Source: Dehalococcoidia bacterium (GTDB taxonomy: Bacteria > Chloroflexota > Dehalococcoidia > SHYM01). From it: a DNA stretch of 33,572 nt. The stretch spans positions 1 through 33,572 of the forward strand of contig SHYM01000006.1 in the NCBI GenBank assembly GCA_009692805.1, written 5' to 3'. Positions within the stretch are counted from its first letter, which is position 1. Each line of letters starts with the position of its first letter. A program made the position numbers and the translations under genes. The notes below the pieces were generated by a model that saw only the letters and a program-made list of their open reading frames with translations, made no database searches and was not told the origin of the DNA. Below, one piece after another: positions 1 to 33,572 of the stretch.

Positions 1-41
1 CGCTGGCTCCTTCTGGGCCCTTCGCTCTCGGGGCAGGGGCC

Positions 42-620
42 GTGGCGGCTGACCGGGCCATCCTGCTTTGGCTCAACGGCTTCGTGGGGCGGCTGCCCTG
101 GCTGGACCGCGTTTTCGCCCTGATCGTCAACGACTACTTCGTCCCCACGGCGTTGGCCCTGCTGCTGGTTGGGCTCTGGTACTCAGGCCGCAGCGAGGCG
201 CAACGCGAGCGGGGCCAGCGGGCCGTCGCCGACGCAGCCGTGGGCCTGGGTTTCGCCAACCTGGCCCTGGCGGTCTTGAACCACTTCTACTACCGGCCTC
301 GGCCCTTCGTGGAGCACGATCTCCAGCTGCTTTTCTATCAGCCTCCCGATTCCTCCTTCCCAAGCAACCCGGCAGCGGTGGGCTTCGCCTTGGCGGTGGG
401 CGTGGCGCTCAGCCACCGGCGCTTGGGCGGCGTGATGCTGGCCCTGGCCTTCCTGTGGGCCGCAGCGCGGGTCTACGCCGGTGTCAACTTCCCCTCCGAC
501 GTCCCGGCTGGGGCCGCCATCGGCGCCCTGTGCCCCCTGTTGGCCCGCGGATTCCTGCGGTTGCTGGAGCCGGCGCCTACGTTGATGCTGAACCTCTGGC
601 GCCGGCTCTACCTGGCCTAG
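42..620 (+). CDS. PAP2-like membrane protein with substituted catalytic residues
   Basis: 192 aa, several hydrophobic segments (about 32-46, 64-80, 112-124, 130-146, 156-170). The layout is that of the PAP2 / undecaprenyl-diphosphate phosphatase (BcrC-like) family, whose members dephosphorylate lipid phosphates at the membrane. The landmark RPRPF occurs at 85-89, a PSNP at 107-110 where PSGH/PSDH is expected, and AR-VYAGV-N-FPSD at 142-153 where SR-x5-H-x3-D is expected. The lysine of motif 1 (N80 here), the histidine of motif 2 (P110) and the nucleophilic histidine of motif 3 (N149) all appear to be replaced. The fold call is good, but activity as a phosphatase is doubtful. The GTG start is chosen because a G-rich Shine-Dalgarno-like stretch lies just upstream (31-39). 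The stop is followed by about 100 bp carrying the mutS2 promoter. Confidence 0.75.
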   Translation: MAADRAILLWLNGFVGRLPWLDRVFALIVNDYFVPTALALLLVGLWYSGRSEAQRERGQRAVADAAVGLGFANLALAVLNHFYYRPRPFVEHDLQLLFYQPPDSSFPSNPAAVGFALAVGVALSHRRLGGVMLALAFLWAAARVYAGVNFPSDVPAGAAIGALCPLLARGFLRLLEPAPTLMLNLWRRLYLA

Positions 621-685
621 TGGGCGCGCAGTCTAGTTAAGACCCCCTCTCCGCCCCCCGCAGGGTGCGCTGGTCTCTGTCTGGC

Positions 686-691
686 TATAAT
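686..691 (+). promoter_or_regulatory. -10 box of the mutS2 promoter
   Basis: A perfect TATAAT lies 35 bp before the mutS2 GTG. No good -35 hexamer is seen at 17 bp spacing. The predicted transcript start is near 698, giving a leader of about 28 nt that contains an AAAGGA ribosome binding site (715-720). Confidence 0.5.
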
Positions 692-725
692 CTGTAAGCG
701 CAGTTGTTCCCCACAAAGGAAATCC

Positions 726-3110
726 GTGGACCAGCTACAGGAACACGCCCTGCGGGTGCTGGAGTTCGAGAAGGTGCTGGAGCGCCTGGCCGCCCACACC
801 AGCTTCTCCGTTGGCCGCCAGGAGGCCCTGGCCATCCGCCCGGCCTACGACTTCGAGGAGGCCCAGCCCCGCCAGCAGGAGACGGACGAGGCCCAACGCC
901 TGCTGCAGGAGGCGCCCCGCCTGGCCCTGGGCGGCGCCAGCGACATACGACCCCAGGTCCAACGCGCCTCCATCGAGGGTGTCCTGGAGCCCACCGATTT
1001 CCTGGGCATCGTCTCTACCCTGGAGGCGGTCCACTATATTGCCGCCACCTTGGAGCGAGCGCGGGGGCCGCTGCCTTTCTTGCAAGCCCTGGCCCAGGGG
1101 CTGGACGAGCTGCGCCCGCTTCAGGAGCAGCTCCGGCGCGCCATCGGCTCGCGCGGGGAGGTGGTGGATGGGGCCAGCCCGGAGCTCCGAGCCGTCCGGG
1201 CCGAGCTGCGCGTCACCCAGGAGCGGCTCCAGGGCAAGCTGCAAGCGCTGGTGGGCTCCGACCTGGGCCGCCAGGTCCTCCAGGAGCAACTTATCACCAT
1301 CCGCAACGACCGCTTCGTGGTGCCCGTCAAGGCCGAGCTCCGGGGGCAACTGAAGGGTCTCATCCACGATGTCTCGGGCAGCGGAGCCACCGTCTTCATC
1401 GAGCCCCTAGCCACGGTGGAGCTGGGCAACGCGGTGCGCGAGCTGCAACTGGGCGAGCGCCGCGAGGTGGAGCGCATACTGCGCCGGCTGAGCCGGCTGG
1501 TAGGCGAGGCCGCCCCCGCCCTGGAGAGGGACGTGGCGCTGCTCGCGCGCCTGGACGTGGCGCTGGCGAAGGCGCGGCTGGCCCAAGAGCAGCAGGCGAC
1601 CCGGCCCCTCCTGCTAGACCCGGAGAGCGACCAGGCTGGGGCGCGCCTGTTACACCTCAAGGGCGCGCGCCATCCCTTGTTGAAGGGACGGGCGGTGCCC
1701 ATCGACATCTGGGTCGGACAGGACTTCCCCGTGCTGGTCATCACCGGCCCCAACACCGGCGGCAAGACGGTAGCTCTGAAGACCCTGGGCCTGTTGGCCC
1801 TCATGGCCCAGGCTGGACTCTTCGTGCCCGCGACGGAGGGGAGTCAGGTGCCGGTCTTCACCGGCGTCTACGCCGACATCGGCGACGAACAGAGCATCGA
1901 GCAGTCCCTCTCCACCTTCAGCTCCCACATGGGCCACATCGTGGCGATCTTGCAGCAAGCCCCGACCAGCTCCCTGGTGCTGCTCGATGAGCTGGGGGCT
2001 GGCACCGATCCCGCCGAGGGCTCGGCCTTGGCCCGGGCGGTCCTTCAGCACCTAATCCAGCGGGGCGTGACCGTCGTGGCCACCACCCACCACAGCGAGC
2101 TGAAGGCCTTCGCCCACGAGACTCCTGGTGTCCAGAACGCCAGCGTGGAGTTCGATCCCGAAAGCCTGGCCCCAACCTATATCCTCACCATTGGCCGCCC
2201 GGGGCGCAGCAATGCCCTGGCAATCGCCGCCAGGCTAGGGCTGGCTCCTACCCTAATCGAGGCAGCCCGGTCCCTGGTGGGAGCCGAGCAGACCAGGATG
2301 GACGGCCTGTTACAGGAGCTCGAGCGGGAGCGGGATGCCCTGGCCCAGGAGCGGCTCCTGGCGGAGGCGGCGCGGGTGGCCGCTGAAGGTCTGCGCGCCC
2401 GCCTCCAGCTCGAGGTGCAGGACTTGGCCGCCCGCAAGGACGCCCTGGTGGCCGCCGAACGGGCGCGGCTCTTGGAACAGGTCCGGGCCCTGGAGGAGCA
2501 CCTCCTGGCCGTCGAACGCGCTCTGGAGCGCGCCGACCGGCAGCAGCTAGCCGAACTGGCGACGCAGTTGAAGGCGGCCCGCCAGGAACTCCAAGAGGCG
2601 GCCCCGTGGCAGCCCGCAGCCCCCACCCCCGGCGACGGCGCGGTCCAGCGCCCCCCGCGGCGGGGGGACCTAGTGCACCTGCGAGGCTTCCCACAGGCGG
2701 GCGAGGTGCTGGCAGAGTCCCTGGATGGTCAGCTAGAGGTCCAGATCGGCGCCCTGCGTATCAAGGTCGGGCGGGACGAGGTAGCAGCCATCCTCGATGC
2801 GCCTCCTCAGAGAGAGGGAGGGGTCTCCCTGGGCGCTGAGCGGAGGCCCGGGGCGGGGCTGGCGCCCGACGCCGAGATCCACCTGCGTGGGCTGCGCGTG
2901 GAGGAGGCCCTGGAGCGCCTGGAGAAGCATCTGGACCAGGCCTTCCTGGCGGGCCAGCGCGAGGTGCGGATCGTTCACGGCAAGGGCACAGGCACCATGC
3001 GTCAGGCCGTGCGCCAGGTGCTGGCGCGCCACCCCCTGGTGCGCTCCCACCGCACCGCCGAGCTCAACCGAGGCGGCGAGGGCGTAACTGTCGCGGAGCT
3101 AGCGCTCTAA
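726..3110 (+). CDS. mutS2: Endonuclease MutS2 / ribosome-rescue ATPase with Smr domain
   Basis: 794 aa, full length for MutS2. The N-terminal core/lever region covers about 1-310. The ATPase has Walker A GPNTGGKT at about 341-348 and Walker B LVLLDELGAGTDPAEG at about 416-430. A long charged coiled-coil region (about 510-640) follows, then a KOW-like/linker segment. The C-terminal Smr domain (about 718-794) has HLRGLRVEEAL and HGKGTG. It lacks the mismatch-recognition domain of MutS. Family members bind branched DNA or collided ribosomes, with nuclease activity in the Smr domain. The GTG start is set by an AAAGGA site 5 nt upstream and by the conserved N-terminus (LEFEKVLERLAAHTSF). It stands alone, converging on the MFS gene downstream. 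Confidence 0.95.
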   Translation: MDQLQEHALRVLEFEKVLERLAAHTSFSVGRQEALAIRPAYDFEEAQPRQQETDEAQRLLQEAPRLALGGASDIRPQVQRASIEGVLEPTDFLGIVSTLEAVHYIAATLERARGPLPFLQALAQGLDELRPLQEQLRRAIGSRGEVVDGASPELRAVRAELRVTQERLQGKLQALVGSDLGRQVLQEQLITIRNDRFVVPVKAELRGQLKGLIHDVSGSGATVFIEPLATVELGNAVRELQLGERREVERILRRLSRLVGEAAPALERDVALLARLDVALAKARLAQEQQATRPLLLDPESDQAGARLLHLKGARHPLLKGRAVPIDIWVGQDFPVLVITGPNTGGKTVALKTLGLLALMAQAGLFVPATEGSQVPVFTGVYADIGDEQSIEQSLSTFSSHMGHIVAILQQAPTSSLVLLDELGAGTDPAEGSALARAVLQHLIQRGVTVVATTHHSELKAFAHETPGVQNASVEFDPESLAPTYILTIGRPGRSNALAIAARLGLAPTLIEAARSLVGAEQTRMDGLLQELERERDALAQERLLAEAARVAAEGLRARLQLEVQDLAARKDALVAAERARLLEQVRALEEHLLAVERALERADRQQLAELATQLKAARQELQEAAPWQPAAPTPGDGAVQRPPRRGDLVHLRGFPQAGEVLAESLDGQLEVQIGALRIKVGRDEVAAILDAPPQREGGVSLGAERRPGAGLAPDAEIHLRGLRVEEALERLEKHLDQAFLAGQREVRIVHGKGTGTMRQAVRQVLARHPLVRSHRTAELNRGGEGVTVAELAL

Positions 3111-3165
3111 CCTTCGGGCTTCTTGCCCGGCCCCCAGCGCCACGACGTCGGACGCCACAGGGGCC

Positions 3166-4485
3166 TTAGCTGACGGCAACTGGACCCTGGGTGGCAGGGA
3201 TGCCCCGAGCATAGACCAGCCTGAGCTGGGTAGCCAGCAAGCTACCTAACACCAGGGCTACGAAGAGCAGACCGGTGCCACTGAGCAGGATAGGCGCCGT
3301 CATCCAGGGCAGGTCCATCAGGACGCCGTTGATGCCGTTGAAGCCGGCCATGGTGCCCTGGACATGCCAGGTGTTGGCGCTCATCACCCGGCCCCGGAGA
3401 GCGTCGGGGGCAGCGGCCTGGACTATCGTATGGCTAATAGTCATGAAGGCAGCCGTGGTCGCTCCTATGGCCGCGGCCGCCATGACGGCCTGGGGGATGT
3501 TGGAGGCAAAGCCCAGGGCGATGGGACTCAGCCCGCTCAGCAAGCCCAGCCAGAGGAAGAGGCGCCCCCTCATCTTCTGGCCCTCGATCCTGGCCAGCGC
3601 CAGGTTCCCCACGATAGACCCGGCCCCCACCCCTATCATCAGATAGGTGGGGCCTTCAAAAAGCTCTTTCCCCGTCTCCATCCCTAGCTGGGCCCGCGAG
3701 AAGAAGGGGAATACGGACTCAAAGGCCATCGTCAGGGCGCAGTGCAGCACCGTCAACACCATGACGGATAGAAGCAAGGGGTGAGTGTAGATGTAGCGTA
3801 CCCCAGCCACCAGGTTCAGCATCACCCCTTGCGCAGGCTCTATGACGCCCCGGGAGACGGTGCCTATGCGCAGCACCTGGCTCCAACCCACGGCGTAGAG
3901 GACGGCGCCCACGATGAAGGCCGGCTCCGGGTCTGCGAGAGTGACCACTGGCAAGACCAGCAACGGCCCCACCATGCGCGAGCCCTGCTGCATCAGTTGG
4001 TTCAGGGCCACGGCGTTGAGCAGGCGACCGGGCGGCACCAGGTTGGGCAGGAGCGCCTGGCCCATTGGCATCTCGGCCGCCCGAATGGAGCCGTTCAGCA
4101 CCGCCAGTCCCAGGAGCTGCCACTCGGTGATGCCCCCGCTCAGGGCGAGGAGAGCAAGGAGCAGGTTGTGGGCCGTATTGAGGCCGAAGGTGAGGGCCAG
4201 CAGCTTCCGGCGGTCGAAACGGTCAGCCAGAAAGCCCGCCACCGGCGTCACCACCAAGCCGGGCAGCAGGGCCGCCATGGTGACCAGCCCGACCCAGGCG
4301 TTGGAATCGGTCAGCCGGTATACCAGGGCGCCCCGCAACACCAGCAACGCCCAGGCGGCCGACTGGCCGCAGAGGGTGGCTACCCACAGCCGCCGATAAT
4401 CGGGATACGCCAAGGATGAAAAGAGCCCCGGCCTGTCCGAGGCCGTCCCTCTGTTCAGGAGAGAACCCTCGCTTTCTGGCCCCAA
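3166..4485 (-). CDS. MFS transporter (MFS_3 / EntS-like drug or siderophore exporter)
   Basis: 439 aa with about twelve hydrophobic segments. The MFS signature loop between TM2 and TM3 reads GFLADRFDRRKLL (about 84-96). The central loop repeat LPNLVPPGRLLNAVALN is typical of the MFS_3 branch that includes EntS. The DALRGRVMS motif late in the protein is also typical of that branch. Likely a proton-driven exporter; the substrate cannot be told. The assigned start is a TTG; no earlier canonical start is evident and the conserved part begins with YPDYRRLWVATL at about residue 27. It shares clear family resemblance with the second MFS gene at 17302-18579. Its upstream side carries a copy of the structured repeat. 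Confidence 0.88.
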   Translation of the reverse strand: MGPESEGSLLNRGTASDRPGLFSSLAYPDYRRLWVATLCGQSAAWALLVLRGALVYRLTDSNAWVGLVTMAALLPGLVVTPVAGFLADRFDRRKLLALTFGLNTAHNLLLALLALSGGITEWQLLGLAVLNGSIRAAEMPMGQALLPNLVPPGRLLNAVALNQLMQQGSRMVGPLLVLPVVTLADPEPAFIVGAVLYAVGWSQVLRIGTVSRGVIEPAQGVMLNLVAGVRYIYTHPLLLSVMVLTVLHCALTMAFESVFPFFSRAQLGMETGKELFEGPTYLMIGVGAGSIVGNLALARIEGQKMRGRLFLWLGLLSGLSPIALGFASNIPQAVMAAAAIGATTAAFMTISHTIVQAAAPDALRGRVMSANTWHVQGTMAGFNGINGVLMDLPWMTAPILLSGTGLLFVALVLGSLLATQLRLVYARGIPATQGPVAVS

Positions 4486-4510
4486 GCAGCCGCCTGCAGC
4501 ACCGTCATCC

Positions 4511-4714
4511 GGCCTTGTACAGAAATGACATCCTGCCGGTATAGAGGGAGTGCAGAGGGGGTCCTACCCTCTGCCGGGCGGCCAAAGGGGGTGCCCCCCT
4601 TTCTCTCCCTTTTATACTACCCCCTTCCTGGCCAGGAAGGGGGTCCGCCGCAGGCGGGTCGAGGGCGTCTTCAGGGGAGAGCTGATCGAAGAAAACGAGA
4701 CTTTGTGCAAGGCC
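4511..4714 (+). mobile_element. Structured interspersed repeat, copy 1 (MITE-like, complete)
   Basis: This looks like a complete element of 204 bp between the two divergent genes. Its ends are GGCCTTGTACA and TGTGCAAGGCC, an 11-bp terminal inverted repeat with one mismatch. They are flanked by CCGTCATCC (4502-4510) and CCATCATCC (4715-4723), a 9-bp direct repeat with one mismatch, as expected for a target site duplication. Inside are three hairpins: an AGAGGG...CCCTCT stem (about 4549-4572), an AAGGGGG/CCCCCTT stem (about 4584-4602) and a 24-bp perfect palindrome at 4620-4643 centred on TGGCCA. After the palindrome it carries CCGCC-gca-GGCGG (4645-4657), a small palindrome also seen in rarA. 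No transposase is encoded. Confidence 0.75.
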
Positions 4715-4840
4715 CCATCATCCCTTGTTTGTCAGACTCCACCCTTTAGCTGACGACCCCTGCCGCTCAACGCGCGGCGCGGCATCCACATCTACCTGGG
4801 AGGGCGGCGCCGCCTGGAGCTATCCCTCTGTCCGATAGGG

Positions 4841-4846
4841 TATACT
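4841..4846 (+). promoter_or_regulatory. -10 box at leaderless distance from the zinc-ribbon gene
   Basis: TATACT ends 9 bp before the ATG at 4856. A transcript start 7 nt after the hexamer would be at 4853, leaving a leader of about 3 nt and no room for a ribosome binding site. No convincing -35 is seen. Confidence 0.4.
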
Positions 4847-4855
4847 CGTCCTGAG

Positions 4856-5113
4856 ATGACGCCCAGGGCGCGGTCAACGCCACCCTCTAAAGACTACCGC
4901 TGCCGCCGCTGTGGCCACCTATTTCCGGTCTTCTGCGACGCCGCCGGCAACCCCCTCTGCCCGGTATGCGGCAAGCACAAGCCCCTCTGCTGCCTGCGCT
5001 GCGAAGCCCCCGATGTGGAGGAGGCCGTCCCCGACGAGCGCTACCTCCTGGGCCAGCCCGGGGCCGCGGGGCTGACCGAGGAGGACTATTACGAGGCGGT
5101 TTTGAAGCCTTGA
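4856..5113 (+). CDS. Small double zinc-ribbon protein, function unknown
   Basis: 85 aa. It starts basic, then YRCRRCGHLFPVF gives a first CxxC (C17, C20), followed by CPVC (C35, C38) and CCLRC (C45, C46, C49). Eight cysteines in about 35 residues suggest one or two zinc-binding ribbons resembling rubredoxin-like or FmdB-like regulatory proteins. The acidic C-terminal tail (LTEEDYYEAVLKP) has no recognised motif. The gene is preceded by a TATACT box at leaderless distance and followed after about 125 bp by rarA on the same strand. I do not recognise a specific family; a real gene is supported by the regular Cys spacing and codon bias. Confidence 0.7.
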   Translation: MTPRARSTPPSKDYRCRRCGHLFPVFCDAAGNPLCPVCGKHKPLCCLRCEAPDVEEAVPDERYLLGQPGAAGLTEEDYYEAVLKP

Positions 5114-5238
5114 GGCCTCCAGTGCATGGGGGGCGCGTGACGCCCCGCGACGGGTGAGGGGAAATCCTCTGATACCTCAAGGGGCCAGGCACTGCCAGCG
5201 AGGCCCCGCCCGCGCTCCAGGCGTAGCCCAGGCGTAAA

Positions 5239-6657
5239 ATGAAAGGCATGAAGAGCCCCAAGCGCGCCCCACTACAGCAGCGTCGCCCCCGGGACGCGCA
5301 ACCCCTGGCGGCGCGGATGCGCCCCCGCTCCTTCGAGGAGTTCGTGGGGCAGGAGCACCTGATAGCCCCCGGCCGCGTGCTGCGGACGGCGGTGGAGGCT
5401 GGCCGGCTCCCCTCCATGATCTTCTGGGGCCCCCCCGGCACCGGTAAGACGACCCTGGCCCGCCTCATCGCCCAGCTCAGCGGCGCCCACTTCTCCGAGC
5501 TCAGCGCCGTCGCGGCGGGCGTCGCCGATGTCAGGCGCATCATCGAGGAGGCGCAAGCCCGCTTCGGCCCTGGCGCCCCCGTCCATCAGCTAGCGCTCCC
5601 GCTGACGGCGCCGCCCGCCCCCGCCGTAGGCGGGTCGCCCCGCACGGTGCTGCTCATCGACGAGATCCACCGCTTCAACAAGGCCCAGCAAGACGTGATC
5701 CTGCCCTCCGTGGAGGACGGCACCATCATCCTCATCGGCGCCACCACCGAGAACCCCTCCTTCGAGGTCATCGCCCCCTTGCTCTCCCGCTGCCGGGTGT
5801 ACACCCTGAAGCCCTTGACCCCCGAGCTCCTGCGCACCATCGTGGAGCGGGCGCTGGCGGACACGGAGCGCGGCCTTGCAAGACTGCGGGTCACGCTGGA
5901 GCCGGAGGCCCTGGACGGGCTGCTCCGCATGGCCGACGGCGATGCCCGGGTGGCCCTCAACGCCCTGGAGCTGGCGGCGGAGACCACCGCGCCTGATCCC
6001 CAGGGCCAGCGCCGCGTCGCGCTCCCCACGGTGGAGGGCGTGATGCAGCGCCGGAGCCTGCTCTACGACCGCGCCGGCGACCAGCACTACGACACCATCA
6101 GCGCCTTCATCAAGTCGTTACGGGGCTCCGACCCTGACGCCGCCCTGTACTACCTGGCGCGCATGATCGAGGCCGGCGAGGACCCCCTCTTCATCGTCCG
6201 CCGCCTGGTGATCCTGGCCGCCGAGGACGTGGGGCTCGCCGATCCCCAGGCCCTGACGGTGGCCACGGCCTGCCAGCAGGCGGTCCACTTCGTGGGCATG
6301 CCGGAAGGATTCTTGCCGCTGGCCGAGTGCGTCGTATACCTGGCCACCGCGCCCAAGAGCAACTCCGCCTACGCCGCCTACCAGCGGGCGGCGGCCGACG
6401 TCAAGGCCCGTGGACCGCTGCCCATCCCCCTTCACGTGCGCAACGCGCCCACGCCGCTGATGCGAGAGCTGGACTACGGGCAGGGCTACCAGTACGACCA
6501 CGGCGCCCCGGAGCACTTCGCCGGCCAGAGTCACCTGCCCGAGGCCATCGCCGACCACGTCTACTATGAGCCCTCGGAGGAGGGCGCCGAGCGCGCCTCC
6601 GGCGAGCTCCACAAGCGGCGCTGGGCGGGCAAGAAGGGCCGCCCCAAGGGAAGCTAG
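5239..6657 (+). CDS. rarA: Replication-associated recombination protein RarA (MgsA), AAA+ ATPase
   Basis: 472 aa. AAA+ ATPase of the RarA/MgsA/WRNIP1 family, related to clamp loaders and acting at stalled forks. Walker [10 protein letters not shown] at 64-72, Walker B VLLIDEIH at 137-144, sensor region [11 protein letters not shown] and the arginine-finger region LLSRCRVY. The C-terminal tetramerisation domain contains [38 protein letters not shown]. Compared with the usual family pattern, where Walker B follows the EARxR segment almost directly, there is an extra stretch of about 20-25 residues (110-134, GPGAPVHQ...AVGGSP) whose DNA carries the palindrome CCCGCC-gta-GGCGGG (5620-5634). Two ATGs (5239, 5248) are possible starts; neither has a strong ribosome binding site. 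Confidence 0.95.
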
Positions 6658-6690
6658 CCCCTATAAAGAAGCCCTAGGCAGATGAAAAAC

Positions 6691-6749
6691 GGGAGGTGCA
6701 GAGGGGGCGTCCGCCTAGGCGGACGCCAGGGGCCCTGGAGTTGTCCCCC
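6691..6749 (+). repeat. Partial structured repeat with a perfect 22-bp palindrome
   Basis: GGGAGGTGCAGAGGG matches the first-hairpin region of the repeat family, but the loop is occupied by a perfect 22-bp palindrome at 6706-6727 centred on CCTAGG. It is followed by TTGTCCCCCA, resembling the second-hairpin region. It abuts a longer copy directly downstream, so the gap between rarA and the LOG gene holds one and a half copies in tandem. Confidence 0.5.
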
Positions 6750-6899
6750 AGCTTTGCACTAAGGGCATCCTGCCGGCAGAGGGAGTGCAGAGTCCCGATG
6801 CTCGGGATCTGCCGGGGGTCGAAGTCCCGACGCTCGGGATTCTCTCCCTTTCATGGTTCCCCCTTCCTGGCTAGGAAGGGGGCCAGGGGGATGGTTCGT
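6750..6899 (+). mobile_element. Structured interspersed repeat, copy 2 (3' end truncated)
   Basis: The head AGCTTTGCACTAAGGGCATCC matches the other copies, and the third-hairpin palindrome (one change) is present near 6862-6885. The first two hairpin tips are replaced by the palindromes TCCCGA-tgc-TCGGGA (6793-6807) and TCCCGA-cgc-TCGGGA (6825-6839). These same palindromes occur inside pheS and pheT. The terminal part (CATACTCATAGAGAGAGC and the right inverted repeat) is missing. It lies between the convergent rarA and LOG genes. Confidence 0.65.
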
Positions 6900-6919
6900 G
6901 GAGGGTTCTTAACACCCTG

Positions 6920-7552
6920 CTAGCCCTCCAGCACCCCGTCGGGATCGGTGTCGGCCAGGGCCGCCAGGTACTCCGGCAGGATGCGCTGGTTGTACATCTC
7001 TTCCAACTTGTCCAGCAGGCGGACCGGGTCGGCGTCGGAGACAATAGTGGCGCCCGTCTTCTTGGGGACCAAGGCTACGATCTCCCGTATATGCCCCGTG
7101 ACGCCCCCGCTCCCTTCCAGCACGCCGATGACCTTGCCCTCGTCGTAGGCGATGGCGAACTCCCCCAGGGTGCCCGTGCGGCCGCCGGCGAAGACCACCA
7201 CGTCGCTGGAGCGGATGTTCTCGATCTCTCGACCCATTAGCCCCGAGCCGGTGTAGATCATGACGTCGTAGCCCCGGGTGGGGGAGGTGTACTTGACCAC
7301 GTGCTCCTTGAAGTTCAGGGCGGGGGAGACACCGACCACGAATCCCCCCTCGCTCTTGGCTCCCTTGACAGCCTCGTGGGGGATCCCCGGGCAGGCCCCC
7401 GTGATAAGCACGTGGCCGCGGCGGGCGACCTCCTGGCCCAGGCGGTACACCCGCGCCAGCACCTCGGGGTCCAGGCGGCCTCCTGCCGAGCCCATCACAC
7501 CCACCGTCAGCCGGGGGTAACGCAGTTCGGTGCCGGGGGCGAGGGACGGCAT
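6920..7552 (-). CDS. LOG-family protein (TIGR00725-type Rossmann protein)
   Basis: 210 aa. The Rossmann-like LOG / lysine decarboxylase-like fold is shown by VGVMGSAGG near the start, LITGACPGIPHEAVKGA and the nucleotide-binding signature FAGGRTGTLGE in the middle, equivalent to the PGGxGTxxE motif. LOG proteins are cytokinin-nucleotide phosphoribohydrolases in plants and some bacteria. The TIGR00725-like branch is often uncharacterised, so substrate assignment would be a guess. It is the third gene of a minus-strand operon, starting 4 nt after the DUF35 stop, which implies translational coupling. The ATG start is well placed. Confidence 0.85.
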   Translation of the reverse strand: MPSLAPGTELRYPRLTVGVMGSAGGRLDPEVLARVYRLGQEVARRGHVLITGACPGIPHEAVKGAKSEGGFVVGVSPALNFKEHVVKYTSPTRGYDVMIYTGSGLMGREIENIRSSDVVVFAGGRTGTLGEFAIAYDEGKVIGVLEGSGGVTGHIREIVALVPKKTGATIVSDADPVRLLDKLEEMYNQRILPEYLAALADTDPDGVLEG

Positions 7553-7556
7553 GGGA

Positions 7557-7976
7557 CTAGACAGGCCGAAACCGTAGCAGGCGGATCTCGGGGCTTATCC
7601 AATCGAAGGCGGCACTGACCCGCATCCCAATTTTGACCTGCTCGGGCTTGCCGCCCACGATGTTGGCCGTCACGCGAGGCCCTTCGTCCAGGTCAATGAG
7701 GGCGAAGACGTAGGGCAGCTCCTCGCGGAAGCCCGGCTGCCCGTTCTGGTAGGTGAGGGTGAAGGAGTGGACGGTGCCCTGGCCGCTGCACCGCAACCAC
7801 TCCAGATCCGTGGACCAGCACTTAGCGCACAGCGGCCGGGGGTAGAACTGGCGCTGGCCACAGCCCTTGCACTGCTGGACCAGGAGCTCGCCGCGCTGGG
7901 CGCCTTTCCAGTAGGTTTTGGAGACCTCGTCCACATAGGGGATCGGTTTGCGGTAGCCGGTGCTCGGGGTTGTCAT
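7557..7976 (-). CDS. DUF35 / OB-fold acyl-CoA-associated protein with zinc ribbon (ChsH2-like)
   Basis: 139 aa. An N-terminal helix is followed by a rubredoxin-like zinc ribbon CKGCG...CAKC (C36, C39, C50, C53) and an OB-fold ending in VSAAFDWISPEIRLLRF. Such proteins pair with SCPx/thiolase-fold partners or enoyl-CoA hydratase-like proteins; in the best-studied steroid systems the DUF35 domain forms a complex with the thiolase-like aldolase Ltp2. Here the thiolase gene lies 60 nt upstream in the same operon, so a binary complex acting on acyl-CoA substrates is likely. A strong AAGGAGG site precedes the ATG. No enoyl hydratase or other beta-oxidation gene is in the window. Confidence 0.88.
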   Translation of the reverse strand: MTTPSTGYRKPIPYVDEVSKTYWKGAQRGELLVQQCKGCGQRQFYPRPLCAKCWSTDLEWLRCSGQGTVHSFTLTYQNGQPGFREELPYVFALIDLDEGPRVTANIVGGKPEQVKIGMRVSAAFDWISPEIRLLRFRPV

Positions 7977-8036
7977 GATCCCTCCTTATTCATATGCGGG
8001 CCACGGAGCAGGTCGCCCCCTCGGCTTCCCTCCGGG

Positions 8037-9191
8037 CTAGCGAGACTCTATGCTCAGGATGGCGGTGGCGCCGCTGGACAGGGAGCCGCCGGTGCCGTGG
8101 CAGAGGGCCACCTTAGCGTCCTTGACCTGGGCTTTGCCCCGCTGTCCCCGGAGCTGCCGCGTGGCCTCGATAACGGTGAAGATGCCCCGCATGCCGGGGT
8201 GGTTGGACGAGAGGCCACCACCGTCGGTGTTCAGGGGGAAGGCGCCTCCCGGGGCCGTGCGCTGGCCCTTCACAAAGTCGGCGGCCTCGCCCCGCTTGCA
8301 GAAACCCAGCCCCTCCAGGGAGAGCAGCACCGTGATGGTGTAGGAGTCGTAGATCTCCGCCACCTGAATGTCGGCGGGCTTGAGTCCGGCCAGGCGAAAG
8401 GCCTTCTCCCCTGAGACCTTCGCGGGTATGGTCAAGAGGTCCGCCATCTGGTTCATGCTGGTGTGGCTCACCGCCTCGCCCACGCCCAGGATGTAGACCG
8501 GCTTCTGCTTCAGGTCGCGAGCCCGCTCGGCGGAGGTCATCACCACCGCTCCCCCGCCGTCCGAGATGACGCAGCACTCGAAGAAGCGCAGGGGCGACGA
8601 GATAACGCGGGACTTGACCACGTCCTCGATGGTCAGGGGCTCCCGGAACATGGCGTCGGGATTGAGCTGGGCCCACTTACGGGTAGCTACCGAGACCTCG
8701 GCCCGTTTCTCCACCGTCCCGCCGAACTCGTGCTCGTAGCGCTGCGCGGCCAGGGCGTAGGAGCCGACCGTGGTGGGGCCGTAAGGCACCTCGAACTGGT
8801 CCCAGTAATCGCCCTGGGCGCGGCCGCCAGTGCCGATGGCGGTGAGCTGGCTCCAGGAGGTGCTGCCGTAGGTGATCAGGGCCACGTTGCACAGGCCCGA
8901 CGCGATGGCCCCCGCGGCGTGGCCCACGTGGGAGACGAAGGACGACCCGCCTATGGAGGTGGAGTCCACGTAGGTGGGACGCAGGCCCAAGAACTCGCAC
9001 ATCGCCACGGTGGGCATCCCTCCCACACCCGAGGTGAAGTAGCCGTCCACATCGTCCTTGGTCAGCCCGGCTTCCTCCAGCGCCGCCTTGGCGCAAAGGG
9101 CATGGATCTGGAGAGCGGTGACCGTCGGATCGCGGCGCTTAGGGTACTCATTGACCCCCACGATGGCGCTCTTGCCACTGATCGCTGCCAT
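8037..9191 (-). CDS. Thiolase-fold lipid-transfer protein / possible retro-aldolase (SCPx / Ltp2 type)
   Basis: 384 aa from the ATG at 9191, which has AGGGGGTG 5 nt upstream; the frame stays open further but lacks conserved sequence there. The N-terminal half contains DVDGYFTSGVGG and the active-site loop STSIGGSS (77-84), where classical thiolases have a nucleophilic Cys (NACSSG). Here the aligned position is Gly81. The C-terminal half has AEIYDSYTITVLLSLEGLGF, LNTDGGGLSSNHPG and CHGTGGSLS. This pattern is that of nonspecific lipid-transfer/SCPx-like thiolases, many of which, paired with DUF35 proteins, cleave beta-hydroxyacyl-CoA by aldol chemistry rather than thiolysis. First gene of the operon with DUF35 and LOG. 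Confidence 0.88.
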   Translation of the reverse strand: MAAISGKSAIVGVNEYPKRRDPTVTALQIHALCAKAALEEAGLTKDDVDGYFTSGVGGMPTVAMCEFLGLRPTYVDSTSIGGSSFVSHVGHAAGAIASGLCNVALITYGSTSWSQLTAIGTGGRAQGDYWDQFEVPYGPTTVGSYALAAQRYEHEFGGTVEKRAEVSVATRKWAQLNPDAMFREPLTIEDVVKSRVISSPLRFFECCVISDGGGAVVMTSAERARDLKQKPVYILGVGEAVSHTSMNQMADLLTIPAKVSGEKAFRLAGLKPADIQVAEIYDSYTITVLLSLEGLGFCKRGEAADFVKGQRTAPGGAFPLNTDGGGLSSNHPGMRGIFTVIEATRQLRGQRGKAQVKDAKVALCHGTGGSLSSGATAILSIESR

Positions 9192-9289
9192 AGACACCCC
9201 CTTTTTCACTAGCCAGTTCCGCGGCAGAATCCTACCACATACTGGAGCCCCATAACGGGGCCCCAAAGGGCCCCACCATGGGGGCGACT

Positions 9290-9490
9290 AGCCTTGCACA
9301 TGAAGAGCATCCTGCCGGCAATTGAGGGAGTGCAGAGGGATCCTCCCTCTGCCGGGGGTCGAAGGGGGTGCCCCCCTCTGACCCCCTTCAAACTACCCCC
9401 TTCCTGGGTAGAAAGGGGGCCAGGGGGATGGTCGCGGGCATACTCATGGAGGGAGCGTGATCGAGAAAATGCGGTTTTTTATGCAAAGCC
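9290..9490 (+). mobile_element. Structured interspersed repeat, copy 3 (complete, 9-bp direct repeat)
   Basis: This 201-bp element runs from AGCCTTGCACA to TATGCAAAGCC (imperfect inverted ends). It is flanked by an exact 9-bp direct repeat GGGGCGACT at 9281-9289 and 9491-9499, as expected for a target site duplication. Hairpin 1 is GCAGAGGG-atcc-CCCTCTGC, hairpin 2 is built on GAAGGGGG and the facing C-runs, and hairpin 3 (9396-9419) is a slightly degraded form of the 24-bp palindrome. It ends with the conserved CATACTCATGGAGGGAGC and AGAAAATGCGG. It lies between the divergent thiolase and corA-like genes. Confidence 0.8.
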
Positions 9491-9678
9491 GGGGCGACTC
9501 TTCAGGCCCTACACCCCTGTGGCGCGTGCTAGAATGGAGTCCGCCAGAAGCGCAGGCCCGGGCAGAATATCAGCAGGCGGCCAGCTTCCCGCTTGGGCTA
9601 GGCCCAGGAGGGCCTCTGGCACGAACCAAGCCACCGGCAAGTCGCAAGGGCGAATACTGCATTGGGAGGACGTACTGC

Positions 9679-10632
9679 ATGGTGACGGTACAGCCCCTGC
9701 CCACGACAGCGGCGCCAGCCAACGTCCGCACCCTCGCTCACGGCTCCATCACCTGGATAGACATCCAGGAGCCCGACCGGGACGGCCTGGACTACCTGGC
9801 CAGCCGCTTCCCTTTTCACGAGCTGGACCTGGACGATGTCCTGAGCAAACGCCAGCGCCCCAAGGTGGACGAATATGACGATTATCTGTTCATCGTCCTC
9901 CACTTCCCCGTCTTGGACGCCCGCACCCGCCTCACCGCCCGCAGCCAGGTGTCCATTTTCCTGGGCACCGATTACCTGGTGACCGCCCACAGCGGCAACC
10001 TGCGGCCTCTGCTCCAGCTCTTCGAGGAGGCGCGCCGCCAGGAGCAGCTCCGGGAGACCGTCATGGGCCGTTCCTCCAGCTATCTCTTCTATCAGCTCTT
10101 GGACCGGCTGGTGGACTACTGTGGCCCCATCATCAACCGGGTCGCCGTCACCACGGACCAAATGCAGGAAGAGCTGCTGAGCCAGAACACCCGCTACGTA
10201 GCCCAGGAGATGGTGCGCCTGCGCCGAGAGCTCATCGGCCTGCGCCGCATCATCCGACCCCAGATGGGCCTGATCACCTCCCTGGAGCACCACCGCTATA
10301 AGCTGCTGGCCTCGGAGCTGGACGTCTACTTCAGCGACGTGGCAGACCACATCCGGCAGAGCTGGGACGCCCTGGAGGACCTGCGCGAGGTGGTGGAGGG
10401 GCTGGACGACACCTTCAACTGGCACACCAACACCCGCACCAACGAGACAGTGAAGGCCCTCACCGCCGTAACAGCTAGCGTCTTGCCCGCCCTGATCCTG
10501 TCCCAGGTGTACGCCCAGAACGTACCCCTGCCATTGGGCGACAGCCGCTACGTCTTCTGGGTCATCACGGGCGCCCAGGTGCTGATAACCGGGGGGCTGA
10601 TCCTGTTGTTCCGCTGGCGTCGCTGGATCTAG
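9679..10632 (+). CDS. CorA-like divalent metal ion transporter with altered GMN motif
   Basis: 317 aa from the ATG at 9679, which has GGGAGGA 8 nt upstream. A longer open frame starts at 9457 but runs through the repeat element and is unlikely to be coding. The large cytoplasmic N-terminal domain (WIDIQEP, FHELDLDDVLSKRQRPKVDEYDDYLFIVLHFP) and the long stalk helix (about 150-255) fit CorA, a homopentameric Mg2+/Co2+ channel. Two C-terminal membrane helices follow. The pore signature, usually YGMN, reads YAQN at 278-281, so selectivity may differ or the protein may be a ZntB-like or divergent relative. Confidence 0.88.
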   Translation: MVTVQPLPTTAAPANVRTLAHGSITWIDIQEPDRDGLDYLASRFPFHELDLDDVLSKRQRPKVDEYDDYLFIVLHFPVLDARTRLTARSQVSIFLGTDYLVTAHSGNLRPLLQLFEEARRQEQLRETVMGRSSSYLFYQLLDRLVDYCGPIINRVAVTTDQMQEELLSQNTRYVAQEMVRLRRELIGLRRIIRPQMGLITSLEHHRYKLLASELDVYFSDVADHIRQSWDALEDLREVVEGLDDTFNWHTNTRTNETVKALTAVTASVLPALILSQVYAQNVPLPLGDSRYVFWVITGAQVLITGGLILLFRWRRWI

Positions 10633-10647
10633 GGCACTCACCTTACG

Positions 10648-11133
10648 ATGCCGTTCAAGCGGGTGGCCCCCCTCGTCCTGGAGGTGAACATCCAGCTGGC
10701 AGCCGCCTACCGGGACCGCCTCGACCCCGCGTGGGTGGAGCAGGTAGCGCGGGCTGTCCTGGAGACGGAGGGGACAAGCGGGCCCATCGAGGTGGGTATC
10801 CTCATCTGTGGGGCCAAGCGGGTCCGGGCGCTAAACCGACGCTACCTGGGACACGATTACGATACCGACGTCATCGCCTTCGCCCTGACGGAGGGCGAGG
10901 GGCGATCCCCTCCCGACGGCGTCATCCATCTGGGGGAGGCCATCATCAGCTACCCCCAGGCCCGCAAGCAGGCCGCTCGCTACGGTCATTCGCTCCAGCG
11001 CGAGCTGGCGCTGCTTATCGCCCACGGCGTGCTCCACCTTCTTGGCTACGACGACCAGGACCCTCAGCGGGAGCCGCGGATGCGCGCCCGCGAGGCCGCC
11101 GTGCTGGAGCGCCTAGGCGAGCTGGCCCGCTGA
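10648..11133 (+). CDS. ybeY: Endoribonuclease YbeY (rRNA maturation factor)
   Basis: 161 aa, normal length. The family acts in 16S rRNA 3' maturation and ribosome quality control. It contains NRRYLGHDYDTDVIAFAL and GVIHLGEAIIS, and the metal-site motif HGVLHLLGYDD (126-136). The family consensus is H-G-x-x-H-L-x-G-Y-D-H, so the third metal-binding histidine is replaced by D136, while H126 and H130 are kept. Asp can bind metal, so activity is still possible. It begins 15 nt after the CorA-like stop and precedes dnaX by about 175 bp. Confidence 0.92.
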   Translation: MPFKRVAPLVLEVNIQLAAAYRDRLDPAWVEQVARAVLETEGTSGPIEVGILICGAKRVRALNRRYLGHDYDTDVIAFALTEGEGRSPPDGVIHLGEAIISYPQARKQAARYGHSLQRELALLIAHGVLHLLGYDDQDPQREPRMRAREAAVLERLGELAR

Positions 11134-11309
11134 GATGTGACTTGCCCAAGGGACCGCTGGACGAACGCAGTACAATGGGCCCTGTCCGACGCGGTACGCC
11201 GGCGCTAATGCCTCCAGGTCAGCGGCTACATCTAAAGCGGCCCCTCCTCGCGGGCGTGGCCGCCTTCATCCAATCCATCGCCCAATCAGTCGTAGGTTGG
11301 TAAGTCAGA

Positions 11310-13109
11310 ATGCCTGAGAGCCTGCTCCCAGAGTTGGGCGGCGAGCCCGCTGCTCCGCCCGGCCTCTCCCCCTTGGGAGAGGCCCATGCCCTCTACCGCA
11401 AATACCGGCCTCAGGCCCTGGTCGAGGTGGTGGGCCAGGAGCCCATCATCCGCACCCTTTTGAACGCCCTCGCCAGCGGGCGGGTTGCCCACGCCTACCT
11501 GTTCGCCGGCCCTCGGGGGACCGGCAAGACCAGCACCGGCCGTATCCTGGCGAAGGCGCTGAACTGCCTCGCCAACGGTGGCCAGGGCGAGCCCTGCAAC
11601 GCCTGCGAGAGCTGCCGCGCCATCGCCGAGGGGCGGGCCCTGGACCTGGTGGAGATGGACGCCGCCAGCAACCGCGGCATCGACGAGATCCGGAGGTTGC
11701 GCGACCGCGTCAACTTCGCTCCCACTCAAGCCCGCTTCAAAGTCTATATCGTGGATGAGGTCCACATGCTTACCCCGGAGGCCTTCAATGCCCTGCTGAA
11801 GACGCTGGAGGAGCCGCCCGGTCACGTGGTCTTCATCCTGGCGACTACGGAGGTGCACAAGGTGCCCGCCACCATCCTGTCCCGCTGTCAGCGCTTCGAT
11901 TTCAGACGCATCGCCGCCGGGGCGGTGGTGGCCCGTCTCCAGCACATCGCGGCCCAGGAGAACATCGCCGTCGAAGAGGCGGGGCTACACCTCATCGCCA
12001 GGGCCGCTACCGGCAGCCTCCGCGATGCCACCAACCTGCTGCAACAGGCAGCCACTTTCTACGGCTGGCAGATTGGCGCCGGCCAGGTGGAGGAGCTGCT
12101 GGGGCTGGTACGCGACGAGCGGGTGCTCCGCCTGGCCCAAGCGGCCTTGGCCGCGCGGCTGGCGGAGGGCCTCACCATCATCCAGGGCGTAGCCGAGGAC
12201 GGGCTGGACCTCAGGCTCTTCCAGCGCCAGCTGCTAGAGCAGTTGCGGCTGCTGCTGCTGCTGAAGTCGGGCGCCGGCGCGGCCGTGGAGCTGTCGGAAG
12301 GGGAGCGCAGCGCCCTGGAAGAGCTGGCGCGGGGAGCCAGCCTCCACGATATCCTGGTGGCCATAAGGTATTTTAGCCAGGCCGACCTGCGCCAAGACGC
12401 TTACTCCTCCCTGCCCATGGAGCTCGCCCTGGCGGAGATCGCCGCCGCAAAGGAGGTCAGGGAGTCCCGCCCCGCAGGCCCGGCGGCTCGCCCCGCGGCC
12501 CCGGCACACCAGTCAGATTCTCCGCGGAGGACGCAGCCGGAGGAGGGCCGCCGGGAGCCCCGCCCCGCGGTGCCCCAGGCGAGTCCCCGCCCGCTCGCCG
12601 CCGCTGCGCCCACTCCTCCCACTTCGTCCCCTCCTCCCGCTTCGCCTCGTGAAGCACCGAGCGAGCCGACCCCCGCCAGCCAGTCTAGCCCAGCGACTCC
12701 TCGGGAAGCCCCGCCAGCCCCTGGTACGCCCGCACCCACGGGGCTGGCGGCCATCAGCGGGCGCTGGCGGGAGGTGCTGGAGACGGCCAGAGGCCTGAAG
12801 CCTAACCTGGACGCCTTGCTGAGGGGCTCCTGCGAGCCCGTCGGCCTCGGCGACGGGGTGCTGACATTGGGCTTCTTTCCCAACCGCCAGTTCCACCGCG
12901 ACCTGCTAGAAAAGCCAGAGAATCTCAGGGCCCTGGAGCAGGCGGTCTCCCGGGTTACCGGGCTTCAGCTGCGCATAAAGTGCGCCAAGGAGGAGCTTCA
13001 CCGCGGAGCGGCCCGGCGCGCCCGCACCCACCTCATCGACGCCGCCACTCAAGAGCTGGGCGCCGTCGTGATGGAGGAACCCGAGGGGCCTCCGGGTGAG
13101 CGCGACTAA
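11310..13109 (+). CDS. dnaX: DNA polymerase III subunits gamma and tau
   Basis: 599 aa. Clamp-loader ATPase with the conserved LYRKYRPQALVEVVGQE, Walker A GPRGTGKTS (67-75), zinc-binding cysteines C86, C96, C99 and C102, Walker B VYIVDEVHML (145-154) and sensor/arginine finger LSRCQRF (190-196). Domain III follows, then a long Pro/Ala/Ser-rich linker (about 385-485) and a C-terminal domain (GRWREVLETARGLKPNLDALLRG) as in tau. No slippery A-run for gamma production is obvious. The stop codon lies inside a 13-bp sequence that is repeated on the far side of the repeat element just downstream, so the element seems to have landed at the very end of this gene. Confidence 0.95.
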   Translation: MPESLLPELGGEPAAPPGLSPLGEAHALYRKYRPQALVEVVGQEPIIRTLLNALASGRVAHAYLFAGPRGTGKTSTGRILAKALNCLANGGQGEPCNACESCRAIAEGRALDLVEMDAASNRGIDEIRRLRDRVNFAPTQARFKVYIVDEVHMLTPEAFNALLKTLEEPPGHVVFILATTEVHKVPATILSRCQRFDFRRIAAGAVVARLQHIAAQENIAVEEAGLHLIARAATGSLRDATNLLQQAATFYGWQIGAGQVEELLGLVRDERVLRLAQAALAARLAEGLTIIQGVAEDGLDLRLFQRQLLEQLRLLLLLKSGAGAAVELSEGERSALEELARGASLHDILVAIRYFSQADLRQDAYSSLPMELALAEIAAAKEVRESRPAGPAARPAAPAHQSDSPRRTQPEEGRREPRPAVPQASPRPLAAAAPTPPTSSPPPASPREAPSEPTPASQSSPATPREAPPAPGTPAPTGLAAISGRWREVLETARGLKPNLDALLRGSCEPVGLGDGVLTLGFFPNRQFHRDLLEKPENLRALEQAVSRVTGLQLRIKCAKEELHRGAARRARTHLIDAATQELGAVVMEEPEGPPGERD

Positions 13110-13110
13110 G

Positions 13111-13269
13111 CGACTTTATACGAAGCCGCATTTTCTCCGATCAGGCTCTCTCTATGAGTATGCCCGCGACCATCCCCCCGGCCCCCTTCCTGGCCAGGAA
13201 GGGGGTAGTTTGAAAAGGAGAGAATCCCGAGGGTCGCTCCTTCTGCCGGCAGGATGCCCTTTTAGTGCA
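13111..13269 (-). mobile_element. Structured interspersed repeat, copy 4 (13-bp direct repeat, duplicates dnaX end)
   Basis: This copy is in reverse orientation. It contains the conserved CATACTCATAGAGAGAGCC (reverse strand, about 13149-13167), the intact third-hairpin palindrome (about 13182-13205) and GGCATCCTGCCGGCAGAAGG. Hairpins 1 and 2 are collapsed into a single CTCGGGATTCTCTCC remnant as in copy 2. An exact direct repeat GAGCGCGACTAAG flanks it at 13098-13110 and 13270-13282. The left copy contains the dnaX stop codon. The exact element ends are ambiguous by a few bases because the inverted ends overlap the repeat. Confidence 0.78.
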
Positions 13270-13395
13270 GAGCGCGACTAAGGCACAATCTGAAGCCGGC
13301 TTCGATGCCGGTCGGGCCGCGCTCTAGCCGTCTCGCCTAGTCCACAACGGGATGACCAACCCTGAGGCAAGGCTGGCGCCCGCGCCAGTGGTTCG

Positions 13396-13424
13396 TTGAC
13401 GCCCCCCTGGGCCTGTGCTATAAA
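13396..13424 (+). promoter_or_regulatory. Strong promoter of the infC-rpmI-rplT operon
   Basis: TTGACG (13396-13401), a 17-bp spacer and TATAAA (13419-13424), with an extended -10 TGC immediately before the hexamer. This is the best promoter match in the window. The predicted start is near 13431, giving a short leader before infC. Confidence 0.75.
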
Positions 13425-13475
13425 GGAGCAGTATTCAGGGCTGGGAGGGGACGCAGCACGGTTAGAGAGCTACGC

Positions 13476-14042
13476 ATCAACGAACGGATTCGCGCCCGCG
13501 AGGTGCGGGTCATCGGGGATCAGGGGGAGCAGCTGGGGGTGATGACCATCGCCCAGGCGCTCCAGATCGCGCGTGAGCGCGGGACAGACCTGGTGGAGGT
13601 GGCCCCCACGGCTGCTCCGCCCGTGTGTAAGTTCCTGGACTACGGGAGGTTCAAGTTCCAGCAGTCCAAGAAGACCCGCGAGTCCCGCAAGGGCCAGAAG
13701 ACCAACGCGCTGCGCGAGATTAGGATCCGCCCCAAGATCGACGAGCACGATATCAACTTCAAGCTGCGTACGGCGGTGAAGCTCCTCGGCGAGGGCGACA
13801 AGGTAAAGGTCTCGGTCGTCTTCCGCGGCAGGGAGATCACCCATCCCGAGATCGCGAGGGCACTCCTAGAACGGGTCTGGCAGACGATCAAGGAGCAGGC
13901 CAGCATCGAGCGACCACCGATGCTGGAGGGGCGCAGCATGAGCGTGATATTCGCACCTGGCAAACACGTCGCGCTCAAGCCTCCGGTGGGCCCGGCGGCG
14001 GTCCCCTCCGAGGCTACAGGCGCAGGGAGCGGCGGTGCCTAA
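13476..14042 (+). CDS. infC: Translation initiation factor IF-3, non-canonical start codon
   Basis: 188 aa if started at the ATC (13476) that opens the conserved INERIRAREVRVIG. The body has LGVMTIAQALQIARERGTDLVEVAP, PPVCKFLDYGRFKFQQSKK, then the C-terminal domain with KEIRI-like LREIRIRPKIDEHDINFKLRTAVKLL and VVFRGREITH. IF-3 binds the 30S subunit and proofreads initiation. No ATG, GTG or TTG exists in frame from the upstream stop (13353) until a GTG at 13503, which would cut off nine conserved residues. A non-canonical start is expected, because infC is classically autoregulated through a rare AUU-type start. Alternatives are GTT (13461, better Shine-Dalgarno GGGAGGGG) and ATT (13488). Its stop overlaps rpmI by 8 nt. 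Confidence 0.93.
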   Translation: MNERIRAREVRVIGDQGEQLGVMTIAQALQIARERGTDLVEVAPTAAPPVCKFLDYGRFKFQQSKKTRESRKGQKTNALREIRIRPKIDEHDINFKLRTAVKLLGEGDKVKVSVVFRGREITHPEIARALLERVWQTIKEQASIERPPMLEGRSMSVIFAPGKHVALKPPVGPAAVPSEATGAGSGGA

Positions 14043-14244
14043 ACAGAAGCTGAAAAGCCATCAGGGGGCGAAGAAGCGCTTCCGGATCACCCCCACCGGA
14101 AAGATCCTCCGCACCAAGGGGATGAAAAGCCACCTGCGGCGCAAGAAGCCCGCGCGGGTGAAGCGCCAGTTCGACGCTATGATCCCCGTGAGCAAGGCCG
14201 ACGCGCCCCGCCTGAGGCGAGCGCTCCCCTATGGGGCGGGTTGA
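14035..14244 (+). CDS. rpmI: 50S ribosomal protein L35
   Basis: 69 aa, highly basic. PKQKLKSHQGAKKRFRITPTGKI and the RTKGMKSHLRRKKPARVKRQF segment are typical bL35. The GTG start overlaps the last 8 nt of infC, with AGGGAGCGG upstream, so it should be translationally coupled. The order infC-rpmI-rplT is the classic ribosomal-protein operon. The C-terminal tail (ALPYGAG) is a few residues longer than usual. Confidence 0.95.
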   Translation: MPKQKLKSHQGAKKRFRITPTGKILRTKGMKSHLRRKKPARVKRQFDAMIPVSKADAPRLRRALPYGAG

Positions 14245-14300
14245 AATCGGGCCCCTTTTCCGCTAAACTGCCACCGTTTCCAGAGGGCGGGTGAAAAGCT

Positions 14301-14657
14301 ATGACACGTATCAAGGGCGGCTACGCTGGTTCTCGCCGCCACAAAAAGCTCCTAGACCAGACCAAGGGGATGCGCGGCACCAAGAGCAAGGTGTATCGCC
14401 GCGCCCACGAGGCCTGGCTCAAGAAAGAAAGCTACGCCTTCCGCCACCGCCGCGAGCGCAAGGGCGACTTCCGCCGCCTGTGGATCGTCCGCATCAACGC
14501 CGCGGTGCGCCCCTCCGGAATCTCTTACAGCCGGTTCATGTCCGGCCTCAAGGCGGCCGGCATCGAGCTCGACCGCAAGGTCCTGGCCGACCTGGCGGTG
14601 AGGGATAGCGTGGGCTTTAACGTACTCGTGGAGGTCGCCAAGGGCGCCGCAGCTTAA
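14301..14657 (+). CDS. rplT: 50S ribosomal protein L20
   Basis: 118 aa, standard length. [35 protein letters not shown] is followed by [56 protein letters not shown], a textbook bL20 with its basic N-terminal tail. It is needed early in 50S assembly and in many bacteria represses its own operon. It is the last gene of the operon and is followed at once by a strong hairpin. Confidence 0.97.
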
Positions 14658-14677
14658 CCCCAGCATCAGCGAATTAA

Positions 14678-14713
14678 AGGAGCGGCCCCTCGACCAAGGG
14701 GCCGCTCCTGTTT
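14678..14713 (+). terminator. Intrinsic terminator-like hairpin after rplT
   Basis: A perfect 13-bp stem AGGAGCGGCCCCT (14678-14690) / AGGGGCCGCTCCT (14697-14709) with the 6-nt loop CGACCA, followed by GTTT. The T-tract is short, but the stem is very stable and its place after the last operon gene is right. Confidence 0.75.
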
Positions 14714-14843
14714 GTGCCGGTACGCGCATGTCAGGTCCGCGCGAGCTCAGGGAGGGCCAAGCAACCGTGTTCTGTAAGGTATGAGAGCGGGTAGTTGGGC
14801 AAGGCCACGCCTGTTACATAGGAGACGTAGCGAAATCGCCTGC

Positions 14844-14849
14844 TATAAT
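14844..14849 (+). promoter_or_regulatory. Extended -10 element upstream of pheS
   Basis: TGC-TATAAT (14841-14849) is a consensus extended -10. The start would be near 14856, leaving a leader of about 260 nt that includes repeat copy 5. No T-box specifier or antiterminator consensus was recognised in that leader. Confidence 0.45.
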
Positions 14850-14916
14850 CGGGCTTAAGCACCGGGCGAGTCCAGAGAGGCGGAGCCATCTTTGGCAGTG
14901 GTTTAGGGGGTGTCAG

Positions 14917-15100
14917 CAGCTTGCACAAGGAGTCAGTCAGCATGGCGGGAGTGCAGAGGGCAGGCAGTCCTCTGCCGGGGGTCTAAGGGGGTGTTCCCCC
15001 TTTCCCTCCTTTTATACCATCCCCTTCCTGGCCAGGAAGGGGGCCGGGGGGGTGGTGATGGACATACTCATAGAGAGAGCCCGCTGCAGCGAAGAATGGG
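14917..15100 (+). mobile_element. Structured interspersed repeat, copy 5
   Basis: The head AGCTTGCACAAGG is followed by GGGAGTGCAGAGGG, a CCTCTGCCGGGGGTCTAAGGG junction, hairpin 2 AAGGGGG-tgtt-CCCCCTTT and the third palindrome (about 15021-15043). It ends with the conserved ACATACTCATAGAGAGAGCC. The right terminal inverted repeat is degraded and no clear direct repeat was found. It lies in the pheS leader, so its hairpins would be transcribed ahead of pheS. Confidence 0.65.
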
Positions 15101-15115
15101 CGTGAGAAGCACGAC

Positions 15116-16213
15116 ATGACGACCGAAGGTACCTCCGCTAACGAGGCGCTCCGCGCCCGCGTCGCCGCCCTTCGCCGCGACGCTACTAAAGAGCTAGCTA
15201 GCGCGGGCGGCACAGACCAGCTCGAGGGCTGGCGCGTCAAATACCTCGGTCGCAGGCAAGGCACCCTAACCGCCCTCATGAAGGAGCTCGGCACGCTCGC
15301 GCCGGCGGAGCGCCGCGCCCTGGGCGCTGAAGCGAACCCGCTTCGCCTGGAATTGGAGGCGGCCTTCGACGCTCGCAAGCAGGCCATGGAGACCAGGGCC
15401 CAGGCGGGCGCCGCCGCGACGAAGCCCCTGGATGTGACCCTGCCCGGGCGGGCGCCGACCCTGGGGAAGCTGCACCCCACCACCCTGGTCCTGCGGGAGA
15501 TCACCTCCGCCTTCGCCTCCCTGGGCTTTCAGGTCATGGAGGGGCCCGAGGTGGAGTGGGACAGCTACAACTTCGAGGCCCTGAACATCCCCCAGGACCA
15601 CCCGGCGCGGGACATGTGGGACACCATCTGGATAGACTACACCGATCCCGACAAGTCGGGAGGACGGCCCATGCTGCTGCGGACCCATACCTCGCCCATG
15701 CAAATACGGATCATGGAGCGCACCCGCCCACCCATCCGGGCCATCGTGCCGGGCCGCGTCTATCGGTATGAGGCCATGGATGCCACCCACGAGTCCAGCT
15801 TCTTCCAGGTGGAGGGGCTGGCCGTGGACGAGCAGCTCACCTTCGCCCACCTGAAAGGCTGCCTCTTCGAGTTCGCCAAGCGGCTCTTCGGACCCCAGCG
15901 CCAGGTGCGCTTCCGCTGCGATTACTTCCCCTTCGTGGAGCCAGGAGTAGATCTCTCCATAGACTGCTTCGCCTGCGCCCAGGATGCAGCCAAAAGGCCG
16001 GGCTGTCGGGTATGCAAGCAGACGGGATGGATAGAGATCATGGGCGCTGGGATGGTCCACCCCCAGGTCTTGCGCCGGGTGAACATCGACCCCGAGCGCT
16101 ACGCCGGCTTCGCCTTCGGCCTGGGGGTCGAGCGCATCGCCATGCTGAAGTACGGCATCGAGGACATCCGGCTCTTCTACGCCAACGACCTGCGCTTCTT
16201 GCGGCAGTTTTAG
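15116..16213 (+). CDS. pheS: Phenylalanine--tRNA ligase alpha subunit
   Basis: 365 aa. The N-terminal coiled coil (about 8-95, with VKYLGRRQGTLTALMKELGTL) is followed by the class II core: HPTTLVLREITSAFASLGF, GPEVEWDSYNFEALNIPQDHPARD, the motif 2 region LLRTHTSPMQIR, FFQVEGL, and motif 3 GFAFGLGVERIAMLKYGIEDIRLFYANDLRFL. Cysteines in CFACAQD...CRVCKQTGW are typical of many bacterial PheS. The loop IDYTDPDKSGGRPMLL carries extra residues compared with the usual short linker before LLRTHTSP; its DNA contains the palindrome TCCCGA-caag-TCGGGA (15646-15661). Unusually, pheT is not next; it begins 3.4 kb downstream. Confidence 0.96.
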   Translation: MTTEGTSANEALRARVAALRRDATKELASAGGTDQLEGWRVKYLGRRQGTLTALMKELGTLAPAERRALGAEANPLRLELEAAFDARKQAMETRAQAGAAATKPLDVTLPGRAPTLGKLHPTTLVLREITSAFASLGFQVMEGPEVEWDSYNFEALNIPQDHPARDMWDTIWIDYTDPDKSGGRPMLLRTHTSPMQIRIMERTRPPIRAIVPGRVYRYEAMDATHESSFFQVEGLAVDEQLTFAHLKGCLFEFAKRLFGPQRQVRFRCDYFPFVEPGVDLSIDCFACAQDAAKRPGCRVCKQTGWIEIMGAGMVHPQVLRRVNIDPERYAGFAFGLGVERIAMLKYGIEDIRLFYANDLRFLRQF

Positions 16214-16228
16214 CGGACAGCAGGGGGG

Positions 16229-16747
16229 ATGGTCCCGGCGATGGCGAAGAAGGCATCACCACCCCCTCCAGCCGAAGGGCGGCGCGTCGAGGAGTGGGCG
16301 CGGCTGCGACAGGCCCTCGAGCTCGCCGCCCATGACCCGGCGCTGCGCGAGCAGATCGCCGGCGCCGAGGCCGTTTCCACCTGGCGCTGCGAGGCCGAAG
16401 ACCTCGCCTGGGGCATCTCCATCGCCGGGGGCGGAGTCCAGTTCCTGGAGACGCCCTCGGAGCAGGCGCGCATAAGCTTTAGCTTCCGTAGCTGGCGCGA
16501 CCTGGAGGACGACCTGCTGGGCAGGACCTCCAGCGCGGCCGACCACGAGGTCCAGCGCAGATTCCGGTATCGCGGCAATCATCGGCTCGTGAAGTACTTC
16601 GGCCCTCTCTACTATGCCCTCCAGCGGGCCTACCGCGAGCTGGCGAGCGCGGCTGCCACGCCGCCCGCCCCGGATAGCAGGCTTACGGGGCAGGCCACGG
16701 ACAAAGGGGCGCGGCCAGGGGGTAGGAAGCCATCGCCACCCAGATAA
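16229..16747 (+). CDS. Hypothetical protein, possible SCP2-like domain
   Basis: 172 aa at most; the second ATG (16241) has better spacing from the AGGGGGG tract at 16222-16228. The central part (TWRCEAEDLAWGISIAGGGVQF, then a segment with the rhythm FSFRSWRDLEDDLLGRTS and RFRYRGNHRLVKYFGPLYYAL) resembles the shape of SCP2 sterol/lipid-binding domains, where alternating beta strands are followed by a helix set by a D-x-x-x-L-L-x-G motif. The C-terminus is Pro/Arg-rich and overlaps the next gene. First cargo gene between pheS and pheT. Function not established. Confidence 0.6.
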   Translation: MVPAMAKKASPPPPAEGRRVEEWARLRQALELAAHDPALREQIAGAEAVSTWRCEAEDLAWGISIAGGGVQFLETPSEQARISFSFRSWRDLEDDLLGRTSSAADHEVQRRFRYRGNHRLVKYFGPLYYALQRAYRELASAAATPPAPDSRLTGQATDKGARPGGRKPSPPR

Positions 16748-17298
16748 CAGTAATCAGCGACACCCACATCCGGCACGCCGACGCCCTGCCGCCGGCCATC
16801 CTGGAGGCCGTCCGCGGCGCCGACCTGGTCGTCCACTGCGGCGACTTCACCGGCGAGGCGCTGCCCGAGGAGCTGCGCTCCTTGGCGCGACAGTTCGTCG
16901 GCGTTCTGGGCAACTCCGACCTGCCGCCCCTGCGCGACCGCCTGCCGCGCCGCGAGGTGCTGCGGTTGCACGGGTGGGCCATCGGTGTCTGCCACCCCTA
17001 CTGGGGCGGCTTCCCCGATGGCATCGCCGACGAAATCTTGGGGCGCGACTTTGCCGACCTGCGCCTGGACGTCCTGCTCTTCGGCCACACCCACGACCGG
17101 CTGGCGGAGCGCCGCAGTGGGAGTCCAGAGGGGCCTCGCCCCTCTGACGGGGGGGACTGGGGGGTGTCCCCCCAACTCCTGCTGGTGAACCCCGGCCCCG
17201 GCTACGCCGACTTCATGTCGCCCGCCTCCTTAGCCCGCCTGCGCGTCTCGCCCGCGGGAATCGAGGCGGAGCTGGTGGTCTTGGGCGAGGGCAGGTGA
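16732..17298 (+). CDS. YfcE/MJ0936-type metallophosphoesterase with in-frame repeat insertion
   Basis: 188 aa. Calcineurin-like phosphoesterase motifs in order: SDTH (residues 8-11), HCGDFTGEAL, GNSD, GVCHPYWGG and GHTHD. These bind two metals in this phosphodiesterase family. No canonical start exists: an in-frame TAG lies at 16723-16725 and the first ATG/GTG/TTG is the TTG at 16882, beyond the first metal motifs. An ATC at 16732 is the likeliest start. Between GHTHDRLAERR and the conserved LLLVNPGPGY, where relatives have only a few residues, lie about 20 extra residues (SGSPEGPRPSDGGDWGVSPQ). They are encoded by a fragment of the interspersed repeat (17117-17178). Confidence 0.8.
   Translation: MATQITVISDTHIRHADALPPAILEAVRGADLVVHCGDFTGEALPEELRSLARQFVGVLGNSDLPPLRDRLPRREVLRLHGWAIGVCHPYWGGFPDGIADEILGRDFADLRLDVLLFGHTHDRLAERRSGSPEGPRPSDGGDWGVSPQLLLVNPGPGYADFMSPASLARLRVSPAGIEAELVVLGEGR
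17117..17178 (+). repeat. Partial structured repeat inside the phosphoesterase gene
   Basis: GGGAGTCCAGAGGGG-cctcg-CCCCTCTG is followed by CGGGGGG and GGGGGGTGTCCCCCC. This is the hairpin 1 plus hairpin 2 part of the intergenic repeat (compare GGGAGTGCAGAGGG...CCCTCTGCCGGGGG and AAGGGGGTGTCCCCCTT). It keeps the reading frame open. Confidence 0.65.
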
Positions 17299-17301
17299 GG
17301 A

Positions 17302-18579
17302 ATGGCGCCGGCGACTGAAGATATCCAGGCTAGCCCCCTCGCCCGGGTGGGGGAGCGGCTGGGCCGCGTGCGGACGCTCCAGTCCCTGACCTACCGGAAC
17401 TACAGATACCTCTGGGCAGGGGTTATCTGCACCGGCATCACCTTCGGCATGGAGTTTGTGGCCCTAGCGTGGTATGTCTACCAGGCCACCGACTCGCCGC
17501 TGCTGGTCGGCGCCCTCCAGGGCGTCCGCATCGCGCCCATGCTCATCTTCGGCCCCCTGGGCGGGGTGCTGGCGGACCGCTTCGACCGCCGCCGCCTGAT
17601 GATCCTGGCCAATACCATTACCGGCGCCTGCGCCCTGATCCTGGGGCTGCTCCTGGTCACCGGCGAGGCCCGGCTGTGGCACGTGTTCCTGCTCTCGGCC
17701 CTCACCGGGGCGGCTTTCGCCTTCGGCATCCCACCCCGCCAGGCGCTGCTGCCCAACCTCGTGGAGCGCCGGCACCTCATGAACGCCGTGGCGCTCCAGA
17801 TCATGGCCTTCCAGCTCACGGCAGTGGTGGCGCCGGCCATCGCGGGCGTGATGGTGGAGCGCCTCAACACCGGGGCGGTGTTCCTGGTCAACGCCGGACT
17901 CTTCGCCCTGGTCGTACTCTTCACCACCAGGGTTAGGCTGCCGGCCCAGCAGCCGGCCCCCACCACAGAGTCGATGTTCGCTCACTTCGGGCAGGGGCTG
18001 AGCTACGTCGCCCGCGAGCCGACCATGCGGACGGTGCTCGCGCTCGGCTTCTTCGTCGTGGTTTTCGGGATGCCGGTGACGACCCTGCTGCCGGTCTTCG
18101 CCCGCGACCTGTTCCAGGTAGGTTCCAGCGGCCTGGGCTACATGAACTCAGCCTTGGGCCTCGGCGCCTTCATCGCCACCGCCACGGTGGCCTCCCTGGG
18201 CAACCTGCCGCGGCGAGGCTGGGTGTTGATCGGCGGCTGCCTGGGGCTGGGCTTGGGGCTCCTCCTTTTTGGGTTCAGTCCGCTGTTGCCCGGTGGCCTG
18301 GCGCTGGGCATCATCGCCCTCATGCTGGCGGGGGCCGGCCAGTTCACGTTCGTGGCCACCATGGACGTGATCATCCAGCTCGGGGTCCCGGACCACCTGC
18401 GCGGTCGGGTGATGAGCATAGTAAGCTTGACCTTCGGGATGACACCCCTGGGCAATCTGCTAGCGGGGGCCGTAGCCGGCGTGAGCACCGCCTCCATGGC
18501 GGCCTGGAGTCTGAGCGCCGTGGTCTTGAGCGCGGGGGCCTACTCCATGGCCTTCGTCAAACGGCTGCGGAGCGTCTGA
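17302..18579 (+). CDS. MFS transporter (MFS_3 / EntS-like exporter)
   Basis: 425 aa with about twelve membrane segments. LTYRNYRYLWAG at the N-terminus, the signature loop GVLADRFDRRRLM, the central repeat LLPNLVERRHLMNAVALQ and the late LRGRVMSI motif place it in the same exporter branch as the gene at 3166-4485. ATG start with AGGTGAGGA overlapping the phosphoesterase stop, so the two are probably cotranscribed. It is flanked on both sides by homologous 3' ends of the phosphoesterase gene (about 17215-17290 and 18661-18735). This suggests it came in by, or was involved in, a duplication. Substrate unknown. Confidence 0.9.
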   Translation: MAPATEDIQASPLARVGERLGRVRTLQSLTYRNYRYLWAGVICTGITFGMEFVALAWYVYQATDSPLLVGALQGVRIAPMLIFGPLGGVLADRFDRRRLMILANTITGACALILGLLLVTGEARLWHVFLLSALTGAAFAFGIPPRQALLPNLVERRHLMNAVALQIMAFQLTAVVAPAIAGVMVERLNTGAVFLVNAGLFALVVLFTTRVRLPAQQPAPTTESMFAHFGQGLSYVAREPTMRTVLALGFFVVVFGMPVTTLLPVFARDLFQVGSSGLGYMNSALGLGAFIATATVASLGNLPRRGWVLIGGCLGLGLGLLLFGFSPLLPGGLALGIIALMLAGAGQFTFVATMDVIIQLGVPDHLRGRVMSIVSLTFGMTPLGNLLAGAVAGVSTASMAAWSLSAVVLSAGAYSMAFVKRLRSV

Positions 18580-18609
18580 CGAGCATGGGGACTCTCTTTA
18601 AAAGTGGCG

Positions 18610-18734
18610 GGGCTGAGTCCAGACAGGGAACATGGCCCCTTCTCTGGTACGGGGCCTGGGGGATGTCGCCTGCCTCCTTCGCCCGCCTGCGCGTCGGGCC
18701 GGAGGGAATTAAGGCGGAGTTGGTGGTCATCTGA
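18610..18734 (+). pseudogene. Broken 3' fragment of a second phosphoesterase copy
   Basis: From 18663 the 23 codons MSPASFARLRVGPEGIKAEL plus VVI and a TGA match the end of the intact phosphoesterase (MSPASLARLRVSPAGIEAEL VVL) at 18 of 23 positions. Upstream of it, GAGTCCAGACAGGG, GGCCCCTTCTCTG and CGGGGCCTGGGGG resemble the same repeat insertion found in the intact gene. None of the metal-binding motifs are present, so it is a remnant. Confidence 0.65.
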
Positions 18735-18743
18735 GGCGCTGCC

Positions 18744-19640
18744 ATGCAAGACCTCTTTTCACGCCGATACCCGGTTAAGCCGCCACTGACGCGACTCATA
18801 TACGACGACGTGCCCTTCGACCTTCGCAGGGAATTCCTGCGCATGCTTGCTGAATACTCCCGTCGGGCGCCAATCTTAGTGGACTATGAAAAACTGTACG
18901 ACAAGCTCTTCAGAATTCCGGAGATAAAGCGAAAGTATGACTTCTTGCAAAGCGTCGCCAACTGGTCCCATGACGGTTTTGACGAATTAGTGAACAGGGT
19001 CGAGTGGTTCACGTTCCTGGACTGTGTGCAATCGATCATGCGCCATCTGCATGAAGAGGCCCTAGAGAAGGGACTCGTCTACAAGAAAATACACGCTGCT
19101 CTGCGCCACCCGGAGGAGGCCACCGTAGAGGAATTCCCGCGAGATGTGAATTACCTCTTCCAAGACCACGGCCTAGGCTACGAGATCAGGGAACTCCGTG
19201 TTGAAAGGGTGGGTAGCACGTTCGTCGACAAGGGCGTCGAAAGAGCACGTGTGCTTCTCCAAGACCCGCGGTTCGCCGGCCCTGACCAGCAGTTCCAGCG
19301 GGCGCTGGGCGCCTTCAACACGCGACCCGAGCCGGATTGCGCGAACGCCATCAAGGACGCAGTCGGGGCACTCGAGGGCACGGCTCGAATTGTAACCGGT
19401 GACTTGAAATCAACTCTATCCGACATTCTCAAAGCGAACCAAACACTGAAGTCAATGGTCGCCCCACAGCTTTACCCAATTTTCGAAAAAATCTATGCTT
19501 ACAGGGGAGCCGAGGAAGGTGTTGCACACGGACAAACTCAGTCTCTGGCGCTGTCTGTGGAAGATGCAGAACTCATTATTGGTGTTTGCGCCTCTCTCAT
19601 CATCTATCTCGCCAAGAAGGCTAGCGCTAGGACTGTTTAG
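18744..19640 (+). CDS. Abortive-infection (AbiJ-like) family protein
   Basis: 298 aa. The N-terminus (FSRRYPVKPPLTRLIYDDVPFDLRREFLRML) resembles the AbiJ N-terminal domain type in which FSxRxG-like start and a small hydrophobic helical bundle occur. The C-terminal third (about 195-290: DCANAIKDAVGALEGTARIV, DILKANQTLKSMVAPQLYPIFEKIYAYRG, GVAHG, AELIIGVCASLIIYLAKK) has the typical arrangement of the helical Abi C-terminal / HEPN-like domain. Such genes act in phage defence, often as toxins. The coding sequence is clearly more AT-rich than its neighbours, with rare codons for this genome, which suggests recent transfer. The pheT ribosome binding site AGGAG overlaps its stop codon. Family call is from pattern only. 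Confidence 0.65.
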   Translation: MQDLFSRRYPVKPPLTRLIYDDVPFDLRREFLRMLAEYSRRAPILVDYEKLYDKLFRIPEIKRKYDFLQSVANWSHDGFDELVNRVEWFTFLDCVQSIMRHLHEEALEKGLVYKKIHAALRHPEEATVEEFPRDVNYLFQDHGLGYEIRELRVERVGSTFVDKGVERARVLLQDPRFAGPDQQFQRALGAFNTRPEPDCANAIKDAVGALEGTARIVTGDLKSTLSDILKANQTLKSMVAPQLYPIFEKIYAYRGAEEGVAHGQTQSLALSVEDAELIIGVCASLIIYLAKKASARTV

Positions 19641-19648
19641 GAGTTTCC

Positions 19649-22141
19649 ATGCGAATACCCCTGAAGTGGCTGGCTGAATATGTGAACGTGACGCTGCCGC
19701 CGGAGGCGCTGGCGCGGCGCCTCACCCTGGCCGGGCTCGAGTGCGCCGCCATCGAGTCCTTCCCGCCCGGAAGGAGCGACTGGGAGAACGTCTTCGTGGC
19801 CCGCGTCCTGCAAGTGGCGCCCCACCCCAACGCCGACCGCCTGCGGCTGGCGACGGTGGAGTGGGGCGCCGGCGAAGCGGGACGCCTCACCGTGGTCTGC
19901 GGCGCCCCCAACGTCGCCGCCGGCCAGAAGATCGCCTTCGCCCGCGCCGGCGCCCGCCTGATAGACGGCCACACCGGCAGGCCCACGGCCCTCAAGGTCG
20001 CCCGCATCCGCGGCGTGGAGTCGGCCGGGATGGTCTGCTCCGAGAGGGAGCTGGGGCTGTCGGAGGAGCACGCGGGCATCCTGGTGCTGCCCGACGATGC
20101 CCCCGTGGGCGCGCCCCTGGCTGACTACCTGGGAGACACCGTCCTCGACCTGGAGGTGACCGCCAACCGCCCCGACTGCCTCTCGGTCCTGGGCATCGCC
20201 CGCGAGGTCGCGGCCCTCACCGGCCAGGCTGTGCGTGAGCCGCCCGCCAGCTATCCCGAAGGGCCGGAGCCCGTGGAGCGCCTGGCCTCAGTCGCCGTCG
20301 AGGCGCCCGACCTCTGCCCCCGCTACTGCGGCGCCGTGATAACCGGCGTGAAGGTCGGAGAGTCGCCCGCCTGGCTCCAAGAGCGGTTGAAGGCCGCCGG
20401 GATGCGCTCGATCAACAACGTGGTGGACGTGACCAACTACGTGATGCTGGAGTACGGGGAGCCCCTCCACGCCTTCGACCTGGAGCGGCTGCTGGACCGG
20501 CGCATCGTGGTGCGGCGGGCGCGCCCCGGCGAGGCCCTGGTGACCATCGACGGCGGGCGGCGTCCCCTGGCGCCCGAGATGCTGGTCATCGCCGACTCGC
20601 GGGTGCCGCTGGCGCTGGCCGGTGTGATGGGAGGCGCCGAGAGCGAGGTGACGGAGGCGACAACGGAGCTGTTGCTGGAGGCGGCGAACTTCAACCGTGC
20701 CAGCATCCGCCGCACCGCGCGGGCGCTGGCGCTGCGCAGCGAGGCCTCCCTGCGCTTCGAGAAGGGGCTTAGCCCCGAGCTGCCCGGGCCCGCCCTCCGC
20801 CGCGCCTGCCGGCTGCTGCACGAGCTCGCTGGGGGCACGGTGGCCAGGGGGACCATCGACATCTACCCCGGCAGAGAGCCGCCGCGCTCCCTGCGGCTGC
20901 CGCGCGCCCAGATCGCTCGCATCCTGGGCACGACCATCCCCGACGAGCAGGTGGAGCGCGCCCTGCGCGGCCTGGGTTTCGGCGTGGAGCCCGCGCCGAG
21001 CGCAGCCGAAGGGGGTAGGGGTGAGCGTGTAGTCGGCACCGTCGGCTGGGAGGTGGCGGTGCCTTACTGGCGCACCGACATCGACTCCTACTTCGACCTG
21101 GTGGAGGAGCTGGCGCGGGTGGTGGGCTACGATGTCCTGCCCACGGCGAGCCTGGCCGGGCCCCTGCCCGCTTATCAGCCCCAACCCATGCTGGAGCTCA
21201 AGGAGCGCCTGCGCGACCTCCTGGCCGCCGCCGGCCTCCAGGAGGTGATCACCTACCCCCTGGTGAGCAGAACCATGCTGGCCCAGGGTGCTAGTGGCGG
21301 CGAGGGCACGCCGCTGCGGGCCTACAACCCCATGAGCCCCGCCCAGGAGCACCTGCGCACCGACCTGCGGCCCAGCATCCTGGCCACCATCGCCGCCAAC
21401 GAGGACCGAGGGGAGCGCGGCCAAGCCCTCTTTGAGGTGGGCCGCGTCTATCTGCGCCGGCCTCGCGACCTGCCGGAGGAGCGGGAGACCCTGGTCGCCG
21501 CCTTCGCCGGGCCCCGGCAGTCCCGAGAAGCGGGATGGCTGGCGCAGGAGTCCCGACACGTCGGGACCGACTTCTACGACGCCAAGGGCGCCCTAGAGGG
21601 GCTGCTGGCGGCGCTGCACTTGGAGGCGTCCTTCGAGCCTGTCCTGAGTCCCGACCCTGTCGGGACCGAGGACCCGCTGCTGCTGCCGGGCCGCAGCGCC
21701 CGGGTCAGCGTCGGGGGTGTGCAAGTCGGTATGGTCGGCGAGGTGCGACCGGAGGCGCTGCGCGCCTGCGATATCTCCGCGCCCACGGTGGCGCTCTTCT
21801 CGGTCGAGCTGGCGGCGCTGCTCCCGCTCGTCGGCGCGGGCCGCGGCTACACCCCGCTCTCGCGTTATCCGCCCGTGGGCCGCGACATCGCCATCCTGAT
21901 CGATAAGGACACGCCCTCGGCCCGGGTGGAGGGCATCGTTCGCGCCCAGCCCTTGGTGGCGAGCGTGGCCCCCTTCGACGTCTACCAGGGCGAGGGCATC
22001 CCGCCTGGCAAGGTGTCCCTGGCCTACCACATCGTCTACCAGTCGTCCGAGCACTCCCTCAGGGATGAGGAGGTGGAGCGCGCCCAGGCTGGCATCCTGC
22101 GGCGGCTGGAGCGGGAGCTGGGGGCGACGCTGCGAGGATGA
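19649..22141 (+). CDS. pheT: Phenylalanine--tRNA ligase beta subunit, with repeat-derived insertions
   Basis: 830 aa, slightly longer than the usual 790-815. Domains in order: tRNA-binding OB fold (VFVARVLQVAPHPNADRLRLATV), B3/B4 editing region (NRPDCLSVLGIAREVAALTG, YCGAVITGVKVGESPAWLQERLKAAGMRSINNVVDVTNYVMLEYGEPLHAFD), B5, catalytic-like core (VPYWRTDIDSYFDLVEELARVVGYD) and the C-terminal ferredoxin-like anticodon domain (SRYPPVGRDIAILID to the end). Two stretches are longer than usual: PSAAEGGRGERVVGTVG (about 450-466), and the region around 625-673 that contains three palindromes of the GTCCCGA/TCGGGAC type. The ATG is preceded by AGGAG overlapping the previous stop. Confidence 0.96.
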   Translation: MRIPLKWLAEYVNVTLPPEALARRLTLAGLECAAIESFPPGRSDWENVFVARVLQVAPHPNADRLRLATVEWGAGEAGRLTVVCGAPNVAAGQKIAFARAGARLIDGHTGRPTALKVARIRGVESAGMVCSERELGLSEEHAGILVLPDDAPVGAPLADYLGDTVLDLEVTANRPDCLSVLGIAREVAALTGQAVREPPASYPEGPEPVERLASVAVEAPDLCPRYCGAVITGVKVGESPAWLQERLKAAGMRSINNVVDVTNYVMLEYGEPLHAFDLERLLDRRIVVRRARPGEALVTIDGGRRPLAPEMLVIADSRVPLALAGVMGGAESEVTEATTELLLEAANFNRASIRRTARALALRSEASLRFEKGLSPELPGPALRRACRLLHELAGGTVARGTIDIYPGREPPRSLRLPRAQIARILGTTIPDEQVERALRGLGFGVEPAPSAAEGGRGERVVGTVGWEVAVPYWRTDIDSYFDLVEELARVVGYDVLPTASLAGPLPAYQPQPMLELKERLRDLLAAAGLQEVITYPLVSRTMLAQGASGGEGTPLRAYNPMSPAQEHLRTDLRPSILATIAANEDRGERGQALFEVGRVYLRRPRDLPEERETLVAAFAGPRQSREAGWLAQESRHVGTDFYDAKGALEGLLAALHLEASFEPVLSPDPVGTEDPLLLPGRSARVSVGGVQVGMVGEVRPEALRACDISAPTVALFSVELAALLPLVGAGRGYTPLSRYPPVGRDIAILIDKDTPSARVEGIVRAQPLVASVAPFDVYQGEGIPPGKVSLAYHIVYQSSEHSLRDEEVERAQAGILRRLERELGATLRG

Positions 22142-22174
22142 GCCACACTCCCTCTGCATCTGGTGGAGTCGCTG

Positions 22175-22180
22175 TATAAT
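22175..22180 (+). promoter_or_regulatory. -10 box just before hicB
   Basis: A perfect TATAAT ends 12 bp before the ATG at 22193, predicting a leader of about 6 nt. It is the same near-leaderless layout as at 4841, 26189 and 29601. Confidence 0.45.
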
Positions 22181-22192
22181 GGCGGCGAGAAG

Positions 22193-22405
22193 ATGGACAC
22201 GAACGAGATCATTTTCCTAGTCGAGGATTCAGCCGAGGGAGGCTATGAAGCCAGGGCCCTCGGCCACTCCATCTATACCCAGGCCGAGTCGCTGGACGAG
22301 CTCCGAGCTACCGTCGAGGATGCTGTTCGGTGCCATTTCGAGGAGAAGGAACGGCCCCGGATGATACGCCTTCATCTGGTCAAGGACGAGGTCATCCCCG
22401 TTTGA
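22193..22405 (+). CDS. hicB: HicB-like antitoxin
   Basis: 70 aa. NEIIFLVEDSAEGGYEARALGHSIYTQAESLDELRATVEDAVRCHF is the short HicB partial RNase H-like fold that binds and inhibits HicA. The gene ends with RLHLVKDEVIPV, as is usual for this short subfamily. The ATG at 22193 is preferred to the GTG at 22163 because the extra residues are not conserved and a TATAAT lies between. The stop TGA overlaps the TTG start of the toxin frame by 3 of 4 bases (TTGA), the usual coupling in hicBA pairs where the antitoxin comes first. Confidence 0.85.
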   Translation: MDTNEIIFLVEDSAEGGYEARALGHSIYTQAESLDELRATVEDAVRCHFEEKERPRMIRLHLVKDEVIPV

Positions 22406-22651
22406 GGCTCCCCCGCGACCTCTCGGGAACGGAATGGGCCTCGTTGCTCCAGCATTATGGCTATGCCACCACCAGGCAAACCGGAAGTCACCTGCGATTG
22501 ACCTCAAGAGCCAAGGGCAGCGAGCACCACATCAGCATACCCAGCCACAGAGCGTTGAAGGTGGATGCCCCTAAGCAGCATCCTTGCCGATGTTGCCGGC
22601 TATCTCGAAATCGACCGCGAGACCCTGGCACAGGCGCTCTTCGAGCGGTAA
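22402..22651 (+). pseudogene. hicA: HicA toxin, frameshifted by one extra C
   Basis: The first part reads LRLPRDLSGTEWASLLQHYGYATTRQTGSHLRLT, a normal HicA with the catalytic His in TGSHLRL, then EHHISIPSHRALKVDA. At a run of four Cs (22568-22571) the frame is lost. Removing one C restores VDALSSILADVAGYLEIDR and ETLAQALFER ending at the TAA of 22649-22651, exactly the expected HicA C-terminus of an 82-residue protein. As given, translation continues in the wrong frame. It is either a toxin-inactivating mutation beside an intact antitoxin, or a homopolymer sequencing or assembly error. Confidence 0.82.
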
Positions 22652-23014
22652 GCTGCGGCGCTCGCGCTTCGCGGTAGGCAGTGCCGGCCTCCAGTGGCCG
22701 GCGCAGTTGCCGCCATGCCGCGGGATTCATGCCGCCGGGGTGCATCCGCCCTCAGCCTCTCGAAAGGCGTCCTCCCTGCCCTTTGCCCCTTGCTCTCGGC
22801 GCCCTCGCCGACTATCCTCCACATGTGAGCATGTTTCCTGACCATCGCAAGCGCCGCCGGCCCCAATCCCCACCATGCTGGCCAGACCCCGATTCGTTTT
22901 CGCAAAAAAATGTGCTACAGATACAAAGCGCCCGGAACGAATTCACCGGGCCGCCGCCGGAGCGCCCCGCCGACCACCATCCGCCCGGCCATCGCCCCTA
23001 CAGGGTGCCAACCC
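22652..23014. other. Gene-poor gap between hicA and moeA
   Basis: 363 bp. I see no convincing gene; open frames here have no recognisable protein pattern. At 22747-22769 the text GCCCTCAGCCTCTCGAAAGG resembles a degraded form of the GCCCTGAGCTTGTCGAAGG type motif, also seen upstream of tatD. An A-tract (22905-22911) and the TGTGCTACAGAT stretch could be a weak promoter for moeA. Confidence 0.4.
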
Positions 23015-24313
23015 ATGCCTGACAAGAAGCTGATGCCTTCCTGGCTCTCCTTCGAGGAGGCCCTGGAGCGCCTGCTGGCCTTTTTCGAGCCCCTGGAGCG
23101 GGAGGAGCGGCCCCTGCTGGAGACGCTGGGCCAGGCGCTGGCCGAGGACATCGTCGCGCCTCTCGATGTGCCCACTGTCACCAACTCCTCCATGGACGGC
23201 TACGCCGTGCATGCCGCCGATACGTCAGCGGCGGGCCGCCAGACGCCCGTAACCCTGCCGGTGGACGGCTACGTAGCGGCGGGCCACGTCTACCCCCGGC
23301 CCGTGCCGCAGGGCCACGCCCTCCGGATTATGACGGGCGCGCCCATCCCGCCCGGCGCCGACGCCGTGGTGCCCTTCGAGGATACCGACGAGCTGGAGCA
23401 GAAGGGGCAGGGCGCCCAGGCCATTCAGTCCGTGCGTATCTACCGAGAGGCCGCTGCCGGCGCCAACGTCCGCAGGGCGGGCGAGGATGTGCGCCAGGGA
23501 CAGCTGGTGCTGGCGCGGGGCACCATCATCAAGCCCGCCACCATCGCCGTCCTCGCCTCCCTGGGGCGGAGCACGGCGCCCGTCTTCCGGCGCCCCACCG
23601 TCGCTATCCTCTCCACGGGCGACGAAGTGGTGCCGCCAGGGCAGCCCCTGGGCCCCGGCCAGCTCTACGATAGCAACAGCTACGGCCTCGCCTCCCTGGT
23701 CGCGCGCTACGGCGGCATACCCCGGCTGCTGGGCATCGCTCGCGACACGGTGGAGGCGGTGGAGGAGAAGCTGGCCGAGGGGATGGAGGCGGACATGGTG
23801 CTGACCGCGGCAGGGGTCAGCCGGGGCGACTACGATGTGGTGAAAGACGTGCTTCTGCGCCACGGCGAGATCGATTTCTGGACGGTGCGCATCCGCCCGG
23901 GTAAGCCCCTGGCCTTTGGCGCCCTAGTGGGCACGGACCGCCAGGGCCGGCCGCGGCGAGTGCCGCAGATCGGCCTGCCGGGGAACCCCGTGAGCGCCCT
24001 GGTGACCTGCGAGCTCTTCGCCCGGCCCGCCATCCTCAAGATGCTGGGCCACACCCAGTTGGCCCGGCCCAGCGTCAGCGCCGTCTTCCACGGCTCGCTG
24101 ACTAACCCGGACGGCCGCCGGACCTTTGCCCGGGCGATACTGGAACGCCGCGGGGACAGCTACCACGCCACCCTGAGCGGGGGCCAAGGGTCCCACATCC
24201 TCTCCGCCCTCGCCCTGGCCAACGCCCTGGTGGTCCTGCCCGAAGAGCGCCTCGCCCTGCGGGACGGCGATTTGGTCCAGGCCATCCCGCTGGACGCCGA
24301 CATCCCGGGCTGA
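23015..24313 (+). CDS. moeA: Molybdopterin molybdenumtransferase MoeA
   Basis: 432 aa from the ATG at 23015; the frame is open further upstream but only unconserved Arg/Pro-rich sequence is found there. Family marks in order: SFEEALERLLAF, LDVPTVTNSSMDGYAVHAADT, RIMTGAPIPPGADAVVPFEDT, GEDVRQGQLVLARGT, the MPT-binding ILSTGDEVVPPGQPLGPGQLYDSNSYGLASLV, AAGVSRGDYDVVKDVL, RIRPGKPLAFG and IGLPGNPVSALVTCELF. It inserts molybdate into adenylylated molybdopterin. No other Mo-cofactor gene is in the window, so it stands apart from its pathway. Confidence 0.95.
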   Translation: MPDKKLMPSWLSFEEALERLLAFFEPLEREERPLLETLGQALAEDIVAPLDVPTVTNSSMDGYAVHAADTSAAGRQTPVTLPVDGYVAAGHVYPRPVPQGHALRIMTGAPIPPGADAVVPFEDTDELEQKGQGAQAIQSVRIYREAAAGANVRRAGEDVRQGQLVLARGTIIKPATIAVLASLGRSTAPVFRRPTVAILSTGDEVVPPGQPLGPGQLYDSNSYGLASLVARYGGIPRLLGIARDTVEAVEEKLAEGMEADMVLTAAGVSRGDYDVVKDVLLRHGEIDFWTVRIRPGKPLAFGALVGTDRQGRPRRVPQIGLPGNPVSALVTCELFARPAILKMLGHTQLARPSVSAVFHGSLTNPDGRRTFARAILERRGDSYHATLSGGQGSHILSALALANALVVLPEERLALRDGDLVQAIPLDADIPG

Positions 24314-24334
24314 CCCTGTCCGCTGGCGGCCACC

Positions 24335-24380
24335 GCCTCACGCTGCTAAGATAGGTTGGCTGATTATATCAGCGTGAGGC
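24335..24380. repeat. 11-bp inverted repeat with 24-nt spacer
   Basis: GCCTCACGCTG (24335-24345) and CAGCGTGAGGC (24370-24380) are perfect inverted copies in the gap between moeA and the next gene. The spacer is AT-rich (TTGGCTGATTATAT). It could be a transcript hairpin after moeA or a regulator-binding site for the next gene; a terminal T-run is absent. Confidence 0.55.
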
Positions 24381-24419
24381 TGTCGACATTCGCCATGACA
24401 GCCGGAGAGTAGGTATCCC

Positions 24420-24920
24420 ATGGCCAAGCTTTCGCCTCCCGAGGTCGAGCCCTCTTTGCCCGTCGCCAAGGAGCTCCCCCTTTACCGCATAGACCGGGAA
24501 CAGTTCGAGGCCAGCGGCCGGTCCTTCTGGGCCACGGCAAGCGCCCGGTTCTGTAAGTCCTGTCAACGCAAGTACGGGGCTTCGGGCGCCGAGGATGGGC
24601 GCTCGCGCGCCAAGCGGCCGGCCAAGGGCGCCAAAGCGCCGGACCCCTTCGCCGTGGTCAAAGACTGCTGTTCCAAGACGGCAGGCTACCTGGACAACGG
24701 CCTGCCCATCACCGAGGCGATGTTCCGGATCCTCTTGGCCCACGGGCACAGACCGCTAGACCTAGCTGAGATGCAGGGCCGCTTGGAGTCCTGGGCAGCG
24801 ACGGCGGAACGGCGGCGCGATCTGTCGCTCCCCACCATCCGGCGCATCCTGGACCACGCCACCTTCTACAACATTAATCGGGTGCCGCCGGAGGCTGCCG
24901 AAAGTACCAAACGGGCCTAG
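24420..24920 (+). CDS. Conserved-looking hypothetical protein with four cysteines
   Basis: 166 aa. It is not recognised. Two cysteine pairs (CKSC at 45-48 and CC at 83-84) are separated by a basic Lys/Arg/Ala linker (about 54-76), suggesting a metal site or redox pair. The rest is predicted helical and charged, with SLPTIRRILDHATFYNINRVPPEAAE at the end. No signal peptide or membrane segment. ATG start 9 nt after AGGTATCC; the upstream gap has an inverted repeat. Coding is supported by strong codon bias and the absence of stops. Confidence 0.65.
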   Translation: MAKLSPPEVEPSLPVAKELPLYRIDREQFEASGRSFWATASARFCKSCQRKYGASGAEDGRSRAKRPAKGAKAPDPFAVVKDCCSKTAGYLDNGLPITEAMFRILLAHGHRPLDLAEMQGRLESWAATAERRRDLSLPTIRRILDHATFYNINRVPPEAAESTKRA

Positions 24921-24981
24921 GCCCGAGCCGCGGCCTAGGCCGCTTGCCCAAGCCACTGGGGTACGGACTACAAGGTCGGCG

Positions 24982-25208
24982 CTAGCGCACGCGGAAGTTC
25001 AGGACCTGCCCCGTCGCCGGGGCCCAGGCTACTCCAGGGCCGCCCGCGAACCCTCCGCCTCCACCAGCACCTCCTCGCCGGAGGGCAGGTTGAGGGCGTA
25101 GCCTCGCAGCCGCAAGGATACCGCCTGGCGGCGCACGAAATCGCGGTAGCCCACCATCTGCACCCGGCCTCTGGCCACCGCCATCAGGCGGGCCTGCTCC
25201 TCCGCCAT
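24982..25208 (-). pseudogene. Decayed acylphosphatase
   Basis: From the ATG at 25208 the frame reads 59 residues and stops at 25029. RGRVQMVGYRDFVRRQAVSLRLRGYALNLPSGEEVLVEAEG matches the acylphosphatase signature (GRVQGVGFR...NLPDG...EVVAEG), with the catalytic Arg (R22) and Asn (N40) both present. Family members are about 90 aa. The expected ending, of the form W-x-x-ATG-x-x-x-x-FRVR, appears just past the stop in another frame (WAPATGQVLNFRVR, then a stop at 24982-24984). The middle C-terminal strand/helix segment is missing, so a deletion plus frameshift has probably inactivated the gene. It is 20-odd bp downstream of the YHYH gene. Confidence 0.65.
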
Positions 25209-25233
25209 CGCGCCCCCATTTTCGTAAGGGCCC

Positions 25234-26181
25234 CTACCTTCCCGTAGTTCCATAAAAGCCGACGCCGTTGATGTAAGGCGGATCCGCCGTGATGTGATAG
25301 TGATAGACGCCCTCCGGGTAGTCCGTGGTCTTGTGCCAGTGGCCGTGGAATTCGTCTAGGTCGGCGCTGCGCAGCGTCTTGCCGCCCTCTTCGGAACCGT
25401 ATACGGGGAAGCCATCCAGCAGGAATCCGACCAGCGCATCGCGGCCGTACCTTGATGTTAGGCTCGTCGGCTCGACATGGTAATGATACATTCCCGTCAT
25501 CTGCGGATGCCCGTTGTAGTGATCGAAGGAGTCTATTTCCTGAGTGAGCAGGCGATTTGGCCCGGCGTACTGGTTAAAAAGCGGGACCCCGTTGATCGCA
25601 ACGCCAATGGGACCCAAAGGTGTTGGAACTAGGTGGTCGGATTTCTGAGGGTGCAGGGGGAGCCGCAGGACGAGCGATTGCGCTGCAATCTGATTGGGAT
25701 TCTGCCGAAAGTACACGTTGCCGCCGGTGTATGGTTCGTAGCGGCTGTCGCTCCTGGGGAAATACGGGCTCGGATGGTCCGGGACCCCTGTCGCCCTGAT
25801 GATCAGGTAATCGCCATCGACCGTGATGGAAAGTAGTGGGGGGAACTTCTGAAAAGGCGCGGGTATCTCGCCTAGCCGAGGAACCGCAGAGGACGTCGGG
25901 GGAGGGACCGGACTAGGAGCAGGGTTCGACGTGGGCGTCGGTGTGGCCGTGGGCGTCGGTGTGGCCGTGGGCGTCGGTGTGGGCGTCGGTGTGGGCGTCG
26001 GTGTGGCCGTGGGTATAGCTAGGGGCAGAGGTGCGAAGGCAGTGGTTAGAGCCGCGTCCGTCGAGGTTGCTGTCGGGACCTCGGCCGGCGCCGGCGCGGC
26101 CTCCTGCGCGCAACTGGCTGACACCAGCAAGAGCACGCCACTAAGAGCGGCGGGCATACGCCGCCGCCAGTTTCTGCCCAT
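25234..26181 (-). CDS. YHYH domain lipoprotein/secreted protein with Thr-Pro linker
   Basis: 315 aa from the ATG at 26181, with an N-terminal signal (RNWRRRMPAALSGVLLLVSASCAQ) whose Cys suggests a lipoprotein, though the lipobox is imperfect. A TPTPTA-rich linker of about 40 residues is encoded by a GTCGGTGTGGGC-type tandem repeat. The globular part (about 130-315) has GVAINGVPLFN, GMYHYHVEPTSLTSRYGRDALVGFLLDGFPVYG, DEFHGHWHKTTDYPEGVYHYHITADPPYINGVGFYG, the diagnostic YHYH motif occurring twice. YHYH proteins are extracellular with unknown function; the histidine clusters suggest metal binding. The start is supported by a TATAAT box at leaderless distance. Confidence 0.85.
   Translation of the reverse strand: MGRNWRRRMPAALSGVLLLVSASCAQEAAPAPAEVPTATSTDAALTTAFAPLPLAIPTATPTPTPTPTPTPTATPTPTATPTPTSNPAPSPVPPPTSSAVPRLGEIPAPFQKFPPLLSITVDGDYLIIRATGVPDHPSPYFPRSDSRYEPYTGGNVYFRQNPNQIAAQSLVLRLPLHPQKSDHLVPTPLGPIGVAINGVPLFNQYAGPNRLLTQEIDSFDHYNGHPQMTGMYHYHVEPTSLTSRYGRDALVGFLLDGFPVYGSEEGGKTLRSADLDEFHGHWHKTTDYPEGVYHYHITADPPYINGVGFYGTTGR
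25930..26010. repeat. Tandem repeat coding for the Thr-Pro linker
   Basis: Units of GTGGGCGTCGGT and GTGGCCGTGGGCGTCGGT alternate over about 80 bp. Both are multiples of 6, so copy-number change alters linker length without shifting the frame. Confidence 0.8.
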
Positions 26182-26188
26182 GTGATCG

Positions 26189-26194
26189 ATTATA
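26189..26194 (-). promoter_or_regulatory. -10 box at leaderless distance from the YHYH gene
   Basis: On the minus strand TATAAT ends 7 bp before the ATG (26181). The predicted start base is 26182, so the mRNA would begin essentially at the start codon. Confidence 0.45.
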
Positions 26195-26275
26195 GAGGGC
26201 TGCGTAGCGAAATAGTGATGCGACGGCACCGCTTGCGAGGCAAGTGCTCACCTTCCGGAGCGCTACAGTGCAGCG

Positions 26276-26281
26276 TATACT
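26276..26281 (+). promoter_or_regulatory. -10 box of the thrB promoter
   Basis: TATACT with a predicted start near 26288. The leader carries a strong AAGGAGG (26295-26301) 3 nt before the ATG, so unlike several neighbours this gene has a standard leader. Confidence 0.5.
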
Positions 26282-26304
26282 AAGGCCGCTTTCCAAGGAG
26301 GGCT

Positions 26305-27222
26305 ATGCCGCCAGACCGCGTCACCGTCCACGTGCCGGCGACCACCGCCAATCTGGGCTCTGGCTTCGATTGCCTGGGGCTCGCCCTCGACCTGCAGAAC
26401 ACAGTGACGGTGGAGCGGAGCGACCGGCTGCGTATAGAGATCGCGGGCGAGGGGGAGAAGGAGCTGTCCCGCCAGACCGACAACTGGGTCTATCAGGGTA
26501 TGGCCGCCCTCTGCAAGCGTATCGAGCTGGCGGTGCCTCCGGTGCGGATCATCTGCCACAACCGCATCCCGCTGAGCCGGGGGTTGGGGAGCAGCGCGGC
26601 CGCCGCCCTCTCCGGCGTGCTGGCGTCCAACGCTCTTTGCGACGACGCCCTTCCCCAGGGGGAGCTGCTCCTGTTGGCTGCCACCCTGGACGGCCACCCG
26701 GACAATGTGGCGCCGGCGCTACTGGGTGGCTGCCAGATCGTGGTGCGAGATGACGAGCAGGGCCTGGTGACCGCCCCCATCCCGGTGCCACCCGAGCTCC
26801 GAGCAGTCCTGTTCCTGCCCGATTTCGCCATGCCCACCGCCCAGGCGCGAGCGGTGCTGCCCCTGTTGGTCACCCGCCAGGACGCCGTGTTCAACATCGG
26901 GCGTACGGCACTCCTGGTAAGCAGCCTCTTCACGGGCAGGCTGGAGTCGCTGCGCCTGGCGACCCAGGACCGCCTGCACCAACGGCCCCGGGAGGTCCTA
27001 TTCCCCGCCATGCCCAAGCTCCTTCAGGCTGCCCTGGACGCCGGCGCCTTCGGCGCTTTCCTCTCTGGAGCGGGCTCCTCCATCATCGCCTTCACCGGCA
27101 GCGATGGCCAGGCCCAGACGGTCGGCCGGGCCTTGCAGGCGTCCGCCCAGGACAACGCGGTGGCTGGAAGCTGGCGGGTGCTCCTGCCGGCGGCCCGGGG
27201 AGCGCAGGTGCTAGCCCAATAG
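26305..27222 (+). CDS. thrB: Homoserine kinase
   Basis: 305 aa. GHMP kinase with HVPATTANLGSGFDCLGLALDL at the start, the ATP-binding PLSRGLGSSAAA (89-100) and LDGHPDNVAPALLGG. The C-terminal GAFGAFLSGAGSSIIAF is the third GHMP motif. It phosphorylates homoserine in threonine synthesis. ATG start fixed by an AAGGAGG site. The aspartate kinase gene follows about 100 bp downstream on the same strand with its own promoter-like sequence, so the two form a small threonine/aspartate-family cluster. Confidence 0.96.
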   Translation: MPPDRVTVHVPATTANLGSGFDCLGLALDLQNTVTVERSDRLRIEIAGEGEKELSRQTDNWVYQGMAALCKRIELAVPPVRIICHNRIPLSRGLGSSAAAALSGVLASNALCDDALPQGELLLLAATLDGHPDNVAPALLGGCQIVVRDDEQGLVTAPIPVPPELRAVLFLPDFAMPTAQARAVLPLLVTRQDAVFNIGRTALLVSSLFTGRLESLRLATQDRLHQRPREVLFPAMPKLLQAALDAGAFGAFLSGAGSSIIAFTGSDGQAQTVGRALQASAQDNAVAGSWRVLLPAARGAQVLAQ

Positions 27223-27239
27223 CGCTGGGGACGCTCCCC

Positions 27240-27268
27240 TTTACCACCCGCGGCCCTACGGCTACAAT
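27240..27268 (+). promoter_or_regulatory. Promoter of the aspartate kinase gene
   Basis: TTTACC (27240-27245), a 17-bp spacer and TACAAT (27263-27268). The predicted start is near 27275, leaving a leader of about 50 nt with AGGAGAACGGAGCAAGG before the ATG. Confidence 0.5.
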
Positions 27269-27326
27269 TAGCCATCGCTAGGCGCCTTCCGCCGTCGCTA
27301 GCAGGAGAACGGAGCAAGGGTCCGCC

Positions 27327-28547
27327 ATGGCCCTCATCGTCCAGAAATACGGTGGCACCTCCCTCGCCCATGCCGACAATTTCAAGCATGTGGCGCGCCG
27401 GGTGGCAGCCCTCAGGGACCAGGGCCACGACGTGGTCGTGGTGGTCTCCGCGCGGGGCGATACGACCGACGAACTGCTGGGGCTCGCCCTGGAGATCACC
27501 CCGGAGCCCGACGAGCGCGAGCTGGATTTGCTCCTCTCCACGGGAGAGATGGTCTCCTGCGCCCTCTTGGCGATGGCCCTCAAGGCGCTGAGCAAAGAGG
27601 CGGTGAGCCTCACGGGCCTGCAGGCGGGCATACTCACCGATAAGGCCCACAGCAAGGCGCGCATCACGGGCGTGGACCCAGGGCGGATCCAGCGGGAGCT
27701 AAAACGAGGACAGATAGTCATCGTGGCCGGGTTCCAGGGAGTCACCACGGATATGGATGTTACCACCCTGGGCCGCGGCGGCTCCGACACCACGGCGGTG
27801 GCCCTGGCAGCCCGGCTCAAGGCCGGGCGGTGCGAGATCTACACCGACGTGGAGGGAGTCTACACCGCCGACCCCCGTATCGTCCCCGAGGCGCGCCGCC
27901 TGCAGGACATCGGCTACGAGGAGATGCTGGAGCTGGCCACTTACGGGGCCAAGGTGCTGCATCCCAGGGCCGCGGAACTGGGCCTGCTTTACGATATCCC
28001 GATCCTGGTGGCATCCACCTTCGTCGAAGGCCCGGGCACCCTCGTCTGCAAAGGAGTAACCATGGAAGCCGAGAACAAGGTGCGCGGCATCGCCCATGAC
28101 CTGGATGTCGCCAAGATCACCATGCGCGGCGTCCCCGACCGCCCGGGCATCGCCGCCGCCATCTTCGAGCCTCTGGCCCAGGCCAACATCAGCGTCGACA
28201 CCATCGTCCAGAACGCTAGCCTGGAGAACGTGACCGACCTCACCTTCACCGTGGCCAAGGGCGACCTCACCAAGGCGATGAAAGTGGTGGACAAGCGGGC
28301 CAAGCAGGTGGGATTCAAGCAGGTCCTAGCCGACGGCACCCTCGGCAAGGTGAGCATCGTGGGCACCGGGATGCAGCACACCCCGGGCTACGCCTCCAAG
28401 ATGTTCCGTGCCCTGTCCGACGCCGGCGTCAATATCCACCTCATCACCACCTCCGAGGTCCGCATCACCTGTATCGTGGACGGGGCCAAGGTGCCCTTGG
28501 CGGTGCGGGCCCTCCACGAGGCCTTCGAGCTGGCGAAGCCGCAGTAG
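27327..28547 (+). CDS. lysC: Aspartate kinase
   Basis: 406 aa. The catalytic domain starts with [15 protein letters not shown], followed by [31 protein letters not shown] and [43 protein letters not shown]. Two C-terminal ACT domains (about 265-335 and 345-400, with [43 protein letters not shown]) suggest feedback control by Lys and/or Thr. It catalyses the first step to Lys, Thr and Met. The ATG at 27327 has a purine-rich site upstream. A downstream in-frame ATG near 28061 ([13 protein letters not shown]) could give the separate beta subunit known from some aspartate kinases; that is only a possibility. Confidence 0.96.
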
Positions 28548-28582
28548 GGAGAGGGCACAACCGGGAGACCACAAAGGCCAGA

Positions 28583-29533
28583 TCAGCTCCGTCCCAAGAG
28601 CCCGCCGATGGTGAGCCAGTAGTAGATGAGGAACAGCCCCGCCAGCACCAGCAGGGCCGCGCCCGCCCGCTCCAGGTAGGGGATGAGGCGGGTCACGGAG
28701 CGGGCGACGGCGCCCTTGAACAGGGCCGCGGCCAGCGAGACCACCGTCAGGATCAGGCCCATCCCCAGGGCATACAGGATGAACTGCCCGACGCCCGCCG
28801 CGATGCCCTGGGCCGCTAGGGCGCTACCCACCACCGCCAGGAACACCGGCAGGGTGCAGCTCAGCGACGCCACGCCGTAGGCGAGGCCGTAGAGGAAGAG
28901 CGCCCGCCAGCCCCGGCCGCCGGGTATGGGGATGCGGCTGGCGGCCAGGATGCCCAGATAACGCCCCGACAGGCTCCATAGGCCCAGGACGACCATGGCC
29001 CCGCCCACGGCCAGGGCTGCCCACGGCACCACCTGTATCAGGCCCCGCCCACCCGCGGCGATGATGGCACCGGCAGCGGCGAACATGGCCACGAAGCCCG
29101 CGGTGACCACAAGCCCCATACCCAGGGCCCTCGCCGCCCTGGGCGCCAAGTGGGCCCCTGGCTGGGCCCCTACCCTGTCATCCAACTGAAACGCGACAAA
29201 GGCCGGCAGCATGGCGAAGCCGCAGGGGTTCACCGCCGAGACCATGCCCGCGGCGAAGGCGAAGCCGAAGGGCAGCGCCTTCGCCAGCGGCTCCAACCAG
29301 GAGCGGCTCCAGCTCACGGCGCGCTCGAACCCCTGGCCGAGGGGTCCGCCGAAGGGCTGGCCCACGGACCAGGCGATGAAGTACGCCAGCCCGCCCATGG
29401 CCAGCAGCAAGCCCAGAGCCAGGCCCGCCAGGCGGTAGCGGGGCAGCCCTTTAAAACCCGCTACTGAAGCCTCTGAGCCCTCCAGCACATGCTCTGGCGA
29501 AGTATCCGCCATCGAACCAACCCCTCGTCCCAT
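28583..29533 (-). CDS. CcdA/DsbD-type thiol-disulfide membrane transporter
   Basis: 316 aa. A short N-terminal tail and one TM (about 34-55) precede a six-helix DsbD-beta/CcdA core. The two essential cysteines are in NPCGFAMLP (C104) and SLSCTLPVF (C226), the pair that shuttles reducing power across the membrane. The extra N-terminal TM and the MLPAFVAFQL stretch are common in actinobacterial and Chloroflexota versions. Starts at 29533 or at M8 (29512). A TACAAT box lies at 29551-29556 on this strand, very close to the divergent glycosyltransferase promoter. No thioredoxin partner or cytochrome c gene is in the window, so its partner is unknown. Confidence 0.88.
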   Translation of the reverse strand: MGRGVGSMADTSPEHVLEGSEASVAGFKGLPRYRLAGLALGLLLAMGGLAYFIAWSVGQPFGGPLGQGFERAVSWSRSWLEPLAKALPFGFAFAAGMVSAVNPCGFAMLPAFVAFQLDDRVGAQPGAHLAPRAARALGMGLVVTAGFVAMFAAAGAIIAAGGRGLIQVVPWAALAVGGAMVVLGLWSLSGRYLGILAASRIPIPGGRGWRALFLYGLAYGVASLSCTLPVFLAVVGSALAAQGIAAGVGQFILYALGMGLILTVVSLAAALFKGAVARSVTRLIPYLERAGAALLVLAGLFLIYYWLTIGGLLGRS

Positions 29534-29600
29534 GAGCCACCCACGCCGCTATTGTATGCCAGTGCGATGGGCGGTGAGCAGGGCTGCCCATGCACGCCGC

Positions 29601-29606
29601 TATAAT
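29601..29606 (+). promoter_or_regulatory. -10 box at leaderless distance from the glycosyltransferase gene
   Basis: A perfect TATAAT ends 7 bp before the ATG at 29614. The predicted start base is 29613, so the transcript would be leaderless. No -35 is recognised. No ribosome binding site precedes this ATG. Confidence 0.45.
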
Positions 29607-29613
29607 GCGGGCA

Positions 29614-30363
29614 ATGCAGGAGAGCCCGCCGTACCTTTCCATCGTGGTGCCCGCCTACAACGAGGAGGCGCGGCTGCCGGAGAGCCTGGCCCAGATCGTC
29701 GCCTGTCTGCAAAGCAGGCCCTTCGACTGGGAGGTGCTGGTGGCCGACGACGGCAGCAACGACCGCACCGCCGCCATCGTGCAGGAGTGTAGCGCCCGCG
29801 AGGGGCGGGTGCGGCTGCTCTCCGGCCCTCATCTGGGAAAGGGCGGCGCTGTCCGGCGCGGGATGCTGGCCGCCAGGGGACGCTACCGCTTCCTGGCCGA
29901 CGCCGATCTCTCCATGCCCATCGAGCAGGTGGAGCGCTTCCTCCCACCGTGCCTCGACGACTGCGACGTGGCCATCGCCTCTCGGGAGGCGCCAGGGGCG
30001 CGGCGCCTCGGCGAGCCCCGGAGACGCCACCTGGTGGGGAGGGCCTTCAACCTGCTAGTCCGGCTCGTGGCCCTCCCGGGCGTCCGCGACAGCCAATGTG
30101 GCTTCAAGCTCTTCACCGCGGCGGCCGCCCAGGCGCTCTTCCCACTCCAGCGGCTCCAGGGCTGGGGCTTCGACGTGGAGGTGCTCTACCTGGCCCGCTT
30201 GCAGGGCCGGCGGCTGGTGGAGGTGCCCATCGACTGGCACTATCGCAAGGAGAGCAAGGTGCGCCTATTCCCCGACGCCCTGCGCATATTGGGAGAGCTC
30301 GTGCTGATCCGCTGGAACCACCTGCGGGGCCGCTATCGGGCGCGGCCTGCGCGCCAGACCTGA
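29614..30363 (+). CDS. Family 2 glycosyltransferase, dolichyl/polyprenyl-phosphate glucosyltransferase type
   Basis: 249 aa from the ATG at 29614; upstream ATGs at 29590 and 29605 are also in frame but overlap the -10 box. The GT-A fold is shown by LSIVVPAYNEEARLPESL (8-25), VLVADDGSNDRT (41-52), GKGGAVRRGM (76-84) and the metal motif LADADLSMP (94-102), which is characteristic of ALG5-like enzymes. It also has DSQCGFKLFTAAAAQALFP and WGFDVEVLYLA. It would move a sugar from a nucleotide sugar to polyprenyl phosphate. No TM tail is seen. Its stop is directly followed by rsmI, 2 nt apart. Confidence 0.9.
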   Translation: MQESPPYLSIVVPAYNEEARLPESLAQIVACLQSRPFDWEVLVADDGSNDRTAAIVQECSAREGRVRLLSGPHLGKGGAVRRGMLAARGRYRFLADADLSMPIEQVERFLPPCLDDCDVAIASREAPGARRLGEPRRRHLVGRAFNLLVRLVALPGVRDSQCGFKLFTAAAAQALFPLQRLQGWGFDVEVLYLARLQGRRLVEVPIDWHYRKESKVRLFPDALRILGELVLIRWNHLRGRYRARPARQT

Positions 30364-30365
30364 CA

Positions 30366-31208
30366 GTGGGCACCCTCTACCTGGTCTCCACCCCCATCGG
30401 CAATCTGGAGGACATCACCCAGCGGGCGCTGCGCGTCCTGCGGGAGGCGTCGCTCATTGCCGCCGAGGATACCCGCACCGCCCGCATCCTGCTGTCCGCC
30501 TATGGGATCACCACGCCCGTGGTCAGCTATCACGAGCAGGGCGGCCAGCCGCGAGTGGAACCGATACTCCAGCGGCTTCAGGGAGGAGACGTCGCCCTCA
30601 TCTCCGAGGCGGGGACCCCAGGGATCAGCGACCCGGGCTTCGAGCTGGTGCACGCGACCCTGGCCGCCGGGCATCAGGTGGTGCCGGTCCCCGGCCCCTC
30701 GGCCCTGACGGCGGCGCTGGCCGTCGCGGGAGTGCCCCTGGACCAGTTCACCTACGTGGGGTTCCTCCCCCGGCGGCGGGCTCAGCGGCGCCGCCTGCTG
30801 GGGGAGCTGGCCGCCTCGCCCCGGACCAGCGTGGCCTTCGAAGCGCCCCACCGCCTCCGCGCCGCCCTGGAGGACATGGCGGAGGCCCTGGGCCTGCGCC
30901 CGCTGGCGGTCTGCCGGGAGCTGACCAAGCTCCATGAAGAGGTCTTCCGCGGCACCCCGGAGGAGGCCCTGGCCCATTTCCAGCAGCCGCGAGGAGAGTT
31001 CACGCTGGTGTTTGCCGGGGCGCCGGCTGAGGACCGGCGCTCCGCCACGGGCGACTCCGCCGCTCTCCGTCGCCGGCTGGGCGCGCTGCGACGCCAGGGG
31101 CTCAGGGCCAGGGAGGCGGTAGGGCAAGTCGCCGTCGAGACGGGCGTCTCACGTCGCCTGGTGTACCAGGAGTGGCTGCGGCTGTCCCCACCCCGGACAC
31201 CGGCCTAG
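30366..31208 (+). CDS. rsmI: 16S rRNA (cytidine(1402)-2'-O)-methyltransferase RsmI
   Basis: 280 aa from the GTG at 30366. Tetrapyrrole-methylase fold with GTLYLVSTPIGNLEDITQRALRVL, IAAEDTRTARILL, YHEQ, ALISEAGTPGISDPGFELV and VPGPSALTAALAVAGVP, then FVGFLP-like YVGFLPRRRAQRRR, FEAPHRL and CRELTKLHEEV. The frame is open well upstream through the glycosyltransferase gene in another frame, but conservation begins here. It methylates the 2'-OH of C1402 in the decoding centre. It is translationally coupled to the upstream glycosyltransferase (2 nt gap) and followed immediately by repeat copy 6. Confidence 0.95.
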   Translation: MGTLYLVSTPIGNLEDITQRALRVLREASLIAAEDTRTARILLSAYGITTPVVSYHEQGGQPRVEPILQRLQGGDVALISEAGTPGISDPGFELVHATLAAGHQVVPVPGPSALTAALAVAGVPLDQFTYVGFLPRRRAQRRRLLGELAASPRTSVAFEAPHRLRAALEDMAEALGLRPLAVCRELTKLHEEVFRGTPEEALAHFQQPRGEFTLVFAGAPAEDRRSATGDSAALRRRLGALRRQGLRAREAVGQVAVETGVSRRLVYQEWLRLSPPRTPA

Positions 31209-31330
31209 TACTCCGCGACCATCCCCCTGGCCCCCTTCCTGGCCAGGAAGGGGGTAGTTTGAAGGTGTCAGAAGGGGGACACCCCCTTCGACCCCCGGTA
31301 GAGGGAGACCCCTCTGCGCTCCCCCCAGCC
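31209..31330 (-). mobile_element. Structured interspersed repeat, copy 6 (both ends trimmed)
   Basis: Reverse orientation between the convergent rsmI and polyprenyl synthase genes. It contains CCGCGACCATCCCCC, the intact third-hairpin palindrome (about 31230-31253), TAGTTTGAAGG, hairpin 2 GAAGGGGG-acac-CCCCCTTC (about 31271-31290) and hairpin 1 AGAGGGAGACCCCTCTGCGC. The terminal inverted repeats are missing, so it may serve only as a bidirectional terminator-like structure here. Confidence 0.65.
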
Positions 31331-31348
31331 TGGGTTGTGGGCGGGTGC

Positions 31349-32314
31349 CTAGCGGCTGCGATCCAGGACGTAGTCCACCAGCCCGTGGAGGGAGTCCTGG
31401 GCCGGGGAGGACGGCAGGCGCCGTAGCTCACGCCGGGCCTCCTCGGCGTAGCCGCGGGCGATGGCATAGGCCTCGTCGATGACGCCGGAGTCGCGGATGC
31501 GGGCGACGGCCTCCCGTACCGCCGCCTCGCGGTCGGGCCCCTCGCAGGCGCGGCGGATGGTGGCATCGGCGGGCTCGCGCTCCAGGAGAAGGATCGCCGG
31601 CAGGGTCACGGTGCCCTGGAGCAGGTCGTTGCCCACCGGCTTGCCCAGGTCCTCCTCGGTCCCCATGTAGTCGAGGATGTCGTCCACGATCTGGAAAGCC
31701 AGGCCCAGGGCGTGGCCGAACCGCCGCAGGGCCAGCACCTCCTCCTCGGGAGCGCCGCTGAGGACTGCTCCCGCCTCCGTGGCCATGGAGAAGAGGGAGG
31801 CGGTCTTGCGCTCGATGCGCTGGAGGTAGTGCTGCCGGTCCTGCTTGGCGTCGAAGGCGCTGAAGAGCTCGTTCAGCTCGCCCTTGCACAGGGTCATGAC
31901 GGTGCGCGCGAAGAGGTGGACGCAGCGCAGGTTGCCGGTGGAGGTGCACAGGTCGGCGGAGTTGGCGAAGAGGTAGTCGCCCAGCAGGATGGCGGTGCTG
32001 TCTCCCCAGAGGCTGTGAACGGTGGGGTCGCCCCGCCGCAGGGCGCTCTTGTCCACGGTGTCGTCGTGCACCAGGGTGGCAGTGTGCAGCAGCTCGGCGG
32101 CCGCGGCCATGGTCACGACGTGGGTCGTATCGTGGGGGTGGAAGCGGGCTGAAAGCAGGCAGAGCGCTGGCCTTATCTGCTTGCCTCGCTGGCGCAACAC
32201 ATGGTCCAGCATCTGGCCCAGCCAGGGGAAATCCACCTGGGCCAGCTCGCGCAGCCGCTCCAGCACCAGGTCCAGTTCCGCCTCTATGGGGGCATAGATC
32301 GCTAGGACGGACAT
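31349..32314 (-). CDS. Polyprenyl diphosphate synthase (trans-isoprenyl)
   Basis: 321 aa from the ATG at 32314. First aspartate-rich motif LVHDDTVDKSALRRGDPT, upstream basic GKQIRPALCLL, second motif FQIVDDILDYMGTEEDLGKPVGNDLLQGTVTLP, the classic trans-prenyl synthase set. It elongates allylic diphosphates to long chains such as octaprenyl or nonaprenyl diphosphate for quinone side chains. Chain length cannot be read reliably. The start overlaps the 3' end of tatD by 13 nt, so the two should be coupled. A much longer open frame upstream lies within tatD and is a shadow. Confidence 0.95.
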   Translation of the reverse strand: MSVLAIYAPIEAELDLVLERLRELAQVDFPWLGQMLDHVLRQRGKQIRPALCLLSARFHPHDTTHVVTMAAAAELLHTATLVHDDTVDKSALRRGDPTVHSLWGDSTAILLGDYLFANSADLCTSTGNLRCVHLFARTVMTLCKGELNELFSAFDAKQDRQHYLQRIERKTASLFSMATEAGAVLSGAPEEEVLALRRFGHALGLAFQIVDDILDYMGTEEDLGKPVGNDLLQGTVTLPAILLLEREPADATIRRACEGPDREAAVREAVARIRDSGVIDEAYAIARGYAEEARRELRRLPSSPAQDSLHGLVDYVLDRSR

Positions 32315-33141
32315 TTGCAGACCCCAGCGGCCACCGCGCCCAGACGGTACACTCCCAGGGCGTTGGCGGTAGTCGTACGCGCCAGCTCCTCCAGGCTTAT
32401 ACCGCGCAGGGCGGCTACCTTGGCTGCTGTCTCGATGAGATAAGCGGGCTCGTTCCTCTGGCCTCGGTGGCCCTGGGGCGCCAACACCGGGGCGTCGGTC
32501 TCCAGCACCAGCCCATGAGCGGGGACTGCGCGGGCGACCTCCTGGGTGCGCTCCGCCCCGGGGAAGGTGACGGGCCCCGCCACGGAGATAAGGAAACCCA
32601 GGTCGAGGAGGCGGCCGGCTGCCGCGGCATCGCCGCTGAAGCAATGCATCACGCCGAAGGGTGGCGCCTCGCCCAGGGCTCGCCTGGCCCTCGCCCAGGG
32701 CTCCAGGAAGCGCAGGCAGTCCTCCAGCGCCTGGCGCTGGTGCACCACCACGGGCAGGTGCAGCTCCGCGGCCAGCTCCAGTTGCAGACGGAAGACCCGC
32801 TCTTGCTCTTCCCTGGGCGCCCGGTCCCGATAGAAGTCCAGGCCGATCTCGCCGATGGCCACCACCTTGGGGTGGCGGGCCAGCTCGCCCAGGGCTTGCA
32901 GATCGCCCGGCCTCATCTCCCCCGCCTTGTTGGGATGGATGCCCAGGGCGGCGTAGACCTCCGGATAGCGCTCGGCAATATCAAGGGTCAAGGGGGAGCT
33001 TCCCAGGTCTTCGGCAGTCGTTATCAGGAGGGCCACGCCAGCCTCGCGGGCGCGCTCCAGCGTCTCGTCCCGGTCGCGGTAAGAGCCGTCGTCCAGGTGG
33101 CAGTGGCTATCTACCCACACAAGCTGCCTCGCGTGGCTCAC
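32302..33141 (-). CDS. tatD: TatD family metal-dependent hydrolase / DNase
   Basis: 279 aa. WVDSHCHLDD (metal ligands in HCH), ALGIHPNKA, IGEIGLDFYRD, QLELAAELHLPVVVHQRQ, MHCFSGD and the final LVLETDAPVLAPQGHRGQRNEPAYL are the ordered TatD signatures. It is a metal-dependent 3'-5' exonuclease in studied members. The GTG start at 33141 has AGGG 4 nt upstream within a GTTCGCCCTGAGC...AGGG motif. The arrangement metG-tatD is a common bacterial pairing. Overlaps the next gene's start. Confidence 0.94.
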   Translation of the reverse strand: MSHARQLVWVDSHCHLDDGSYRDRDETLERAREAGVALLITTAEDLGSSPLTLDIAERYPEVYAALGIHPNKAGEMRPGDLQALGELARHPKVVAIGEIGLDFYRDRAPREEQERVFRLQLELAAELHLPVVVHQRQALEDCLRFLEPWARARRALGEAPPFGVMHCFSGDAAAAGRLLDLGFLISVAGPVTFPGAERTQEVARAVPAHGLVLETDAPVLAPQGHRGQRNEPAYLIETAAKVAALRGISLEELARTTTANALGVYRLGAVAAGVCKCPS

Positions 33142-33179
33142 CCTGCGACGGGCTCAGGGCGAACGCTGTACCGGCCTGG

Positions 33180-33572
33180 CTAGCGACCGACATGGGCTTC
33201 CTGCAGGCGCTGGAGCTCCGTCTGGGCCACCTGCTCGTCCAGCTTCTTGAAGAGCGGGGCAGGCTCGCGCAGGGGGTGGCCCGGGATGGGCTCCTGGATG
33301 GTCCAGCCGGCCTGGGCGGCGGTGCCCTCCAGCCCCAGGAAGTGATGGAGCCTTTCGGAGCTGAAGGGCAGGAAGGGGCACAGGACAGTCTTCAGGGCGG
33401 CGATGACATAGAGGGCGACCCATAGCGTGGTGGCGGTGCGCTGGGGGTCCTCCCGCAGGCTCTTCCAAGGCGCCCGCTCCTCCAGGTAGCGGTTGCCTTC
33501 CTGGGCCAGGCTGAAGGCCTCGCGGATCCCCTCGCGGAAACTGGTGTGGGCCAGGGCCTTGTCCACCGCCTG
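33180..33572 (-). CDS. metG: Methionine--tRNA ligase, C-terminal part (runs off the window)
   Basis: 131 codons are visible including the stop; the gene continues past the end of the window. NRYLEERAPWKSLREDPQRTATTLWVALYVIAALKTVLCPFLPFSSERLHHFLGL is the anticodon-binding alpha-helical domain of MetRS (the NxYLxxxxPW pattern). The ending FKKLDEQVAQTELQRLQ is the usual end of the core; no C-terminal tRNA-binding EMAP domain is present on this side. It precedes tatD by 38 nt. Confidence 0.9.
   Translation of the reverse strand, partial: QAVDKALAHTSFREGIREAFSLAQEGNRYLEERAPWKSLREDPQRTATTLWVALYVIAALKTVLCPFLPFSSERLHHFLGLEGTAAQAGWTIQEPIPGHPLREPAPLFKKLDEQVAQTELQRLQEAHVGR

Follow-up and report, generated by a model that had tools for sequence, protein, structure and literature searches.

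The core of a dispersed palindromic repeat, consisting of its hairpins 1 and 2, has very probably been inserted in frame into a β-hairpin turn of a phosphoesterase encoded in the Dehalococcoidia DNA analysed here (the window, 33,572 nt). The insert adds 18 residues close to a metal-binding motif, and it is the only copy among about 240 that was found inside a coding frame.

The insert within the phosphoesterase

The phosphoesterase gene (16732-17298, + strand) was assigned from its translation, the open reading frame (ORF) list, aligned homologues and a Pfam match to Metallophos_2 (1.9e-20), and its product belongs to the Vps29/MJ0936/YfcE fold class. The ORF runs for 188 codons without a stop, and translation and homologue alignment show that the DTH, HCGDF, GNSD, CHP and GHTH motifs are all intact. 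Residues 131-148 (SPEGPRPSDGGDWGVSPQ) are placed between GHTHDRLAERRSG and LLLVNPGPGY, so that the translation reads ...LLFGHTHDRLAERRSG-SPEGPRPSDGGDWGVSPQ-LLLVNPGPGY.... The spacing from GHTH to NPG is 31 in the window protein, compared with 13 (once 14) in 36 of 36 scored homologues and 13 in both paralogues from the same genome. The excess is exactly 18 residues, or 54 nt (18 codons), at 17122-17175 (+ strand), with boundaries that were taken from the protein alignment and are ambiguous by a few nucleotides. An earlier note on this DNA, which had put the addition between GHTHD and LLLVNPGPGY at about 20 residues, is thereby made exact. The scored homologues are those in which both motifs are readable, 34 from the class and two from Desulfohalobiaceae; loci without a simple match to the motif pattern were left out of the count. 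None of them carries the segment, so that the counter-case set in the earlier note, distant orthologues having it without the DNA hairpins, does not arise in this comparison, whose nearest homologues share just 50-56% or so of residues with the window protein.

The added residues, mostly Gly, Pro and Ser, directly follow a Ser-Gly pair, at the point where a β-hairpin turn is made by Asn-Gly or Asp-Gly in homologues (e.g., L032 and L034). Codon use is coding-like on both sides of the insert and in the same frame, the flanks scoring 0.62 and 0.43 to 0.49 per codon. In a structure model (AlphaFold, three sequences, pLDDT 74.6), whose fold matches TM1076, Vps29, MJ0936 and YfcE, residues 124-129 and 145-153 form strands and residues 131-143 have pLDDT values below 50. 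The added residues are thus modelled as a low-confidence loop between two strands, in line with the surface loop that had been anticipated, and the loop is probably exposed and harmless.

The in-gene copy and the repeat family

As for the DNA of the insert, blastn and a covariance model run against the own genome, together with alignment, define a repeat module of type B core at 17119-17181 (+ strand). It is composed of a GGGAGT arm, hairpin 1 (17126-17146, + strand, a perfect 9-bp stem), hairpin 2 (17150-17173, + strand, an 8-bp stem) and an ACTCCT arm, and has no hairpin 3. The two hairpins, which are closed by the GGGAGT/ACTCC arms, fold with a z of about -3.5. The closest other genomic copy is 90% identical (blastn E 3.6e-15), and the in-gene copy is the top window match of the covariance model (69.1 bits, E 4e-14), being itself among the 23 sequences from which that model was built. 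The earlier identification of the DNA with hairpins 1 and 2 is therefore sound; of the interval originally given, 17117-17178, the homology holds, but the extent is about 17119-17181 and the exact insert is narrower. Of the six frames of the in-gene copy, one is interrupted by a stop, and it is not the frame used.

Dozens of copies were found when the region was compared with its own genome by blastn, and the covariance model (23 copies) gave 145 matches there at E ≤1, of which slightly more than 100 have E <1e-4. The same model detects the family in 29 of 60 genomes of the class, and the type B consensus has copies in all eight relatives probed. Four type A copies lie outside coding frames in the window, at 4546-4599 (+ strand, 57.8 bits; coding test), 9326-9376 (+ strand, 67.4 bits), 14947-14999 (+ strand, 65.4 bits) and 31274-31323 (- strand, 66.0 bits). 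In type A copies (GGGAGTGCAG...) there is also a hairpin 3, and the ends, around GCTTTGCAC/GTGCAAAGC, are inverted and near-identical; type B copies (GGGAGTCCAG...) come closest in form to the in-gene copy. Copies with no clear third hairpin occur in the own genome and in relatives, so that the two-hairpin core can stand alone, a statement to be taken as a rough guide given the crude hairpin rule applied. Among 199 sufficiently long copies, taken like the others from stretches around search matches, 59% are free of stops in all six frames, as against 19% of random sequences with the same base composition. The repeat has no match in Rfam, and a description of it was not found in the literature.

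Several further features were also seen. The phosphoesterase 3′ end recurs in truncated form at 18663-18736 (86% identical to 17215-17280), after an MFS gene and just ahead of an AbiJ-like gene. A candidate degenerate repeat just upstream of this duplicated tail, at 18613-18671, was rejected, as it scores 10.8 bits only and aligns equally to gene sequence. In a relative (L157 of G012, about 956-2526), pheS is separated from a duplicate of its own 3′ tail by HicB/HicA-like genes, named by eye, and an AbiJ homologue and pheT come next; duplication of a gene tail around inserted cargo is thus seen at the same pheS-pheT locus in the window genome and in that of the relative. Elsewhere, a repeat at L028:1112-1171 (G000:C44) abuts an apparent truncated LuxR-type helix-turn-helix fragment, and 25912-26031 of the window is a tandem repeat of CGTGGGCGTCGGTGTGGC-like units.

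Alternative explanations

The gene that received the repeat could be dying or barely expressed, in which case tolerance of the insert would be uninformative about protein surfaces. The ORF list and translation contain no ATG, GTG or TTG upstream of the DTH motif, and the earliest standard start is TTG at 16882. At about the position of the homologues' ATG stands ATC (16732), preceded by AGGA, and the beginning of the gene overlaps the preceding ORF. ATC 16732 is probably the start; it may be a rare start codon, may depend on coupling to the ORF that overlaps it upstream, or may reflect an error in the draft assembly, any of which would weaken the case for decay. Given the lack of a standard start, the gene may be weakly expressed or decaying. 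Against this stand the long stop-free frame, a codon use that resembles known genes both before and after the repeat, and the retention of every metal-ligand motif, and we consider an insertion into a failing gene unlikely.

A wrong join of two sequences at the repeat is conceivable in a draft genome of 86 contigs with more than 100 similar repeats, but both flanks belong to the same phosphoesterase in the correct order and frame. The shortened copy of the 3′ end at 18663-18736 apparently does not contain LLLVNPG and therefore is not the source of such a join, which leaves an assembly artefact highly improbable. An ordinary protein insertion that resembles the repeat by chance is harder still to credit: the segment is 78% G+C, and chance likeness among G+C-rich sequences has to be considered, but one genomic copy agrees with it, in order, at 49 of 54 positions, both hairpins are present, and the E-values refute a coincidence.

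With in-frame insertion of the repeat core as the preferred reading, hairpins 1 and 2 of a presumably mobile repeat would have entered the β-hairpin turn, and translation would go on through the repeat, which adds a net 54 nt and is free of stops in the frame used. The 18 extra residues, placed after the metal-binding GHTH motif, would form an exposed loop that is probably disordered, with the core fold kept, and the protein would be made and would work. Copies that landed in other genes would have been removed by selection, the phosphoesterase copy having survived, we infer, by virtue of its position and length.

Extent of coding capture

Capture by coding frames was surveyed by scanning about 240 flanked copies from this genome and its relatives, a few of which were counted twice, for an open and coding-like frame through the repeat; the score rests on the codon usage of 14 genes of the window. 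The phosphoesterase copy alone lies inside a coding frame, in a scan whose codon table derives from this genome, which lowers sensitivity in relatives, and which misses insertions less than 96 nt from a gene end; with 150-nt flanks the phosphoesterase itself is missed, since just 117 nt of the gene follow the insert. Its score is 1.06, compared with a median of 0.84 for known coding pairs. The next-best candidate scores 0.59 and has a stop at the junction. An apparent in-frame match at L075 is ruled out by a stop at the junction, and a possible N-terminal extension of a PP-loop protein (L217 of G029) was rejected because translation could just as well begin after the repeat.

One further copy, at C45:4261-4321 (L136:1834-1894, G000), came out of a one-sided test. 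It is in reverse orientation and occupies the stretch that separates the lipobox of a 331-residue protein from its GTG start (VSKALAGGTPPKAPRPRRGLAPFSG-LIPLLLAISIVAAGC). No other ATG, GTG or TTG occurs between this repeat and the lipobox, and the GTG overlaps the stop of a phosphorylase-family gene. The homologues L300 and L303 have short n-regions, and those of other homologues are longer. This copy thus probably encodes the N-terminus (n-region) of the lipoprotein signal peptide. Repeats at the amino termini of ORFs are often extragenic, as a result of misannotated starts (PMC3733652).

The proposal in the earlier note that the family is a general source of peptide segments thus largely fails, with one internal case in about 240 and one probable N-terminal case. 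A narrower version, in which a class-wide and mostly six-frame-open repeat is an occasional donor of peptide segments, here to an internal enzyme loop and to a charged lipoprotein n-region of the same genome, can be put forward tentatively, and we regard it as doubtful.

Comparison with known repeat systems

In-frame intragenic insertion is described for the Rickettsia palindromic elements (RPEs; Ogata 2000, 2002, as relayed in PMC10969869, PMC2229807 and PMC3767692). According to these accounts, RPEs share with the window repeat the dispersed palindromic character, the in-frame position within an ORF and the placement of added residues in solvent-exposed segments, which in the present case are modelled. 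They differ in length, the window insert being 54 bp and RPEs about 100-150 bp, and in distribution, since nearly half of the first-reported RPEs lie in ORFs, whereas nearly all copies of the window repeat are outside coding frames. The host of the window repeat is, as far as relatives in the class show, not Rickettsia. The resemblance proposed at the outset therefore stands for behaviour, by description, and does not extend to a demonstrated sequence relation or to a large share of copies in ORFs.

In-frame GTAG and CGTC REPs have been published in several species, and like the window repeat they are short palindromes, mostly intergenic, with a minority in frame within genes; intragenic REPs, as dimeric inserts of 20 to 30 residues, offer a further likeness (PMC3733652). 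Read directly, the ends of the in-gene copy have no GTAG or CGTC tag, and where CGTC or GTC occurs upstream of type B copies, as it does in some, its position is inconsistent. No PF01797 match, indicative of the Y1 tyrosine transposase (RAYT), was obtained in the own genome, which is about 71% complete. As for MITEs (reviewed in PMC10969869), the type A consensus is similar in having near-identical inverted ends, GCnTTGCACnAAAAG ... CTTTnGTGCAAnGC, which bound a longer element of about 200 nt (e.g., window 9326-9376 with its flanks). This suggests that the longer type A element may be a MITE, but such ends are unseen in type B copies and in the in-gene copy, with its type B core.

The window case behaves like RPE and REP insertions and adds a clean new instance to a rare kind of event that has already been described. 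Rickettsia is the best-known setting for the in-frame capture of palindromic repeats, and REPs supply further cases; the very low rate observed here, about 1 in 240, provides a measured contrast to Rickettsia. Coming from a repeat family of different appearance and from another class of bacteria, the codon-clean 54-nt insert supports the view that hairpin repeats of suitable length and free of stops can leave peptide tags at protein loops.
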